Shown here: one piece after another, positions 1 through 64,000 of the stretch | Layout of the letters: the number at the start of each line of letters is the position of its first letter | How positions within the stretch are numbered: position 1 is the first letter of the stretch | Made by a program: the position numbers and the translations under genes | Assembly: GCF_022429645.1 (NCBI RefSeq) | Contig: NZ_CP092480.1 | Span: 2,896,501 to 2,960,500 of the forward strand | DNA: 64,000 nucleotides | From: Lutibacter sp. A80 | Lineage (GTDB): Bacteria > Bacteroidota > Bacteroidia > Flavobacteriales > Flavobacteriaceae | Reading direction: 5' to 3' | Notes under the pieces: generated by a model | What the model was told of the DNA's origin: nothing | The model's input: the letters and a program-made list of their open reading frames with translations, nothing else | Databases searched by the model: none

Positions 1-1
1 T

Positions 2-1438
2 TTAATAGATTCTTCAAATATAGCATTTACAAACATTATAAAATTTAATAGAGCACCTAGAAAATACCAAGCAAGGGCTCAAATAGAAAAGGCTAAAAAT
101 TTTGTTACCAAAAAAGATGCTGCAGCTGCAATTGAAGCACTTCAAAAAATGGTAAAAAACACCTATAACAAACCTTATTTAGACGAAATTTACTATCAAC
201 TAGGTGTTATTGAAAAATCTAACAACTCTGAGGAAGCAATTACATATTTTAAAAAATCTTTAGAAGCGAGTGAAACATCAAATTACCAAAGAGAATTAAC
301 GTATGAAGCTGCTGGAAATTATTATTTTGATAAGGCTAAATTTGCTGTTGCAGGCGCTTATTACGATAGTATTTTGGGTATTACAACTTCAGAAAATTCA
401 AAAAGGATTAGAAGTTTAACTAGAAAAAGAAATAACCTAAACGACGTTATTTTATATGAAAATATAGCAAAAACTAACGATAGTATTTTAACTATTTCAG
501 CAATGAGTATTGAAGATCAAACAGAATTTTTTAGTAATTATATAAAAAAATTAGAAGCTGAAGATGAGAAAAATCAAAAAGTAACAACTACAGGTAGTGG
601 ATTTTTTAAAAATTTAGGTTTAAGTAGTAACAACGGTAAGAGTACAGGTAAATGGTATTTTTATAATACGCAGACACTTGGTTTTGGAGAACAAGAATTC
701 AGAAACGTTTGGGGAACTCGTCCGTTAGAAGAAAATTGGAGGTTAAGCGATAAAACACAACTAAATTTTCAAGGAAATAATGTTGCTGCAGAAGTTGGTA
801 TAGCTGAAATTGATATTTCTAAAATGTACGATCTTAATTATTATTTAGAGCGTATTCCTTCAGAAAAACCTGTAATTGATAGTTTAAAACAAGAACGAAA
901 TAATGCTTATTACAAGCTAGGAGTTATTTATAAAGAGCAATTTAACGAATATGATTTAGCTATTGACAAATTAGAAAATTTACTATTGTTTGAGCCAAAT
1001 GAGAAAGTTGAAGTTCCTGCAAAATATCATTTATATAAAATGTATGAAGCTCAAAATAATACAAGAGCAATTGTTTTAAAAAAAGATATTACTGTTAACC
1101 ATCCGGAATCGTTGTACGCAAAAAATATTTTAGATCCGAATTCGGTTTTAACTCAAGATTTAGAAAGTTCTCCTGAAAGTGAATATGCATTGGTTTTTTA
1201 TGATTATAAAGAGAATAAATTTGATACTGTTTTAGAAAAAGCAACTTTAGCAATAACCAAATATGAGGGTCACGCTATTGTTCCTAAATTTGAATTGTTA
1301 AAAGCATATACAATTGGTAAAAAAGAAGGAATTGAAGCTTTTGAAGTAGCCTTAAACTTTGTAGCAACAAATTACCCAAATACAGAGGAAGGAAAAAAAG
1401 CATTAGAAGTAGTTGAAACCATAAAATCAAAAATATAA
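2..1438 (+). CDS. sprE: Gliding motility / T9SS TPR lipoprotein SprE (PorW), C-terminal part
   Basis: The 5' end lies outside the window. The frame is open from base 2, before the first ATG at 149, and runs to the stop at 1436-1438, so about 478 C-terminal residues are visible. SprE/PorW is an outer-membrane lipoprotein of about 850-900 residues needed for type IX secretion and gliding in Bacteroidota. The visible part is helical TPR-like sequence: several short helix pairs with YxxLG-type signatures such as YYKLGVIYKEQF, and an ending typical of the family (NYPNTEEGKKALEVVETI). Bactofilin and ATP synthase genes follow on the same strand, a neighbourhood I recall for sprE in other flavobacteria. 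The family call rests on recognition of the C-terminus plus context. A generic TPR protein is the alternative. Confidence 0.75.
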   Translation, partial: LIDSSNIAFTNIIKFNRAPRKYQARAQIEKAKNFVTKKDAAAAIEALQKMVKNTYNKPYLDEIYYQLGVIEKSNNSEEAITYFKKSLEASETSNYQRELTYEAAGNYYFDKAKFAVAGAYYDSILGITTSENSKRIRSLTRKRNNLNDVILYENIAKTNDSILTISAMSIEDQTEFFSNYIKKLEAEDEKNQKVTTTGSGFFKNLGLSSNNGKSTGKWYFYNTQTLGFGEQEFRNVWGTRPLEENWRLSDKTQLNFQGNNVAAEVGIAEIDISKMYDLNYYLERIPSEKPVIDSLKQERNNAYYKLGVIYKEQFNEYDLAIDKLENLLLFEPNEKVEVPAKYHLYKMYEAQNNTRAIVLKKDITVNHPESLYAKNILDPNSVLTQDLESSPESEYALVFYDYKENKFDTVLEKATLAITKYEGHAIVPKFELLKAYTIGKKEGIEAFEVALNFVATNYPNTEEGKKALEVVETIKSKI

Positions 1439-1461
1439 TAACCCATAATAATTCAATAATC

Positions 1462-1860
1462 ATGTTTTCAGAAAAAAAAGAAAAGCAATCAGGAGTTTCA
1501 GAGCGAAATATAATTGGAAAAAATACATCAATAGTTGGAGATGTAATTTCTGAAGGAGATTTTAGAATTGATGGTAAAGTTAAAGGTACAATAAAAACTA
1601 ATGGAAGAGTTATAATTGGTAGTTCTGGTTCTGTTAGTGGAAAAGTAGAATGTAGCAATGCAGATATTGAAGGTAATTTCTCGGGAGAATTATTAGTTCA
1701 TAGTGTTTTATCTTTAAAAGCTACAGCAAAAATATCTGGCGATGTAATTATTGGGAAATTATCTGTTGAGCCAGGTGCAGAGTTCAATGCAACTTGTGCA
1801 ATGAAAGGGACTGTTAAAGAACTTAAAAATGGACAATCCAAAAAAGAAAAAACAGCTTAA
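1462..1860 (+). CDS. Bactofilin (polymer-forming cytoskeletal protein)
   Basis: 132 residues with the bactofilin beta-helix core at about residues 15-115. It contains regularly spaced hydrophobic/Gly turns: IGKNTSIVGDVISEGDFRIDG, then KGTIKTNGRVIIGSSGSVSG, then VECSNADIEGNFSGELLV. A short charged N-tail and a Lys-rich C-tail flank the core, as usual for the family. Bactofilins self-assemble without nucleotide into filaments that scaffold envelope processes. It starts 23 bp after sprE, and its last 32 bases overlap the next gene, so sprE, bactofilin and the AtpZ-like gene are probably one transcript. The role in this organism is not visible; a link to gliding or envelope machinery is inference from position. 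Confidence 0.9.
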   Translation: MFSEKKEKQSGVSERNIIGKNTSIVGDVISEGDFRIDGKVKGTIKTNGRVIIGSSGSVSGKVECSNADIEGNFSGELLVHSVLSLKATAKISGDVIIGKLSVEPGAEFNATCAMKGTVKELKNGQSKKEKTA

Positions 1861-2059
1861 TAAATATTTGCAATTAACAGGTGTAGCCATGCAAATGGGT
1901 ATAACTATCTATTTAGGTGTTTATTTTGGAAAGTGGCTAGATTCTTATTTCGAAACACATAACAAAACTTTTACAATTATACTTACATTATTTGCCTTGG
2001 GTGCTTCAATTTGGAGTGTTTTAGCGCAATTAAAAAATATTAATGATAAATACGATTAA
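1829..2059 (+). CDS. AtpZ/AtpI-family small membrane protein
   Basis: 76 residues. A basic N-terminus (DNPKKKKQLNKY) is followed by two predicted membrane helices, at about 18-36 and 46-66, with the glycine-rich motif GVYFGKWLD typical of AtpZ/AtpI-family proteins encoded at the head of F-type ATP synthase operons. Related proteins are thought to assist c-ring assembly or Mg2+/Ca2+ supply. It overlaps the bactofilin gene by 32 bp in another frame and its 3' end overlaps the next gene by 17 bp, so translational coupling on both sides is likely. The start is the ATG that gives the full basic N-terminus. Confidence 0.8.
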   Translation: MDNPKKKKQLNKYLQLTGVAMQMGITIYLGVYFGKWLDSYFETHNKTFTIILTLFALGASIWSVLAQLKNINDKYD

Positions 2060-2438
2060 TCCAATTTTTGTCTTTTGCTTTAAGTTAATTTTACTATTAA
2101 TTGCTGTTTTTGGAATTCATTTACTTGTTTTAAGTTATTTAAATCTTCCTCTCTTTAGTAATTTAATTTTGGCATCTTATAGTGTAAATTACCTACTTGC
2201 AATAATTATATTTATAGCGTTATTTAAGCTGAAAAAAAAATATTTAGACATACTAGGTTTTATATTTATGGGAGGAAGTTTGTTAAAATTTGCAGTTTTT
2301 TTTATATTTTTTTTCCCGAATTTTAATAAAAATGGAAGCATTGATAGGTTAGAGTCAGCATCGTTTTTGGTGCCATACCTAGCGTGCTTAGTGCTGGAGG
2401 CAATTTATGCATCCAAACTATTGAATAACAAACTGTAA
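2043..2438 (+). CDS. Four-helix membrane protein at the AtpI position (DUF6168-like)
   Basis: 131 residues with four predicted membrane helices at about 8-32, 40-62, 70-94 and 105-128. Helix 3 contains GGSLLKFAVFFIFF, in the place where ATP synthase protein I has its conserved small/basic motif. I recall small proteins of this type, annotated DUF6168, just upstream of atpB in Flavobacteriaceae; that name is from memory and unverified. It overlaps the AtpZ-like gene by 17 bp and ends 116 bp before atpB, where a new promoter lies. The most likely role is accessory to F0 assembly, inferred from position and topology. Confidence 0.6.
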   Translation: MINTINPIFVFCFKLILLLIAVFGIHLLVLSYLNLPLFSNLILASYSVNYLLAIIIFIALFKLKKKYLDILGFIFMGGSLLKFAVFFIFFFPNFNKNGSIDRLESASFLVPYLACLVLEAIYASKLLNNKL

Positions 2439-2488
2439 ATAGGTTTAAATAGTCCTATTTGTATGGGTAAAACATCCAAAAAATATTT

Positions 2489-2518
2489 TTTGGATTCTAA
2501 TATAAAACCGTACATTTG
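2489..2518 (+). promoter_or_regulatory. Promoter of the atpB-G operon
   Basis: A perfect Bacteroidota -7 element TACATTTG (consensus TAnnTTTG) lies at 2511-2518 with a TTTG -33 element at 2489-2492, an 18-bp gap. It sits 37 bp before the atpB start codon, so atpBEFHAG can be transcribed independently of sprE, bactofilin and the AtpZ-like genes. Confidence 0.75.
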
Positions 2519-2554
2519 CAAAATATTTTTAGAGAACACAATTAATAAAGTGAT

Positions 2555-3652
2555 ATGCACAGAATTAACTTGATAAAAATACTTACGTTACTACTTTTGT
2601 TAGTAACAATTTCAGTAAATGCACAACATGATGCTTCAAATGAGGCTCATGGAGAATCTTCTCACGAAGATAAAGATCTTAGAACTGAAATTAAAGAATA
2701 CATAGCACATCACTTGCTAGATTCGTACGATTTTACATTATTTTCTTGGACAACAGATGCTGGAGAACATAAATATTTTAGTGCTCCATTACCTGTGATT
2801 TTGTGGGATGGTGGCTTAAAAGTTTTTTCTTCTTCAAAGTTTAACCACGGAGAAACATTAGCAGAAGTAGATGGAAACTATTACAAGTTATACCATAGTA
2901 AAATATATAAAACAGATGCTGTAGGTACTATAAATTACGATGAGGAGCACCATGCAACAAATGTAAAACCGTTAGATTTTTCTATTACTAAAAATGTTGT
3001 TTTTATTATAGCTGTTTCTGTATTAATGCTGTTTATTTTTATTAGAATGGCAAAATCTTACCAAAATAATGTATTACCTAAAGGAATTGGCCGCTTGTTA
3101 GAGCCTTTAATTGTGTATATTAGAGATGATGTTGCAATTCCTAATATAGGTGAAAAGCATTACAGAAAATACATGAGTTATTTGTTAACAGTGTTTTTCT
3201 TTGTATGGATTATAAATTTATTAGGTTTAACACCATTAGGGGTTAATGTAACTAATAATATTGCAGTTACTTTTGCTTTAGCATTAATAACATATTTACT
3301 AACAACTTTTACGGCTAATAAAAATTACTGGAAGCATATTTTTTGGATGCCAGGTGTACCAACATTAATGAAAATTATTTTGGCACCAATAGAATTGTTA
3401 GGTACATTTATTAAACCATTTTCATTAATGATTCGTTTATATGCAAATATTACAGCAGGTCATATTGTATTAATGAGTATTATTGGTTTAATGTTTATTT
3501 TTAAAAGCTGGATTGGTAGTCCATTATCGTTTGGGTTATCATTTGCTTTAGCATTATTAGAATTATTAGTAGCAGCGCTACAAGCATATATTTTCACTAT
3601 GTTATCTGCACTGTACTTTGGTATGGCAGTAGAAGAACATGATGATCATTAA
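2555..3652 (+). CDS. atpB: F-type ATP synthase subunit a
   Basis: 365 residues. This is the membrane subunit that forms the proton half-channels next to the c-ring. The proton-pathway helix is present with the essential arginine, Arg294, in SLMIRLYANITAGH, plus the usual C-terminal helices ending in a short His-rich tail. As in other Bacteroidota it is about 100 residues longer than the E. coli protein: there is a cleavable signal-like N-terminus (residues 1-23, ending NAQ) and a His/Glu/Asp-rich extramembrane region up to about residue 140. It is the first gene after the 2489-2518 promoter and 33 bp upstream of atpE. Confidence 0.97.
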   Translation: MHRINLIKILTLLLLLVTISVNAQHDASNEAHGESSHEDKDLRTEIKEYIAHHLLDSYDFTLFSWTTDAGEHKYFSAPLPVILWDGGLKVFSSSKFNHGETLAEVDGNYYKLYHSKIYKTDAVGTINYDEEHHATNVKPLDFSITKNVVFIIAVSVLMLFIFIRMAKSYQNNVLPKGIGRLLEPLIVYIRDDVAIPNIGEKHYRKYMSYLLTVFFFVWIINLLGLTPLGVNVTNNIAVTFALALITYLLTTFTANKNYWKHIFWMPGVPTLMKIILAPIELLGTFIKPFSLMIRLYANITAGHIVLMSIIGLMFIFKSWIGSPLSFGLSFALALLELLVAALQAYIFTMLSALYFGMAVEEHDDH

Positions 3653-3685
3653 AATTGAATGTTTAATTAATTAATATATATAAAT

Positions 3686-3877
3686 ATGGAAGGTCTAAAT
3701 TACATTGGAGCTGGTATAATTGTTATCGGTGCCGCTATTGGTATTGGTAGAATTGGAGGACAAGCAATGGAAGCTATTGCACGTCAACCAGAAGCTTCAG
3801 GAAAAATTCAAACTGCAATGCTTATTGCTGCAGCTTTGATTGAAGGTATTGGATTTGCTGCTTTATTTGCAGCTTAA
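3686..3877 (+). CDS. atpE: F-type ATP synthase subunit c
   Basis: 63 residues forming a two-helix hairpin. Helix 1 carries the packing motif GAAIGIGRIGG, the polar loop is ARQPEA, and helix 2 carries the ion-binding carboxylate Glu53 in AALIEGIGF. Glu53 is followed by Gly rather than the Ser/Thr seen in Na+-binding c-rings, so a proton-coupled enzyme is expected (inference from family rules). A strong hairpin directly downstream separates it from atpF; subunit c is needed in several-fold excess. Confidence 0.96.
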   Translation: MEGLNYIGAGIIVIGAAIGIGRIGGQAMEAIARQPEASGKIQTAMLIAAALIEGIGFAALFAA

Positions 3878-3889
3878 GAAAAAATAAAT

Positions 3890-3912
3890 AGCTACAACGG
3901 TTGGTTGTAGCT
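3890..3912 (+). promoter_or_regulatory. Perfect 9-bp hairpin between atpE and atpF
   Basis: AGCTACAAC and GTTGTAGCT flank a 5-nt loop, 12 nt after the atpE stop. There is no long T-run after it, so it is more likely an RNA-processing or 3'-stabilising element than a full terminator. It would help raise atpE mRNA above the downstream genes (inference). Confidence 0.6.
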
Positions 3913-3953
3913 ATTATTTAAACTATTAATTAAAGAATAACAAAACATAAAAA

Positions 3954-4454
3954 ATGGATAAGTTAATAGAACAGTTTTCTTTAGGGTTATTTTTCTGGCA
4001 ATTAATTTTATTTATTGTCTTAGTACTTGTATTGCATAAATTTGCTTGGAAACCTATTTTAAACTCAGTTAATGAAAGAGAAGATGGTATAAAAGATGCA
4101 TTAGACGAAGCTGAAAATGCTCGTAAAGAAATGCAGAACCTAACAGCAGATAACGAACGTATTTTAAAAGAAGCTCGTGCACAACGAGACACACTTTTAA
4201 AAGAAGCTCGTGAAATGAAAGAAGGTATTATAGCTGATGCTAAAAATGAAGCACAACAACAAGCAACTAAAATAGTTGAACAAGCACAAGAAACTATCCA
4301 AGCAGAAAAGCAAGCTGCAATTTCAGACTTAAAAAATCAAGTATCTGAATTATCAGTAAGTATTGCAGAAAAAGTTGTTAAAGGTGAGTTAGCAGATAAA
4401 AACAAGCAAATTAAACTTGTTGAAGAGCTATTAAAAGAAGTAACTATTAGCTAA
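3954..4454 (+). CDS. atpF: F-type ATP synthase subunit b
   Basis: 166 residues. One N-terminal membrane helix (about 8-27, LGLFFWQLILFIVLVLVLH) is followed by FAWKPILNSVNEREDGI and then a long charged helix (40-150) rich in Glu, Lys and Ala that forms the peripheral-stalk coiled coil. Length and order match bacterial subunit b. It lies between the atpE hairpin and atpH, with 10 bp to atpH. Confidence 0.95.
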   Translation: MDKLIEQFSLGLFFWQLILFIVLVLVLHKFAWKPILNSVNEREDGIKDALDEAENARKEMQNLTADNERILKEARAQRDTLLKEAREMKEGIIADAKNEAQQQATKIVEQAQETIQAEKQAAISDLKNQVSELSVSIAEKVVKGELADKNKQIKLVEELLKEVTIS

Positions 4455-4464
4455 TAAAATTTAA

Positions 4465-4998
4465 ATGGGATCTAGAGCAGCAGTAAGATATGCAAAAGCA
4501 ATATTAAGTTTTGCACTTGAACAATCAAAAGAAGTTGAAGTGAATAACGATATGTTGGTGGTTGTTAGTACAATTGAAGAAAGTAAAGATTTACAGTTGG
4601 TTTTAAGTAGTCCAGTTTTAAAATCGGAACTAAAAAAGACTGCCTTAAAAGAAGTTTTCTCTTCAAAAGTATCTGGTGTAACTATGGGCTTAATAGATCT
4701 TTTAGTTGAAAATAAAAGATTGTCAATTTTAACTGATGTAGCAAAAAAATATACCGTTATTTTTGATGAGCTAAAGGGAATTGAAGTAGCAAAAGTTACT
4801 ACAGCAGTTCCTTTAACAGAAGCTTTAAACGCACAGGTACTTGCAAAAATTAAAGAAACAACTGGCAAAGAAGCAACTATAGAAAACACTGTAGATCCTG
4901 ATATAATTGGTGGATTTATATTACGTATTGGAGATGTTCAATACGATGCAAGTATTTCAAATAAATTACAAGTATTAAAAAGACAATTTGAAAATTAA
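4465..4998 (+). CDS. atpH: F-type ATP synthase subunit delta
   Basis: 177 residues, the peripheral-stalk cap that joins subunit b to the alpha subunits. Family features are visible: the N-terminal helical domain beginning SRAAVRYAKAILSFA, and the C-terminal signature DPDIIGGFILRIGD at about 149-162 followed by DASISNKLQVLKRQ. The start at 4465 gives the canonical short N-terminus. It is 10 bp after atpF and 49 bp before atpA. Confidence 0.95.
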   Translation: MGSRAAVRYAKAILSFALEQSKEVEVNNDMLVVVSTIEESKDLQLVLSSPVLKSELKKTALKEVFSSKVSGVTMGLIDLLVENKRLSILTDVAKKYTVIFDELKGIEVAKVTTAVPLTEALNAQVLAKIKETTGKEATIENTVDPDIIGGFILRIGDVQYDASISNKLQVLKRQFEN

Positions 4999-5047
4999 TA
5001 TTTTCGAATTTATAAAAAAAAGATTTTAGTTTTAAAAAATATATAAA

Positions 5048-6625
5048 ATGGCATCAATAAAACCAGCTGAAGTATCAGCGATTTTAAAACAACAATTAGC
5101 AGGATTTGAAGCATCAGCTTCATTAGACGAAGTAGGAACTGTATTACAAGTAGGTGATGGTATTGCACGTGTGTATGGTTTGGCAAATGTTCAATATGGT
5201 GAGCTAGTTGAGTTTCAAGATGGATTAGAAGGAATTGTACTAAACTTGGAAGAAGACAATGTAGGTGTTGTTTTATTAGGGCACTCTTCTGCAGTTAAAG
5301 AAGGTTCTACTGTAAAACGTACTGAACGTATTGCTTCATTAAAAGTAGGTGAAGGAATTGTTGGTCGTGTAGTAAATACTTTAGGTTTTCCAATTGATGG
5401 TAAAGGTGCTATTCAAGGAGAAACTTTTGAAATGCCATTAGAGCGTAAGGCTCCAGGTGTTGTTTTCCGTGAGCCAGTAACTGAACCATTACAAACTGGT
5501 TTAAAAGCTGTTGATGCAATGATTCCTGTTGGTAGAGGGCAACGTGAACTTATTATTGGTGACCGTCAAACTGGTAAATCAACAGTAGCTATTGATACTA
5601 TTATCAATCAAAAAGAATTTTACGATGCTGGTGTTCCAGTATATTGTATATACGTTGCAATTGGTCAAAAAGCATCTACGGTTGCTGGAATTGCAAATTT
5701 ATTAGAAGAAAAAGGAGCAATGGCTTATACAACAATTATTGCTGCTAATGCATCTGACCCTGCTGCAATGCAAGTATATGCTCCAATGGGAGGTGCTGCA
5801 ATTGGAGAATATTTTAGAGATACAGGTCGTCCGGCTTTAATTGTTTATGATGATTTATCTAAACAAGCTGTTGCATACCGTGAAATTTCTTTATTATTAC
5901 GTCGTCCACCAGGACGTGAGGCATACCCAGGGGATGTTTTTTACTTACACTCTCGTTTATTAGAACGTGCTGCAAAAGTTATTAATGACGATACTATTGC
6001 TGCTCAAATGAATGATGTACCTGATTCTTTAAAAGGAAAAATTAAAGGTGGTGGTTCATTAACAGCTTTACCAATTATTGAAACACAAGCAGGTGACGTT
6101 TCGGCATATATTCCAACAAACGTAATCTCAATTACTGATGGACAGATTTTCTTAGATGGAGATTTATTCAACTCAGGTGTACGTCCAGCTATTAACGTAG
6201 GTATTTCAGTATCTCGTGTTGGTGGTAACGCACAAATTAAATCAATGAAAAAAGTAGCAGGTACTTTAAAATTAGACCAAGCTCAATTTCGTGAATTAGA
6301 AGCGTTTGCAAAATTTGGTTCAGATTTAGATGCAGCTACAATGAATGTAATTTCAAAAGGACAACGTAACGTTGAAATTTTGAAACAAGCACAAGCTGAT
6401 CCTTTTAAAGTTGAAGATCAAATTGCAATTATTTATGCAGGTTCTAAAAACTTATTAAAAGATGTTCCTGTAGAAAAAATTAAAGAATTTGAAAGCGATT
6501 ATATTCAATTTTTAAACGCTAAGCACAGAGATACATTAGATATTTTAAAGGCTGGTAAATTAACTGATGAGGTTATTGATACTTTAACAATTGCAGCAAA
6601 AGAGGTTTCAGAAAAATACGCATAA
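5048..6625 (+). CDS. atpA: F-type ATP synthase subunit alpha
   Basis: 525 residues, full length. The N-terminal beta-barrel domain (about 25-95) is followed by the nucleotide-binding domain with P-loop GDRQTGKST at 171-179, the alpha-subunit signature [14 protein letters not shown] near 378-391, and the C-terminal helical domain. It forms the non-catalytic nucleotide sites of F1. Its partner gene for the beta subunit, which usually accompanies it, is not in this operon. The codons are noticeably less AT-biased at some positions than in neighbours, as expected for a highly expressed gene. Confidence 0.98.
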
Positions 6626-6635
6626 TTAAGATTTT

Positions 6636-6675
6636 AGTATTAAGTATTGAGAGGAAATTTTCAATACTTAATACT
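6636..6675. repeat. Perfect 15-bp inverted repeat between atpA and atpG
   Basis: The arms 6636-6650 (AGTATTAAGTATTGA) and 6661-6675 are exact reverse complements around a 10-nt loop. It is not followed by a T-run and lies inside an operon, so termination is unlikely. A similar A/T-rich dyad occurs between sufB and sufC near 53518-53548, suggesting a dispersed intergenic element. Confidence 0.65.
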
Positions 6676-6693
6676 TATAGATACCAGAAATAA

Positions 6694-7554
6694 ATGGCAA
6701 ACTTAAAAGAAATACGTAACAGAATTACATCCATTGGTTCAACAATGCAAATTACTAGTGCCATGAAAATGGTATCTGCTGCAAAGTTGAAAAAAGCACA
6801 AGATGCAATTACGCAAATGCGTCCGTATGCCGAAAAACTTACAGAACTTTTACAAAATTTAAGTGCAACTTTAAGTAGTGAAGTAGGTGGAGTTTATTCT
6901 GAGCAAAGAGAGGTTTCAAAAGTATTATTAGTTGTAATTACGTCTAATAGAGGGTTGTGTGGAGGATTTAATTCTTCTATAGTTAAAGGAGCAACTAAAC
7001 ATATTAACGATTTTTACAGCAATAAACAAGTAGACCTATTAACAATAGGTAAAAAAGGAAACGATCTTTTAGCTAAAAAATATACTGTTATTGAAAATAA
7101 TAATGATATTTTTGATGAGTTGACATTTGAGAATGTTGCTGCTATAGCAAACAATATAATGGAAATGTTTGCTGAAGGTGATTATGATAAAGTTGAATTA
7201 ATTTACAATAGGTTTAAAAATGCTGCTACACAAATTACTACTGTAGAACAATTTTTACCAATTGAACCAATAGAAGGCGAAATAGTTTCAAATGCAGATT
7301 ACATTTTTGAGCCATCTAAACCAGAAATTGTATTAGAATTGATTCCTAAATCATTAAAAACTCAATTATACAAAGCACTTAGAGATTCTTTTGCTTCTGA
7401 ACATGGTGCACGTATGACTGCGATGCATAAAGCAACGGATAACGCTACAGATTTACGTGACGAGTTATTATTAACTTACAACAAAGCACGTCAAGCTGCC
7501 ATTACTAACGAAATATTAGAAATTGTTGGTGGGGCTGAGGCTTTGAACAATTAG
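6694..7554 (+). CDS. atpG: F-type ATP synthase subunit gamma
   Basis: 286 residues, the central rotor shaft. The N-terminal coiled-coil strand begins with NLKEIRNRITSI and continues SAMKMVSAAKL. The Rossmann-like core has SNRGLCGGFN at about 85-94. The C-terminal helix has the family signature MTAMHKATDNATDLRDELLL near 246-265. Last gene of the ATP synthase cluster; hairpins follow directly. Confidence 0.97.
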   Translation: MANLKEIRNRITSIGSTMQITSAMKMVSAAKLKKAQDAITQMRPYAEKLTELLQNLSATLSSEVGGVYSEQREVSKVLLVVITSNRGLCGGFNSSIVKGATKHINDFYSNKQVDLLTIGKKGNDLLAKKYTVIENNNDIFDELTFENVAAIANNIMEMFAEGDYDKVELIYNRFKNAATQITTVEQFLPIEPIEGEIVSNADYIFEPSKPEIVLELIPKSLKTQLYKALRDSFASEHGARMTAMHKATDNATDLRDELLLTYNKARQAAITNEILEIVGGAEALNN

Positions 7555-7564
7555 ACGCAGCGTG

Positions 7565-7653
7565 GAAGATTAGTCTACAAATCTTCATTCTAAATTAAGA
7601 TAAATTGAAAAAATATATAAAAGAGCTTTCCATTTTGGCAGGCTCTTTTTTTA
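7565..7653 (+). terminator. Terminator region of the ATP synthase operon
   Basis: A small hairpin (GAAGATT at 7565-7571 with AATCTTC at 7580-7586) is followed by a terminator-like structure whose arms AAAGAGC and GCTCTTT end in a run of seven T residues (about 7618-7653). It closes the atp operon. Confidence 0.7.
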
Positions 7654-7696
7654 TAACTTGGTATACATTTTGGTGTATAATTATAAACAATATTTT

Positions 7697-8170
7697 ATGA
7701 ATAAAATTGTATACTTATTTATTTCAGTAATATTTATTGTCGTATTTAAAAGTTGCGGCCTATCTAATTCTACTAGTAATTTTGAGCAGCATCCTTCATT
7801 TATAATAAATAGTGCTTTTTATAAAAATTTGGATAGTAGACAGCCTGGAGTTAAAGGATATATTTTTCAGGTTGACATTAATAATTCTAATACGGTATTA
7901 GATTCTGTGTACTTTAGAAATGCATCAGCCAAGTTAGAAAAAGATACTACTACATCAAAAAATAGTTATGTAGGTACTCTTATGTTGCCAAATAGAATGC
8001 AAGATTTTATTTTACATAGCGATTCTAAAAAAGAATTTGGAAATAAACTTCCAGAGATTTCAAAAAAGTCTCCCTTTCAATTAACAGAAAATGAAGCGGT
8101 AATTTCTTTTACGGTTAATAATGAAATTAAATATTATAAAATTCCGGAAGTTAAAAAACTTGAAAAGTAA
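7697..8170 (+). CDS. Unknown lipoprotein (157 aa)
   Basis: The frame can be extended upstream to a TTG at 7658, but the ATG at 7697 gives a proper lipoprotein signal peptide: MNKIVYLFISVIFIVVF followed by lipobox KSCG, with the lipidated Cys near residue 20. I therefore prefer 7697. The mature part (about 137 residues) has alternating beta-type segments (GYIFQVDINNSNT, SYVGTLMLPN, AVISFTVNNEIKYYKI) and looks like a small beta-sandwich. I do not recognise a family. It stands alone between the atp terminator and the next lipoprotein gene. Confidence 0.7.
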   Translation: MNKIVYLFISVIFIVVFKSCGLSNSTSNFEQHPSFIINSAFYKNLDSRQPGVKGYIFQVDINNSNTVLDSVYFRNASAKLEKDTTTSKNSYVGTLMLPNRMQDFILHSDSKKEFGNKLPEISKKSPFQLTENEAVISFTVNNEIKYYKIPEVKKLEK

Positions 8171-8289
8171 ATAATTTATATAACTGTAATTGACTTAATT
8201 TCAAGGTGTTAATAAATTAAAGATATATTTACTATTTTTTGGCATAGAATTTGAATTTTCAATTGATATAACTAATAAAACAACAGATT

Positions 8290-9219
8290 ATGAAAACTAT
8301 AAAATTACTTTTTGCAACCTTAATTATAGGAGTGTCATTTTCTTCTTGTAGTGTTAGTTTTGGTGATAATGATTATTATTATGATGATTTAGAAGATATT
8401 GTAGCAAATTACGATTTATGGTATGTAGATTACAATAAAACAACGGGGACTGGTGATGTTCCTTTTTTATCAAAAGCGTTTACTATTTCATTTATAAACG
8501 GTAGAGTCTATGCTAATAATAATATAGTTGGTATTGGAGTAAATGGAGATGGATATGGAATTTTGATAGGTTATTATGACACCTACAATGGCTTTTTAGA
8601 AATTGACCATAATTTAGATGGTTATTATGATTTTGATGTAATTGAAGCATCAAGAGGTAAAATACGGTTAAAAGATAATTATAACAATGTAACCTATTAT
8701 TTAGAGGGATATCAAAAAAGTAATTTTGACTATGATCTAGTGTTTTATGATAATATCGAGTATTTTTTACAAGAATACAATGCTTGGTCAAAAACATATA
8801 CTAGTAATGCTGGTTTTATAAATGAATTTGATAACGAAAACTTTTTAGCATTTACACCTGAAAATTTAACAACATTTTATTCTTCCCAAGATAAAGTTGG
8901 CACGCAAATTGCTAATATATATTGGGATTATGTAGGTAGCTATTCAGTGTATGATGTACAAGGATATGATGATTTAAAGATTTTAACATTAAATTATGAT
9001 TTGTACGGTACTGAAGAGTTTGAGTTAAGCGTTATTAGTGATGCAAGGATTAGTTTGTACCACATTGATTCTGGAACAACTTACGAGTTTACCGGAAGAG
9101 GTTACATACAATATTTAAAAAATAGTTCAGAAAAAAATGCAGTTGAGAGTGTAAGTGATGAGGGTAGAAAACGAACTAAGGTAATAAGAGAAACAAAAGT
9201 TAGAAGAAATTTAAAATAA
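8290..9219 (+). CDS. Unknown Tyr/Asp-rich lipoprotein (309 aa)
   Basis: The N-terminus is a lipoprotein signal (MKTIKLLFATLIIGVSFSSC, Cys20). Two similar-looking halves each start with a D/Y-rich segment and the pattern YDLWYVDYNKTTG (about 43-55) or YNAWSKTYTSNAG (about 162-174), so a two-copy domain of about 120 residues is possible. The C-terminus is strongly basic (GRKRTKVIRETKVRRNLK), unusual for a surface lipoprotein. No family recognised. It is 119 bp after the previous lipoprotein gene and is followed by two hairpins. Confidence 0.7.
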   Translation: MKTIKLLFATLIIGVSFSSCSVSFGDNDYYYDDLEDIVANYDLWYVDYNKTTGTGDVPFLSKAFTISFINGRVYANNNIVGIGVNGDGYGILIGYYDTYNGFLEIDHNLDGYYDFDVIEASRGKIRLKDNYNNVTYYLEGYQKSNFDYDLVFYDNIEYFLQEYNAWSKTYTSNAGFINEFDNENFLAFTPENLTTFYSSQDKVGTQIANIYWDYVGSYSVYDVQGYDDLKILTLNYDLYGTEEFELSVISDARISLYHIDSGTTYEFTGRGYIQYLKNSSEKNAVESVSDEGRKRTKVIRETKVRRNLK

Positions 9220-9243
9220 AGTTTGGTTAGTTGATTTTTAGTT

Positions 9244-9297
9244 GGTTATTTTTAATAACCAGCTAGTAAAACCGCTCCTTTTTGGAGCGGTTTTTTT
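9244..9297 (+). terminator. Double hairpin with T-run
   Basis: GGTTATT/AATAACC (9244-9260) is followed by a strong G+C hairpin AAACCGCTCC/GGAGCGGTTT (about 9268-9293) ending in seven T residues. This is a convincing intrinsic terminator for the 8290-9219 gene. Confidence 0.85.
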
Positions 9298-9328
9298 GTA
9301 CCTTTATAATTCAAAATTTTAATTTAAA

Positions 9329-10084
9329 ATGAAACAAAAAACAGCATTTATAACTGGAGCAACTTCAGGTATAGGTAAAGCAACAGCAGAAATTTTTGCA
9401 AAAAATAAGATTAATTTAATTCTTTGTGGTAGAAGAAGTGAACGTTTAACAGCGCTAAAAGAAGCGTTGAGTACATTAACCAATGTTATTACTCTTCAGT
9501 TTGATGTGCGTGATAAAGAAGCTGTGTTTAAGGCCATAGAATCGTTACCTTCAGCATTTAAAACAATCGATATTTTAATTAATAATGCAGGGAATGCACA
9601 TGGGTTAAACAGTATACAAGATGGAAGTATTGAGGATTGGGATGCTATGTTAGATATTAATGTGAAAGGTTTATTATATGTTTCAAAAGCAATTATGCCA
9701 CAAATGGTGAGTAGAAATGAGGGTTTTATTGTAAATATAGGCTCTATTGCAGGAAAAGATGTATATCCTAATGGAAATGTGTATTGCGCATCTAAACACG
9801 CAGTAAATGCTTTAAATAAAGCAATGCGTATTGATTTAAATAAACATAATATTAGAGTTGCTGCAATTCATCCAGGTGCGGTAGAAACAGAGTTTTCTGA
9901 AGTTCGATTTAAAGGTGATGTAGAAAAAGCTAAAAATGTATATGCAGGGTATAAAGCTTTGCAAGCTGTAGATATTGCAGAAATTATTTATTTTGTAGTT
10001 ACTCGCCCAGCTCATGTTAATATTGAAGATTTAATTGTTTATCCAACAGCACAGGCAAGTGCAACAATTTTAAATAAAGAATAA
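9329..10084 (+). CDS. SDR-family NAD(P)-dependent oxidoreductase (YdfG-like)
   Basis: 251 residues, a classical short-chain dehydrogenase. The cofactor motif TGATSGIG is at 9-16, NNAG at 85-88, and the catalytic residues are Ser139, Tyr152 and Lys156 (YCASK). Arg36/Arg37 after beta-2 favour NADPH. The GKDVYPNGNVYCASKHAV stretch and the PGAVETEFS segment resemble YdfG-type 3-hydroxy acid / serine / allo-threonine dehydrogenases, so that is the best guess; the substrate is not determined by sequence. A -7-like element TACCTTTA lies at 9299-9306. The next gene follows after 10 bp. Confidence 0.88.
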   Translation: MKQKTAFITGATSGIGKATAEIFAKNKINLILCGRRSERLTALKEALSTLTNVITLQFDVRDKEAVFKAIESLPSAFKTIDILINNAGNAHGLNSIQDGSIEDWDAMLDINVKGLLYVSKAIMPQMVSRNEGFIVNIGSIAGKDVYPNGNVYCASKHAVNALNKAMRIDLNKHNIRVAAIHPGAVETEFSEVRFKGDVEKAKNVYAGYKALQAVDIAEIIYFVVTRPAHVNIEDLIVYPTAQASATILNKE

Positions 10085-10094
10085 TTAGTGTAAA

Positions 10095-11234
10095 ATGATA
10101 AACAAACGGTTACTAATAAAAAATTTACTAGCGTATAATGATGAAAATAGCTTTTATGATAAAAAACTCAAAATTTCATTAGATTCTAAAGAAGGAAAAG
10201 CTAAATTTTTAAAACACGTTTGCGCATTATCAAATTCAAATCCAGAAAATAGTTCGTTTATAGTTATTGGAATTGAAGACCAATTAAATTTAATTAAAGG
10301 TGTAGATTTTTTTGATGATAGTAAAATTCAAAATTTAGTAAACTCATATCTAGAAAATCCACCCAAAATTCAATACGAAAATATTCGATTTCCAAGTCTA
10401 CCACGCTATAAAGTTATTGGTTTGGTAACCATACATCCTAATAACAAAATTACCCGTTTAAAAAAACAACTCTGGAAATATGCAAAAGGACGTATTTTTT
10501 ATAGAAGAGGAAGTACCTCTATGTCTACTTTAGGTAAATTCGAATTAAAAAGCACCAATAAAGAAATTGTAGAAGCTATTGAAAAAAAAGCGAGTAATAA
10601 TATAAAACTAACATTAGACGGGGTTTTCGATTTTTTTGAAAGACATAAAGACGCATACAACCCTACTTATAAGGTTTTTAATGAACATTTTGTATTGTGT
10701 TGGGCAGGAGAGAAAAAAATTGTTGGAGATAAAGTTTTTTATTCTAGAGTTGATATTGAACTTATAGATGAGCAAGTTCGTTTGTTTTATTCTGCACTTG
10801 ATGAAGTTAAAATTGAAGTAAATAGCCAGTCGTTTATTATTACAGAATATGTTTTTTTAAGAATTAAAGATGAATTTGATTTTTATCCTTTAGAAAAAAC
10901 AGTAATTCATTTTAAGGAAAATGGTAAATATGATATAGTAACTGAGCTTTTATTTAAACCGCCTCGTTTTAATAAAAAAGAACTACTTCGTATATTTAAT
11001 AATTGCAATATTATTTTAGATAAATTAAAAAATAAAGAACCTTTAAACGAAACAGAACTTGTTGAATTACAAGAACTACCAACAAATTATTTAATTTGTG
11101 TATTAAACGAGATTCCAAATGCTTATTTAAAGTTAAAAGAATCTAAAAGTTACTTAAAAAACTTAGAAGATAAAACCAGTTATATAAAATATAAAGAAGC
11201 TGTACGGATTTTAAGAAAGGTAAATTATCCTTAA
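10095..11234 (+). CDS. AlbA_2 / Schlafen-type putative DNA-binding (ATP-binding) protein
   Basis: 379 residues. The first about 150 residues match the AlbA_2 (Schlafen AlbA-like, old DUF4) fold: acidic start, SKEGKAKFLKHVCALSNS, the core FIVIGIEDQ at 56-64, then IVxSYLENPP-like and VIGLVTIHPN segments, and RGRIFYRRGSTS-type loop residues. Many such proteins are annotated as ATP-binding or transcriptional regulators. The C-terminal 200 residues are unassigned, rich in Lys and Glu. It lies 10 bp after the SDR gene and may be co-transcribed. It converges on dgt with only 13 bp between stops. Confidence 0.65.
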   Translation: MINKRLLIKNLLAYNDENSFYDKKLKISLDSKEGKAKFLKHVCALSNSNPENSSFIVIGIEDQLNLIKGVDFFDDSKIQNLVNSYLENPPKIQYENIRFPSLPRYKVIGLVTIHPNNKITRLKKQLWKYAKGRIFYRRGSTSMSTLGKFELKSTNKEIVEAIEKKASNNIKLTLDGVFDFFERHKDAYNPTYKVFNEHFVLCWAGEKKIVGDKVFYSRVDIELIDEQVRLFYSALDEVKIEVNSQSFIITEYVFLRIKDEFDFYPLEKTVIHFKENGKYDIVTELLFKPPRFNKKELLRIFNNCNIILDKLKNKEPLNETELVELQELPTNYLICVLNEIPNAYLKLKESKSYLKNLEDKTSYIKYKEAVRILRKVNYP

Positions 11235-11247
11235 TAAAATTAAAGAG

Positions 11248-12585
11248 TTAACCATTTATTTTTTTATATAATTGTAAAGCAAAACCATCTGTTAAACTTG
11301 CAACAAAACCACAAATATTTAAAATTCTAAGATAAAGTGTTTCGTCTGGTGTTTGTAAATGTTCAGGCAATAAGTTAAGCACTAATTTATCGTAATTAGA
11401 AAGGGTGTTTTCAAATTTATTATTAGAGGCTGTTAAAAACACATCTAATAATTTAGAAATTATTGAATAGCCCATTAATTCTTTTTCAATTACCTCTCTG
11501 CTTTTGTAAATTTTTTCAACACTTAATTTAATAATATCATTTATCTGTGCTTCATACTTACATTTTTCTAACAAAGAATATGGATAATTTCCATTTAAAA
11601 TAGCTTCTTCATTTTCTAAAAAAACTTTTGAAGCTTCTCCAATAAGTGTTCCAATAGCTAAGGCGCGTAAATAACTTAAACGATCTTTTTTATGTTTTAA
11701 TTGATAGTATTTTTCTGAATTAATAGTGTCTTTAACTAATTTTATTAAATATTCTAAAGCAAATTCTTCTTCAATTAAGCCTAAATTAATACCATCTTCA
11801 AAATCTATAATTGTATAACAAATATCATCGGCAGCTTCTACTAAATAAGCTAAAGGATGTCTTTTATAAGCAATATTTTCATTTGTACCTGTAGAAATTA
11901 AACCTAATTCTTTAGCTACTTCATCAAAAAAAGTTAATTCAGATTGAAATATTCCATATTTTTTATCAGCAATATGTTGTGTTGGTTTTTTTGGTAAAGA
12001 TTCTTTAGGGTATTTTAAAAAGGCTCCCAAAGTTGCATATGATAAACGCAATCCGCCTTCAATACCTTCTTTAGTTTCACTTAAAATTCTAAAACCATTT
12101 GCATTTCCTTCAAAATCAATTAAATCTTGCCATTGTTTATCGGTAAGTTGTTCTTTATATTTTTTGCCTTTTCCATTTATAAAATATTCTCCAATAGCTT
12201 TTTCACCACTATGTCCAAAAGGAGGGTTTCCAATATCATGCGCTAAAGCAGCTGAAGCTACAATAGCACCAAAATCGTTCATTTTATAACCTAAATCTAT
12301 TAATTCAGGATATTTTTTTAATACTTTTTCACCAACAGTTCTACCTAAAGACCGTGCAACTACGCTCACTTCTAAACTATGAGTTAAACGGGTGTGAACA
12401 AAATCTGTTTTAGATAAAGGTATAACTTGTGTTTTATCTTGTAGGCTTCTAAATGAATCTGAAAAAATTATACGGTCATAATCTACTTCAAATCCAAGGC
12501 GTGTTTCATCTTGTTTTTTTCTTAATCTTATTTGCGTATCACCATATCTTTTTAACGATAATAGTTGGTTCCAATTCATTTTCAT
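11248..12585 (-). CDS. dgt: Deoxyguanosinetriphosphate triphosphohydrolase (dGTPase, HD domain)
   Basis: 445 residues. It hydrolyses dGTP (or dNTPs in the broader family) to the nucleoside and triphosphate. The HD metal site is visible: His69 in HTRLTHSLEVS, His116-Asp117 in AHDIGNPPFGHSGEKAI, and a later Asp in AADDICYTIIDFEDG near 252. Conserved FRSLQDKTQV lies near 45-54. The length fits the family. An alternative start six bases downstream (second Met) is equally good. It could influence dNTP pools together with the ribonucleotide reductase at 34-38 kb, though nothing links them in sequence. Confidence 0.93.
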   Translation of the reverse strand: MKMNWNQLLSLKRYGDTQIRLRKKQDETRLGFEVDYDRIIFSDSFRSLQDKTQVIPLSKTDFVHTRLTHSLEVSVVARSLGRTVGEKVLKKYPELIDLGYKMNDFGAIVASAALAHDIGNPPFGHSGEKAIGEYFINGKGKKYKEQLTDKQWQDLIDFEGNANGFRILSETKEGIEGGLRLSYATLGAFLKYPKESLPKKPTQHIADKKYGIFQSELTFFDEVAKELGLISTGTNENIAYKRHPLAYLVEAADDICYTIIDFEDGINLGLIEEEFALEYLIKLVKDTINSEKYYQLKHKKDRLSYLRALAIGTLIGEASKVFLENEEAILNGNYPYSLLEKCKYEAQINDIIKLSVEKIYKSREVIEKELMGYSIISKLLDVFLTASNNKFENTLSNYDKLVLNLLPEHLQTPDETLYLRILNICGFVASLTDGFALQLYKKING

Positions 12586-12662
12586 TAGTTAAAAATTTAG
12601 TGCAAGATAGCTATTATTTTATATTTTATTATTTCAAAAATTAACAATTAGCTCATACAATA

Positions 12663-12707
12663 ATAATACATGCTTAACTATTACTTAACAACTGCATGGT
12701 TTATTTG
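12663..12707 (+). promoter_or_regulatory. Candidate Pho box and promoter of the 12730 gene
   Basis: Direct repeats TTAAC at 12674 and 12685, with weaker in-phase ATAAT at 12663, are spaced 11 bp. Exactly 10 bp later is the -7-like element TTTATTTG (12700-12707), 22 bp before the ATG. A further TTAAC at 12641 is in the same phase. Confidence 0.7.
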
Positions 12708-12729
12708 CTGTAATTAAAATTATAGCAAT

Positions 12730-13119
12730 ATGAGATATTTAATTTTTGTTTTTTTACTGGTTATAAGTTCACATAGTTTTGGTCAATCATTAAAAATAGG
12801 ATCTTTGATTGAAAATTACGGTAATGATGGAAAGATTGAAGGCGTTGTATTGGATGGGGAAAACGAAGGTGATCCTTTATTTTTTGCTGAAATACTTGTA
12901 AAAGAAGCTGGTATTAGCGTTGTAACAGATGTTGATGGTGCTTTTAAGCTTAGTTTAAATCCTGGGAATTATACATTAGTTTTTAGTTTTATCGGTTACC
13001 AAACAATTGAAGTTGAAGATGTAGAGGTTTTAGAGAATACTACATTAAAATTAGATCAAGTATTGGGTGCTTTACGTTTAAAAACTACTATTTCTATCGC
13101 TGAAATTAACACCATTTAA
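12730..13119 (+). CDS. Secreted stand-alone carboxypeptidase-like regulatory domain protein (truncated receptor paralogue)
   Basis: 129 residues: signal peptide (1-18, ending FGQ), then one carboxypeptidase D regulatory-like beta-sandwich, then only about 15 further residues. The domain (about 38-115) closely matches the N-terminal domain of the TonB-dependent receptor encoded next: both contain a TLVFSFIGYQT/TVVFSFIGYQT stretch followed by an acidic V-E-V segment and KLDQ. The rest of a receptor (plug and barrel) is missing. Both genes have their own 11-bp repeat promoter, so a duplication of receptor promoter plus N-terminus followed by loss of the remainder is likely. Whether the product is functional is unknown. 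Confidence 0.7.
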   Translation: MRYLIFVFLLVISSHSFGQSLKIGSLIENYGNDGKIEGVVLDGENEGDPLFFAEILVKEAGISVVTDVDGAFKLSLNPGNYTLVFSFIGYQTIEVEDVEVLENTTLKLDQVLGALRLKTTISIAEINTI

Positions 13120-13130
13120 AAGTTAAATAA

Positions 13131-13208
13131 TTTACATTAAATTAACAGATTTATTACCATTATATAACACTTCGTTAACTTCTCATTTACTTAGTAGCTC
13201 TTCCTTTG
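13131..13208 (+). promoter_or_regulatory. Six-copy Pho box array and promoter of the TonB receptor
   Basis: Six direct repeats in perfect 11-bp phase: TTTAC 13131, TTAAC 13142, ATTAC 13153, ATAAC 13164, TTAAC 13175, TTTAC 13186. Ten bp after the last is TTCCTTTG (13201-13208), a -7-like element 22 bp before the ATG. This is the longest array of the type in the window. Confidence 0.78.
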
Positions 13209-13230
13209 CGCAAGAATTTAAAACTAAAAA

Positions 13231-15966
13231 ATGAAGAATTTTTATATTGTATTACTTATACTTATTAGCACAGTGGCAGTTGGCCAAACTAAAGGAACAA
13301 TTTCTGGAATTGTTTTAGATAAGGAAGTAAATAACTCACCATTGCCATTTGCAAATGTTTTTATTAAAGGAACATCTGTAGGTACTACAACAGAATTTGA
13401 AGGAGAATATACTTTACAAGTTGATGAAGGGTCGTACACTGTTGTTTTTAGCTTTATAGGTTATCAAACAGTTGAGATACCAAATGTTATTGTTAGCGCA
13501 GGAGAAAACACAAAATTAGATCAAATTTTAAGTGCAAGTCAAGGAGTTTCTTTAAGTGAAATTCAAATTACGGGTTCTACTAAAAAAGAATCTGAAAGGG
13601 CACTTTTAACTGAACAAAAAAAAGCGACAATAATTAAAGAAAGTATTGGTTCAGAAAGGTTGGCAAAAACAGGTGTTTCTAATGCGGCTGTGGCAACTTC
13701 TAAAATTTCAGGTGTTACTAAAAATGAAGGTTCTGGAGATATTTTCATTCGTGGTTTAGGTGATCGCTATTTAACAACAACTATGAATGGTTTGCCAATA
13801 CCTTCAGATGATGTTGAAAAAAAGAATATAGAATTAAATTTATTCTCTACAGATATTATTCAAAATGTTGGAATTAGTAAAACTTATAGTTCCGAAAACT
13901 ATATAGATCAAGCTTCTGGTAATGTAGATATTACTACAAAAGAATATAATGGAGGTGGATTTTCAATTGGAATTAGCGGAGGATCTAATTCAACGGTTCT
14001 AAAAAATGGTATTTTTAATAATTTTAGAGCAACTCAAAATACTAACGATTTAAGTTTTGGATTTTATACCAAAAAATATGCTTTAATCAATGCAATCACT
14101 TTACAAAGTTGGAATACAGAAACTAGAAGTACTCCATTAAATTTTGGAGTTTCTATAGCAGGTGGAAAAAAGCTTCAATTATTTGAAAAAGACCTTACTG
14201 TATTTGCAACACTTTCACACAAAGGCTCTTATAATTATGAAAGTGGAATTTTTAAAAAATACAGATCAAATGTTTTAAATAATTCATTTACAGATGTAGA
14301 GGCTTATAAAACAACCATTAATACAACAGGGCTTTTTAATTTAAGTTACCGATTAAATAATAATCATAAAATAAAATTCACCAGTTTATTTGTAAATAAA
14401 ACTATTGATAATTTATTTGAACAAGGTAGAAATGGTGAAGGCTATGTTTTTGATCAAGACCCTTCAGAATATGGTGCTTTTGTAAGAGATCAAAATTTAA
14501 AACAAACCAGAATGTTTGTAAACCAAGTTTTAGGAACTCACGATATTACTGAAAATAATAAGTTAAATTGGGGTGTTGGTTATAACTATGTAATTGCAAA
14601 AGAACCTAATAGAATTAGAAATGAAGTGAGTATTTTAGATGAAAATACTGTTCAGTTTGCTCACGTAGGAGATTTTCAACAAAGAAAATCTGATCAAAAA
14701 ATTAAAGATGTTGAATTAAACGGAACCTTAAAAGACCAAATTACGTTTAATACAGATTCAGAACATACTTTTAAATTAAATTTTGGAGCTGATTTCCGTC
14801 AAAAAGAAAGAAATTTTAATTCTTTATTTGTTGGGGTTAGGGCAAAAGGTTTTCAAGTAACTTCTATAGATGATTTATCTGTAGCATTTGATGATATGTA
14901 TTTTAATAATGGTACAATAACTTTAAGAGAAAGACCTGAAGATATTTATAATGCAACTCTTGAAACTTATGCTGGGTTTGCTAATTTAGATTTTAGCTTT
15001 AATAAGCTAACTGGTAATATTGGTGTTAGATACGAAAATGATAATTTAGGTGTAAATTGGGATGTTACAAATTATGTTGGTAGAATAGGTTCTTTAAATA
15101 ATGATTATAACAATTTAGCACCAAGTTTAAATTTTAAATATGAGTTAAACGAAACTAATTTTTTAAGATTAGCGGGTAGTAAAACTATTACACTACCAGA
15201 ATTTAAAGAATTAGCACCATTTGAATATGTTTCACCTACAGGGCGTGTAACAAAAGGAAACCCAGAGTTAAAAGAATCTACTAATTATAATGTTGATTTA
15301 AAATGGGAACTGTACCCTTCTTCAAAAGAATTAATTTCTGTAACTAGTTTTTATAAAAGAATAGAAGATCCAATAAATTTATCTCAAACAAGAGGTTCTT
15401 CAGGTAATTTTTCATACGATAATACTGGTGAAAAAGCCGATGTATTAGGGTTGGAGTTTGAAACTAGATTTAATATTATTGATAAAGAAAATAGTGATTT
15501 AAACATTAATATTAATGCAACAAAAATGTGGTTTAATCAAGATTTATTAGAAGAATTCCAATACAACAATAAAACCGCATCTGATTTACAAGGAGCTTCG
15601 GATTTTATAGTTAATACAGCTTTAAGTTATTCTAATAATCAAGAAAATGAATTTAATGCTACATTATCAGGAAATTACTCATCAGATAAAATTTACGCAT
15701 TAGGAGCTCCAGAAGATTTTAGTAATAGCGCAATTTTATATAATGATGAAATTATTGAAGAAGGATTTGTAACACTTGATTTGGTTTTAAGTAAACAATT
15801 AAGCAAACAATTTTCAGTAAAATTAGTTGGAAAAAACTTATTAAATCCAAGTATTGAGCAATCTCAAAAAGTAAAACCATTATCATCAGAAATTGAAACT
15901 AATGAAATTATTAGTTCTTATAAAAAAGGTTTAGATTTAAGTATAGGATTTAAATACACGTTTTAA
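13231..15966 (+). CDS. TonB-dependent outer-membrane receptor (phosphate-island)
   Basis: 911 residues. Signal peptide (1-19), carboxypeptidase D regulatory-like domain (about 23-108), TonB plug (about 125-240, with GSGDIFIRGLGDRYLTTTMNG), then a long beta-barrel ending in the aromatic terminus GFKYTF. It imports a ligand across the outer membrane using TonB energy. No SusD partner follows; instead the next gene is a duplicated lipoprotein. The strong Pho-type array upstream and the pst genes downstream suggest uptake of phosphate or a phosphorus compound, which is inference. The plug sequence resembles receptors whose substrates are not sugars. Confidence 0.88.
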   Translation: MKNFYIVLLILISTVAVGQTKGTISGIVLDKEVNNSPLPFANVFIKGTSVGTTTEFEGEYTLQVDEGSYTVVFSFIGYQTVEIPNVIVSAGENTKLDQILSASQGVSLSEIQITGSTKKESERALLTEQKKATIIKESIGSERLAKTGVSNAAVATSKISGVTKNEGSGDIFIRGLGDRYLTTTMNGLPIPSDDVEKKNIELNLFSTDIIQNVGISKTYSSENYIDQASGNVDITTKEYNGGGFSIGISGGSNSTVLKNGIFNNFRATQNTNDLSFGFYTKKYALINAITLQSWNTETRSTPLNFGVSIAGGKKLQLFEKDLTVFATLSHKGSYNYESGIFKKYRSNVLNNSFTDVEAYKTTINTTGLFNLSYRLNNNHKIKFTSLFVNKTIDNLFEQGRNGEGYVFDQDPSEYGAFVRDQNLKQTRMFVNQVLGTHDITENNKLNWGVGYNYVIAKEPNRIRNEVSILDENTVQFAHVGDFQQRKSDQKIKDVELNGTLKDQITFNTDSEHTFKLNFGADFRQKERNFNSLFVGVRAKGFQVTSIDDLSVAFDDMYFNNGTITLRERPEDIYNATLETYAGFANLDFSFNKLTGNIGVRYENDNLGVNWDVTNYVGRIGSLNNDYNNLAPSLNFKYELNETNFLRLAGSKTITLPEFKELAPFEYVSPTGRVTKGNPELKESTNYNVDLKWELYPSSKELISVTSFYKRIEDPINLSQTRGSSGNFSYDNTGEKADVLGLEFETRFNIIDKENSDLNININATKMWFNQDLLEEFQYNNKTASDLQGASDFIVNTALSYSNNQENEFNATLSGNYSSDKIYALGAPEDFSNSAILYNDEIIEEGFVTLDLVLSKQLSKQFSVKLVGKNLLNPSIEQSQKVKPLSSEIETNEIISSYKKGLDLSIGFKYTF

Positions 15967-15986
15967 ATATCCTAGAATTCTTTATT

Positions 15987-16078
15987 AAAAAAGAGGCTAT
16001 AATAAAAGTGAAGTTTACATCAACCTGAATCAAGTTCAGAAAGACGATGTTTATTACTTTTAATATAGTCTCTTTTTA
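15987..16078. repeat. Long imperfect hairpin (about 33-bp arms) after the TonB receptor
   Basis: The arms 15987-16021 and 16046-16078 pair with few mismatches, each beginning AAAAAGAG and running through CTATA and AAAAGT blocks. A small inner hairpin CTGAA/TTCAG (16025-16039) caps the loop. The outer arm ends in a T-run, so it can terminate, but its size and conserved-looking loop suggest a dispersed repeat family. Confidence 0.6.
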
Positions 16079-16093
16079 TTTTCAAAAATCAGC

Positions 16094-16190
16094 ATAACAT
16101 TTTTTTAACATTACAGCTAAATTCAATAGAATTCATAATACATACTTAATGTTTTCTTAAGGGCTAGGTGGTACTAAAAAAGGTTATTTG
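16094..16190 (+). promoter_or_regulatory. Candidate Pho boxes and promoter of the duplicated lipoprotein
   Basis: Distal set: ATAAC 16094, TTAAC 16105, GCTAA 16116. Proximal set: ATAAT 16135, TTAAT 16146, TTAAG 16157, GTGGT 16168. The -7-like element GTTATTTG (16183-16190) follows the last register by 10 bp and is 41 bp before the ATG. The proximal copies are degenerate. Confidence 0.55.
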
Positions 16191-16231
16191 CACATAATTA
16201 ACATAAACAAATAAATTCAAATTTTAAAAAC

Positions 16232-18187
16232 ATGAAAAAAGTGAATTATAAATTTATTGGAATAACAGCATTAGTTGCTTTATTTACATTATTTAGCTGT
16301 GACGATAGTGATCCTGATCCAATTATAAATCCAACGGATGAAGTAGTTGAAAATTTAAAAATTGGTGTAATGAATGGTTTTTTAGAAGAAGACTACACAT
16401 TAAATGCTTCAACAAGTTACGATTTAACAGGTTCTTTTATTGTTTCAGAAGGAGCAACACTTACCATTCCTGCTGGAACTCAAATTGTTGCTGATAAAGG
16501 AGGAGTAGATGTTTTTATTGCAGTGTTAAAAGGAGGAAAAATTAATATTAACGGTACAGATAGTGATCCTGTTGTTATGTCTTCTATAGATGGAAACCCA
16601 GGAGACTGGGGAGGTTTAACAATTTGTGGTAAAGCTACAACTACAGCAGGTGTTGACGCTGAGGCTGAAGTTGGCGGGTTTATTTACGGTGGAACAGAAG
16701 ATACTGATAATTCAGGTACAGTTAAAAACTTAGTAATTATTGGTACAGGAGCTCAAATTAGTTTAGACTCTCAATACAATGGTGTATCTTTTTATGCAGT
16801 TGGTTCTGGAACTACAGTAGAAAATATTGCTGTAATAAATGGTTCTGATGATGGTGTGGAATTTTTTGGAGGAACTGTTTCTGTAGAAAATTTATACTTA
16901 GAAAATAATGAAGATGATGCTATCGATTGGACAGAAGGTTGGAACGGTACTGTAAATAATGCGTATGTTGTAAATACTATTGAAGGTTTTTCAACTGTGG
17001 TTGAGGCTGATAAAGCTAATGGTAATCCTAAAATTAATAACTTAACTGCAATTTCAACAGTAGGAGGAACTGCTCTACAATTTAAATTAGAGTCTGGAGC
17101 AACTTTCTCAAATTTATATTTAAGCGGTTATGATACTAATATTGATATGAAAGATGATGGAGCTTTGTCTAATGTTATTATAGATGGTGTAGCTGCAACT
17201 ACAACAGATAGTTATAATTTAGGTGCACTTGTAGATATTTCAAATTGGAATTTTATAAATGGTCAATATGTGGCTTTAGAAGTGTTAAACGGAAACTTAA
17301 CATCTAACAAAACATTAACTGCAGATACAAACTATAGTTTAACAGGTTCTTATATTGTTCAAGATGGAGTTACACTAACTATTGAAGCTGGAACAAAAAT
17401 TACTGTAGATAAAGGTGGAGTTGATGTGTATATTGCTGTTCTTAAAGGTGGTAAAATAGATATACAAGGAACCGAAAGTAATCCTGTTATTATGTCTTCT
17501 GCTAATGCAAGCCCTGGAGATTGGGGAGGTTTAACTATTTGTGGTAAGGCTACAACAACTGCTGGTGTAGATGCTGAAGCTGAAGTTGGAGGATTTATTT
17601 ACGGAGGTACAGATGATACTGATAACTCTGGTTCAATAAAAAATCTTGTAATTAAAGGAACAGGAGCTCAAATTAGTTTAGATTCTCAATACAATGGAGT
17701 GTCTTTATATGCTGTAGGTTCTGGAACAACATTAGAGAATATTGCTGTAATAGATGGTGCTGATGATGGAATAGAGTTTTTTGGAGGTACTGTTTCAGTT
17801 TCTAATATTTATTTAGAAAACAATGAAGATGATGCTGTTGATTGGACTGAGGGTTGGAACGGAACCGTTACAAATACCTATATTTCGCATACAGTAGCAG
17901 GTTTTTCAACAGCTTTTGAAGGTGATAAAGTTAATAACAACCCTAAATTTGTAAATGTAACTGCTATTTCAACTGTTGATGGTACAGCATTGCAATTTAA
18001 ATTAGAATCTGGCGCAACTATCACTAATTTATATTTAGAAGGTTATGCAAAAAATATAGATATGAAAGATGATGGAGCTTTATCGAACGTTATTATTGAT
18101 GGAGTTGCAGCGACTACAACCGATGCATATAATACAGGTACTAAAGTAGATATTTCCTCTTGGTCTTGGATTGGAGCAGGTTTATAA
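16232..18187 (+). CDS. Surface lipoprotein of two ~305-residue beta-helix-like repeats
   Basis: 651 residues. Lipoprotein signal with lipobox LFSCDD (Cys about 24), a Pro/Asp linker, then two near-identical domains (about 45-349 and 350-651). Each holds runs typical of right-handed beta-helices: LTIPAGTQIVADKGG, GDWGGLTICGKATTTAGVD, GVEFFGGTVSVENLYLENNEDDAIDW. Asp-rich turns could bind Ca2+. I do not recognise a named family or catalytic motif. The position directly between a TonB receptor and pstS, each with an 11-bp repeat promoter, argues for a role in phosphorus scavenging at the cell surface, for example ligand capture for the receptor. That is inference. A bidirectional terminator follows. 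Confidence 0.75.
   Translation: MKKVNYKFIGITALVALFTLFSCDDSDPDPIINPTDEVVENLKIGVMNGFLEEDYTLNASTSYDLTGSFIVSEGATLTIPAGTQIVADKGGVDVFIAVLKGGKININGTDSDPVVMSSIDGNPGDWGGLTICGKATTTAGVDAEAEVGGFIYGGTEDTDNSGTVKNLVIIGTGAQISLDSQYNGVSFYAVGSGTTVENIAVINGSDDGVEFFGGTVSVENLYLENNEDDAIDWTEGWNGTVNNAYVVNTIEGFSTVVEADKANGNPKINNLTAISTVGGTALQFKLESGATFSNLYLSGYDTNIDMKDDGALSNVIIDGVAATTTDSYNLGALVDISNWNFINGQYVALEVLNGNLTSNKTLTADTNYSLTGSYIVQDGVTLTIEAGTKITVDKGGVDVYIAVLKGGKIDIQGTESNPVIMSSANASPGDWGGLTICGKATTTAGVDAEAEVGGFIYGGTDDTDNSGSIKNLVIKGTGAQISLDSQYNGVSLYAVGSGTTLENIAVIDGADDGIEFFGGTVSVSNIYLENNEDDAVDWTEGWNGTVTNTYISHTVAGFSTAFEGDKVNNNPKFVNVTAISTVDGTALQFKLESGATITNLYLEGYAKNIDMKDDGALSNVIIDGVAATTTDAYNTGTKVDISSWSWIGAGL
16364..18184 (+). 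repeat. Intragenic tandem duplication, period 915 bp
   Basis: Units 16364-17278 and 17279-18184 encode the two copies of the lipoprotein domain. Matching landmarks are 915 bp apart, for example the GGAGAYTGGGGAGG block at 16601 and 17516. Many third positions differ while protein blocks stay identical (GGLTICGKATTTAGVD in both), so the duplication is old and protein-level conservation has been maintained. Confidence 0.85.
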
Positions 18188-18209
18188 ACAAAACTTATTT
18201 TTTAAAATT

Positions 18210-18238
18210 AAAGAGGGTGCTAATTTAGCACCCTCTTT
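18210..18238. terminator. Bidirectional terminator
   Basis: A perfect 12-bp stem AAAGAGGGTGCT / AGCACCCTCTTT around a 5-nt loop with T-runs on both strands. It separates the convergent lipoprotein and MORN-type genes. Confidence 0.9.
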
Positions 18239-18262
18239 TTTATTAAGAACATTAATTGAGTA

Positions 18263-18610
18263 TTAATTAATTACTAAAGCTTTTTCTTCAACCTTAATAA
18301 TTTTATTTTCTTTATAAGTAACTAGGCTTACTTTATCTTCTTTAAAATAAGTCCAAACTCCCTCTTTTTTACCGTTTGTGTAATTGGCAATTGATGTTTT
18401 ATTTCCTTCTAAATCATAGCTAATCCAGTTTCCATGTAATTTACCATCTGCATCAAAATAACCTTCCCTTTCAATTAAATCACTATTATCTGCAAAATAA
18501 TAAGTTGCTTTTACTAAATTATTAGTTACTTTTTTATAATCTACTTTTTGTTCTTGCGCAAATGATGTTACACAGAATAACAGAACCGCTATTTTTAAAA
18601 TTGTTTTCAT
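18263..18610 (-). CDS. Small secreted MORN-type repeat protein
   Basis: 115 residues. Signal peptide (1-19, ending SFAQ), then about four short beta-hairpin repeats of the MORN_2 type: EGYFDADGKLHGNWISYD, then GNKTSIANYTNGKKEGVWTYF, then a final KVSLVTYKENK copy. Proteins of this type are often annotated YwqK-family antitoxin, a label that does not fit a secreted protein with no partner. Its upstream region carries four 11-bp-period repeats and a perfect -7 element, so it probably belongs to the same phosphate regulon. Function unknown. Confidence 0.75.
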   Translation of the reverse strand: MKTILKIAVLLFCVTSFAQEQKVDYKKVTNNLVKATYYFADNSDLIEREGYFDADGKLHGNWISYDLEGNKTSIANYTNGKKEGVWTYFKEDKVSLVTYKENKIIKVEEKALVIN

Positions 18611-18655
18611 AATATATATGTTTTTTTAATTAATATTTGTTGTTTTAAGCTGTAT

Positions 18656-18711
18656 CAAATTTAGTTTATTAGCATTAAATTTACTATTTCTTAACATTAA
18701 GTTTACATTAA
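18656..18711 (-). promoter_or_regulatory. Candidate Pho box and promoter of the MORN-type gene
   Basis: Read on the minus strand: TTAAT (18711-18707), TTAAT (18700-18696), AAATA (18689-18685), TTAAT (18678-18674), all in 11-bp phase. After 10 bp comes the perfect -7 element TAAATTTG (18663-18656). The spacing is identical to that at pstS. The 18611-18973 gap otherwise holds only AT-rich sequence and the pstS promoter. Confidence 0.68.
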
Positions 18712-18907
18712 GTTTTTTGTAAAAACACATAAAACACTGATTTTATGTGTTTTAAATCTAACTCGTGAAGTCTTCTAAAATTTGGATATTAAAATATAAA
18801 GTTTATTGAGCCTTTCCAATTGTGTTTAAATAATAAATATATTCAATAACAAATTGTTACTATTTATTAATGCAGAATTTAAATTACAGTAAAATTATCT
18901 CAAATAC

Positions 18908-18952
18908 TTAATTTTCTGTTAACCAAAACTTAACAACTGAATCATTTCTTTG
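18908..18952 (+). promoter_or_regulatory. Candidate Pho box and promoter of pstS
   Basis: TTAAT 18908, TTAAC 18919 and TTAAC 18930 in 11-bp phase. Ten bp later is TTTCTTTG (18945-18952), 21 bp before the pstS ATG. The last repeat and the following AACTG are shared with the promoter at 12685. This is the reference site because pst operons are classic Pho targets. Confidence 0.8.
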
Positions 18953-18973
18953 TAATACATAAAAAGAATAAAA

Positions 18974-19924
18974 ATGAAAAAAATAGTATTTATACTTTGC
19001 TTAGTAATAGTAGCAATTTCTTGTGGTGAAAAAAAAGATAAAAAAGCGATTTCGAATAAAGATGTGTTAGAAGGCACTATTAAAATAGATGGATCAAGTA
19101 CTGTATTTCCTGTAACAGAAGCAGTAGCTGAAGAGTTTAGAGCAGTACAACCTAAAGTAAAGGTTACCATTGGAGTATCTGGTACTGGTGGAGGTTTTAA
19201 AAAATTCTCAAGAGGTGAAACTAACCTTTTAAATGCATCGCGCCCTATAAAAAATAAAGAAAAGGAAGCTTGTATTGAAAATAATATTAATTATTTAGAA
19301 TTAGAAGTTGCTTACGATGGTTTAGCAGTTTTAGTAAATCCAGAAAATGATTGGGTAGATAACTTTACTGTTGAAGAATTAAAGAAAATTTGGGAGCCAG
19401 CTGCTCAGGGTGTAATTATGAAATGGAACCAAATTAGACCAGAATGGCCAGATGAAGAAATCCATTTATTTGGACCAGGAGTCGCATCGGGTACCTATGA
19501 TTATTTTACAGAAGCTATTGTTGGTAAAAGTGGTTCAAGTAGAGGTGATTTTACAGCAAGTGAAGACGACCATGTTTTGGTACAAGGAATTGCAGGTGAT
19601 AAATATTCACTAGGTTTTTTTGGATTAGCATATTATTCTGAAAATAAAGATAAGCTAACTTTAATTGGTGTTAATAATGGAAAAGAAGTTGTAAAACCAA
19701 CTTTAGAAACCGTGAGTAATGGCACATATAGTCCCTTATCAAGACCTTTATTTGTGTATGTAAACAGTACGTCGGTAAAACATCCTGAAGTTGTAGAATT
19801 TATGAATTTTTATATTGATAATGCAGGTGAATTGGCTGAAGATGTTGGGTATATTTCTTTGCCTTCAGAATTGTATGTAGCACAAAAAGAACATTTCAAA
19901 GCTTTTGTTGAAAGTAATAAATAA
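18974..19924 (+). CDS. pstS: Periplasmic phosphate-binding lipoprotein PstS
   Basis: 316 residues. Lipobox at Cys17 (VAISCGEKK), then a PBP-like domain with the phosphate-contact loops [13 protein letters not shown] (about 39-51) and [12 protein letters not shown] (about 67-78) and the downstream [11 protein letters not shown] loop. It delivers phosphate to the PstCA-B ABC importer. It starts the pstSCAB-phoU operon and is separated from pstC by an 88-bp gap with competing hairpins, which could make PstS more abundant than the membrane subunits. Confidence 0.97.
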
Positions 19925-19927
19925 TTA

Positions 19928-19997
19928 AAAAAACTGAAGCTGTTTAATCGTTGTGTTTAATTTATCTGAACGGATCTCAGTTTTTTAAACAGCTTCA
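19928..19997 (+). promoter_or_regulatory. Overlapping, mutually exclusive hairpins between pstS and pstC
   Basis: Stem 1 pairs AAAAAACTGA (19928-19937) with TCAGTTTTTT (19977-19986). Stem 2 pairs TGAAGCTGTTTAA (19935-19947) with TTAAACAGCTTCA (19985-19997). The arms overlap and cross, so both cannot form fully at once. Stem 1 ends in six T residues like a terminator. An attenuator or processing site is likely. Confidence 0.6.
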
Positions 19998-20012
19998 TTT
20001 AAATTATAATTA

Positions 20013-20891
20013 ATGCGAAAAATAAAAGAATTTATAATTGAAAAATCACTATTATTTAGTGCTTTAATTACAATTGCAGTAACTTTTGGAATTATTTCGG
20101 TATTAACTATAGAGGCTTTTCAGTTTTTTAGCGAAGTTTCAATAATAGAATTTTTTACAGATACGCAATGGACTCCTTTATTTACAGATAAACACTATGG
20201 TATTTTACCATTATTGTCTGGAACACTATTAATTTCTTTTATAGCAATTTTAGTAGCACTTCCTGTAGGACTTTCAATTAGTATTTATTTAAGTGAATAT
20301 GCCCCGAAAAGTTTTAGAAAAACAGTAAAACCCTTATTAGAATTATTGGCCGCTGTACCAACAGTTGTATATGGTTTTTTTGCTTTAATTGTAGTAACTC
20401 CATTTTTACAACAATTTATTCCTGGTTTATCTGGATTTAATTCGCTTTCAGCTGGTATTGTAATGGGAATTATGATTATTCCATTTGTTTCATCTATTAG
20501 TGAAGACGCATTGCATGCAGTACCTAAAGATTTAAGAGAAGCATCTTATGGAATGGGAGCAACAAAATTACAAACAGCTTTTAAAGTAGTTGTTCCAGCT
20601 GCTTCTTCGGGTATTATTGTATCTATAATTTTAGCAATTTCAAGAGCCATTGGTGAAACTATGATTGTAGCTATTGCTGCAGGTCAACAACCACGATTAA
20701 CCTTAGATCCAACCGTTCCTGTTGAAACAATTACAGCATATATAGTTCAAGTAAGTTTAGGAGATGTGCAGCACGGATCAATTGAATACAGAACAATTTT
20801 TGCTGCTGGTATTACATTGTTTGTATTTACATTTTTACTGAATACATTGAGTTATAGAATTAGAAAAAAATACCAAGAAAAATATGAATAG
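20013..20891 (+). CDS. pstC: Phosphate ABC transporter permease PstC
   Basis: 292 residues with six predicted membrane helices. The MetI-like permease signature in the cytoplasmic loop (EASYGMGATKLQTAFKVVVPAASSGI, about 187-212) marks the contact with PstB. FFTDTQWTPLF near 50-60 is typical of PstC. It overlaps pstA by 8 bp. Confidence 0.95.
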   Translation: MRKIKEFIIEKSLLFSALITIAVTFGIISVLTIEAFQFFSEVSIIEFFTDTQWTPLFTDKHYGILPLLSGTLLISFIAILVALPVGLSISIYLSEYAPKSFRKTVKPLLELLAAVPTVVYGFFALIVVTPFLQQFIPGLSGFNSLSAGIVMGIMIIPFVSSISEDALHAVPKDLREASYGMGATKLQTAFKVVVPAASSGIIVSIILAISRAIGETMIVAIAAGQQPRLTLDPTVPVETITAYIVQVSLGDVQHGSIEYRTIFAAGITLFVFTFLLNTLSYRIRKKYQEKYE

Positions 20892-21738
20892 TATTCAAAA
20901 AAATAGATTAAAAGATCAACTGTTCAAAATTTGGGGAATAGCTTGTACACTATTTGGGTTGGTTTTATTAACTGTATTTATAGGTGATATTTTAATTGAT
21001 GGAATTAGTAGAATAGACTGGGCTTTTATTACCGATTTACCTTCTAGAAAAGCCGAAAAATCTGGAATCTATACTGCTCTTATGGGAAGTATTTGGATTT
21101 TACTTTTAACAACAATAATAGCATTTCCTGTTGGAGTAGCTGCAGGTGTGTATTTAGAAGAATACAATAAAAAAAATAGACTCTCAGCAATCTTAGAAAT
21201 TAATATCTCTAATTTAGCTGGTGTACCTTCTATAATTTATGGTTTATTAGGTTTAGAAGTTTTTGTAAGAATTATGAGTTTAGGAGCTAGTGTTTTAGCA
21301 GGTGCATTGACTTTATCGTTATTAATACTTCCTATTATTATTGTAGCTACTCGAGAAGCCGTAAAAGCAGTTCCTAGTTCTATTAGAGATGCGTCTTATG
21401 CTCTAGGTGCTTCAAAATGGCAAACAATTTGGAATCAGGTTTTACCAGCTTCAGGCGGTGGTATTTTAACAGGTGTAATTTTGGCACTTTCTAGAGCCGT
21501 TGGTGAAACAGCACCATTAATAGTTGTAGGTGCTTTAGCATATGTTCCTTTTGCACCATCAAACCCAATGGATGAATTTTCGGTGTTGCCAATTCAAATT
21601 TTTAATTGGATATCAAGACCACAGCACGGTTTTATTGAAAATGCTGCTGCTGCAATTATTATTTTATTATTAATAACATTTATAATGAATGGTATAGCTG
21701 TTTATTTTAGAAATAAATGGCAAAAGAAATGGAAATAA
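20884..21738 (+). CDS. pstA: Phosphate ABC transporter permease PstA
   Basis: 284 residues with six predicted helices and the PstA hallmarks [16 protein letters not shown] (about 57-72), [15 protein letters not shown] and the coupling loop [21 protein letters not shown] (about 171-191). It pairs with PstC to form the inner-membrane channel. The 8-bp overlap with pstC and an overlap or near-contact with pstB indicate translational coupling. Confidence 0.96.
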
Positions 21739-21740
21739 CA

Positions 21741-22559
21741 ATGACAAAAGAAAAAGATAAAAAGCGTATCGAATCAGATCAAATTGACGCTCAATTTTCG
21801 AGTGAAGGTGCTAAAATAGCTATTAAAGATGTTAAAGTTTGGTATGGAGATTTTATGGCAATTAAAGGAATTGACATGAATATTAAACCAAATACTGTAA
21901 CGGCATTTATTGGTCCGTCTGGTTGTGGTAAATCTACATTTCTTCGTTTATTCAATAGAATGAACGATTATGTAGATGCTTTTAAAATGGAAGGAAAAAT
22001 TAAATTAAATGGGAAAAACATTTATAAAAGTAAAGTAAATGTTGAAGAACTACGTAAAGAAGTTGGTATGGTTTTTCAAAAACCAAATCCTTTCCCTAAA
22101 TCAATCTTTGAAAATGTAGCTTATGGACTAAAAATTCAGGGAATAACAGATAAAAAGTTAATTAATGAGCGTGTAGAAAAAGCCCTAAAACAAGCAGATC
22201 TTTGGGAAGAAGTAAAAGACAATTTAAAAAAATCTGCACTTGCTTTATCTGGTGGTCAACAACAACGTTTATGTATAGCGCGTACTTTAGCCGTTGAGCC
22301 TTCAATTATTTTAATGGATGAGCCAACATCGGCATTAGATCCAATTTCAACAGCTAAAATTGAAGATTTAATATTTGAGCTTAAAGAAAAATATACAATA
22401 GTTATTGTTACTCATAATATGCAACAAGCAAGTAGAATAAGCGATTATACGGCGTTTTTCTATATTGGTGAGCTTATTGAATTCGACAAAACAAAAACAA
22501 TTTTTACAAACCCAGAAAAACAACAAACCGAAAACTACATTACTGGTAGATTTGGATAA
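21741..22559 (+). CDS. pstB: Phosphate ABC transporter ATPase PstB
   Basis: 272 residues from the ATG at 21741, just after the pstA stop. In-frame ATGs at 21717 and 21729 would overlap pstA and add only a charged tail, so the start is uncertain. Numbered from 21717, the Walker A motif GPSGCGKST is at 66-74, the signature LSGGQQQR at 177-184, and Walker B ILMDEP at 198-203. [12 protein letters not shown] is the PstB-specific N-terminal strand. It drives phosphate import; phoU follows after 12 bp. Confidence 0.95.
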
Positions 22560-22571
22560 AAACATAGAATT

Positions 22572-23237
22572 ATGATAATAAATGCACAAGAGCAAAGAGC
22601 CAGTTTAAACGAAGCTGGTTTTGAAATGCTAATTTTATGTATTTCGCAAATAGAAAAAGCAACCGAAGCATTTTTAACACACGACAGCGATTTAGCAGAA
22701 GAGGTTATAAATACAGAAACACGCGTAAATGCATTGGATTTAAAAATTGAGAACGATTGTGAAAAGTTTTTAGCACTTTACACTCCCGTTGCTATTGATT
22801 TGCGTTTTATAATGGCAATTTTAAAAATTAATTTTGATTTAGAGCGTATTGCAGATCACGCTTATGGAATCTCAAAATATATTGTTGATCAAGATATAAA
22901 AATAGATCCAGAGTTACTAAAGGCTTTAGAGTTTGAAAAAATGCACAAGACTATCTTATCTATGTTTAATGATATAACAGCTACTTATGAAGAAAAAGAA
23001 GCTAAATTTGCTAGAAAAGTATTTAAAAAAGACAAAATTTTAGATAAAATAAATGCGAATTCATTTGCTATTATTGAAGACGAAATTAAAAAAGATACTG
23101 CAGTAATAGACCAAACATTATTGGTGTTTAGCGTTATTAAAAAGTTTGAGCGTATTGGAGATCTAATAAAAAATATTGCTGAAGAAATTATTTTTTATAT
23201 TGATGCAGAGGTGGTTAAACATAAAAAGGTGAAATAA
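22572..23237 (+). CDS. phoU: Phosphate signalling complex protein PhoU
   Basis: 221 residues with two three-helix PhoU domains (about 10-95 and 115-210). Conserved metal-site motifs are present: ALDLKIENDCEKFLAL, then ILKINFDLERIADHAYGIS in the first, and VIKKFERIGDLIKNIAEEI in the second. PhoU couples the Pst importer to the PhoR sensor kinase. It is the last gene of the pst operon and faces the convergent Na/Pi transporter gene 45 bp away. Confidence 0.95.
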   Translation: MIINAQEQRASLNEAGFEMLILCISQIEKATEAFLTHDSDLAEEVINTETRVNALDLKIENDCEKFLALYTPVAIDLRFIMAILKINFDLERIADHAYGISKYIVDQDIKIDPELLKALEFEKMHKTILSMFNDITATYEEKEAKFARKVFKKDKILDKINANSFAIIEDEIKKDTAVIDQTLLVFSVIKKFERIGDLIKNIAEEIIFYIDAEVVKHKKVK

Positions 23238-23282
23238 GTTGTTGTAAAACTATATCTCAATTTTTATGAAGTTTTTTTAAAA

Positions 23283-25052
23283 TTAAGATTGTAATTCTTC
23301 ATTTTCAAAAAGAGAATCGTTATTTCCGTAGAGTAATTCTGCAACTTGAATTAATTTTTTAATCATATCGTTTACATTCGTATTGTCATTAAATAGCGAA
23401 GAAGCCATTTCAGCAGAAATTAAATTTTTTCTAATTAATTTATCTATCGATTTATTACTTTGTCTAATGTTTTCTTTAGCTTTTTTCTTTAAAATATTTA
23501 ATTTTTCGGCATATTTTTCAGAATTTTCTTCGGTTCTAAACAAATGAATTATACGTAAAACTTGCGTTAATTTTTTTCTAAAACTATTATATTCATTCAT
23601 TAAATCTTTATTGTTAAGAGTTAACGATTTGGTTAAATTTTTGTTTAATTCTCTAGCGTCTTTTATTATTTCAACCATTTTTCGGTTGGCAATTTTAATA
23701 TCTGTTATAGAATTATTATGCTTTTTTGTTAGTTTTAGGTCGTTTTGTGCGGTTGTGGCATACCTTAATATTTCGCCATAAATGGTTTTAAATTTTTTGT
23801 AATATAAATTCTCTATATCTACATTAAAATTTTTAGTTGATTTTTTAACAACTGTTTTAATTTTTAAATTAGAGGTTACATCTTTTCTATGAATATTTAA
23901 ACTGTGTGAAACAATTTCAAATACAGCGTTTTTATATAAAAATTTAGTCTCTTTAACCAAAGCTGAAATTGTAGCATCTGGATATTTTAAAACAGCTTCA
24001 TTTAAATATTTAGGTTCATCAATACCTTTAGTTAATTTTTCTTTAAAGAAATTTATTAAAAAGGACTCTAATTTTTTTATAAACGGAATCATAATTAATA
24101 CACCAATACTATTAAAAATAGTGTGAAATAATGCAAGTTTTAAGGTGTAATCTGTTGGTGCTATATGTACTAAATCAGCTAAAATATTTACAAGCGAAGC
24201 AAGCGGATATATAAATATTAAGGCAATTAAACCAGTAATTATATTAAATATTAGATGTGCTCCAGCTAATCTTTTACCTGCAATATTAGATTTTAAAGAA
24301 CCTAAAACAGCGGTTATAGTTGTGCCAATATTTGCTCCAATTGCCAAAGCTAAGGCGTTTTCATACTCAATTTGACCTGCTGATAATGCAGTTAATACCA
24401 ATACCAAAGAAGCAGCACTAGATTGCAATACAATTGTAATAATTATACCAATAAAAGTATATAATAATACGCCTAAAAATCCTGATACGGCATATTGAGT
24501 TAGGTCTATATGTTGGCTAAAAACATCAAATCCTTCTTTCATAAAGAAGATTCCAAGAAAGAAAAAACCCAAACCAGCAAGTATATTTCCAATACCTTTT
24601 AAAGTACTAGATTTTTGAAAGGAAAAAATTAAACCAAAAATAATCATTGGCATTGCTAAAGCAGAAATCTTAATTTTTAATCCAAATCCAGCTACTAACC
24701 AAGCGGTTGTTGTGCTTCCAATATTAGCCCCAAAAATTAATCCAATACCTCCTCCAAGTGTAATTAAACCTGCACTTATAAATGAAATAGTAATTACAGA
24801 AACCAATGAGCTAGATTGAATTAATGCAGTTACAAAAGCACCTGCAGTAATACTTTTGTATAGTTTATCGGTTGCTTTTTTTAGAAAATTTTGAAGAGGA
24901 CCTCTGGTAAATGCTTTAAACCCCTCTTCTAATAATACCATTCCAAAAAGTAAAATTGCAACACCCGCTGTTATAGTTTCAAAATTTGGATTGAAATAAA
25001 GGGTAATAGCTAGTGCAATTAATAAAAGAGTAAGTATAATTTTTTTAAGCAT
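23283..25052 (-). CDS. Na/Pi cotransporter (NptA/YjbB type) with C-terminal PhoU-like region
   Basis: 589 residues. About eight membrane helices in residues 1-345, arranged as two inverted repeats each with the diagnostic QSSS motif (ALIQSSSLVSV and IVLQSSAASLVLV), and the GANIGTTITAVLG loop. Residues from about 370 to 589 are a charged, all-helical PhoU-like domain (LTKSLTLNNKDLMNEYNSF and related helices). It moves phosphate with sodium; the direction may be import or efflux. No 11-bp Pho repeats are seen upstream, unlike the flanking phosphate genes. Confidence 0.88.
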   Translation of the reverse strand: MLKKIILTLLLIALAITLYFNPNFETITAGVAILLFGMVLLEEGFKAFTRGPLQNFLKKATDKLYKSITAGAFVTALIQSSSLVSVITISFISAGLITLGGGIGLIFGANIGSTTTAWLVAGFGLKIKISALAMPMIIFGLIFSFQKSSTLKGIGNILAGLGFFFLGIFFMKEGFDVFSQHIDLTQYAVSGFLGVLLYTFIGIIITIVLQSSAASLVLVLTALSAGQIEYENALALAIGANIGTTITAVLGSLKSNIAGKRLAGAHLIFNIITGLIALIFIYPLASLVNILADLVHIAPTDYTLKLALFHTIFNSIGVLIMIPFIKKLESFLINFFKEKLTKGIDEPKYLNEAVLKYPDATISALVKETKFLYKNAVFEIVSHSLNIHRKDVTSNLKIKTVVKKSTKNFNVDIENLYYKKFKTIYGEILRYATTAQNDLKLTKKHNNSITDIKIANRKMVEIIKDARELNKNLTKSLTLNNKDLMNEYNSFRKKLTQVLRIIHLFRTEENSEKYAEKLNILKKKAKENIRQSNKSIDKLIRKNLISAEMASSLFNDNTNVNDMIKKLIQVAELLYGNNDSLFENEELQS

Positions 25053-25152
25053 AAATATAAACGTAATTGGTACAAGATCTTTTTAAGACATTAAAACTCA
25101 TTTTAAAGCACATGAGTATACTTGTAAACATACAAAATATTTATAATTAAAA

Positions 25153-25174
25153 AGCCCTCAATTACTTGAGGGCT
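25153..25174 (-). terminator. Terminator of the Pit gene
   Basis: A perfect 9-bp stem AGCCCTCAA/TTGAGGGCT with a 4-nt loop, followed on the minus strand by a run of T residues, 25 bp after the pit stop codon. Confidence 0.88.
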
Positions 25175-25198
25175 CTATAATATTAAAAAAAATAATTA

Positions 25199-27451
25199 TT
25201 ATTTATTAGCTTTTTCTTGAATTTGAAAATCGTGGAATAATTGCAATAAACTCATTAAGGCATATAGTAGATCTTTAGTTTCTAATAAAATTCCAAAATA
25301 TAATGATGAGTTTTTAGGACTGCTTTCTTCAGTTCTAATTCTAGCAATTTGTTTATCTATAGATTCGGAAACATTGTCAAATATTTCTTGTTTTGCATCT
25401 AAAATTGTAGATAAATTATCAAAATCTTTAGCAGTAAAATCAGTTTCAATTTTACTTAACAGTACATTTAAACTTTTATTAATAGCTTTTAAATCTTTTA
25501 CAGAAGAAGCTTTTAATTGTTTGTGATTGTTATTTACGTGTTTGTAACTTGTAGTTGAAATGTATTCAATAGACTGTGTAATGTCTTGTAAATAACCTAA
25601 AATTAAAATGTAGAATCTACTAGCTTTTACAGAAGTATCATCTAGAGATTTAATAAAATAAAACACTTCTTCTCTTAACTCATTAACTTCATTATTTAGT
25701 TTTCTTACGTGTTTATCGGTTTTAGATAATTTATTTAAATCGTGTGTAGATAAATCGGAAACAACATTTGTAAATAATTTATTTACACGTTTAACAACTT
25801 GTGAAATATGAGCCGAACTTTCGTTTATAACCTCATTAATTGTAATTTGTTCTGCGCGTTCCATGTAGCGCTTTTCTTTTTTCTCTTGTGCTCTTTTTGC
25901 ATGGTTTATTTTACTTCTAATTAGTAAAAATGCAACAATAATTAATAAGATGGCAACTGAAACAATTTCACCTAAATAAATAACGTAAGCTAAAATTGCC
26001 GCTAAAGTAAATGCTGAAAAAGCTGTTAAAAACCAACCACCAATTACATTAAAAACACCAGCAACTCGGTAAACAGCACTTTCTCTTCCCCAAGCTCTAT
26101 CGGCTAGTGAAGTACCCATAGCTACCATAAAAGTTACATAAGTAGTAGATAAAGGAAGTTTTAACGAAGTACCTATTGAAATTAAAATACCTGCTACAAA
26201 TAAGTTTACGGATGCTCTTACTAAATCGAATGCAGGAAGCTCATATGATTTGTCTTTTGGTAATTTTATTACAGGTTTTTGAAATTTTGAATCAACCCAG
26301 TTAATAACAGGGTTTGGAATTATTTTGGAAACTCCTTTATTAAATAAAATAGCACCTCTTACAACTACTCTTGAAGCAGGATTTGGATGAAATTTTTCGT
26401 GACCTTCTCCTTGTCTAGAAAGGTTTACACCTGTTTCAATAACATCTTTAGCTTTTTTAGAAAACCAAATAGTTACTACCATTATTAAACCAGCAATAAA
26501 AAGTAATATTGGTTGTGCTTGTACATCGCCTTTTAAAACACCCATTGAAAATTCTGAAGCTTGAACTCCACTTCCAGACCAAGCTTGGTAAGAGTTTAAC
26601 GCAGCCATAGGCACTCCAATAAAGTTTACTAAATCATTTCCTGCAAAAGCCATTGCTAAAGAGAATGTTCCAATAATAACAATAAATTTTAAAATATTTA
26701 CTTTGAAAATCATTATCAGAAATTGTGATAATATTGTCCAAAATACAAATCCATAGAATATTATTTCATAGGTTCTTCCTTCAATTAAATGTTTTACATT
26801 TCCATAAAAATCAGTTCCTTTCATTCCTTTTACAAAAATAAAATAGGTAATTGCAGTAATTGCAAAACCTCCAAAAAGCGCATTTACATAGCTTTTTCTT
26901 TTCTGAAAATCAAAGGAATATAATAAACGGGACAAAAATTGGACAATAGCTCCAATGGTAAAAGCTACTAAAACGGATAATAAAATTCCAAAGATAATTT
27001 TTAATGCGGTTGAAGAATTAATGTATTTTCCAAGTTCCGCAATCGACTCTCCGTTATTTGATATTTTAATTAATGAAATTGCAACTGCAGCTCCCATTAA
27101 TTCAAATACAATAGATACGGTAGTTGAGGTTGGCATTCCTAATGAATTAAAGACGTCTAATAGTAAAACATCGGCAATCATTACTGCCATAAAAATGAAC
27201 ATTATTTCATTAAAATAAAACTGACTTGGGTAAAAAATACCTTTTCTAGCAACCTCCATCATACCACTAGATGTTATTGCTCCAAGTGCAACACCTATAC
27301 TCGCTATAATTAAAATTGATTTTACTGGAATCGCTTTAGAACCAATAGCTGAGTTTAAAAAATTAACAGCGTCATTACTAACGCCTACTACTAAATCTAT
27401 AATTGCTAATACCGTTAGCGCTACTAACATTAAAATGTAAATATTTTCCAT
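25199..27451 (-). CDS. pit: Inorganic phosphate transporter PiT with C-terminal PhoU-like region
   Basis: 750 residues. The PHO4/PiT core has the two diagnostic signatures GVSNDAVNFLNSAIGSKA (about 23-40) and GNDLVNFIGVPMAA (about 271-284), plus LPLSTTYVTFMVAMGTSLADRA near 430-451. About twelve membrane helices end near residue 520. From there a charged helical tail of about 220 residues (EHISQVVKRVNKLF-type helices) resembles PhoU, an extension found in several Bacteroidota PiT proteins. It imports phosphate or metal-phosphate driven by cations. The upstream 11-bp repeats indicate Pho control. Confidence 0.9.
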   Translation of the reverse strand: MENIYILMLVALTVLAIIDLVVGVSNDAVNFLNSAIGSKAIPVKSILIIASIGVALGAITSSGMMEVARKGIFYPSQFYFNEIMFIFMAVMIADVLLLDVFNSLGMPTSTTVSIVFELMGAAVAISLIKISNNGESIAELGKYINSSTALKIIFGILLSVLVAFTIGAIVQFLSRLLYSFDFQKRKSYVNALFGGFAITAITYFIFVKGMKGTDFYGNVKHLIEGRTYEIIFYGFVFWTILSQFLIMIFKVNILKFIVIIGTFSLAMAFAGNDLVNFIGVPMAALNSYQAWSGSGVQASEFSMGVLKGDVQAQPILLFIAGLIMVVTIWFSKKAKDVIETGVNLSRQGEGHEKFHPNPASRVVVRGAILFNKGVSKIIPNPVINWVDSKFQKPVIKLPKDKSYELPAFDLVRASVNLFVAGILISIGTSLKLPLSTTYVTFMVAMGTSLADRAWGRESAVYRVAGVFNVIGGWFLTAFSAFTLAAILAYVIYLGEIVSVAILLIIVAFLLIRSKINHAKRAQEKKEKRYMERAEQITINEVINESSAHISQVVKRVNKLFTNVVSDLSTHDLNKLSKTDKHVRKLNNEVNELREEVFYFIKSLDDTSVKASRFYILILGYLQDITQSIEYISTTSYKHVNNNHKQLKASSVKDLKAINKSLNVLLSKIETDFTAKDFDNLSTILDAKQEIFDNVSESIDKQIARIRTEESSPKNSSLYFGILLETKDLLYALMSLLQLFHDFQIQEKANK

Positions 27452-27489
27452 TTCTTTTTTATTAATGTGGCAAAAATACTTTCTATCTA

Positions 27490-27546
27490 CAAAGTGTATA
27501 TTAAGTTAATGTTACTAATGTTAATTTAGTATTAAATTAATGTTAC
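27490..27546 (-). promoter_or_regulatory. Candidate Pho box and promoter of pit
   Basis: Minus strand: GTAAC (27546-27542), TTAAT (27535-27531), TTAAC (27524-27520) and AACAT (27513-27509) in 11-bp phase. They are followed after 11 bp by ACACTTTG (27497-27490) as a weak -7 element, about 38 bp before the ATG. The spacing is one base longer than at the other sites. Confidence 0.55.
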
Positions 27547-27615
27547 GTAGATTGACCTGTAAATTAAATTCACATTGTGTTATATACCTTAAATTTACTA
27601 AATTTTATGTACATT

Positions 27616-27963
27616 TTATTTTAATTTTTCGATTACTTTATCAAACCTACTAATCCATACAGCTACTAATATCGGTTGTTATAAATCTTCCATTTAAAAA
27701 TAAGCTAAAAATAGTAGCAGGACTTGGAGCTTTTTGTGTTTTTTTGAAGGTGTCTAGTTTGATAATTTTTTAGTGCCAACAACTGTTACTAAACCATTTT
27801 TTCTTTGTTTTTTAGCAGCATCCAAAGCGGCATTTAAAAGAGCTTTTCATAACCTTTTTTTTATACTTGCCTGATAACTACTAGCACATTTTTTGTCAGA
27901 TATTGCGCAACAAATATGTTCTTTAGCTATGTCTTTGAAATTTAGGTTGATGAACGGTTTCAT
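27616..27963 (-). pseudogene. Decayed GNAT/YoaP-type N-acetyltransferase
   Basis: The minus strand from ATG at 27963 reads KEHICCAISDKKCASSYQA, the conserved start of the Bacteroidota/Firmicutes GNAT-YoaP family. A stop follows where the acetyl-CoA domain should be, then in frame LLNAALDAAKKQRKNGLVTVV (the GNAT helix and strand), then after a frame change IKLDTFKKTQKAPSPATIF and the YoaP-domain end LNGRFITTDI, and after a second frame change RFDKVIEKLK and a stop. Intact members are about 250 residues; about half is deleted. The fossil sits in the 27452-28153 gap between pit and ilvD. Confidence 0.75.
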
Positions 27964-28110
27964 TGAACTAATTTTTAGATAATTATTAATTAGCTATTCA
28001 ATTTTTACTGTCTAAATTTAAGATTTTTTTATTTTAGAAACGTTCTTTATTGCTATGTTTGAAGGTTTTTAATTTTCTAACTTTTCTTGTTAGAAGAAGT
28101 ATTATATTAA

Positions 28111-28140
28111 AAATGCGCTATAAAAAATTATAGCGCATTT
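28111..28140 (-). terminator. Terminator of ilvD
   Basis: A perfect 13-bp stem (AAATGCGCTATAA / TTATAGCGCATTT) around AAAA, 13 bp after the ilvD stop, followed on the minus strand by T-rich sequence. A second dyad TTCTAAC/GTTAGAA lies at 28075-28095. Confidence 0.88.
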
Positions 28141-28153
28141 ACATTTATAGCTT

Positions 28154-29845
28154 TTAAAACAAATCTGTTTTTAAAACACCTCCATTACTGGCGTTTGTAA
28201 CTAAAGCTCTATATTGTTTTAACCAACTAGATTTTAACTCTTTTTTGATAGGTGTAAATTCGGCTTTTCTTTTAGCAATTTCTTCATCACTTAAATTTAC
28301 AGATAAAATATATTTATCTACATCTATATGAATTTCATCTCCATCTTTTAGTAATCCAATCATACCGCCTTCTGCAGCTTCAGGACTCACATGTCCAATA
28401 CTTGCGCCTCGGGTAGCACCGCTAAATCTACCATCGGTAATTAAAGCTACTTTATCACCTAATCCCATTCCCATAATTAATGAAGTTGGTGCTAACATTT
28501 CTTGCATTCCTGGACCTCCTTTTGGTCCTTCATATCTAATAACAACAACGTTACCGGCTTTTACTTTACCGCCTATAATTCCATCAATAGCTTCTTGTTG
28601 TCCGTCAAAACATACTGCAGTTCCGGTTAAGGCTCTATCTCCAATAATTCCTGCGGTTTTTATTACAGCACCTTCTTCTGCTAGGTTTCCATATAAAATT
28701 GCAAGTCCACCTACTTCAGAGTAAGGGTTTTCAATAGTGTGAATAACACTTGTATCTTTTATAGTTGCGTCTTTAATTTTTTCTAAAACTGTTTCTCCAG
28801 TAATTGTAAGGTTGTCATTTAATATATTATCTCCTCTTTTGGTCATTTCTTTCATTACTGCATTTACACCACCAGCAGTATTGATATCTTCCATATGTAC
28901 AGTAGATAAACTTGGCGATATTTTAGCAATGTGTGAAACTTTTTTAGAAATATGATTGATATCTTCAAGGTTAAAGTTAACATTTGCCTCTTTGGCAATA
29001 GCTAACATATGCAATACGGTATTAGAACTTCCACCCATAGCCATATCAACTGCGAAAGCATTTCTTACAGCATTTTCATTTAGGATATTTTTAAGTTTAA
29101 ATTTCTTTGTTTTCGCTTCGCTTTTTGCTATTTCACAAATTCTTCTTGCTGCTTTTCTGTAAAGTTCTTCACGTTCTTTGGTAAGTGCTAAAATGGTTCC
29201 ATTTCCAGGAAGTGCAATTCCCATTGCTTCCATAAGTGTATTCATAGAATTTGCAGTAAACATTCCCGAACAACTACCACCACTTGGACAAGCATTACAT
29301 TCAATATCGTTTAATTCCTCGTCTGTCATTTCACCAGCTTCGTGTTTTCCAACAGCTTCAAAAGCGGTAGCAAGATCAATTGGGGTACCATCTTTAGTAT
29401 ATCCTTTTTTCATAGGTCCACCACTTACAAATATGGTTGGTACATCTACTCTTAAAGCGCCCATAATCATACCAGGAACAATTTTATCACAGTTAGGAAT
29501 CGCAATCATTGCATCTAATTTATGTGCATTCATTACTGTTTCTATAGAGTTTGCAATAATCTCTCTCGAAGGGAGTGAAAAAAGCATACCATCATGTCCC
29601 ATTGCAATACCATCGTCAACACCAATTGTATTAAATTCAAATGGAACACAGCCATTTGCTTTAATTTCTTCTTTAATAACTCTAGATACTCTGTCTAAAA
29701 AAAAGTGACCTGGAATTATTTCAATATAGGAGTTAGCTACTCCAATAAACGGTTTGTCAAAATCGGCATCAACTAATCCTGTTGCTCTAAATAAGGATCT
29801 ATGTGGTGTTCTTTGATGTCCTTTTTTTACTTCATCGCTTCTCAT
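28154..29845 (-). CDS. ilvD: Dihydroxy-acid dehydratase
   Basis: 563 residues. It converts 2,3-dihydroxy-3-methyl-butanoate or -pentanoate to the 2-keto acids of valine/isoleucine synthesis, using a Fe-S cluster. Cluster and active-site motifs are present: [10 protein letters not shown] (Cys119), [18 protein letters not shown] (Cys186, Cys192), and C-terminal [20 protein letters not shown]. The length is standard. In many flavobacteria ilvD heads an ilvDBNC-leu cluster; here only a decayed gene and pit follow, so it is an orphan. Confidence 0.96.
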
Positions 29846-30338
29846 AATATTTTATTTTTTTATTTTAAGGAATTTATTTGTAGTTACTTATAAAAATAAA
29901 AACAATGGATTTTTATAAGCTGCTTTTATATATTTTAAGCTACTAATTTAGTAAATAAAATAACGTGCTTTAAAATCCGGTATGGTTTTTATAAAAGAAG
30001 TGTATTTGCAGTAAATTATTTTGAATGTTAGGTGTTGTTTTTTTGCTATTTGCTTATAATAATTGTGATTTATTAATAATTTAATTAATACAATATGTTG
30101 CTGTCGGTAAGGGAGTTTACATTTTTACAAAAATTAATGCCATACCGTAATTTTTTTATCTCAAATTGAAAAGATCATTCGATCTTCTTTAAAGTAGATT
30201 AGTTTTAATGAAAAAGATTGACTACTAGTAAGGTTTTTTGTTATTTTTCATTGCAGTATGGTAAACCAAATTTGACCTTTGTCTTAATAAAAAGTATATT
30301 TTTTACGACAATTTCTGATCTGCCGTAAAACAATTTAT
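29846..30338. other. 493-bp gap upstream of ilvD without a gene
   Basis: No convincing reading frame. It contains a small hairpin AAGATC/GATCTT (30171-30186) and three copies of a GGTATGG- or GTATGG-type motif: CGGTATGG near 29978, its reverse complement CCATACCG near 30141, and AGTATGGT near 30256. It presumably includes the ilvD promoter and leader. No leader peptide rich in branched-chain codons was recognised. Confidence 0.4.
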
Positions 30339-31073
30339 TTACCTAGTAAAAGAAGCAATACTAGTTCCGCCATTGGTTTTTGAACCATCTGCATATTTTG
30401 CATAAGGTCTAAAATAATAAACAGTATTAGATGCTAAACCTTCAACAAATTCGGAATAGGTTGTTAAGTAAATGTTTCCAAGTCTATCTTTATCTAGAAT
30501 GATTGAACTATCAGAAAAATCTTGATTGACGCTATACTCAAATCCAATAGCTACAGGTGATTCTTTTTCTATAGAAGTAACTTCTAATTCAGGTGTAATT
30601 CCTTCGGAATTTGAAAAGAATAACTCGGATTTTATTAGCATAGAAATAGAACGGGTGCTAGTTGCATTCACATTTGTTGAAACCTGAATTTCATTACCAT
30701 AAAAAAACGTATCATCATTCATTTCAAAGAAACCTCTCACATAAAATGTTTTACCTGCTTCTAAGTTTTCAAATGTTGTGTATATAGGGTTATTTCCTAA
30801 TAAAGGCTCTGTATTATCGAGGCTTACTATAGTGTTAGGAGTATTTCCATATACAAACCCTCGTCTTTTTACTTCACCTGCAATACCAGAATCTGTGAAT
30901 ACACCTGTTACGGTTATGTTAACAGTGCCATCGTAGTTGATAAAAAAATCTGAAGTTGAATCTGTAATAAAACTTCTATCATCTACTAGATCAATTGAAT
31001 CTTCGTTGTTAGAACAGTTAACAATTGAAATAATGCTTAAAAAAAATAAGCCTACTTTTAATAAATTTTTCAT
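30339..31073 (-). CDS. Lipoprotein with two fibronectin III-like modules
   Basis: 244 residues. Lipobox SIVNCSNN (Cys20). Two beta-sandwich modules each carry the common Bacteroidota pattern: first RRGFVYGNTPN then LEAGKTFYVRGFFEMNDDTFFYGNEIQVST (about 70-132), second IGFEYSVNQDFSDSS then LASNTVYYFRPYAKYADGSKTNGG (about 172-240). Such proteins are surface-exposed adhesion or scaffold lipoproteins of unknown ligand. It is a single gene with a terminator-like hairpin just upstream of its start. Confidence 0.72.
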   Translation of the reverse strand: MKNLLKVGLFFLSIISIVNCSNNEDSIDLVDDRSFITDSTSDFFINYDGTVNITVTGVFTDSGIAGEVKRRGFVYGNTPNTIVSLDNTEPLLGNNPIYTTFENLEAGKTFYVRGFFEMNDDTFFYGNEIQVSTNVNATSTRSISMLIKSELFFSNSEGITPELEVTSIEKESPVAIGFEYSVNQDFSDSSIILDKDRLGNIYLTTYSEFVEGLASNTVYYFRPYAKYADGSKTNGGTSIASFTR

Positions 31074-31094
31074 TTTTATTTATTTTAAAATTTT

Positions 31095-31154
31095 ACAAAA
31101 AAAAACACATACTACATCATAAGCTAAAGAGCTAATGACTGAAGTATGTGTTTT
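31095..31154 (-). terminator. Hairpin with T-run just upstream of the 31073 gene
   Basis: A perfect 12-bp stem (AAAACACATACT at 31102-31113 with 31143-31154) and an inner AGCT/AGCT pair, followed on the minus strand by nine T residues about 22 bp before the lipoprotein ATG. It is either a terminator of a lost upstream gene or an attenuator of the lipoprotein. Confidence 0.65.
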
Positions 31155-31165
31155 CTACACAAATT

Positions 31166-31315
31166 TTATTGATTTAATCCCAATATCTTCTTCAGTGATG
31201 GATTAAACCTATATTTTTGAGCGTGCAAACTTAAATTAAATTTTATTGTTAAGAGATATTTTAACTTAAATATTTTTTGCAAAATATAATTATCAATTAA
31301 TAATCTGTTTTTGTG
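31166..31315 (-). pseudogene. Possible C-terminal remnant of a lost gene
   Basis: A 49-codon minus-strand frame without a start ends AQKYRFNPSLKKILGLNQ-stop, which looks like a real protein C-terminus, directly before a terminator hairpin. The upstream part is low-complexity and may be random. The parent family is not recognised. The rest of the 31074-31441 gap is AT-rich. Confidence 0.25.
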
Positions 31316-31441
31316 TTAGATAGATGGTCTAAAGTTGTAATTTTGAAACCTAAAATCTTCTAAGTTGTAAGGTATTGGTGTTTGTCGTTTTTTTTACTTT
31401 AATTTTGGGTATAAATTTGATGAGTTGTTAGTTGCCACTTT

Positions 31442-32350
31442 TTATTCTTCAAAATAATCACTATCTATTCTTTTTACACTATAAGTTCTTTGAGTAGAAA
31501 CTCCCACATTAAATTCTATCATCAATTGACCTAATCTATGTCCATCAATTAAAATTAATTTCGGTTCTATTTGACTTACAAATTCTATAGCACTTTTCGG
31601 AAAATCTGAAGTTGAAATAAAAATACCTTTTTTAGCTTTTTTAGCTAATAAAGCTCCTGCAAAATCTCTTATTTCTCTGGTTGGAACTGTTCTGTCCCAC
31701 CTTTTAGCTTGAACGTAAATAATATCTAAACCTAATTTATCCTCTTTAATTATTCCATCAATTCCTCCATCATTTGATTTTCCAATTGCTTTTCCTGCAT
31801 CAGCTCTCGAACCTCCATAGCCCATTGCTAATAATAAATCGATAACCAGATTTTCAAAGAATCTTGGAGAGCAAATTTTGATTGTTTCTATAAGTTCTTG
31901 AGATAAATCGTTTGTCAGTTTTTGATTTGCATATTCGATCATTTCTTCTGGAGTTTGTTCTTCCTCAATAATCTCCTTTATTTCTTTTGACTTTGTAGTC
32001 CCATTTTTCTTGACTTTAGTAAAGTCATTGAATGTAGCAAATTGCTTTAAAAATTGATTGTTTATTTCTTTAGGATTATCACTTAATACCTTTTTTCCTA
32101 AATCAGTAATTTGTAAATGTCCTCTTTTTTCTGATTTTATTAAACCAGCTTTTTTCATATAAGTATTAGCCCAACCAACTCTATTATCAAAAATAGGTTG
32201 TTGACCACTTGGAAGTAACTCTTTTTGTTCTTGTTCAGTTAGATTGTAATCTTTAGATAGAACTTCAATTAATTCTCTGTATTTAAATACTTTTCCATCT
32301 GATATTTTTTTTAAAAGAGGAAGCATTATTGATTGATAATCTGGAATCAT
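31442..32350 (-). CDS. mrr: Mrr-type restriction endonuclease (type IV)
   Basis: 302 residues. An N-terminal winged-helix Mrr_N domain (about 5-90, with RVGWANTYMKKAGLI) precedes a PD-(D/E)xK-like nuclease domain (about 158-285). Catalytic residues are visible as Glu166 (FFENLV), Asp198 in DGGIDG, and Gln214-x-Lys216 in YVQAKR, the Q-x-K variant typical of Mrr. The C-terminal IFISTSDFPKSAIEF and LILIDGHRLGQLM match the family. It cleaves foreign DNA with modified bases. No methylase or partner is adjacent, so it acts alone. Gene remnant and AT-rich flanks suggest a turnover site. Confidence 0.93.
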   Translation of the reverse strand: MIPDYQSIMLPLLKKISDGKVFKYRELIEVLSKDYNLTEQEQKELLPSGQQPIFDNRVGWANTYMKKAGLIKSEKRGHLQITDLGKKVLSDNPKEINNQFLKQFATFNDFTKVKKNGTTKSKEIKEIIEEEQTPEEMIEYANQKLTNDLSQELIETIKICSPRFFENLVIDLLLAMGYGGSRADAGKAIGKSNDGGIDGIIKEDKLGLDIIYVQAKRWDRTVPTREIRDFAGALLAKKAKKGIFISTSDFPKSAIEFVSQIEPKLILIDGHRLGQLMIEFNVGVSTQRTYSVKRIDSDYFEE

Positions 32351-32472
32351 ATTTTTTGCAATTTATTATTTCGTAATTGTAGCCAACATCTAATATGATA
32401 AACATAATTACTTGTATACGTTATCTTCAACTGTAAAAGCAACTATAAAAATAACAATTATATTTTATAGTG

Positions 32473-33897
32473 TTATTGCTTTAATTTTACATTTAGTTGT
32501 TTTTTTAAATCTTCCACTAATTTTGGATATTTATTAGCCACGTTTTTAGTTTCTTTTTCAGGTGTTGTATGGTCGTATAATTCTACAAAACCATTGTTGT
32601 GTAATACTAAACGATGTGTTTTGGTGCGTATGGTTGTTGCGTTATTTTTATATGCAACTGCTACATGCCCTTCGGTTTTAGGGTTTTCTAATATGGTTCT
32701 AAGAGATGTTCCTTGAGTAAATGTGGGAGTTTCAATACCTGATAAATCGCAAAGTGTAGGAAATATGTCTAATGTTTCAACTATTGCATTGGATTTTGCT
32801 CCTTTATTGTTCATTTTTGGGTATTGAATTACCATTGGAGAATTTAAAGATTCTTCAAATAAACTATGTTTTCCCCAAATTGCATGTTCTCCCAAATGCC
32901 AGCCGTGGTCACCCCAAAGTACAATAATGGTGTTTTTGTCGGCTCCAGTACGTTTTAATTCAGTTAAAATTTTTCCTATTTGTGCATCTGCATAGCTAAC
33001 ACAAGCTGCATAATGGCGGCGGACTTCATCTGCAAATAAGGAGTCTTTATTTGGATTTTTACCCCAGAGGTTGTATTTCATAAATTCAGAGGAATTATGC
33101 CAAGTTGTTTGTCCTTCAGGTTTTTGAGGGTGTTTAATTAAAGGTAAATCTATATTTTTATACTTATCAAAGTAAACTTTTGGAGCTCCAAAAGGTAAAT
33201 GTGGTTTTATAAGTCCAACAGCTAAAAAAAATGGTTTTTCATTAGTGTTTGTTAGAGATTTTAATTGTTTTAAAGCCTCATTTGTAATTGCTCCATCTGG
33301 ATAAATTGTATCTGCTCCTTCAACAGTTTGAAAGACATCCATTTTGTTGCTATTTACACGAATTTCTCCATGTGCTAATCCGTGCATAGCACCACGTGGG
33401 TGTTCCCATTCAGCTACAGGCATTAAGTGTTTGTCCCACGCATTTGGAATTTCAACAATGGTAGTATCATTCCAATCTTTACCACCTCTTCCGCCAGGAT
33501 GATGAGAAACTTTTCCAACAGAAACTGTAGTATAGCCATGTGTTTTAAACCATTCGGGCATACTTGGATCTATTTTAGCTCCTTTGGTAATTTTGTTTGC
33601 TCTTAAAAAAAGTGCGTTATTAGTAGCGGGTCCGTATTTTCCTGTTAGCATAGTATAGCGTGAGGGTCCACAACTTGGGGCGTTTACAAAATGGTTATAA
33701 AAAGAAACGCTTTTTTCGGTAAACTTGTCAATATTTGGAGAGCTGATGTAAGTTGCTCCAAAGCTTTTTAGTTCTGGACGTAAATCGTCTACACAAATAA
33801 GTAAAATATTAGGATTTTTTAAAAGTTTTGGTTGTTTACAGCTAGTTGCTAAAATAAATGACAAAAATGTCCAAATAATTAATTTATTGAAATTCAT
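32473..33897 (-). CDS. Sulfatase (iduronate-2-sulfatase-like, S1 family) lipoprotein
   Basis: 474 residues. Lipobox ATSCKQ (Cys20). Metal site [13 protein letters not shown] (Asp37, Asp38). Formylglycine motif [15 protein letters not shown] with Cys76 in C-x-P-S-R, so it needs the anaerobic/aerobic formylglycine-generating enzyme encoded elsewhere. [19 protein letters not shown] is the second metal-binding motif and favours iduronate-2-sulfatase-like members. It removes sulfate from a polysaccharide, consistent with a marine habitat. No glycoside hydrolase or SusCD pair is adjacent. An inverted repeat TGAAATT/AATTTCA (33923-33944) lies just upstream and could be an operator. Confidence 0.92.
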
Positions 33898-34006
33898 TAA
33901 TATATTTTATGGTTGTTTTTAATGAAATTTATGCCGTAATTTCATCAAGTCTGGTTTATACAAAAATAAAGATTTAATTGATAATTTAAATAATTTGTAT
34001 AAAAAA

Positions 34007-34037
34007 AGAACCTCATTTTAAGTAAAAATGAGGTTCT
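34007..34037 (-). terminator. Terminator of the nrdB-nrdA operon
   Basis: A perfect 13-bp stem (AGAACCTCATTTT with its complement at 34025-34037) followed on the minus strand by seven T residues, about 160 bp after the nrdA stop. The 33898-34197 gap otherwise holds the sulfatase promoter region and AT-rich sequence. Confidence 0.87.
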
Positions 34038-34197
34038 AGTTTATTAGGTTGACTATTTAAGTCAGTTATTAACCGTAGTTAAATTACTTATTTAAGAACA
34101 AAATATTAATTAGCCAAATATCATTAAAAATACAATATATAATTGTTTTATGAAAATATCTTATTCACAAGATATTAACATTTATTTTTAATTTTAT

Positions 34198-36579
34198 TTA
34201 AGAACCACACATTTCACAATCATCAGGATTGTTTTGAGAGGCAATTAACATTGCTTTAAGTTCTTCTGGACTAAGTGGCGCGTCTTCTGCTTTCTTTTCC
34301 TTAGAAACTGTAAATTGTATTGCATTTACAGCACTTTTAGTACGTAAATAGTACATTCCAGTTTTTAATCCGCTTTTCCAAGCATAAAAGTGCATAGATG
34401 TAAGTTTAGAATAATTAGCATCTTGCATAAATAAGTTTAAAGATTGCGATTGATCTATAAAGTAACCTCTTTGTCGAGACATATCTATAATATCTTTCAT
34501 ACTCATTTCCCAAACGGTTTTATACAAATCTTTTAATTCTTGAGGAATTACATCTATATGTTGAATAGAACCATTAGCACGCATAATATTTTCTTTCATT
34601 TCATTATTCCACAAGCCTAATTCTACTAGATCTTCTAACAAGTGTTTGTTTACAATAATATATTCACCACTTAAAACTCTTCGGGTGTAAATATTAGAAG
34701 TGTAAGGTTCAAAAGCTTCGTTATTTCCTAATATTTGAGAAGTAGAAGCTGTTGGCATTGGAGCTACTAATAAAGAGTTTCTAACACCATTTTCCAATAC
34801 TTCTTTGCGCAATGCTTTCCAATCCCAGCGTCCACTTAAATCATCTTCAGAAATACCCCACAAATTAAATTGAAATTCTCCTTTAGACATTGGAGAGCCT
34901 TCGTATGTAGAGTATGGTTCTTTTGCTTTTGCAATTTCCATAGAAGAGGTTACTGCGGCAAAGTATATAGTTTCAAAAATTTCTTCGTTTAATTTTTTTG
35001 CTTCATCACTGGTAAAAGGCATACGTAACATAATAAAAGCATCGGCTAAGCCTTGAATTCCTAAGCCAATTGGTCTGTGGCGGAAGTTTGAATTTTCAGC
35101 CTCTTTTACAGGGTAGTAATTGCGGTCTATAACTGTATCTAAATTACGTGTAATTTTTTTAGTTACTTTAAAAAGTTTTTGATGGTTGAAGAATTTTTCA
35201 CCGTTTTTATTTTCTTCAATAAACATTGGAATTGCAATAGATGCTAAATTACAAACAGCAACTTCGTCTTTTGCGGTATATTCCATTATTTCGGTACATA
35301 AATTTGAAGAACGAATGGTTCCTAAATTCTTTTGATTTGATTTTCTATTGGCTGCATCTTTATACAGCATATATGGATTTCCAGTTTCAATTTGAGCTTC
35401 TAAAATCTTTTCCCAAAGTTCTCTAGCTTTAATTGTTTTTCTTCCTTTTCCTACTTTTTCGTAGCCTGTATATAGTTTTTCAAATTCATCTCCATAGGTG
35501 TCAAATAAGTGTGGACATTCATTTGGGCACATTAAGGTCCAATCTCCATTTTCTTCAACACGTTTCATAAATAAATCTGGAATCCACATGGCATAAAACA
35601 GGTCTCTTGCACGTTTTTCTTCTGCTCCAGTATTTTTACGAAGGTCTAAAAAGTCGAAAACATCGGCGTGCCAAGGTTCCATATAAATAGCAAAAGAACC
35701 TTTACGTTTTCCACCACCTTGGTCTACATAACGCGCTGTATCATTATAAACTTTTAACATTGGTACAATTCCATTAGAAGTTCCATTGGTACCTCTAATA
35801 TAAGATCCAGTTGCACGTACATTATGAATAGACAAACCAATTCCACCAGCAGATTGCGAAATTTTAGCGGTTTGTTTTAAGGTGTCGTAAATTCCATCAA
35901 TACTATCGTCTTGTATTTGTAATAAGAAACAAGAAGACATTTGAGGTTTTGGTGTTCCTGAGTTGAAAAGAGTAGGTGTTGCGTGTGTAAATATCTTTTT
36001 AGACATTAACTCGTAAGTTTCTATAGCCTCATCAATATCATTTTGATGAATACCAATAGCAACACGCATTAACATATGTTGCGGACGTTCTGCAATTTGT
36101 CCGTTTAATTTTAGTAAATAAGAGCGTTCTAATGTTTTAAATCCAAAATAATCATAGCCAAAATCTCTGTTGTAAATTATTGTTGAATCTAGTTTTGCAG
36201 CATTATCCATAATTACCTTATACGTTTCGTCAGATAATAAAGGAGCCTTTTTTCCAGTTCTAGGATTTACATAATTGTATAAATCCGTCATCACCTCAGA
36301 AAAAGTTTTTTTGGTATTTTTATGTAGGTTAGAAACTGCAATTCTAGCAGCTAAACGCGCATAATCTGGGTGTTGTACAGTCATTGTAGCAGCAGTTTCA
36401 GCGGCTAAATTATCGAGTTCGGAAGTAGTAACACCATCGTAAAGGCCTTCAATAACACGCATAGCAACCTTAACAGGGTCTACTAAGCTGTTTAAGCCAT
36501 AACACATTTTTCTTACTCTTGCTGTAATTTTATCGAACATTACAGGTTCTTTTCTTCCATCTCTTTTTAGTACAAACAT
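34198..36579 (-). CDS. nrdA: Class I ribonucleoside-diphosphate reductase, alpha subunit
   Basis: 793 residues from the ATG at 36579, which begins [18 protein letters not shown], the start of the ATP-cone (about 1-90). An upstream ATG at 36627 would add 16 residues that do not look conserved. The catalytic core contains SSCFLLQI (active-site Cys), NLCTEI and [17 protein letters not shown] near 610-626. The tail ends DDCEMCGS, the redox-active Cys pair that is re-reduced by thioredoxin or glutaredoxin. It makes deoxyribonucleotides with NrdB, encoded 96 bp upstream on the same strand. Confidence 0.96.
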
Positions 36580-36675
36580 ATTTTTGTTTTTAGTAGTTGC
36601 TAACTGGTTATTGGTGCCAGGTATCACTTATTTTAATAATAAAGAATTGCTTTTAGTTAAAAGCTTATTGCCGTT

Positions 36676-37647
36676 TTAAAAGTCGGCATCGAAACTGATA
36701 CTTCCAGTTCCACCAGATTTTACTCCTGCTTTTTGATAATCTGAAACGCGTTTTTCAAAGAAGTTAGTTTTACCTTCTAAGGAAATCATTTCCATAAAAT
36801 CAAATGGGTTTGTTGAATTGTAAACTTTTTCACAACCAAATTCTAGAAGTAATCTATCTGTTACAAATTCTAAATACTGGGTCATTAATTTAGCATTCAT
36901 TCCAATTAAGCTAACAGGAAGTGATTCGGTTATAAATACACGTTCTATATCAAGCGCATCAACTAATATTTCTGTAATACGCTCTTTTGGTACTTTTTGT
37001 ACAATGTGGTTGTTGTGTAAGTGCACTGCAAAATCACAATGTAAACCTTCATCTCTAGAAATTAATTCGTTAGAAAAAGTTAAACCTGGTAATAATCCAC
37101 GTTTTTTTAACCAAAAAATTGAACAAAAACTTCCAGAGAAGAAAATACCTTCAACAGCTGCAAAAGCAATTAAACGTTCTGCAAAACTTGGACTTTCAAT
37201 CCATTTTAAAGCCCAATCAGCTTTTAATTTTATAGCAGGGAATACTTCAATAGCTTTAAATAAATCGTCTTTTTCAGCTTCGTTTTTAACATAGGTGTCT
37301 ATTAATAATGAATATACTTCAGAGTGTATATTTTCCATCATAATTTGAAAACCATAAAAGAATTTTGCTTCAGAATATTGAACTTCACTTACAAAGTTTT
37401 CAGCTAAATTTTCATTAACAATTCCATCTGATGCAGCAAAAAATGCTAAAATGTGTTTAATAAAATAACGTTCGTCGTCATTTAATTTATTTTCCCAATC
37501 TATTACATCTTGATGTAAATCAATTTCTTCTGCAGTCCAAATACTTGCTTCTTGTTTTTTATACCATTCCCAAATATCTTGGTGTTGAATAGGAAAAATT
37601 ACAAATCGGTCTTTGTTTTCTTGCAAAATAGGTTCGATAAACGACAT
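36676..37647 (-). CDS. nrdB: Class I ribonucleoside-diphosphate reductase, beta subunit
   Basis: 323 residues from the ATG at 37647 ([20 protein letters not shown]). An in-frame ATG at 37743 would add 32 hydrophobic residues unrelated to the family, and is rejected. Metal-ligand helices are visible: [16 protein letters not shown], then [20 protein letters not shown] and later [15 protein letters not shown]. It houses the diiron centre and tyrosyl radical that activates NrdA. A -7-like element lies at about 37707-37714. Confidence 0.95.
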
Positions 37648-37892
37648 TATAAGTGTTTTTTTTAGGATTGTTAAATTAAGCTTGATTTTCGTAAAAACGA
37701 GAGAAACAAAGATTAGAAAAAAACAAACAAAAAAAAAGGGCACTTATTCACATTTACAAGTAAGTTTTTAACATTTTACGAGTTTTTTAATAAACGATTA
37801 ATTAGTATTAAATATTGATTATCAGTTAAATATAAGTGTTGATACTTGGTCGCTAGTTGATTTTATTAGAGTTTCTTAAAAATGCTATTATT

Positions 37893-37926
37893 AAAAAAAG
37901 AGCACAACAAATTGTACTCTTTTTTT
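37893..37926. terminator. Hairpin with T-run beside the insertion sequence
   Basis: Arms AAAAAAGAGCACAA and TTGTACTCTTTTTT pair with a single mismatch around CAAA, giving T-runs on both strands, 10 bp before the left end of the IS. The 37648-37936 gap holds only this and the nrdB promoter region. Confidence 0.7.
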
Positions 37927-37977
37927 AAAATAATTTTGTCCCGTCCTGAAATAGCGATACACTAAAACACAAGTGTA

Positions 37978-38412
37978 ATGAAAACATCAGACAAATCAGG
38001 TGCAGCAAAGCGAACTCAAAAAGATTACTCGCTTTCTTTTAAACTTCAATTAGTTGAAGAAGTAGAACAAGGATTTTTAACAAAAACCCAAGCCAAGCGT
38101 AAATATGGTATTCAGGGAGACGCTACAGTAACCAAATGGTTGCAAAAATATGGTAACTTTGATTGGGAAAACCAAGTTCCAAAAACGATGTCAAAAACTC
38201 CAGAACAAAAAATACTTGAGCTTGAAGCTAAAATAAAGCTCCTTGAAAAACAGAAAGCTAGAGCTGAACATCTAGCAGAACGTGCTGATAAAAAGGTTAT
38301 TATTTTCGATATGCTTGTTGATATGGCAGAAAAGGAATATGATATTCAAATAAGAAAAAATTACACACCCGACTTATCAACATCTTCAAAGAAGAATATA
38401 AAGAAACTTTAG
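37978..38412 (+). CDS. IS3-family transposase OrfA
   Basis: 144 residues. A helix-turn-helix region (about 20-60, FLTKTQAKRKYGIQGDATVTKWLQKYG) binds the IS ends; a Glu/Lys-rich leucine-zipper coiled coil (about 75-110, EQKILELEAKIKLLEKQK) follows for oligomerisation. A slippery A6T heptamer at 38355-38361, in the correct X-XXY-YYZ phase, lies within the only stretch (38343-38412) where the orfB frame is also open, so a fused OrfAB by -1 frameshift is expected. Confidence 0.9.
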   Translation: MKTSDKSGAAKRTQKDYSLSFKLQLVEEVEQGFLTKTQAKRKYGIQGDATVTKWLQKYGNFDWENQVPKTMSKTPEQKILELEAKIKLLEKQKARAEHLAERADKKVIIFDMLVDMAEKEYDIQIRKNYTPDLSTSSKKNIKKL

Positions 38413-38426
38413 TTTCTACCTGTGAT

Positions 38427-39278
38427 TTGCTCGGGGTAAACAGACAGGTTTACTATAGATCCATAAAATCAAGACTTCATAAACAAACTGTAGCACAAAA
38501 AGTTATCGTTTTGGTTCGTGATATTCGGATGCTAATGCCAAGATTGGGTGGTAAGAAATTATACTTTCTGTTAAAGGATAAATTATCACTATTAAAAGTA
38601 GGAAGAGATAAATTGTTTAGAATACTAAAAGCTAACCATATGTTAATAATACCTAAAAGAAGCTACCACATAACTACAGACTCTCATCATAGATTTAGAA
38701 AGCACAGAAACCTTGTCAGCTCAATGGATATAGAAGGGCCTGAATCAGTTTGGGTGAGTGATATTACATATATCGGAACGAGAACCAACCCTTCGTATCT
38801 GGCATTAATCACAGATGCTTATTCTAAAAAGATTGTAGGATATGATGTGTCAAAATCTTTATCAATGGATGGTTCATTGAGGGCATTGGAAATGGCTATA
38901 AATAATAGAAAATACAAAGAAAGTCCATTAATACATCACTCTGATAGAGGGTTGCAATATTGCTCGAATGAATATCAAAGACTATTAGAAAACAATGAGA
39001 TTAAGCCTAGTATGACTGAAAAATATGATCCATATGAAAATGCAGTTGCAGAGCGAATAAATGGAATTTTAAAACAGGAATTTAGTGTAGCACAGAAGAT
39101 TCAAGATTTTAAAGTAAAGGAGAAACTGGTCAAAAATGCAATAGAAATATACAACAATATAAGACCTCATTTATCTAACGAAATGCTAACACCAATACAA
39201 ATGCACGCACAAAAAAAAATTAAACCAAAACAATACAAATCAAAAAAGCTGAACAATGATGTCATTATTCAGCTTTAA
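38427..39278 (+). CDS. IS3-family transposase OrfB (DDE integrase core)
   Basis: 283 residues counted from a TTG at 38427. No good ATG exists, and the -1 frame is open from 38343, so it is normally made as the OrfAB fusion. An HTH_21-like region is followed by the rve core with the DDE triad: Asp in VWVSDITYIGT, Asp in LIHHSDRGLQY, Glu in ENAVAERINGILK. The C-terminus YNNIRPHLSNEMLTPIQMH is typical of the family. All three catalytic residues are present, so the element could be active. Confidence 0.92.
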   Translation: MLGVNRQVYYRSIKSRLHKQTVAQKVIVLVRDIRMLMPRLGGKKLYFLLKDKLSLLKVGRDKLFRILKANHMLIIPKRSYHITTDSHHRFRKHRNLVSSMDIEGPESVWVSDITYIGTRTNPSYLALITDAYSKKIVGYDVSKSLSMDGSLRALEMAINNRKYKESPLIHHSDRGLQYCSNEYQRLLENNEIKPSMTEKYDPYENAVAERINGILKQEFSVAQKIQDFKVKEKLVKNAIEIYNNIRPHLSNEMLTPIQMHAQKKIKPKQYKSKKLNNDVIIQL

Positions 39279-39435
39279 TTTTTAACTTTTACCCTTTAAT
39301 AATCTGTATCGGTTATTTAGGACTAGACATTTTTTAGTAGTTTTTAATATTTATTGTTAATTTAAGTAGTTTTATTTTAAAAAATAATGCTGAATTACAC
39401 TAAATATTTAATTGTATGTTGTGTTTTTTAAAATA

Positions 39436-40068
39436 TTATTTTTCTTCTCTAAATTCAACAGTTTCAATCATATAACTAAAGACATTATCAAGCACCTTAA
39501 CATCCTCTTCTAACATAGCAGGAGAAGTTGTTGCTTGATCTATATAAAACATAACCGTTGTTTTATGGTGAGGAACAATATATGCAAGTGTATAGAAATC
39601 AGTTGAATCGTCCCAATTGTAAGACACAAAAACCCTTTTGCATGTTTTACCTCCTATTATTACATCGCTGTATTCTTGAATCACGTTATCTTTGCTTAGC
39701 CAATGACTTAAAAAACCCCGACTTTTAAAACCTTCAAGAACATTATTAATATCACTTTTATCTTCAATAGCCTTAAATATATTAGACATCAACTGTTTAT
39801 CATTTACAAATACCTGAGAGCCTTTATACTTAATGTTTCTTATAATCTCCCCAGCATCGTTCTCGTTGCTAGATGATTTCCATTTCCCAAATCCGTTACC
39901 CTCGAAAGGCATTTGAATAGAAGCAAATGCATATAGATTCTCAACTTTTGTGAAAGTAACACCTTTAGGAGGTATTGGTTTAGCTTTGGTTACTTCTGTT
40001 GTTTTTGTTGTGGTTGCACATGAGCCTAAAAAGGCTACTGTTATTAATAAATATACTATACGTTTCAT
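39436..40068 (-). CDS. Unknown lipoprotein, last gene of the envelope operon
   Basis: 210 residues. Lipobox FLGSCATT (Cys17) followed by a Thr/Lys/Pro linker. The mature domain has mixed alpha/beta character (VENLYAFASIQMPFEGNGFGKW, then FKSRGFLSHWLS, then CKRVFVSYNWDDSTDFYTLAYIVPHHKTTVMFYID). No family recognised. It starts 15 bp after the stop of the 40084-41526 gene and ends the eight-gene run, just before the IS. Confidence 0.7.
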   Translation of the reverse strand: MKRIVYLLITVAFLGSCATTTKTTEVTKAKPIPPKGVTFTKVENLYAFASIQMPFEGNGFGKWKSSSNENDAGEIIRNIKYKGSQVFVNDKQLMSNIFKAIEDKSDINNVLEGFKSRGFLSHWLSKDNVIQEYSDVIIGGKTCKRVFVSYNWDDSTDFYTLAYIVPHHKTTVMFYIDQATTSPAMLEEDVKVLDNVFSYMIETVEFREEK

Positions 40069-40083
40069 AATTTTAAGTTTTAT

Positions 40084-41526
40084 TTATTCTACTTCAATTT
40101 CAATTTTTATTTTACCCAAAGCATTTTTTGTGTCTTCAGATCCATTTTTAAGTAAATAGTATTCATAGGTATGAAACTGATTTTCTAAAGCCGCACCAGT
40201 GATTCTTTTAGTGAAAGGTGAATCTATGGAGGTACCTGCATACATACCTGCATCTTCCCCATCTCGTTGGGTAAGTATCCAAGCACCTGCTGCATTTACC
40301 ATATTGGCATCAAAACTGATTTCGACATATAAATCTTCTCCTTGTTTAACTTTAACTTTAGTTGTGGTAGGTTGTTCTAATTTAAATTTATAATCTACTT
40401 TATAATTAGGATCTTTCATTTTTAAACGTAGGATACCTTCTTCTGAAATGATGGCATATTCTATATAAGAAACTTTGTTTTTATCATCTACTATTAATAT
40501 ATATCCGTATAAATCGTCAAAACGTTTTTCTCTAACAAAAAACCACATATTGTCTTTTTTATAAAACGTTTTTAGTTCAATACCAAATTGACTAACAGGA
40601 GCAATGTCATCTAATACATTCTGAAACAATCTGGCATCATCTTCGGTTTCTATTGTATATTTTTCTTGTAAACTATTTAAAAATATTGGCATTTCTAATA
40701 ATCCATCAACTGAAGATTTTATGTATTCATTGTTGTTAGAAATTAACATAAAAGGAATGTTATTCGTCCAGCTATTACCTGGTTCACCTTCGGTAATTTT
40801 TAAGTTGCATTTGTTTAGAGAAATAGTAGAAATTTTATTTAGTGAATGAAAATCAAGAGGAGTAACCTCAAATTCGTAGTTAACATGCGCTAACAAATAA
40901 TTATGCATAAAGTCATTATCTTTTGTTGAAATACTAGCTTCAGAATTTGTAGAGTCTATGTTTTCTCCTGCTTGTAAAAGTGTTTCAGGTAAGGTTTTTT
41001 TCAATTCATCTTGATAAATTATTGATAAGATTTGACCTTTATTATCTGTGGTAACTATATATGCTTTAATGTCATCAAAAAATTTATCTCTAATAAAATA
41101 CCAGGTATTCTCTTCAGTAAAAAAACCTAAGCCGCGTTGAAAATCTAATAACTTTAATACGGATTGAAAAGCAACTCCGTCATTTTCAGTAATAAGTTTA
41201 AACTTTTTTGATTTTATACTTTCCAAAAACTCACTTGAAGCCAACATATCGTTTCTATCTTTAAAAGCAATCAGTTTACCTTCGGTTTTTATAAAATACT
41301 GTAATTGTATTATGTTATGCCCATCGTGATGATTGGTGCTAAAGAGTAATTCACTCTGAAAAATATCTGACGCTACTATATTTTGAGAAGTTTTGCTTAT
41401 TAGTATAGTATTTTTGTTTAGTAAAGTACTTTCTAAATAGTCTTTAATTTTTGCTTGTTCTGCATTATTTTGACTAAAAGCAGTGATATTTACAAATGCA
41501 AAAAATAATATGAATAGAGTTCTCAT
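40084..41526 (-). CDS. Unknown secreted protein with an internal duplication
   Basis: 480 residues with a signal peptide (1-19, ending AFSQ). Two related modules at about 98-175 and 280-358 contain NTWYFIRDKFFDDIKAYIV and NMWFFVREKRFDDLYGYIL respectively, each preceded by an E-D/N-x-A-F-Q-type helix (ENDGVAFQSVL, EDDARLFQNVL). A beta-rich C-terminal domain (about 385-480, KVKVKQGEDLYVEISFDANM) follows. Family not recognised. Tight spacing to both neighbours (15 and 12 bp) places it in the OmpA-led envelope operon. Confidence 0.72.
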   Translation of the reverse strand: MRTLFILFFAFVNITAFSQNNAEQAKIKDYLESTLLNKNTILISKTSQNIVASDIFQSELLFSTNHHDGHNIIQLQYFIKTEGKLIAFKDRNDMLASSEFLESIKSKKFKLITENDGVAFQSVLKLLDFQRGLGFFTEENTWYFIRDKFFDDIKAYIVTTDNKGQILSIIYQDELKKTLPETLLQAGENIDSTNSEASISTKDNDFMHNYLLAHVNYEFEVTPLDFHSLNKISTISLNKCNLKITEGEPGNSWTNNIPFMLISNNNEYIKSSVDGLLEMPIFLNSLQEKYTIETEDDARLFQNVLDDIAPVSQFGIELKTFYKKDNMWFFVREKRFDDLYGYILIVDDKNKVSYIEYAIISEEGILRLKMKDPNYKVDYKFKLEQPTTTKVKVKQGEDLYVEISFDANMVNAAGAWILTQRDGEDAGMYAGTSIDSPFTKRITGAALENQFHTYEYYLLKNGSEDTKNALGKIKIEIEVE

Positions 41527-41538
41527 TTTATTAAGTTT

Positions 41539-42486
41539 TCATTTAATTTCTTTTAATACATACACCTTTGTATTTCCGAAAGGAGTTGGTGCGTCTTTTA
41601 CGCTAACTACTTTAGCAAAAACGCCGGGTTTATTATTTACCATCCAATATTGAACTTTACTATTGAATCTACCAAAGCCTTCAACAAGAGTACATTCAAA
41701 AGTACCTGCTGGAGTTGCTATGGTTTCGGTTCCAACTACCTTATAAATATCTAAATTGTCTTGAGGGAAAAACATAAAATCGTATTCATATTCTGTTAAG
41801 TTGTTTATTAAAATCGGATCTTCCATCATATCTATATAATCGTTTTGAAAATAAGAGTATGATCTAACATCAATAGTTTGCTCGGCTTCATTGTAGTTTA
41901 TTTTTTCACTTACAATCCAAGCTTCAGCTTCTTGTTCATCAGGGAAACTGGTTATATTGTAAACTAGTTCGGTATAATTTTTTAAGAAATTTACTATGGT
42001 TTCTATGGTCCAAGGTAATTTTGCTTCGGCTTCTTCATAATTAAAATTTCCTTCTTCATCGTACATATCATCACTTTTAAAAGGAAGTATTGGTTTTTCC
42101 ATAGTTACTTTAGCTGGAGGGTTCATTTTAGCTAATTTGCTAAAGGTCCAAATTGCGCTTTCTTTTTTATAAACTAATTTAGATTTTGTTATCTTTAGAA
42201 TCTCTGCATTACCTCTAAAGTCTTTGTCCAAATCACTTGCCATTATAATTGCTTGTTGTTCTTTATTGTATTTCCAAGAACCAACATCAATAGTTTTGGA
42301 GTTAGCATCTCTTGCTAGTTTAAAAACCCCATTTTCTACAAAAATAAATACCAGTTTAATTTTTGTTTCAGTTTGTCCATTTGCTTCAATTTGAGTTAAT
42401 TGCCAATTCCCAATTATTTTGGATTCTTGAGCTTTTAAAGAAATACCACAAATGATAATTATAAACGCAGTTATTAAATTTTTCAT
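41539..42486 (-). CDS. Secreted protein with lipocalin-like N-terminal domain
   Basis: 315 residues with a signal peptide (1-19, ending LKAQ). Residues about 22-120 resemble the small lipocalin-like domain frequent in Bacteroidota: IIGNWQLTQIEANGQ, VENGVFKLARDANSKTIDVGSWKYNKEQQAIIM, and a closing IWTFSKL strand. The C-terminal half (about 150-315) is unassigned. It has a Glu-rich linker, many aromatic residues, and a closing GTFECTLVEGFGRFNSKVQYW segment. Member of the envelope operon (12 and 10 bp to neighbours). Confidence 0.68.
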   Translation of the reverse strand: MKNLITAFIIIICGISLKAQESKIIGNWQLTQIEANGQTETKIKLVFIFVENGVFKLARDANSKTIDVGSWKYNKEQQAIIMASDLDKDFRGNAEILKITKSKLVYKKESAIWTFSKLAKMNPPAKVTMEKPILPFKSDDMYDEEGNFNYEEAEAKLPWTIETIVNFLKNYTELVYNITSFPDEQEAEAWIVSEKINYNEAEQTIDVRSYSYFQNDYIDMMEDPILINNLTEYEYDFMFFPQDNLDIYKVVGTETIATPAGTFECTLVEGFGRFNSKVQYWMVNNKPGVFAKVVSVKDAPTPFGNTKVYVLKEIK

Positions 42487-42496
42487 AATTTTTATT

Positions 42497-43600
42497 TTAA
42501 TGTTTTCTAATGAATTTTTTAATTTTTAGTGTTTTTGATCTACTTGGTTTTAATAAAAAAACACTAATGTTGTTTTGCGGAATTATAGTGGTTTTTTTAT
42601 ACTTAAAATCAAGTTCTGTATTGGTTGATTTTTTATAAGTGATATTATCCATATTTACCGTGGAGCTATCTTTAATTTTGTAAGAATCTCGGGCGTCTAA
42701 CTCAAAACCATTGTTATTATAGAGTTTATATTTAATGGTTATTTGAGCTGTATCTATATTTAAAATTTGAAGTTTTCCAACAGCTCGTTTTGTGGTGACA
42801 AACAATAAAATATCGTTTTTTCTAACGTTAAAACCATTGATGTTATCTGCCTGAAATAGTACATCTTGTCGGCCATCAAATAATGCTACAATTTTTTGAT
42901 TGTTTAAAGATTGATATAGCCTTTCGCGTTTTAACCAAATAGGATTGAACAGTGCTTTATTTATTGCTGAAATAGTATCAATTTTTACGGCTATTTTTGC
43001 GCTTTCAATAGTGTTTCTTGGGCCATTTGAACCTTTTGTAGAAAAACTCTCATCTTTTAATACCAATCCTTTCCAAGCATAAATATCCTGATAGTTACTG
43101 ATGTTATAATAATCGGCTTCTTTTCCTAGTATTTCTTTGGTTCCCGTCTTTTCAGCACCCATATACAATGTTTCAATCCAAGAGCCTGTAACTTGATAAT
43201 ATTGAAAGTGTTCTCTGCATTTTATACGTAAATAGTAGGGATCATCACTAATTTTATTTTCTTCAAAATTGAAATAATAACGATGTTCATCAACCCACAA
43301 GCGTTCTGCTATTTTTACTTTTTCAGGAAGCAATTCTCCACCAAATTTTGAAACTTGATATATTTCTTCAAAAGCAATATCTCCGTATTTGTCCCAATAA
43401 TAAATAACTTGTTCGGCCACATAAGGAACTTGTTTGCTACCGCTAGTTTCAACACCATTTTTATAGGAATAACTTGAAACGGTAGAATATTTCAATTTTT
43501 CATAAGTAATTTTTCCCGATTTTACTTTGTAAGGTTTAAAATCTTGCGCTTGTATTACTACTGTAATAAAAATTGATAAAAACAGTATAAAATTTTTCAT
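42497..43600 (-). CDS. Secreted protein: DUF4412-like domain plus operon-shared C-terminal domain
   Basis: 367 residues with a signal peptide (1-19). The N-terminal part (about 20-185: FKPYKVKSGKITYEKL, QVIYYWDKYGDIAFEEI, ILGKEADYYNISNYQDIYAWKGLVLKDE) resembles the lipoprotein encoded at 44978-45880 and may be DUF4412-like. The C-terminal part (about 258-353, VTTKRAVGKLQILNIDTAQITIKYKLY) resembles residues 473-569 of the OmpA protein of the same operon (YATSDGNMGKMQILDIDK). These similarities within one operon suggest co-evolution. Function unknown. Confidence 0.7.
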   Translation of the reverse strand: MKNFILFLSIFITVVIQAQDFKPYKVKSGKITYEKLKYSTVSSYSYKNGVETSGSKQVPYVAEQVIYYWDKYGDIAFEEIYQVSKFGGELLPEKVKIAERLWVDEHRYYFNFEENKISDDPYYLRIKCREHFQYYQVTGSWIETLYMGAEKTGTKEILGKEADYYNISNYQDIYAWKGLVLKDESFSTKGSNGPRNTIESAKIAVKIDTISAINKALFNPIWLKRERLYQSLNNQKIVALFDGRQDVLFQADNINGFNVRKNDILLFVTTKRAVGKLQILNIDTAQITIKYKLYNNNGFELDARDSYKIKDSSTVNMDNITYKKSTNTELDFKYKKTTIIPQNNISVFLLKPSRSKTLKIKKFIRKH

Positions 43601-43653
43601 AGCAATTTCTTTTTCTTTTTCAACTAAATTTTCTCAATATTCAAGAGTGTTTA

Positions 43654-44421
43654 TTATTCAAATAAGTTGTTTAATAAACCGCTAGTTTGTTCTTTATTGC
43701 TGTTTGTTCCTCCTGGAGATAATTGGTTAATTAATTTACTAATTGGCATAGATTGTAGCCAAACTTTTCCAGTTCCTTGAAGTGTTGCTAAAAACAAACC
43801 TTCACCACCAAACACCATAGATTTTAAATTTCCTGCACGTTGTATACTAAAGTCTATTCCTTCTTGAAAACCAACTACACAACCGGTATCAACACGTAGT
43901 GTTTCGTTGTTTAATTCGTGTTCAATAAGTGTTCCACCAGCGTGAATAAACGCAAGGCCATCACCTTGTAGTTTTTGTAAAATAAAACCTTCGCCCCCAA
44001 AAAATCCTGCACCTAATTTCTGATTAAAGTGCATGCTTAATTTTGTGCCTAAAGCAGCACATAAAAATGCATCGCGTTGCACAATTACAGAGCCTCCAAT
44101 TTTTGGTAAATCAACAGGGATAATTGTTCCTGGGTAAGGAGCTGCAAAAGCCACGTGGCTTTTACCTGAACCTTGATGTGTAAAATGTGTGATAAAAATG
44201 GATTCGCCAGTTATTTTTCTTGACGCTGCTGAAAGTAATTTCCCAAAAAGTCCTTTTTCTGGTTCGGAACCATCTCCCATTTTTGTCATAAAATCAACGC
44301 CTTCTTTCATATAAAGCATGGCGCCAGCTTCAGCAATTACGGTTTCTTGTGGGTCTAGTTCAATTTCTACATATTGAATATCGTGCCCTTTTATTTTATA
44401 ATCTATTTCGTGTGATTTCAT
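43654..44421 (-). CDS. AIM24 / TIGR00266 family protein
   Basis: 255 residues, no signal peptide, so probably cytoplasmic or membrane-peripheral. The tryptophan-RNA-binding-attenuator-like beta-fold of the AIM24 family is evident: [21 protein letters not shown] near 19-39, [41 protein letters not shown] near 147-169, and [24 protein letters not shown] near 210-233. In yeast Aim24 is mitochondrial; bacterial roles are largely unknown. In the envelope operon, 11 bp after the DUF3592 gene. Confidence 0.88.
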
Positions 44422-44432
44422 ATTGTTTATAT

Positions 44433-44960
44433 TTAATTTTTACTACTTATTAAAAGTGCTATAATTAACACTAGTGCTTTTTTTACCAATTGCCACATCA
44501 TTAATATTCCAAAAAAACCAAATAACCAAGGAATGTATTTAACGAGATAGGTTAAAAAGTCAGCACCAGGTTCTAATACGGCATTATTAGGAAATTCGGG
44601 ATCGTAATAAACGTTCACTTGTGTGTCAACAGGATAGGTTTTTAAAGTCTCTTTTACTTCTCGAATACTACTTGTTGATGCTCCACTACTTGATAATGAT
44701 ATTCTGTCTCCAACGTATGATTTGTTAGCAACCGTATAATTGTAATTAATTGTTGAGGCGTACATATTATTTCCATCGTTATTGGTGTGTTGTGAAATGT
44801 CAGAAAACGTGATTACCCCTAAAGTAGTTGGCCAATTTTTAGATGCTTCTGCCTCTTCAACCATTGGAGCACTGAATTGATTATAAACAAACCAGCTAAT
44901 ACCAATAAATATAATTCCCATAATAAATGTGGTGAAGGGAGATTTAATTTGGCTTTTCAT
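44433..44960 (-). CDS. DUF3592-like two-helix membrane protein
   Basis: 175 residues. One membrane helix at about 9-27, an extracytoplasmic domain of about 100 residues starting [14 protein letters not shown] and including NINYNYTV-type strands, [11 protein letters not shown] and the diagnostic [18 protein letters not shown] (about 117-134), then a second hydrophobic stretch (about 137-172). This pattern matches DUF3592. Role unknown. It lies 17 bp after the 44978-45880 lipoprotein gene. Confidence 0.8.
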
Positions 44961-44977
44961 AATACCATTTTTTAGAA

Positions 44978-45880
44978 TTAATTTCCTTTTCTCATTTTCA
45001 CCATTTTCTGAATCATGTCATAGGTTTTACGTAATTCTTCTTCACTCATATTTTGCATTTCTTCATCAGATTCATCTGCTAATGATATTTTTTTCCATTC
45101 TTCAAAAGACATTTTACTTAGCATATCCATTTTCTCGTCTATGTCTTCCATATCATCCATATTAAAATTCATATCTTCATTATCAAAAAAGCTTTCTTCC
45201 TTTTTTATTGGAAAATCAGGAAGTTTAAAATGTTTATCAGGGACAGCTATATTAAATTCAATTTTTGTTGCTTTTTTTGAAGTTGTAACTCCCATAACAG
45301 TAGTCTCAATTTTAAGTGTAATATGTTTATGCACCCATTGTTTTACTCCCATAGCTTCCCAAATTTCACATGGATAGCCCATATAATTTTCTTCGCCAAT
45401 TTTTTTACCTCCTAGGTCTTTTATCATTTCTTTTCCTGCGTCTCCAGCATCAGAGTCTGGATGAAATGCAGTTATCATGTCAATAGGGATAGAACGCCTT
45501 GCTGTTATTTCTTTTCTGTTAAAATCTACTGTATACCATTGACCATTATCTAATTTGTTTATAGTGTGTTTGGTGGTTGTTTCTTCTTTTGTTTTTCCAA
45601 ATATTTTAATATGGGTTGTTTCAGATGATTTTTCATCTTTTAATTCTATTGCACCCCAATCTTTAAAATATATTATTTCAGTTCCTATTCCTGTCATTGT
45701 GCTTCCTAATACTTTACCTGAAATAGTAGAAGTAAAATGAATAATTCCAGATTCTACTTGATAGCGTTTTAGTTTATTTTGTTCGGTTTTAATTGATAAA
45801 CTATCAGCAGGTTTATTTTCGTTTCCTTTGCAACTTATAGTTACTATAAATAATGCGAGTATGATGCTTAGTTTTTTCAT
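44978..45880 (-). CDS. Lipoprotein with DUF4412-like domain and acidic, Met-rich tail
   Basis: 300 residues. Lipobox TISCKGN (Cys17). The core (about 38-215: YQVESGIIHFTSTISGKV, IGTEIIYFKDWGAIELKDE, IGEENYMGYPCEIWEAMGVKQWVHKHITLK) resembles the N-terminal part of the 42497-43600 product. The last about 80 residues are strongly acidic and rich in Met (FNMDDMEDIDEKMDML, EEMQNMSEEELRKTYDMIQK), unusual for an envelope lipoprotein and possibly metal- or protein-binding. Part of the operon (17 bp spacing on both sides). Confidence 0.72.
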   Translation of the reverse strand: MKKLSIILALFIVTISCKGNENKPADSLSIKTEQNKLKRYQVESGIIHFTSTISGKVLGSTMTGIGTEIIYFKDWGAIELKDEKSSETTHIKIFGKTKEETTTKHTINKLDNGQWYTVDFNRKEITARRSIPIDMITAFHPDSDAGDAGKEMIKDLGGKKIGEENYMGYPCEIWEAMGVKQWVHKHITLKIETTVMGVTTSKKATKIEFNIAVPDKHFKLPDFPIKKEESFFDNEDMNFNMDDMEDIDEKMDMLSKMSFEEWKKISLADESDEEMQNMSEEELRKTYDMIQKMVKMRKGN

Positions 45881-45897
45881 TTTTTTATGATTTTATA

Positions 45898-47607
45898 TTA
45901 TTTAAGGACTTTCAAAATTGTGGTTTCATACGGGTAAAGTGTTTCGCCACCATTTCTAAAATCTGCTTTATCGCGTTCTACACCTTCATTTCCGGAGTCT
46001 AAATCGCAAGTAAAAGTTCCTCGGATTTCTAAATTATTAGATTCACTATGAACGGATCCATCGTAATTGTATGTCACATATTTAATGGTAAGTTTATTAT
46101 TGTCGTTTTTATCAATATCTAGAATCTGCATTTTACCCATATTGCCATCTGAAGTTGCATAAATTATAACAGTGCCTGGTCCGTTTACAATACCGGTATT
46201 ATTTGACATTGGAATATTAAAACTATCTGGGAGCGATTCTAACTTTGCTCCAATTGTTTTTTTATCTAGCTGATCAAAATTAGAATTTCCATTATTGCTA
46301 TTTGAATTGTTAGAACTTGAATTAGAATTTCCAGAAAATTTCACAAATTCTACTCTTCTGTTATTGGCTTTTCCTTCTGGGGTGCTGTTATTATCTATTG
46401 GTTTAGATTCTCCAAAACCATCAAATTTAAGTCTGTTTGAAGCAATTCCCATTTCTATTAATTTATCCATCACAGATTTTCCTCTGGCTTTAGATAATGT
46501 CATATTTGTGTCGTCTCCACCATCGCTGTCTGTATGACCTTCAACACTAAAATTGATTTCAGGATTTTTTCGCATTAAATCGTAGATTTCATTAATTGGC
46601 CCCATACTTTCGGCTTTTAATGTGGCTTTGTTTACATCGAATTTAATTCCGTTTACTACAATTTTTCCTTCTGATAAAAATCTGTCGTAGTATTTTACAC
46701 CACCTTTAGCGATACGGACATTTTTGACATATTGATGTACTTTATCTGCAGAATAGCCATCCATATTTAATGTAATTCCTGTAGGGTTAAAACCTATATG
46801 CGGTATATTTATTAATCTTTCGTCATTTAAATATATTTTAAGTTTGTCTTTTGTAACGGCAACTGAAAAATGACGCCACCCACCTTTTGATAGGCTTTTT
46901 GAATAAGGGCCTGAACTTTCATCATAGGCAATACTCTTTGAATAGAAATATATACTATGTCCAATAGACCTCTGGTTTTTATCATCATAGAATTGGAAAA
47001 ATAGTCTGTGGGGATTTTCTGGTTGAAAATAAGCATCTAACTCAACAGTAAAAACTTCTGGAAGATAATCTTCTTTCGAATTTTTTAAGTAAGGCACAAT
47101 AGTTCCTCCATTTGGGAATATGACAACTTTTTCTCCATCAACTTCTGCTATTTCTGCATTTCCATCAGCTAAATCCCATTTACTTGGAAACTCTCCATTT
47201 TCTTCATCGGTACTTGGGCTGTCTTCAAAAATTACAGTGTCTCCTGGTACAAAATCAAACTTACTCCAAACTACGTTTGGTTTATTTACTGTAGTTCCAT
47301 TTTGTTGTGAAGTATCTTGGTTATTAGGATTGTTGGCTTGTGTGTTTTGGTTGGTATTTTCATTTCCTTTCTCATTATTAGTGCCGTTTTTAGTTTTACC
47401 ATCTAATACATCTTCAGCCTTATCAAATTGTTTGTCAATTTTTTTATTCATTCGGCGTTCAGCACGTTTTTCGGCTTCTTGTTCAATTTTCTTTTCAGCT
47501 TTTTCTTTTAGCTTTTTTAAAAATTGCGCTTCTACTTGATGTGGGATTAAAAATAATAATCCAAAAATCAATAAAATTTTAGTGAGTAATAGTTGCTTGC
47601 TTTTCAT
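45898..47607 (-). CDS. OmpA-family protein with LamG-like region and novel C-terminal domain
   Basis: 569 residues. Signal peptide (1-27), a charged Lys/Glu coiled coil (29-70), an Asn/Gln/Thr linker (73-110), a concanavalin/LamG-like beta region (about 115-300), an OmpA peptidoglycan-binding domain (about 312-424 with GHTDSDGGDDTNMTLSKARG and NNRRVEF), an Asn/Ser linker (425-445) and a C-terminal domain (about 473-569) that resembles the end of the 42497-43600 product. There is no outer-membrane barrel, so it is probably periplasmic or surface-anchored by peptidoglycan. First gene of the eight-gene operon, 129 bp after the TPR-LuxR regulator. Confidence 0.85.
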   Translation of the reverse strand: MKSKQLLLTKILLIFGLLFLIPHQVEAQFLKKLKEKAEKKIEQEAEKRAERRMNKKIDKQFDKAEDVLDGKTKNGTNNEKGNENTNQNTQANNPNNQDTSQQNGTTVNKPNVVWSKFDFVPGDTVIFEDSPSTDEENGEFPSKWDLADGNAEIAEVDGEKVVIFPNGGTIVPYLKNSKEDYLPEVFTVELDAYFQPENPHRLFFQFYDDKNQRSIGHSIYFYSKSIAYDESSGPYSKSLSKGGWRHFSVAVTKDKLKIYLNDERLINIPHIGFNPTGITLNMDGYSADKVHQYVKNVRIAKGGVKYYDRFLSEGKIVVNGIKFDVNKATLKAESMGPINEIYDLMRKNPEINFSVEGHTDSDGGDDTNMTLSKARGKSVMDKLIEMGIASNRLKFDGFGESKPIDNNSTPEGKANNRRVEFVKFSGNSNSSSNNSNSNNGNSNFDQLDKKTIGAKLESLPDSFNIPMSNNTGIVNGPGTVIIYATSDGNMGKMQILDIDKNDNNKLTIKYVTYNYDGSVHSESNNLEIRGTFTCDLDSGNEGVERDKADFRNGGETLYPYETTILKVLK

Positions 47608-47684
47608 TTTTAGTAATTTTTTAATTATAGTATAAAATTACTTTAACAAACTATTTTGGCATTCATTTGTTTAAGTGATAAAGC

Positions 47685-47700
47685 TCACCCTTTGGGGTGA
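47685..47700. promoter_or_regulatory. Palindrome between regulator and envelope operon
   Basis: TCACCC-TTTG-GGGTGA, perfect 6-bp arms, the only G+C-rich block in the 129-bp gap. It has no T-run, so it may be an operator for the adjacent LuxR-type regulator rather than a terminator. A -7-like TAGTTTG lies closer to the OmpA gene on the minus strand (about 47647-47653). Confidence 0.45.
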
Positions 47701-47736
47701 TTTTACAACTAGAAGGTTAATAAAATAGGAGTTTTT

Positions 47737-49329
47737 TTAGATGCCAATCTTTTTTAAAGCTTGAATTCTGTTTTTAACGTCAAGTTTTAAATAGATGTTT
47801 TTTATGTGTGTTTTTACAGTGTTTTGAGAGACGAAAAGTTTTTCGGCAATTTCAATATTTGAATACCCTTTTGAAATAAGCGTTAAAACTTCAATTTCTC
47901 TTTTAGATAAATCAAATTCGCTATATTTTTCTATAAAAGATTGTTTTGAAGCTTCAGTTTTAGTTTCAACTTTATTTTTTAATAGGTTAATTTGATTCAG
48001 ATAATTTTGTAGTTCTGAGTTTTTTTGCTGTATTTCTAAATCAGAATTTTTTCTGTAAAGATTTAATAGATACAATAAACCAAAAATACCTAATAAAGCA
48101 ATTGACGAAATAATAATTAGTCTATTGAATGATGCTTTGGCTTTATTCTTACTTTTTTCATTTTCTAAAGCCAATTGTTGTATTTGTTGATCTTTTTTAG
48201 CAGTTTCATATTCAATTTGCGTACTTATAATGTTTCTTTGTGAAGATTCATTTAAAATACTATCTTGAAAAGTTGATGCAATTTTTTGTGCTTCTAGCGC
48301 TTTTTCAAAGTTTTTTGTAAGTGTAAAATATTCTACTAAAGCTTGATAGCCCAATGTTATATTTTCTTTAGATTTTATAATTTGTGCATTATTTAGTCCT
48401 AATATTATGTTTTCTTTTGCATTTTTATAATCGCCTAAGTTTAATTGGTTTTTACCAATATTTATTAAGGTGTTGCTTAAGTATCTAATATTGTTAGACT
48501 TTGTAAATGAAGGTATTGCTTCTTTGTAGGATGCTGTAGATTTATTGTAATCTCCTTTTTTTTGGAATAATAATCCTAATAAATTATAGCGTATAGCTTC
48601 GCTAGATTTATGGTTGTGTTTAATTGTTAATTGTAATGCTTTATCTATATAGTAATAAGCAGAGTCGTATTCTTTTTGATATAAGTATGCTTCTCCAATA
48701 TTTGATAAACTATACTCTTGACCTTTAATGTTTTCGTTTTTAAAATCTAAGGCATATACTTTTTTAAAGTAATATAATGCCTTATCGTATTCTTTAGTTT
48801 CAATAAAAACATTTCCAATTCCATTTAAAGCAATTGTAATACTTCTTTCGTGATTTATTTTTTCTGAAAAATCTAATGCTTGAAAATAATATTTAAAGGC
48901 TTCTTTTTCTAGATTTAACTTCCTGTAGCTTACTCCTAAATTATTTAAACATTTTATAATTAGTAAAGTGTCAGAAGCTTTATTTAAATAATTGAGAGCT
49001 CTTTTATGGTAAGTTACAGATTTGCTAAAGTTGTTACTGTAACGTGCAACCAAGCCTCTTCTGTCATAACTTTCACCCAAGCCTTTTAAATACAGTAGTT
49101 CTTCTGAAACTTTAATTGCTTCATCTAAAATTGCTTCGTTGGTAAGTTTGTTTCTATGGGCCGTTTTATAAAGTTCAATTAAAGCATCAACTTTTTCTGT
49201 AGTATTGTGTTTTACTTTTAACTCAATAAAAGTACTATCTATTGTTTTTGAAGTTAACTTTTGAGCAAGACCATTTTGGATACTAAAAATTATAATAAGT
49301 ATATAAAAATAGTTGCTAGTTTTAAACAT
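47737..49329 (-). CDS. Membrane-anchored TPR regulator with LuxR-type HTH
   Basis: 530 residues. Signal-like N-terminus (1-23), seven or more TPR units in the periplasm (about 85-345, for example [22 protein letters not shown]), a membrane helix (403-424), a cytoplasmic coiled coil (428-460) and a C-terminal LuxR/GerE HTH (472-530: [22 protein letters not shown] then [20 protein letters not shown]). This one-component layout is common in Flavobacteria and suits sensing of periplasmic protein or peptide signals. It sits directly upstream of the eight-gene envelope operon, its likely target (inference). Confidence 0.88.
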
Positions 49330-49348
49330 GGTTTAAAATCTGAATAAT

Positions 49349-49376
49349 TGCCTTTTTGTAAAATTACAAAAAGGCA
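49349..49376. terminator. Hairpin between DUF3109 and regulator genes
   Basis: The arms TGCCTTTTTGTAA and TTACAAAAAGGCA form a perfect 13-bp dyad, 32 bp after the DUF3109 stop. There is no additional T-run beyond the arm; the T-rich arm itself may give termination. Confidence 0.6.
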
Positions 49377-49408
49377 TACCCGTCTATGGAACTTAAGTTA
49401 CATATAGA

Positions 49409-49975
49409 TTAGAATTTGTGATTTTCTGCCACTTTTTCTAATTCAGCATACCAATCTTTTCCAAATTTTCTAATTAAAGCTTCTTTTACAAATTTATATA
49501 CAGGTACTTGAAGTTCTTTTCCAAGCGTACAAGCATCATCACAAATAGGCCATTTATGATAATTTACTGCGGAAAACTCGCTGTAATTCATAATTCTAAC
49601 TGGATATAAATGGCAAGAAATAGGTTTTTTCCATTTAATTAAACCTTGATTGTAAGCTTCTTCGATTCCGCATTTAGCAGTATTATTGTCATCAAAAGTT
49701 ACAAAAGCACAATCTTTACCATCTATTAAGGTTGTTTCATACTCCCCTTCATTGGTAATAAATAAACCTTGATCTTCAATAGCTTTTATGCCTTCTTCGC
49801 GTAAAAAAGGTTTAACTTTTGGATAAATATCCAATAAAATTTGAAGTTCACTTTCTTCTAATGGTGCTCCAGCTTCACCATCTATACAACACTTGCCCTT
49901 GCAAGCATTTAAATTGCAAACAAAATCTTTTTCGATAATGTCTTCTGAGACTATTGTTTTTCCTAATTGAAACAT
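49409..49975 (-). CDS. DUF3109 Cys-cluster protein
   Basis: 188 residues with the DUF3109 / YkgJ-like cysteine cluster: Cys20, Cys25, Cys29 and Cys30 in VCNLNACKGKCCIDGEAGAP, later Cys residues in DGKDCAFV, KCGIEEA and SCHLYPVRI, and CDDACTLGKEL near 144-154. The pattern suggests binding of zinc or an Fe-S cluster; the function is unknown. Its -7 element TAGTTTTG ends 4 nt before the ATG, so the mRNA is predicted to be leaderless. Confidence 0.88.
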   Translation of the reverse strand: MFQLGKTIVSEDIIEKDFVCNLNACKGKCCIDGEAGAPLEESELQILLDIYPKVKPFLREEGIKAIEDQGLFITNEGEYETTLIDGKDCAFVTFDDNNTAKCGIEEAYNQGLIKWKKPISCHLYPVRIMNYSEFSAVNYHKWPICDDACTLGKELQVPVYKFVKEALIRKFGKDWYAELEKVAENHKF

Positions 49976-49979
49976 TTTG

Positions 49980-50038
49980 CAAAACTAAACTTTTTTATGC
50001 TAAATTTGTTATTATTATTAAAGGATTATCTACTTTTG
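49980..50038. promoter_or_regulatory. Divergent promoters for DUF3109 and marC
   Basis: Minus strand: TAGTTTTG (49987-49980), 4 nt before the DUF3109 ATG. Plus strand: TTTG -33 (50005-50008), 22-bp gap, -7 TACTTTTG (50031-50038), about 27 bp before the marC ATG at 50066. The plus promoter rules out the earlier in-frame start at 49967. Confidence 0.72.
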
Positions 50039-50065
50039 CCGACCCTTAATTTAAATGGTATTGAT

Positions 50066-50656
50066 ATGTTAATTAATTTTAAAGAAATACTTACTGCAAC
50101 TATGGTATTATTTGCGGTTATAGATGTAATTGGAAATATTCCAATTATTATTGATTTACGTGCAAAATTTGGACAAATTCAATCTGAAAAAGCTTCTATT
50201 ATTGCGGGTGTAATAATGATTGCCTTTTTATATTTAGGAACAAGTATTCTAAATTTAATTGGAATTGATGTTAATTCTTTTGCTGTTGCAGGTGCCTTAA
50301 TTTTATTTTTTATTGCATTAGAGATGATTTTAGGTGTTTCGCTTTATAAAGAAGAAGAAACAAATGCAAGAACAATTTCTGTTTTTCCATTAGCATTTCC
50401 TTTAATTGCAGGCCCTGGAAGTTTAACAACCTTACTTTCTTTACGTTCCGAATTTGCTACTGTTAATATTTTAATTGCAATAATTATTAATTTGTTTTTT
50501 ATGTATACTGTGCTTAAGACTTCTAATAAACTAGGTAAATTTATTGGCGATAATGGTATTTTAATTATTAGAAAAGTTTTTGGAGTAATTTTACTAGCTA
50601 TTTCGGTAAAATTATTTACTTCAAACATTCAAGATTTAATGTCTTTAAATTTATAG
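50066..50656 (+). CDS. MarC-family integral membrane protein
   Basis: 196 residues from the ATG at 50066. A longer frame back to 49967 would begin upstream of the promoter and adds a spurious Leu-rich segment, so it is rejected. Six predicted helices with the family pattern: FAVIDVIGNIPIIIDL near 16-31, FPLAFPLIAGPGSLTTLLSL near 108-127, and the C-terminal helix IRKVFGVILLAISVKLF. MarC proteins are inner-membrane proteins of unknown transport role, once linked (wrongly) to multiple antibiotic resistance. The flavoprotein gene starts 1 bp after its stop. Confidence 0.9.
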   Translation: MLINFKEILTATMVLFAVIDVIGNIPIIIDLRAKFGQIQSEKASIIAGVIMIAFLYLGTSILNLIGIDVNSFAVAGALILFFIALEMILGVSLYKEEETNARTISVFPLAFPLIAGPGSLTTLLSLRSEFATVNILIAIIINLFFMYTVLKTSNKLGKFIGDNGILIIRKVFGVILLAISVKLFTSNIQDLMSLNL

Positions 50657-50657
50657 T

Positions 50658-51269
50658 ATGAAATATTTCGATGTTTTAATTATTGGTGGAAGTGCAGCAG
50701 GTTTATCTAGTGCCTTAATTTTAGGTTCTGCAATAAAAAAACCGTTTGCTGAAGGAAAAAAAATAGGAATTATAACGCATCAAAAAACTTCTGCATTAAA
50801 TAATGCTGAGTTAAATAATGTATTAGGTTTTGATAAAGGAACCAAAGGAGGTGCTATTCTTAAAAAAGGATTATTGCAATTAGCAGAAGATTTTCCTCAT
50901 ATCGAACAAATAGAAAAAGAAAAAGTGGTTTCTGTAACTGGTTCTACACCTAATTTTATAGTTAAAACCAATAAAAATGAATATAGTGCAGCTATAATTG
51001 TTATGGCAATTGGACCTTCAAATTTATTTAATATTGAAGGTTTAACAGAGTATGTAACGCCACATACAAGTATTCCTCCACAAAAAGAGAAAATAATGCT
51101 AAAAAACAACAATCATTTAGTTAAAGATGGACTTTATGTGGCAGGTGTTTTGGCAGGTTGGAGAAGTCAATACGCAATAGCTGCAGGGAGTGGAGCTTTA
51201 GTTGCTACAGATATTTTAACTTTATGGAATAACGGAAACCACACTATGGTTCACGATGTTATTGAGTAA
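50658..51269 (+). CDS. Thioredoxin-reductase-like FAD/NAD(P) oxidoreductase (short)
   Basis: 203 residues. The N-terminal FAD motif is VLIIGGSAAGLSSALILG (about 6-23, a G-x-S-x-x-G variant) and the C-terminal flavin-binding part is DGLYVAGVLAGWRSQYAIAAGSGALVATDIL (about 157-187). It lacks the NADPH-binding insertion and the redox CxxC of true thioredoxin reductases (about 310 residues), so it is a single-nucleotide-domain member of unknown substrate. Coupled to marC (1 bp). Confidence 0.72.
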   Translation: MKYFDVLIIGGSAAGLSSALILGSAIKKPFAEGKKIGIITHQKTSALNNAELNNVLGFDKGTKGGAILKKGLLQLAEDFPHIEQIEKEKVVSVTGSTPNFIVKTNKNEYSAAIIVMAIGPSNLFNIEGLTEYVTPHTSIPPQKEKIMLKNNNHLVKDGLYVAGVLAGWRSQYAIAAGSGALVATDILTLWNNGNHTMVHDVIE

Positions 51270-51283
51270 AAGTATTGTATATA

Positions 51284-51319
51284 AAAAACGCTATTATTTT
51301 ATAAGATAATAGCGTTTTT
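51284..51319. terminator. Bidirectional terminator
   Basis: The 14-bp arms AAAAACGCTATTAT (51284-51297) and ATAATAGCGTTTTT (51306-51319) have T-runs on both strands. It separates the flavoprotein gene from convergent sufD. Confidence 0.9.
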
Positions 51320-51345
51320 AAATAATTTATTTTTTTACTGCTGTT

Positions 51346-52668
51346 TTAAAAGTCAAAACCTAAATTAACACCTAAGTTTTTTGCAATTAGCATTGTAATT
51401 CTTGTTTTTAGTTGAGGTATTTTAATTTTTTCAACTACTTCATTTCCAAAGGCAAATAATAATAAAGCTTTAGCTTCTTTTTTAGGAATACCTCTAGATT
51501 GCATATAAAATAGTGCACTTTCGTCTAATTGACCAATAGTACAACCGTGAGAACATTTTACATCATCAGCAAAAATTTCTAATTGAGGTTTTGCATTAAT
51601 ACTAGCCCCATCATCAATTATAATATTGTTGTTTTGTTGAAAAGCATTTGTTTTTTGTGCAGCTTGTTGCACAATTACTTTTCCATTAAATACACCTGTA
51701 GATTTATCGGCATAAATTCCTTTATATAATTCGTGACTTTCACAATTAGGGAATTTATGATTAACCAAAGTGTGGTTATCTACATGTTGTTTATTATTTA
51801 GAATTGAGATACCGTTTAAATTAGATGTAATATATTCACCTTCTTGATGAAACTCTAAATTATTTCTCGTTAATTTTCCTCCAAAAGAATATGTATGAAC
51901 AGAGGCAACACTTTGTTGTTTTTGTGAAACAAAAGTACTGTCGATTAATGATGAATTTTCGGTGTCATTTTGAATTTTGTAAAAATCTATAATAGCACGT
52001 TTATGAGCGAAAATTTCTGTAACAGCATTAGTAAGTACAGTATTTTTTGATAGGTTTTGATGGCGTTCAATAATTTGGACATGAGAATTTTCTCCAACAA
52101 CTATTAAGTTTCTAGGGTTAAGCATTACTTCTGCTTCACTTCCTGTAGAGAAATGTAAAATTTGTATAGGTTTTGGTACAACGGTGTTTTTTGGAATATT
52201 AATAAAAGCTCCTTCAACCGAAAAAGCAGTATTTAATTCTGTTAAACTATTGCTTTTTTTTGCAATGGTATTGAAATAATTATCTACTACCATTTTATAT
52301 TTTGGACGCGTAAAGGCAGAAGATAATACACAAACATCGCATTCATCGTGTGTTGTGTTTGATAAAAAAGAGCTAAAAACACCATCAATAAAAACTAAAG
52401 TATAAGACTCTATTTCGTTTATTGAATATTCTCTTACATGTTTAAATTCAACAGCTTTTTTTGTTTCAGGAAAAAGGCTGTAGTCGTTTTTTAATAACGA
52501 GTTTAAGCTTGTATATTTCCATTCTTCATCTTTTTTAGTTGGAAAACCTTTTTTTTCGAAATTATGAATAGCTTTGGTTCTAATATTATGTGATTTAGAA
52601 TCTAAATCTAATCCACCTTTATTTTCAAATGCTAAGAATGAAGAAACTAATTTTTCTTTTAAATCCAT
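51346..52668 (-). CDS. sufD: Fe-S cluster assembly scaffold SufD
   Basis: 440 residues. The SufBD beta-helix core has EWKYTSLNSLLKNDY near 42-56 and the C-terminal signature ADDVKCSHGCTIGQLDESALFYMQSRGI (about 371-398), containing the conserved Cys and His at the SufB interface. It forms SufBC2D with SufB and SufC. Its start is 81 bp downstream of the sufC stop; that gap holds short TTTCAG-type repeats. No sufS or sufE follows; the terminator at 51284-51319 ends the operon. Confidence 0.95.
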   Translation of the reverse strand: MDLKEKLVSSFLAFENKGGLDLDSKSHNIRTKAIHNFEKKGFPTKKDEEWKYTSLNSLLKNDYSLFPETKKAVEFKHVREYSINEIESYTLVFIDGVFSSFLSNTTHDECDVCVLSSAFTRPKYKMVVDNYFNTIAKKSNSLTELNTAFSVEGAFINIPKNTVVPKPIQILHFSTGSEAEVMLNPRNLIVVGENSHVQIIERHQNLSKNTVLTNAVTEIFAHKRAIIDFYKIQNDTENSSLIDSTFVSQKQQSVASVHTYSFGGKLTRNNLEFHQEGEYITSNLNGISILNNKQHVDNHTLVNHKFPNCESHELYKGIYADKSTGVFNGKVIVQQAAQKTNAFQQNNNIIIDDGASINAKPQLEIFADDVKCSHGCTIGQLDESALFYMQSRGIPKKEAKALLLFAFGNEVVEKIKIPQLKTRITMLIAKNLGVNLGFDF

Positions 52669-52749
52669 TGTGATGTGAGTTTTCAGTTTTCAGTGCCAAT
52701 TTTTCAGTTTTAACTGTTTATTGTAACTGCAACTGTTTACTTTAATATT

Positions 52750-53487
52750 TTATTTTAACCAGTCGTAACCTTTAGCTTCTAGTTCTAAAGCTAATTCTTT
52801 TCCGCCAGATTTTACAATTTTACCATTGTATAAAACATGTACAAAATCTGGAACAATATAATCTAATAAACGCTGGTAATGCGTAATAACTAACACTGCA
52901 TTGTCTTTGCTTTTAAGTTTATTTACCCCATTTGCTACAACTTTTAAAGCGTCTATATCTAAGCCCGAATCTGTTTCATCTAAAATAGCAAGTTTAGGTT
53001 CCAACATTGCCATTTGAAAAATTTCGTTACGTTTTTTTTCACCTCCAGAAAAACCTTCATTTAAAGAACGTGATAAGAATTTTCTATCAATTTCTAATAA
53101 ATCGGCTTTTTCACGAATAAGTTTCAGCATATCTTTAGCTGGTAACTCTTCTAAACCTTTAGCTTTACGAGTTTCGTTAATTGCAGTTTTAATAAAGTTT
53201 GTAACGGTTACTCCAGGAATTTCAACAGGGTATTGAAAAGATAAGAATATACCTTTATGTGCTCTTTCTTCAGGAGCTAAATCTTCCAAGTCTTCGTTGT
53301 CTAAAACAACAGCGCCTTCTGTTACTTCAAATTCTTCTTTTCCGGCAATAACAGCTGAAAGTGTACTTTTTCCAGAACCATTTGGCCCCATTATAGCATG
53401 TACTTCACCTGGTTTTATTTCAAGATTTATACCTTTTAAAATCTCTTTATCGTTGATACTTGCGTGTAAATTTTTTACTTTTAACAT
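52750..53487 (-). CDS. sufC: Fe-S cluster assembly ATPase SufC
   Basis: 245 residues, an ABC-type ATPase. Walker A GPNGSGKST at 34-42, Q-loop FLSFQYPVEIPG near 86-97, signature LNEGFSGGEKKRNEI near 141-155, Walker B LAILDETDSGLD near 165-176. It drives conformational change in SufB-SufD during cluster building. Preceded by a 97-bp gap with an A/T-rich dyad. Confidence 0.97.
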   Translation of the reverse strand: MLKVKNLHASINDKEILKGINLEIKPGEVHAIMGPNGSGKSTLSAVIAGKEEFEVTEGAVVLDNEDLEDLAPEERAHKGIFLSFQYPVEIPGVTVTNFIKTAINETRKAKGLEELPAKDMLKLIREKADLLEIDRKFLSRSLNEGFSGGEKKRNEIFQMAMLEPKLAILDETDSGLDIDALKVVANGVNKLKSKDNAVLVITHYQRLLDYIVPDFVHVLYNGKIVKSGGKELALELEAKGYDWLK

Positions 53488-53584
53488 CTTAATTTATAAT
53501 TTGAATGTTTTAAAGTTGAGAGTTTTATAAGTTATAATTAGAACTTAAAACTTAAAACTTCGAACTTTTTAACTTTATGAACTT

Positions 53585-55033
53585 TTAACCTACTGAACCT
53601 TCTAAACTAATTTCTAGTAATTTTTGAGCTTCAACAGCAAATTCCATAGGTAATTTATTTAATACTTCTTTTCCAAATCCGTTTACAATTAGTGCAATAG
53701 CTTTTTCAGTATCTATACCACGTTGATTGCAATAAAATAGTTGATCTTCACCAATTTTACTTGTTGTTGCTTCGTGTTCTATTTGAGCTGTTTTGTTTTT
53801 AGCTTCAATGTATGGGAAAGTATGTGCACCACACAAATCTCCCATTAAAAGTGAATCGCATTGCGAAAAATTACGCGCATTTTTAGATCTAGCACCAACT
53901 TGAACCAAACCTCTATATGAATTTTGCGAATGTCCGGCTGAAATTCCTTTAGATATAATTGTACTTTTAGTATTATTTCCTAAGTGAATCATTTTTGTAC
54001 CAGTATCCGCTTGTTGGTAGTTGTTGGTAACCGCAATTGAGTAAAACTCTCCAACAGAATTATCACCTTTTAAAACACAACTTGGGTATTTCCAAGTAAC
54101 AGCACTTCCAGTTTCTACTTGTGTCCAAGAGATTTTGGCATTTTTTTCGCATAAACCACGTTTAGTTACAAAATTGTAAACACCACCTTTTCCTTCTGCA
54201 TCACCAGGAAACCAGTTTTGAACAGTAGAATATTTTATTTCGGCATCATCTAATGCAATTAGTTCAACAACAGCTGCGTGTAACTGATTTTCATCACGTG
54301 CAGGTGCTGTACAGCCTTCTAAATAACTAACAAAGCTTCCTTTATCTGCAACAACTAATGTGCGTTCAAACTGACCAGTACCACCTTCGTTAATTCTAAA
54401 ATAGGTTGAAAGCTCCATAGGGCAGGTAACTCCTTTTGGAATGTAACAGAAAGATCCATCGGAAAATACTGCTGAATTTAAAGCAGCATAAAAATTATCT
54501 GTTTTTGGAACAATGGTTCCTAAATATTTTTTCACCAATTCTGGATGTTCTTGTATGGCTTCAGAAATTGGGCAAAATATAATCCCTTTTTCGTTTAATG
54601 TTTTTTTGAAAGTAGTTGCAACAGAAACGGAGTCCATTACAACATCAACAGCTACATTTGATAAGCGTTTTTGTTCGTCAATTGAAATACCAAGTTTTTC
54701 AAAAGTTTTTAGCAATTCTGGATCAACTTGATCTAAACTGTCTAATTTTGGTTTTTGTTTTGGAGCAGAATAATAACTAATATCTTGAAAATTTGGTTTT
54801 TCATAATTAACATTCGCCCAGTCTGGTTCTTCCATTTCTTTCCAAACTTTAAAAGCTTCTAAACGCCATAAGGTCATCCATTCAGGTTCGTTTTTCTTTT
54901 TAGAAATTGCAATTACAACTTCTTCATTTAAACCAACAGGAAACTTATCAGCTTCAATATCTGTGTAAAAACCGTATTCGTACTCTTTTGTTTCGAGTTC
55001 TTTTTTTAAATCGTCTTCAGTAAATTTACTCAT
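53585..55033 (-). CDS. sufB: Fe-S cluster assembly scaffold SufB
   Basis: 482 residues. Typical landmarks are the N-terminal [21 protein letters not shown], the [11 protein letters not shown] segment, and C-terminal [21 protein letters not shown] followed by [23 protein letters not shown] with the cluster-assembly Cys and Glu. It is the site where the nascent cluster forms. It is preceded by a 358-bp gap and the A-type carrier gene. Confidence 0.96.
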
Positions 55034-55391
55034 AGTTCATTTAAAGATTTAAATATTGAATGATTAAAATTTAATCAATATTACTGTTTTTAAGAAAGTT
55101 AATAAATTTAGATAATATCTTAAACCTTATTAATTAAAGTAAAAACTGTTTTTTCTAATATTTGTAATTCTCAACAAATTCTTGACAGACTTCTAATTTT
55201 ACCATTTGGTTGTTTTAAAATATTTAATGGATTTGAAAGAGCTGCTCTTTGAATTTGATTTTTTTATGTTATTATTGAAAGATTTTTCATCGGTAAGTTT
55301 ATAAATGGTAACTGAAAAATCGAATGTTTATTGTAAACTTTTAAATTTCCGGAATTTTTCATAAACCTATCTCTTTTAATCTTTTAAATTT
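55034..55391. other. 358-bp gap between sufB and the A-type carrier gene
   Basis: AT-rich, with short minus-strand open stretches (for example VTIYKLTDEKSFNNNIKK) but no start, family match or signal peptide. It could be a decayed small gene or a long sufB leader. No clear -7 element directly before sufB was recognised. Confidence 0.3.
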
Positions 55392-55721
55392 TTATAAAGA
55401 AAATGATTCTCCACAACCACATGTACGTTGCGCATTTGGATTGTTAAAAACAAAACCAGTTCCGTTTAATCCGCCAGAATATTCTAATGTTGTGCCAACT
55501 AAATACAAAAAACTTTTTTTGTCAACAATAATTTTTATACCATTATCTTCAAAAACCTTATCACCTTCTTTGTTTTCTTTGTCAAATTTTAAATCGTATG
55601 AAAGTCCTGAGCAACCACCACTTTTAACACCAACTCTTACAAAGTCAACTTTTGGGTCAAAGCCATCATCAGTCATAAGTTCTACAACTTTCTTTTTTGC
55701 TATTTCTGAAACTTTTATCAT
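55392..55721 (-). CDS. A-type Fe-S carrier (IscA/SufA/ErpA family)
   Basis: 109 residues with the three cluster-binding cysteines of the HesB/IscA family: Cys37 in GVKSGGCSGLSYDL, and Cys101 and Cys103 in RTCGCGESFSL at the C-terminus. It carries Fe-S clusters from the Suf scaffold to targets. First gene of the suf locus, with a promoter and palindromic operator upstream. Which of the A-type subclasses it belongs to cannot be decided here. Confidence 0.93.
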   Translation of the reverse strand: MIKVSEIAKKKVVELMTDDGFDPKVDFVRVGVKSGGCSGLSYDLKFDKENKEGDKVFEDNGIKIIVDKKSFLYLVGTTLEYSGGLNGTGFVFNNPNAQRTCGCGESFSL

Positions 55722-55740
55722 TTTTCTATAAATTAATATG

Positions 55741-55774
55741 CAAAGGTAATCCTTAAAATATGATATTTATCATA
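55741..55774 (-). promoter_or_regulatory. suf promoter with 16-bp palindromic operator
   Basis: Minus-strand -7 element TACCTTTG (55748-55741), 19 bp before the A-type carrier ATG. Ten bp upstream of it is the perfect palindrome TATGATA-TT-TATCATA (55759-55774), which covers the -20 to -35 region. A Fur- or Rrf2-type iron/Fe-S repressor is a reasonable candidate to bind it. Confidence 0.6.
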
Positions 55775-55874
55775 AAATGAATCAAAATTCTATATATTTC
55801 TATAAATAGAATCAATATTACAAAAATACTATATTTCTATTGATTTGTAATTGTTTTTAAGTTAATCTTAACTA

Positions 55875-55906
55875 TTGATTTCTAAATATTAAATTCAATA
55901 TCTTTG
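55875..55906 (+). promoter_or_regulatory. thiL promoter, predicted leaderless transcript
   Basis: TTG at 55875-55877, 21-bp gap, perfect -7 TATCTTTG (55899-55906), only 4 nt before the ATG. Transcription would start at or next to the start codon. No TPP riboswitch is present. Confidence 0.65.
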
Positions 55907-55910
55907 CAAA

Positions 55911-56954
55911 ATGATAGAAGATAAAAATCAAACACGTACAAGTTTGTCTGAATTAGGCGAATTTAAACTTATAAAACACTTAACTCAAAATTTTAAGATA
56001 GCACAATCTACTACAGTAAAAGGAGTTGGAGACGATGCCGCTGTGTTAGATTTTAAAAATAAACAAATGTTGGTTACAACAGATTTGTTGATTGAGGGTG
56101 TACATTTTGATTTAAGTTATATGCCACTTAAGCATCTTGGTTATAAGGCTGTTATGGCTAATTTATCTGATGTGTATGCTATGAATGGTGTTGCAAGCCA
56201 AATAACAGTTTCAATTGCTGTTTCTAACCGTTTTCCGTTAGAGGCAATTGAAGAATTATATGAAGGAATTCATTTAGCTTGTAAAAATTATACAGTTGAT
56301 TTAGTGGGCGGAGATACCACATCTTCGGTTACTGGTTTACTAATAAGTGTTACTGCAATTGGTGAGGTAGATAAGCAAGAAGTTGTATATAGAAATTCTG
56401 CAAAACCAAACGATTTGCTTGTGGTGTCAGGTGATATAGGTGCTGCATATTTAGGGTTACAAGTATTAGAGAGAGAAAAACAAGTTTTTGAAGTAAATCC
56501 GAATTCACAACCAGATTTAACAAATTATTCTTACTTAATTGAACGACAATTAAAACCTGAGGCTAGAAAAGATATTGTAAAATTATTGAAAGATTTAAAA
56601 GTGAAACCAACTGCTATGATTGACATTTCAGATGGGCTTTCATCTGAAATTTTACATATTTGTGAGCAATCTGAAGTTGGATGTAATTTGTATGAAGAAA
56701 AAATTCCATTAGATCCTCAAGTTATTGCTACTTGTGAAGAATTTGAATTAAATAGCACAACTATTGCCTTAAGTGGTGGTGAAGATTACGAGTTGTTATT
56801 TACAATTTCTCAAGAAGATTTCCCTAAAATTAAAGGGAATCCACATTTAACAGTTATAGGACATATTGCTGATAAAAGTATTGGTGCAAATTTAGTAACC
56901 AGAGCTGGGCAACAAATAAAATTAACAGCTCAAGGTTGGAAAGCGTTGGATTAG
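55911..56954 (+). CDS. thiL: Thiamine-monophosphate kinase
   Basis: 347 residues. It phosphorylates thiamine monophosphate to the coenzyme thiamine diphosphate. Conserved motifs include GVGDDAAVLDF near 40-50, TTDLLIEGVHFDLSYMPL near 57-74, VGGDTTSS near 130-137 and MIDISDGLSSEILHI near 237-251. The N-terminus EDKNQTRTSLSELGEF is the family-typical start in flavobacteria, which supports this ATG and the leaderless prediction. Confidence 0.95.
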   Translation: MIEDKNQTRTSLSELGEFKLIKHLTQNFKIAQSTTVKGVGDDAAVLDFKNKQMLVTTDLLIEGVHFDLSYMPLKHLGYKAVMANLSDVYAMNGVASQITVSIAVSNRFPLEAIEELYEGIHLACKNYTVDLVGGDTTSSVTGLLISVTAIGEVDKQEVVYRNSAKPNDLLVVSGDIGAAYLGLQVLEREKQVFEVNPNSQPDLTNYSYLIERQLKPEARKDIVKLLKDLKVKPTAMIDISDGLSSEILHICEQSEVGCNLYEEKIPLDPQVIATCEEFELNSTTIALSGGEDYELLFTISQEDFPKIKGNPHLTVIGHIADKSIGANLVTRAGQQIKLTAQGWKALD

Positions 56955-56976
56955 ATTTTAAAGCATTAAGTTTATA

Positions 56977-57759
56977 TTAATTGCACTTTTTAGCAAAGTT
57001 GGTTAAAGTTGTAATTAACGCTTCTTTATTTTCTATATGGCTCATATGTCCATCCGGAAATTCAACAAGCTGTACATTGGTATTTTTTGTTTGTTCAATT
57101 AAAGAAGTATATTCTAAAGCTGGATCTTGTTTACCAATAATCATTTGAATAGGAAAATTAGCACTTTTATAAACCGAAGTATAATCTTCTCTTATTTTCA
57201 TACCTTCTAAGGCTGCAATAATTCCTTGTGGAGACATGTTTAATGCATCATTAGTTATTGCATTTATTTCTGAAGTAAAAATATTTTTGTTTTCTTCAGA
57301 AAAAAGCATTGGTATTGCTATTCTAATAAATGTTTTATGGTTTTGTTTTACCGCAATAATTGCTCTATCTCTGTTTGCTTTTTTTTCTTTAGAGTCAGGT
57401 AATGCTGTGGAATTCATTAAACATAAACCTTTAATGTTGTTTGGTACTAATTTGCAAATTTCTAAGGCAATATAACCACCCATACTGTGTCCAACTAATA
57501 TATATTTTCGTATACGTAGGTGTTTTAAAACGGCAATAACCATTGCTGCTTGATCTTGCATTGTATGAATATAACCATGATTTTCAGAGGCTCCATGTCC
57601 TAATAAATCGATGCAAATAATGCGGTATTTTTTTGAAATTTCTTGAGAAATGGAATTCCACATTGTGCTATTTTCTAAAAAGCCGTGTAATAAAACTATT
57701 GTTTTACCTGTACCGTTTGAAGTAAAGTTAATAGTTGTGTTTTTATAAGCAAATGTCAT
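56977..57759 (-). CDS. Alpha/beta hydrolase
   Basis: 260 residues of the alpha/beta hydrolase fold. HGFLENSTMW (about 25-34) is the oxyanion loop, the nucleophile elbow is GHSMGGY (Ser about 93), the acid Asp lies in GKQDPALEY (about 207-215) and the His in DGHMSHIEN (about 235-243). The substrate is not evident; a MenH/BioH-like or esterase role is possible. Convergent with thiL (22 bp) and 19 bp after the ACT protein gene on the same strand. Confidence 0.85.
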   Translation of the reverse strand: MTFAYKNTTINFTSNGTGKTIVLLHGFLENSTMWNSISQEISKKYRIICIDLLGHGASENHGYIHTMQDQAAMVIAVLKHLRIRKYILVGHSMGGYIALEICKLVPNNIKGLCLMNSTALPDSKEKKANRDRAIIAVKQNHKTFIRIAIPMLFSEENKNIFTSEINAITNDALNMSPQGIIAALEGMKIREDYTSVYKSANFPIQMIIGKQDPALEYTSLIEQTKNTNVQLVEFPDGHMSHIENKEALITTLTNFAKKCN

Positions 57760-57778
57760 TATAACAAGTATTTATAAT

Positions 57779-58435
57779 TTAATTTTTCAGTCCCTTTACA
57801 GCAGAAAAAGCTTTATCAACAACATCTTCTTCTACTAAAATAGTAAATTCGTTGGTTGTAGAAACAACTTCATAAAGCGAAATTCCTTCCCAAGCTAATC
57901 TTTTAAAAAATTGATAATACAGTCCTGCAATTTTGGTATTTTCTTTTGGTAAACCTATGGTAATTGCTGATAAATTATCTTTTACCGAAGTACATACTTC
58001 ATCTTTATAATTTTTTTCAATTTTATCTTTTAATGTTGTAGTAATAAGTACATTACTTTCGTGTACACCACGTGTAAAAGTGTAAAAAATATGCGGATTG
58101 TTTTTGATTATTTCTAAGGCTTTTAAATGACTATTAGCTAGTGAGCTTGAATTTTTAAAAGTATAATCAGACAAGTCTGAACGTACTGTAATATCTCCTA
58201 AATTTTGAAGAACTTTATTCAATTTAATTTTATTTGCCATTTCTTTTGGCGGACTGTATCTGCGTAATGCCATCATAATAGCGCCAGATTTAACAGGTTT
58301 ACGTAACATTTTAGAAATGGGTTCTCTTAACTCTTCAGCTAATGCACTAAAATTTAAAATATTTCTAGTTAAAGCATCTTCTAAAAAAGGTTGCGAAACT
58401 AAGATTTCTTCTACACAAGTTGCAATGGTTCTCAT
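57779..58435 (-). CDS. ACT-domain protein divergent from lysC
   Basis: 218 residues. The N-terminal about 100 residues are helical (ISKMLRKPVKSGAIMMALRRYSPP). The C-terminal part contains an ACT fold with KIAGLYYQFFKRLAWEGISLYEVVSTTNEFTILV (about 169-202) and VDKAFSAVKGL, as in the regulatory domain of aspartokinases. It has no kinase domain. Divergence from lysC with a shared promoter region suggests an amino-acid-sensing partner or regulator of the aspartate pathway (inference). Confidence 0.75.
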   Translation of the reverse strand: MRTIATCVEEILVSQPFLEDALTRNILNFSALAEELREPISKMLRKPVKSGAIMMALRRYSPPKEMANKIKLNKVLQNLGDITVRSDLSDYTFKNSSSLANSHLKALEIIKNNPHIFYTFTRGVHESNVLITTTLKDKIEKNYKDEVCTSVKDNLSAITIGLPKENTKIAGLYYQFFKRLAWEGISLYEVVSTTNEFTILVEEDVVDKAFSAVKGLKN

Positions 58436-58460
58436 ATTGTTAAATAGTTAACAGTTTGTG

Positions 58461-58518
58461 CAAAATTAGTGTGTTTTTTTTAAATATACATAATAAGTTG
58501 AAAATGATTTTACATTTG
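58461..58518. promoter_or_regulatory. Divergent promoters for the ACT protein and lysC
   Basis: Minus strand: perfect -7 TAATTTTG (58468-58461), 25 bp before the ACT-protein ATG. Plus strand: perfect -7 TACATTTG (58511-58518), 19 bp before the lysC ATG. The -33 elements are weak on both strands. No lysine riboswitch fits in the space. Confidence 0.65.
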
Positions 58519-58537
58519 CAGTACTAAAATACAAAAA

Positions 58538-59860
58538 ATGAAAGTTTTAAAATTTGGAGGGACTTCTGTCGGTTCTATAAAAAATATAAAGAGTGTTAAA
58601 GAAATTATTAACGACGGAGATAGAAAAATAGTTGTTTTATCTGCCATGTCTGGAACTACAAATGCTTTGGTAGAAATTTCTGAACAAATAAAGTTAGGAG
58701 CTTTAGATGTTGCAATACAATATATTGAGAACTTATCTGCAAAATATGAAATTGTAATTGATGAATTATTTGAATGTTCAGAAACAAAACAACAAGTTAG
58801 TAATTATATTGATAATGTTTTTGAGCATCTAAGAAAATTGACTGCAGAAAAGCATACCGTTTTTTTATACAATAAAATTGTATCGCAAGGAGAATTAATG
58901 TCAACTTTTATGTTTACCAAATTTTTAAATCAAGAAGGGGTAAATGCACAATTGCTGCCAGCATTAGATTTTATGAGAGTTGATAAATCTAACGAGCCAG
59001 ACGATTTTTATATAAAGCAAAATTTACAACGTATTATTCACGAAAATTTACCAGCAGAGATATACATAACGCAAGGTTTTATTTGCTTAGATGCTTATGG
59101 AAATATAGCTAATTTACAACGTGGAGGAAGTGATTATACGGCAACAATTATTGGGGCAGTTATGGAGGCTGATGAAGTTCAAATATGGACTGATATTGAT
59201 GGAATGCATAACAATGACCCTAGAATTGTAGATAATACCCATGCAATTTCTAATTTATCTTTTGATGAGGCTGCTGAATTAGCTTATTTTGGAGCAAAAA
59301 TATTGCATCCACAAACTGTAATGCCAGCACGTGAAGCTAATATACCTGTACGTTTAAAAAACACTATGGATCCAGCTTCTTATGGTACATTAATTTCGGA
59401 AAATACAGATGGTGAGGGAATAAAAGCTATTGCAGCAAAAGATAATATTATAGCAATTAAAATTAAGTCGGCTCGTATGCTTTTAGCACACGGTTTCTTA
59501 AAAAAAGTATTTGAAATATTTGAAAAATACGAAACACCAATTGATATGATTACTACATCAGAAATTGCAGTTTCGTTAACTATTGATAATGATGCAAATT
59601 TAGATTCAATTGTTGAAGAATTAAAAAAATTCTCTTTGGTTGAAGTAGATAATAATCAAAGTATTATTTGTTTGGTTGGAAAAGAGGTTGTTAAACATCA
59701 CGAAACGCATAGATTATTTCAGGTGTTACAAGACCTTTCAGTAAGAATGATTTCTTATGGAGGAAGTAATAACAATATATCTCTTTTAGTAAATACAAAC
59801 GATAAAGTTTCAGCATTAAAACATTTAAATAAATATGTTTTTGAATTTGAAACAGTGTAA
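58538..59860 (+). CDS. lysC: Aspartate kinase (monofunctional)
   Basis: 440 residues. It phosphorylates L-aspartate, the first step to lysine, methionine and threonine. The kinase domain begins KFGGTSVGS (5-13), with LQRGGSDYTATIIGA near 193-207 and WTDIDGMHNNDPRIV near 217-231. Two C-terminal ACT domains (about 305-375 and 380-440; TPIDMITTSEIAVSLTI, SVRMISYGGSNNNISLLV) give feedback control. There is no homoserine dehydrogenase domain. A terminator follows. Confidence 0.94.
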   Translation: MKVLKFGGTSVGSIKNIKSVKEIINDGDRKIVVLSAMSGTTNALVEISEQIKLGALDVAIQYIENLSAKYEIVIDELFECSETKQQVSNYIDNVFEHLRKLTAEKHTVFLYNKIVSQGELMSTFMFTKFLNQEGVNAQLLPALDFMRVDKSNEPDDFYIKQNLQRIIHENLPAEIYITQGFICLDAYGNIANLQRGGSDYTATIIGAVMEADEVQIWTDIDGMHNNDPRIVDNTHAISNLSFDEAAELAYFGAKILHPQTVMPAREANIPVRLKNTMDPASYGTLISENTDGEGIKAIAAKDNIIAIKIKSARMLLAHGFLKKVFEIFEKYETPIDMITTSEIAVSLTIDNDANLDSIVEELKKFSLVEVDNNQSIICLVGKEVVKHHETHRLFQVLQDLSVRMISYGGSNNNISLLVNTNDKVSALKHLNKYVFEFETV

Positions 59861-59888
59861 TTTATTGTAAATTAATTATTTGTTAATA

Positions 59889-59925
59889 AAAAAAACTCGA
59901 ATTTTTTAAGATTCGAGTTTTTTTT
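59889..59925 (+). terminator. Terminator of lysC
   Basis: An 11-bp stem AAAACTCGAAT / ATTCGAGTTTT with eight further T residues, about 30 bp after the lysC stop. Confidence 0.92.
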
Positions 59926-59988
59926 ATTTTTAATTTAAGTTTAGTGATAATTTTATATATCTTCGAAAACTTAAATTTAATTCAATAG

Positions 59989-60708
59989 ATGAGAAAAATT
60001 GCTAAGCAACATATTGTAATTGCTTTCTTTATATTAAATTCCTTTTCATTTTACAGTCAAACAGAATCTCGTCAAGCCAATTATTATAAATGGTTTGATA
60101 CTGTTGTTGGAGTTGGAAATACAGATTTATACAATGGAATTCAATATAAAAGAATTTATAATACCATAAATAATAATCATGAATATTTTTTAAGTCCTAA
60201 TTTTATAAAAGGAACAGTATTATATAGCGACCAACCGTATTTTGATATTTATCTAAAATATGATATTTACAATGATGAACTTATTGCTAACTTACCAAGT
60301 TTTAATTCATACAATACAATTCAATTAATTCAACAAAAAGTAACAAGTTTTTCGTTTAATAATCATAATTTTGTTAAGCTCTCAGCTGAGAATGTTTCAG
60401 GGTTTTATGAGATTTTATTTGAAGATAGTAATATAAAATTTTATAAAAAGTATCTAAAAAATATAAAAAAACATTTAGATAAAAACTTTGTGTATTACGT
60501 GTTTAAAGAGAAAGAAGCCTATTTACTTTATTGCAATAATCAATATTATCAAATAAAATCAAAAAGTAATATTTCAAAAGCGTTACCAAATCTTAAAAAA
60601 GATATTAACCTATTTTACAAGAATAATGTAAATTTAAGAAAAACAGACTATGAGTTGTTTTTGTCTAAACTTTCAAGTTATTTAAGTGAAATAATATCAA
60701 ATAATTAG
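59989..60708 (+). CDS. Unknown secreted protein before a TonB receptor
   Basis: 239 residues with a signal peptide (about 1-24, ending FYSQ). Rich in Tyr, Asn and Phe; a probable beta-rich N-terminal domain (YNGIQYKRIYNTINNNHEYFLSPNFIKG) followed by Lys-rich helices (about 150-235). Family not recognised, though short secreted proteins of this kind recur before STN-type TonB receptors in flavobacteria. It is 10 bp before the receptor gene and probably co-transcribed with it. A degenerate -7 TATCTTCG lies at 59958-59965. Confidence 0.65.
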   Translation: MRKIAKQHIVIAFFILNSFSFYSQTESRQANYYKWFDTVVGVGNTDLYNGIQYKRIYNTINNNHEYFLSPNFIKGTVLYSDQPYFDIYLKYDIYNDELIANLPSFNSYNTIQLIQQKVTSFSFNNHNFVKLSAENVSGFYEILFEDSNIKFYKKYLKNIKKHLDKNFVYYVFKEKEAYLLYCNNQYYQIKSKSNISKALPNLKKDINLFYKNNVNLRKTDYELFLSKLSSYLSEIISNN

Positions 60709-60718
60709 CCTGAAAAAT

Positions 60719-63472
60719 ATGAGAAAAATTATATTATTAGTAGCTTTTTTTTGTTTTCATTTTTTAAATGCTCAAACTAAAGAAGAGCTAAAAATATCTT
60801 TAAATTTTCAAAATTTAAGCAAGATTGAAGTTATAAATCAGTTAGAAAAAACAACAGGTTATCAATTTTATTTTATTGAAGATTGGATAGATAACAAGCC
60901 AATTTCGGGTAATTATTCTAATGTTTCTTTAAATTATATTTTAACATCCATTTTTAAAGATACTTATATAAACTTTTATATAAGTAAAGATAATAAAGTT
61001 GTATTAACTCAAAATAATTTAATTTACGACTATTTACCAAGTTCTTTTTATAAAAAGAAAGAAGTAGAAGTTGGTAATAAGGCTGTTGAACCTGTATTTT
61101 ATGAAGATAATTTTGTAGCTAAATCAAAAAATTATGAAACAGTAAGAATTGGAAAGGAAACAAAGAAAAGTTCCAAAAAATTCTATACACTTTCGGGATA
61201 TGTTAAAAATAGTTTGACAAACGATCCAATTCCAAATTTAGCATTAATAGTTGTAGGTAAAAATATTAATGCAGTTACCAATATCGATGGTTTTTACACT
61301 ATAGAATTACCTCCAGGCATAAATTATATTGAAACAAAATCTTTAGGTATTGAAGAGGCTAATAAAAAAGTGCTTATTTATAGCGATGGAACACTAAATT
61401 TTGATTTAAAAGAAACCTCAGAAACTTTAAATGAAGTGGTTGTAGAGGCGAGTAGAGATAGAAATATTAAGGAAGTAATATCTGGAATAACACAAATTAA
61501 AGTTGAAGAGATTAAAAATATACCTTTGGTTTTAGGTGAGCGAGATATATTAAAAGTTGCTACAACTTTGCCAGGTATAAAAAAAGCAGGAGAAGGCTCT
61601 TCTGGGTATAATGTTAGAGGGGGTAAAGAAGATCAAAATTTAATTTTGTTAGATAATGCCGTTTTATACAATCCTTCACATTTTTTCGGAATTTTCTCTG
61701 CACTAAATCCTTTTACATCAGGCGATGTAAATATTTATAAAGGAAGTTTACCGTCAGAATTTGGAGGTAGGTTATCCTCTGTTTTTGATATAAATACCAA
61801 AGACGCTTCTACAGAAAAATTTGCAGGAGAGGCATCAATTGGCCCTGTAACTAGTAATTTAACTTTTGAAATTCCTATTGTTAAAAACGAATCTTCTTTA
61901 TTAATTGGAGGAAGAGGAACCTATTCAGATTGGATTTTAAAAAATCTAGATGATGCATCAATTAAAGATAGTAAAGCTTCGTTTTTTGACGTGGTTGCTA
62001 AATATAAGCACAAATTAGACAATAATAATACTATCGAAGCTTCTGGATATTATAGCAATGATGATTTTAGTATCACGTCAGATTCTTTATATAGCTATAA
62101 TAATAGATTAGTTTCATTAAGATGGAATAGAAGTTTTAATAATAAAAATAATGGGAGTTTAATTTTAGCTAATAGTGAATATAAATTCAATATTGAATAT
62201 GATGGAGCTATTGATACAGATTTTAAACTCGGTTATAAAATAAATGAAACCGAATTAAAACTTAAAATGAAATATTTACATAGTGATACTCATAAGTTTG
62301 ATTATGGAGTTTCTAGCAAATTATATGTAGTAAATCCAGGTTCTATTAATCCAACAGGTACTGAATCTATAATTGAAGCTACTGATATAGCAGAAGAAAA
62401 AGCTTTAGAATCTGCTATATTTATTGCAGATAATTATAAGGTAAATAAAAAGTTACTCTTTAATGTAGGTTTACGATATTCGTTTTATACATCGTTAGGC
62501 GAAGCTTCTCAAAGAGAGTATAAAAAAGATCTACCAAAAAATGAAGGCACTGTTATTGATACATTAAATTTCGATAAAAATGAAGTTGTTAAAACTTATG
62601 GAGGACCTGAAGTGCGTTTATCTGCCCGTTATTTTTTAACACCAAGTCTATCAGTAAAAGGGAGTTTCAATAGTACATATCAATATATACATACGTTGTC
62701 AAACAACACCACAGTTTCTCCTACAGATACTTGGAAGTTGTCTGATTTAAATATTAAACCACAGCAAGCTAATCAAGTAACCTTAGGTTTGTATAAAAAT
62801 TTCGAAGATTCTTTTTACGAACTAAGTTTGGAAGGCTATTATAAAAAAACTAAAAATACTTTAGATTATAAAGTTGGAGCAGATTTATTGTTAAATGAAT
62901 ATATTGAAACAGAAGTTTTACAAGGAAAAGGAAAAGCTTATGGTGTTGAGTTTTTAATTAAGAAAACTAAAGGAAATTTAAATGGGTGGATAGGTTATAG
63001 TTATTCACGTTCTATGGTGAAATTAGATAGCGATTTTTCTGAGGAAAGGGTAAATAACGGTGATTATTTTCCATCAAATTATGACAAGCCACACGATGTA
63101 AGTTTAGTTGCAAATTACAAATTAACCAAACGCTATAGTTTTTCAGCAAATTTTACATATCAAACCGGAAGACCAGTTACTTACCCTGTTGGAAAATATG
63201 TTTATAATGGAGAAGAACGCGTTTTGTATAGCGATAGAAATAAATTTAGAATACCAGATTATTATAGATTTGATGTAGGGTTTAATATTGAGGGTAATCA
63301 TAAAATTAAGAAGTTTGCACATAGCTTTTGGAATATTTCAGTATATAATGTTTTAGGACGAAATAATCCTTATTCAGTTTACTTTGTAACAGATAAAGGT
63401 GAAATTAAAGCATATCAAAGCTCAATTTTTTCAATTCCAGTACCAACAATAACCTATAATTTTAAATTTTAG
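60719..63472 (+). CDS. TonB-dependent receptor with STN and carboxypeptidase-like domains
   Basis: 917 residues. Signal peptide (1-19, ending NAQ); a secretin/TonB short N-terminal-like domain (about 28-100, ISLNFQNLSKIEVINQLEKTTGYQFYF); a carboxypeptidase D regulatory-like domain (about 156-238); plug (about 240-355, with LVLGERDILKVATTLPGI and GYNVRGGKEDQNLILLDNAVLYN); and a beta-barrel ending TYNFKF. An STN domain usually contacts an anti-sigma factor, but none is nearby. The downstream DUF4249 lipoprotein replaces SusD. The substrate is unknown. Confidence 0.9.
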   Translation: MRKIILLVAFFCFHFLNAQTKEELKISLNFQNLSKIEVINQLEKTTGYQFYFIEDWIDNKPISGNYSNVSLNYILTSIFKDTYINFYISKDNKVVLTQNNLIYDYLPSSFYKKKEVEVGNKAVEPVFYEDNFVAKSKNYETVRIGKETKKSSKKFYTLSGYVKNSLTNDPIPNLALIVVGKNINAVTNIDGFYTIELPPGINYIETKSLGIEEANKKVLIYSDGTLNFDLKETSETLNEVVVEASRDRNIKEVISGITQIKVEEIKNIPLVLGERDILKVATTLPGIKKAGEGSSGYNVRGGKEDQNLILLDNAVLYNPSHFFGIFSALNPFTSGDVNIYKGSLPSEFGGRLSSVFDINTKDASTEKFAGEASIGPVTSNLTFEIPIVKNESSLLIGGRGTYSDWILKNLDDASIKDSKASFFDVVAKYKHKLDNNNTIEASGYYSNDDFSITSDSLYSYNNRLVSLRWNRSFNNKNNGSLILANSEYKFNIEYDGAIDTDFKLGYKINETELKLKMKYLHSDTHKFDYGVSSKLYVVNPGSINPTGTESIIEATDIAEEKALESAIFIADNYKVNKKLLFNVGLRYSFYTSLGEASQREYKKDLPKNEGTVIDTLNFDKNEVVKTYGGPEVRLSARYFLTPSLSVKGSFNSTYQYIHTLSNNTTVSPTDTWKLSDLNIKPQQANQVTLGLYKNFEDSFYELSLEGYYKKTKNTLDYKVGADLLLNEYIETEVLQGKGKAYGVEFLIKKTKGNLNGWIGYSYSRSMVKLDSDFSEERVNNGDYFPSNYDKPHDVSLVANYKLTKRYSFSANFTYQTGRPVTYPVGKYVYNGEERVLYSDRNKFRIPDYYRFDVGFNIEGNHKIKKFAHSFWNISVYNVLGRNNPYSVYFVTDKGEIKAYQSSIFSIPVPTITYNFKF

Positions 63473-63485
63473 AAGACAATTAATT

Positions 63486-64000
63486 ATGAAAAATATAAAA
63501 TTTTTATCTTTTATTTTATTTTCAGTTGTAGCTTTTTTAACCAATGCTTGTGTGGAACAAATTGATTTAAAAACTATTTCATTTGATGATGCATTGGTAG
63601 TTGAGGGTTCAATTACTAATGAATACAAGTTTCATCAAATAAAATTAAGTAGAACGTTTAAACTAGAAGAAAATATGCCTACAACTGAAAGTAATGCGAA
63701 GGTTGAAGTTATAGATGATTTTGGTAATACTTATAATTTTGAAGAAGAAACTCCAGGTGTTTATTTATCGGAAGTTGAATTTAAAGCAGAAACTGATATA
63801 CAATATCAATTAAAAATTACAACATCAAACGGAAGGTCTTATTCTTCTCAACCAACAAAAATAACAAATGAAGCACAAATTAATGAGGTTGAAGCTGTTA
63901 AAGAAATTGATAGTAATGGAAATGAAGGTATATCTATTCAGGTAAGTAGTTATAATGCAAATGGCGATGCTAGGTATTATCGTTATGAGTTTGAAGAAAC
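63486..64000 (+). CDS. DUF4249 lipoprotein, 5' part
   Basis: The gene runs off the window: 171 complete codons without a stop. Lipobox FLTNACVEQ (Cys about 22) is followed by the DUF4249 start LVVEGSITNEYKFHQIKLSRTF (about 37-58) and VEVIDDFGNTYNFEEETPGVYLSE (about 74-97). DUF4249 lipoproteins pair with TonB receptors of the kind encoded 13 bp upstream, probably as a surface ligand-binding partner. Full-length members are about 270-400 residues. Confidence 0.85.
   Translation, partial: MKNIKFLSFILFSVVAFLTNACVEQIDLKTISFDDALVVEGSITNEYKFHQIKLSRTFKLEENMPTTESNAKVEVIDDFGNTYNFEEETPGVYLSEVEFKAETDIQYQLKITTSNGRSYSSQPTKITNEAQINEVEAVKEIDSNGNEGISIQVSSYNANGDARYYRYEFEE

Follow-up and report, generated by a model that had tools for sequence, protein, structure and literature searches.

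The Pho box bound by PhoB in Escherichia coli consists of tandem direct repeats of an 11-bp period (PMC4415409, PMC1906773) and lies 10 bp upstream of the -10 element (PMC1906773). In the cyanobacterium Synechocystis the SphR Pho box is reported as at least three 8-bp repeats of CTTAACCT separated by 3-bp linkers (PMC1906773), whilst Bacillus subtilis is mentioned as having comparable direct repeats and the Streptomyces PhoP box is likewise built of direct repeat units (GTTCACC) (PMC4415409). Among the Bacteroidota, PhoB of B. fragilis binds the pstC promoter in EMSA and is needed for pstC expression (PMC3547664), and in F. johnsoniae PhoB is induced (3.06) and Pi depletion strongly induces a receptor and a lipoprotein encoded next to phoBR (PMC8115612). 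Pho boxes have been marked in plcP clusters of marine bacteria including a flavobacterium, with no sequence found in the available part of the source (PMC4796936). A description of PhoB's DNA code for the Bacteroidota was not found in the open-access literature.

Here we analysed a 64,000-nucleotide stretch of Lutibacter sp. A80 DNA (the window) containing a phosphate island. Its genes encode a CarboxypepD_reg_2 domain protein (12730..13119, plus strand), a TonB-dependent receptor (CarbopepD_reg_2, Plug, OMP_b-brl_3; 13231..15966, plus), a predicted lipoprotein with internal repeats (16232..18187, plus), a 115-aa secreted-looking protein (18263..18610, minus), PstS, PstC, PstA, PstB and PhoU (18974..23237, plus) and a Pit-type phosphate transporter (PHO4; 25199..27451, minus). 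Neither the lipoprotein nor the 115-aa protein has a Pfam family; by gene order the former may be the counterpart of F. johnsoniae FII (PMC8115612). The earlier note had described direct repeats of an 11-bp period (a 5-mer plus a 6-bp linker) before six of these genes, and they are present before all six, in arrays longer than it had given: six registers (one weak) before the receptor gene, five (two weak) before 12730 and three before pstS.

The array before the gene at 12730, together with its -7 element, occupies 12641..12707 (plus; registers TTAAC at 12641, CTCAT at 12652, ATAAT at 12663, TTAAC at 12674 and TTAAC at 12685) and closes as TTAAC-N10-TTTATTTG, with TTTATTTG at 12700-12707. That before the receptor gene (13131..13208, plus) runs TTTAC, TTAAC, ATTAC (weak), ATAAC, TTAAC, TTTAC in 11-bp steps and closes as TTTAC-N10-TTCCTTTG (-7 at 13201-13208). 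The pstS array (18908..18952, plus; TTAAT, TTAAC, TTAAC; 15.6 bits), which is the same in Lutibacter oceani, closes as TTAAC-N10-TTTCTTTG (-7 at 18945-18952), and the 18610 array (18656..18711, minus; TTAAT, TTAAT, AAATA (degenerate), TTAAT) as TTAAT-N10-TAAATTTG (-7 at 18663-18656). Plus-strand matches of 18.6 and 11.7 bits at 18679..18708 overlap the latter and, since the core is nearly palindromic, are probably the 18610 site read backwards.

At these four promoters the last register is followed by 10 bp and then TTnnTTTG or TAnnTTTG, a rule that had been claimed for five of the six. It fails at 16232, where the 8-mer 10 bp past TTAAG is TACTAAAA and not TAnnTTTG; the likely -7 element is instead GTTATTTG (16183-16190, plus), one 11-bp register farther down behind the degenerate register GTGGT of a weak in-phase array (16135..16190, plus; ATAAT, TTAAT, TTAAG, GTGGT). 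A second repeat pair farther upstream, CATAACATTTTTTTAACAT (16093..16111, plus; 12.3 bits), also present in L. oceani, is stronger than the near array but out of phase with this -7. For pit, ACACTTTG, 11 bp after TTAAC, had been taken as the -7 element and probably is not; TATTTTTG (27478-27471, minus) fits the phase, lying 10 bp past TTTGT and in phase with the TTAAT and GTAAC above it in the array closest to the gene (27471..27515, minus; GTAAC, TTAAT, TTTGT, the last degenerate). A second three-register block (27520..27547, minus; GTAAC, TTAAT, TTAAC) lies upstream of pit, offset from the first.

A de novo search of 47 pstS leaders returned, unprompted, the motif [CG]TTAACATTA[GC]TTAACAT, an 11-bp direct repeat. 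Its log likelihood was 334, whereas five mononucleotide shuffles gave 102-119 and ten dinucleotide shuffles 102-127. Its core is [CG]TTAACAT and not the E. coli-type CTGTCAT. The training leaders came from other genomes, with the window and L. oceani excluded (window, L036 and L039 left out); L105 belongs to the window's genus and stayed in the training set, and a matrix retrained without it gave unchanged results. Of 39 loci, 14 came from outside the Bacteroidota and relatives and had no part in motif building, although 13 of these were given a single score. L039 and L109, near duplicates, were dropped from the aligned-site profile and from the shuffle and phase tests, and leaders of divergent neighbour genes overlap in some cases. 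A motif obtained from leaders uncut at neighbouring genes proved to be the end of the coding sequence of oprP, which lay upstream, and was replaced by the intergenic-only search.

Scored with the matrix from other genomes, the six promoters are the top six of the window's 33 upstream regions and are fully separated from the 27 other window leaders of at least 60 bp (Mann-Whitney p = 8.6e-5), the earlier note's other 'non-phosphate promoters' being covered only as these 27. The Na/Pi cotransporter leader, described there as lacking the motif, indeed scores -5.1, and none of nine Na/Pi leaders reached 10. When the matrix was trained outside the Flavobacteriaceae (33 leaders), five of the six lead and the receptor comes 8th of 33 (p = 1.2e-4); with the 19-column matrix the receptor leader gets no higher than 7.7, and it was the in-phase score that located its site. 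In-phase pairs of at least 10 occur in five of the six leaders; when the six were dinucleotide-shuffled 1000 times, no round gave more than one such leader. At a threshold of 9 the window scan yielded six matches, five of which are the pit, pstS, 12730, 13231 and 18610 promoters, and shuffles about one per 64 kb.

Downstream of the repeats TTTG keeps to one of 11 phases, standing mostly 14, 25, 36, 47, 58 or 69 bp away; 28 of 31 TTTGs share this phase for pstS and 32 of 49 for the held-out genes. A comparable phase peak was sought in seven other words and for TTTG upstream of the box, and was absent except for TTGT in the pstS leaders, where the TTGT peak overlaps TTTG. Half-sites are 11 bp apart in 60 of 87 held-out leaders and 22 bp apart in 31, any other spacing from 7 to 23 being found in at most 17, and 62 of 107 in-phase sites have at least three registers. 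The first two bases of the -7 element are T (54%) or G (38%) and T (63%) or A (36%) in aligned sites; these sites were chosen for an in-phase TTTG, so the TTTG-aligned profile cannot test TTTG itself. The box keeps a fixed position 10 bp before the -10/-7 element, with a good core at that place in four of the six window promoters. No separate -33 motif was visible in the aligned promoters, and the array lies over the position that a -33 element would occupy.

Among held-out gene types 59 of 87 leaders, including five from the window, carried the box versus 2 of 87 by the column-reversed matrix, and 62 of 87 did with the matrix trained outside the Flavobacteriaceae; control leaders (pstC, pstA, pstB, phoU, phoR, Na/Pi) carried it in 1 of 76. 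An in-phase pair of at least 8 is present in 27 of the 31 receptor leaders, a set that contains the window's own (12 of the 27 have five good registers), and in 9 of 12 lipoprotein leaders of relatives, the window's own pair reaching only 6.3. Six lipoprotein leaders (L084-L089) have strong cores two and three registers back, with registers 0 and 1 degenerate. The pst leaders of genomes with a Bacteroides-type PhoB have such a pair in 7 of 11 cases (shuffle mean 0.005); of 15 Bacteroides-type pst loci, L220, L221, L223 and L224 were omitted because the operon start was judged to lie outside the locus, and in L216 and L217 the in-phase site is about 225 bp upstream of the ATG adopted, an earlier start being likely. 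A composite pattern, written after the OprP sites had been seen, gave 36 matches in 35 of 147 Flavobacteriaceae genomes and none with the control; 30 of these loci were read, and 25 precede OprP and one Pit (26 of 30 phosphate porin or pit). Across 342 Bacteroidia it gave 22 matches versus two, with 13 before DUF47-type genes; phoR lay in the same 3-kb locus in 12 of the 22, all 12 being among the DUF47-type matches and in one family (f39), and phoB in two. The repeats are real, non-random and conserved across the Bacteroidia, and they are associated with phosphate genes and with phoBR.

The box is found upstream of phosphate-acquisition genes and is rare elsewhere, though not every such gene has it. 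The scan proposed in the earlier note, largely run here, bore out the concentration before phosphate genes of other Bacteroidota and the rarity before the control genes tested, and did not bear out a site before phoB and phoX, whose leaders mostly lack it, or an excess of loose matches over the reversed control in the own genome. The own genome's phoB leader has no in-phase pair of at least 8, and of 20 phoB leaders just two reach 10; there is little support for phoB autoregulation through this box. None of six strong PhoX loci of genus g111 shows an in-phase box (the locus of L199 did not extend to its leader, and the 14.3-bit site of L197 has no TTTG in phase), and one of eight weaker PhoX loci (L205) has an in-phase 10.4-bit site. 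In family f13 five of six pstS leaders have strong boxes but without in-phase TTTG, none of four f49 pstS leaders reaches 10, and pit leaders are mixed (11 of 23 at least 10). The strict composite pattern had no match in the window's own genome. A loose pattern (82 matches vs 118 for the reversed control) gave four matches there with no more than one mismatch, three of them in the island, but it had been built from the island's own sites. This genome has two PF07396 loci, neither of which matches L. oceani OprP well or has an in-phase box. F. johnsoniae OprP was not induced by Pi depletion (listed at -1.3, P 0.245; PMC8115612), in contrast with the OprP type being the commonest box carrier elsewhere.

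We consider it very probable that the repeats are the Bacteroidota version of a PhoB-type Pho box. That TTAAC-like words in AT-rich intergenic DNA were merely selected by eye could draw on the loose-pattern counts in the own genome, which do not exceed the reversed control (82 vs 118 and 23 vs 52) and show no enrichment, so that its regulon cannot be listed from these scans; such an accident is nevertheless extremely improbable and already contradicted, given that the six leaders take the top places among 33 when scored with a matrix derived from other genomes, that the phase lock and 11-bp spacing recur in other genomes and exceed shuffles, and that the composite scans gave 36 vs 0 and 22 vs 2. 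Almost as improbable is that the repeats are mainly an A+T-rich UP element or helix-phased curved DNA, which would account for their composition, near-helical spacing and position upstream of the promoter; a general UP element would not be expected to have a conserved TTAAC core with C or G on its flanks, or to be concentrated before phosphate genes.

Binding by another OmpR-family regulator, or by a different 11-bp-repeat binder with an indirect link to phosphate, is unlikely, though less so than these two. OmpR-family proteins generally bind direct repeats, and the own genome encodes five Trans_reg_C regulators, four besides the candidate PhoB. That candidate, most likely this genome's PhoB, is an OmpR-type regulator encoded at about G000:C1:2358352-2359044, with a PhoR-like kinase next after it. 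Its two best families are NF053854 and TIGR02154, at scores below the NCBIfam PhoB cut-offs (211.1 vs 270 and 208.2 vs 296.2), and its DNA-binding domain has the RTIDVxIRKLREK common to 20 PhoB orthologues (x is H in all except L051). Against a different regulator stand the presence of phoB in 9 of 20 TonB-receptor loci of relatives and 11 of 61 pst loci, the phoR and phoB of the class-scan loci (12, all one family, and 2 of 22), the same architecture in pst leaders of genomes with a Bacteroides-type PhoB, and the binding of B. fragilis PhoB to the pstC promoter (PMC3547664).

The earlier reading of a PhoB-type activator site is supported by the concentration at phosphate genes, the phase lock and the array over the -33 place, and we infer that PhoB binds at these sites, replaces the -33 element and activates at low phosphate. 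Each 11-bp register, with its core [CG]TTAACAT, would take one protomer of phosphorylated PhoB in a head-to-tail arrangement; the gene-nearest register would end 10 bp before the -7 element, so that the array would cover the -33 place, and PhoB would recruit the primary sigma factor at the -7 element (T/G)(T/A)nnTTTG. As the latter often departs from TA, these promoters should be weak without PhoB. A more tentative extension, which we rate as somewhat doubtful, is that PhoB forms a phase-locked ladder, in which binding would be nucleated by a strong half-site pair one or several 11-bp registers upstream and relayed to the polymerase through weaker registers in the same phase, the promoter being defined by phase rather than distance; the L084-L089 lipoprotein leaders and the five-register receptor leaders would be its clearest cases.

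The repeats are most likely the sites at which PhoB, a switch of a known kind, contacts the DNA. With them the phosphate regulon becomes readable in a phylum that is abundant in soils, seas and guts but little known as to its regulatory sites. Any Bacteroidota genome can be searched for the combination of core, period and phase to the -7 element, which predicts concrete promoters and makes PhoB regulons testable. The PhoP box of B. subtilis has a TTAACA-like core, as the earlier note stated, and five Bacillaceae pstS leaders scored 2.8-11.0 (single best-site score only). The Streptomyces PhoP box shares the direct repeat units but has a GC-richer core; a Nocardiopsis pstS leader (L071) reads CTTCACC-N4-GTTCACC. 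With the E. coli Pho box the Bacteroidota box shares its tandem 11-bp repeats and 10-bp distance, but it differs in core, in its Bacteroidota -7 type promoter element and in commonly having at least three registers. The SphR box has a near-identical core (CTTAACCT vs [CG]TTAACAT) and the same period (PMC1906773), but belongs to a different phylum and promoter element, with no phase rule found in the available part of its description. Compared with Bacteroidota primary-sigma promoters (-7 TAnnTTTG at -12 to -5; PMC9723704), TTTG is similarly placed in the sites chosen for it here, but is preceded by T/G and T/A instead of TA, and without a visible separate -33 motif.

Repeats with 5-bp cores of TTAAC, TTAAT, TTTAC or similar and an 11-bp period stand before each of six genes of the phosphate island, as the earlier note described, and that observation is real. 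The genes encode a CarboxypepD_reg protein (12730), a TonB-dependent receptor (13231), a predicted lipoprotein (16232), a 115-aa protein (18610, minus strand), PstS (18974, in pstSCAB-phoU, 18974-23237) and Pit (27451, minus strand); the island also holds a Na/Pi cotransporter (23283-25052, minus strand). The receptor array has six consecutive registers, each one 5-bp core (one weak), that of 12730 five (two weak) and that of pstS three. The genome is a single contig of 3.93 Mb, and the closest named pstS relative found is that of Lutibacter oceani (90% identity).

We gathered pstS loci from other genomes, trimmed the upstream regions at neighbouring genes, and performed an unsupervised motif search on 47 leaders (one from Balneolaceae), excluding the window, L. 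oceani (L036) and a near duplicate (L039). The motif recovered, [CG]TTAACATTA[GC]TTAACAT, is an 11-bp direct repeat with a log likelihood of 334 vs 102-119 in five mononucleotide and 102-127 in ten dinucleotide shuffles. The nine best matrix matches of the 64-kb window are all island-intergenic and precede five of the six genes, the best, at 18690, overlapping the 18610 array on the opposite strand; the pstS array scores 15.6. Amongst the window's 33 leaders the six genes take ranks 1-6 (p = 8.6e-5), unchanged when the same-genus genome (L105) is left out of training, and a matrix from 33 leaders outside Flavobacteriaceae ranks five of them first and the receptor eighth. The reading of the repeats as a Pho box, a putative PhoB site, is well supported.

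At a threshold of 10 bits, 59/87 leaders of the held-out gene types (receptor, lipoprotein, 12730-type, 115-aa type and pit; five from the window) passed, against 2/87 with a column-reversed matrix, as did 1/76 leaders of pstC, pstA, pstB, phoU, phoR and Na/Pi genes, and 64/537 unlabelled leaders vs 9/537 with the reversed matrix. Half-sites in the held-out leaders are spaced by 11 bp in 60/87, 22 bp in 31/87 and any other distance in at most 17/87. Several other sets of leaders count against the Pho-box reading. Amongst phoB leaders just 2/20 reached at least 10 bits, and phoB of the window's genome has no in-phase pair, that is, a box whose distance to TTTG fits the 11-bp period. In one genus (g111) none of six strong PhoX loci has an in-phase box (one leader lies outside its locus, and the 14.3-bit site of another is off phase), and 1/8 weaker PhoX loci (L205) has one. 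The pstS leaders of family f49 reached 10 bits in 0/4 cases. Those of family f13 have the box without an in-phase TTTG in 5/6, and may use a different, TATTTTCG-like -7 element; four of them (L122, L125, L131 and L132) have in common GTTAACTATTACTTAACAT or a sequence near it, with no TTTG in phase. A pstS of this type is patchy in distribution, occurring in 9/149 Flavobacteriaceae and 32/346 Bacteroidia genomes (E ≤ 1e-40; the window's own counted).

Counting from where the second core of the best box ends, TTTG lies mostly 14, 25, 36, 47, 58 or 69 bp away, one phase of 11 being shared by 28/31 TTTGs in pstS leaders, 32/49 in held-out types and 46/66 in unlabelled genes. No comparable peak was found for seven other words or for TTTG upstream of the box, with one exception in the pstS leaders, TTGT, a word that overlaps TTTG. 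Since the sequences share ancestry, binomial p values (2e-26 and 6e-22) overstate the evidence; 9/14 families of the class-level pstS set have in-phase sites. Three or more good registers are present in 62/107 in-phase sites, and when the frame is moved by +3, -3 or +5 bp just one of the 107 retains more than one register. With TAnnTTTG placed at -12 to -5 in the available text of PMC9723704, register 0, nearest the gene, would span roughly -27 to -23, and register 1 would span -38 to -34. The registers cover the -33 place and the aligned sites have no separate -33 motif, in keeping with the proposal that the box replaces a normal -33 element. The first -7 bases are T (54%) or G (38%), then T (63%) or A (36%), not TA, which suggests weak promoters that would need an activator.

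Within the window, six in-phase pairs score at least 9 (shuffle mean 0.97 per 64 kb), five being the pit, pstS, 12730, 13231 and 18610 promoters. An in-phase composite hit at 18192 (minus strand), where genes 16232 and 18610 converge and close to a terminator-like hairpin, is probably due to chance, at about one per 64 kb in shuffles. The 10-bp distance claimed between last register and -7 element holds with a good last core in four of the six promoters, 16232 and pit being the exceptions. At 16232 the element first proposed would read TACTAAAA; the true -7 element is more likely GTTATTTG at 16183-16190, one register further. The in-phase pair of this leader is weak (6.3); 9/12 lipoprotein leaders have one of at least 8, and in six of these registers 2 and 3 are the strong ones, an arrangement found at 16232 too. 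At pit, TATTTTTG (27478-27471) is the more likely -7 element; its register TTTGT is degenerate, and here too the phase is kept.

We scanned genomes with STTAACATTANSTTAACATTN8TNNTTTG (≤2 mismatches; control reversed). In 147 Flavobacteriaceae genomes, a family that the earlier note had suggested scanning, there were 36 matches in 35 genomes and none with the control; 30 of the 36 loci were read, the downstream genes being 25 OprP homologues, one Pit and four others. BLAST likewise matched L. oceani OprP with 29 of 47 unlabelled genes having a site of at least 9 in phase with TTTG. This OprP, which matches PF07396, has its gene, with a Pho box, directly before pstS (L036 8629-9819); the corresponding position in the window (18611-18973) has no gene, and neither of the two PF07396 proteins of the window's genome is a good match to it. 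In the window's own genome the composite pattern had no matches and loose-pattern counts were not enriched, which counts against the Pho-box reading. The sole loose match with ≤1 mismatch outside the island is TTAAC-N6-TTAAC with TAAAGTTG (L003 1501-1534; G000:C1:1157372), before a thioredoxin-like lipoprotein gene.

In 342 Bacteroidia genomes there were 22 matches vs 2 for the control: 13 preceding genes for a single type of 213-216-aa protein (the four tested were PhoU_div/DUF47), one each before OprP and PstC homologues, two before a small gene that shares its locus with phoB (MORN repeats in the one tested), four before other genes (two receptor-like) and one with no downstream ORF found. 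phoR occurs in 12/22 of these loci, every one from family f39, whereas 2/22 have phoB; in the f39 loci with phoR (L233-L240, L242-L244, L246) the box precedes the DUF47-type gene. Two genomes (L172, L187) have the composite box before genes of related 160-aa membrane-like proteins, possibly a further regulon member or chance.

phoB was present in 9/20 receptor loci and 11/61 pst loci fetched, about half of the latter outside Flavobacteriaceae. For the best PhoB candidate in the genome, the top-scoring models are Bacteroides PhoB and general PhoB, with scores below their cut-offs. This candidate is followed by a PhoR-like kinase gene and has RTIDVxIRKLREK in common with 20 orthologues fetched (x being H except in L051). 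Seventeen class genomes have a PhoB above the Bacteroides cut-off, 15 of them with pstC; 7/11 pst leaders read from such genomes have an in-phase pair of at least 8 (shuffle mean 0.005 of 11), and in the best two, L216 and L217, four of the first six registers are good.

Bacteroides fragilis PhoB reportedly binds its own pstC promoter and is needed for pstC expression, the available text giving no box sequence (PMC3547664). In Flavobacterium johnsoniae, the portion of PMC8115612 available reports OprP as not induced (-1.3, P 0.245), which counts against the Pho-box reading, and a receptor and lipoprotein beside phoBR as strongly induced on phosphate depletion (listed 8.02 and 9.91), this receptor having the same Pfam domains as 13231. 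What is new, within the open-access literature searched, is a written-out Bacteroidota consensus with a phase rule relative to the phylum's -7 element; its core and period are very near those of the cyanobacterial box CTTAACCT, as given in the available part of PMC1906773.
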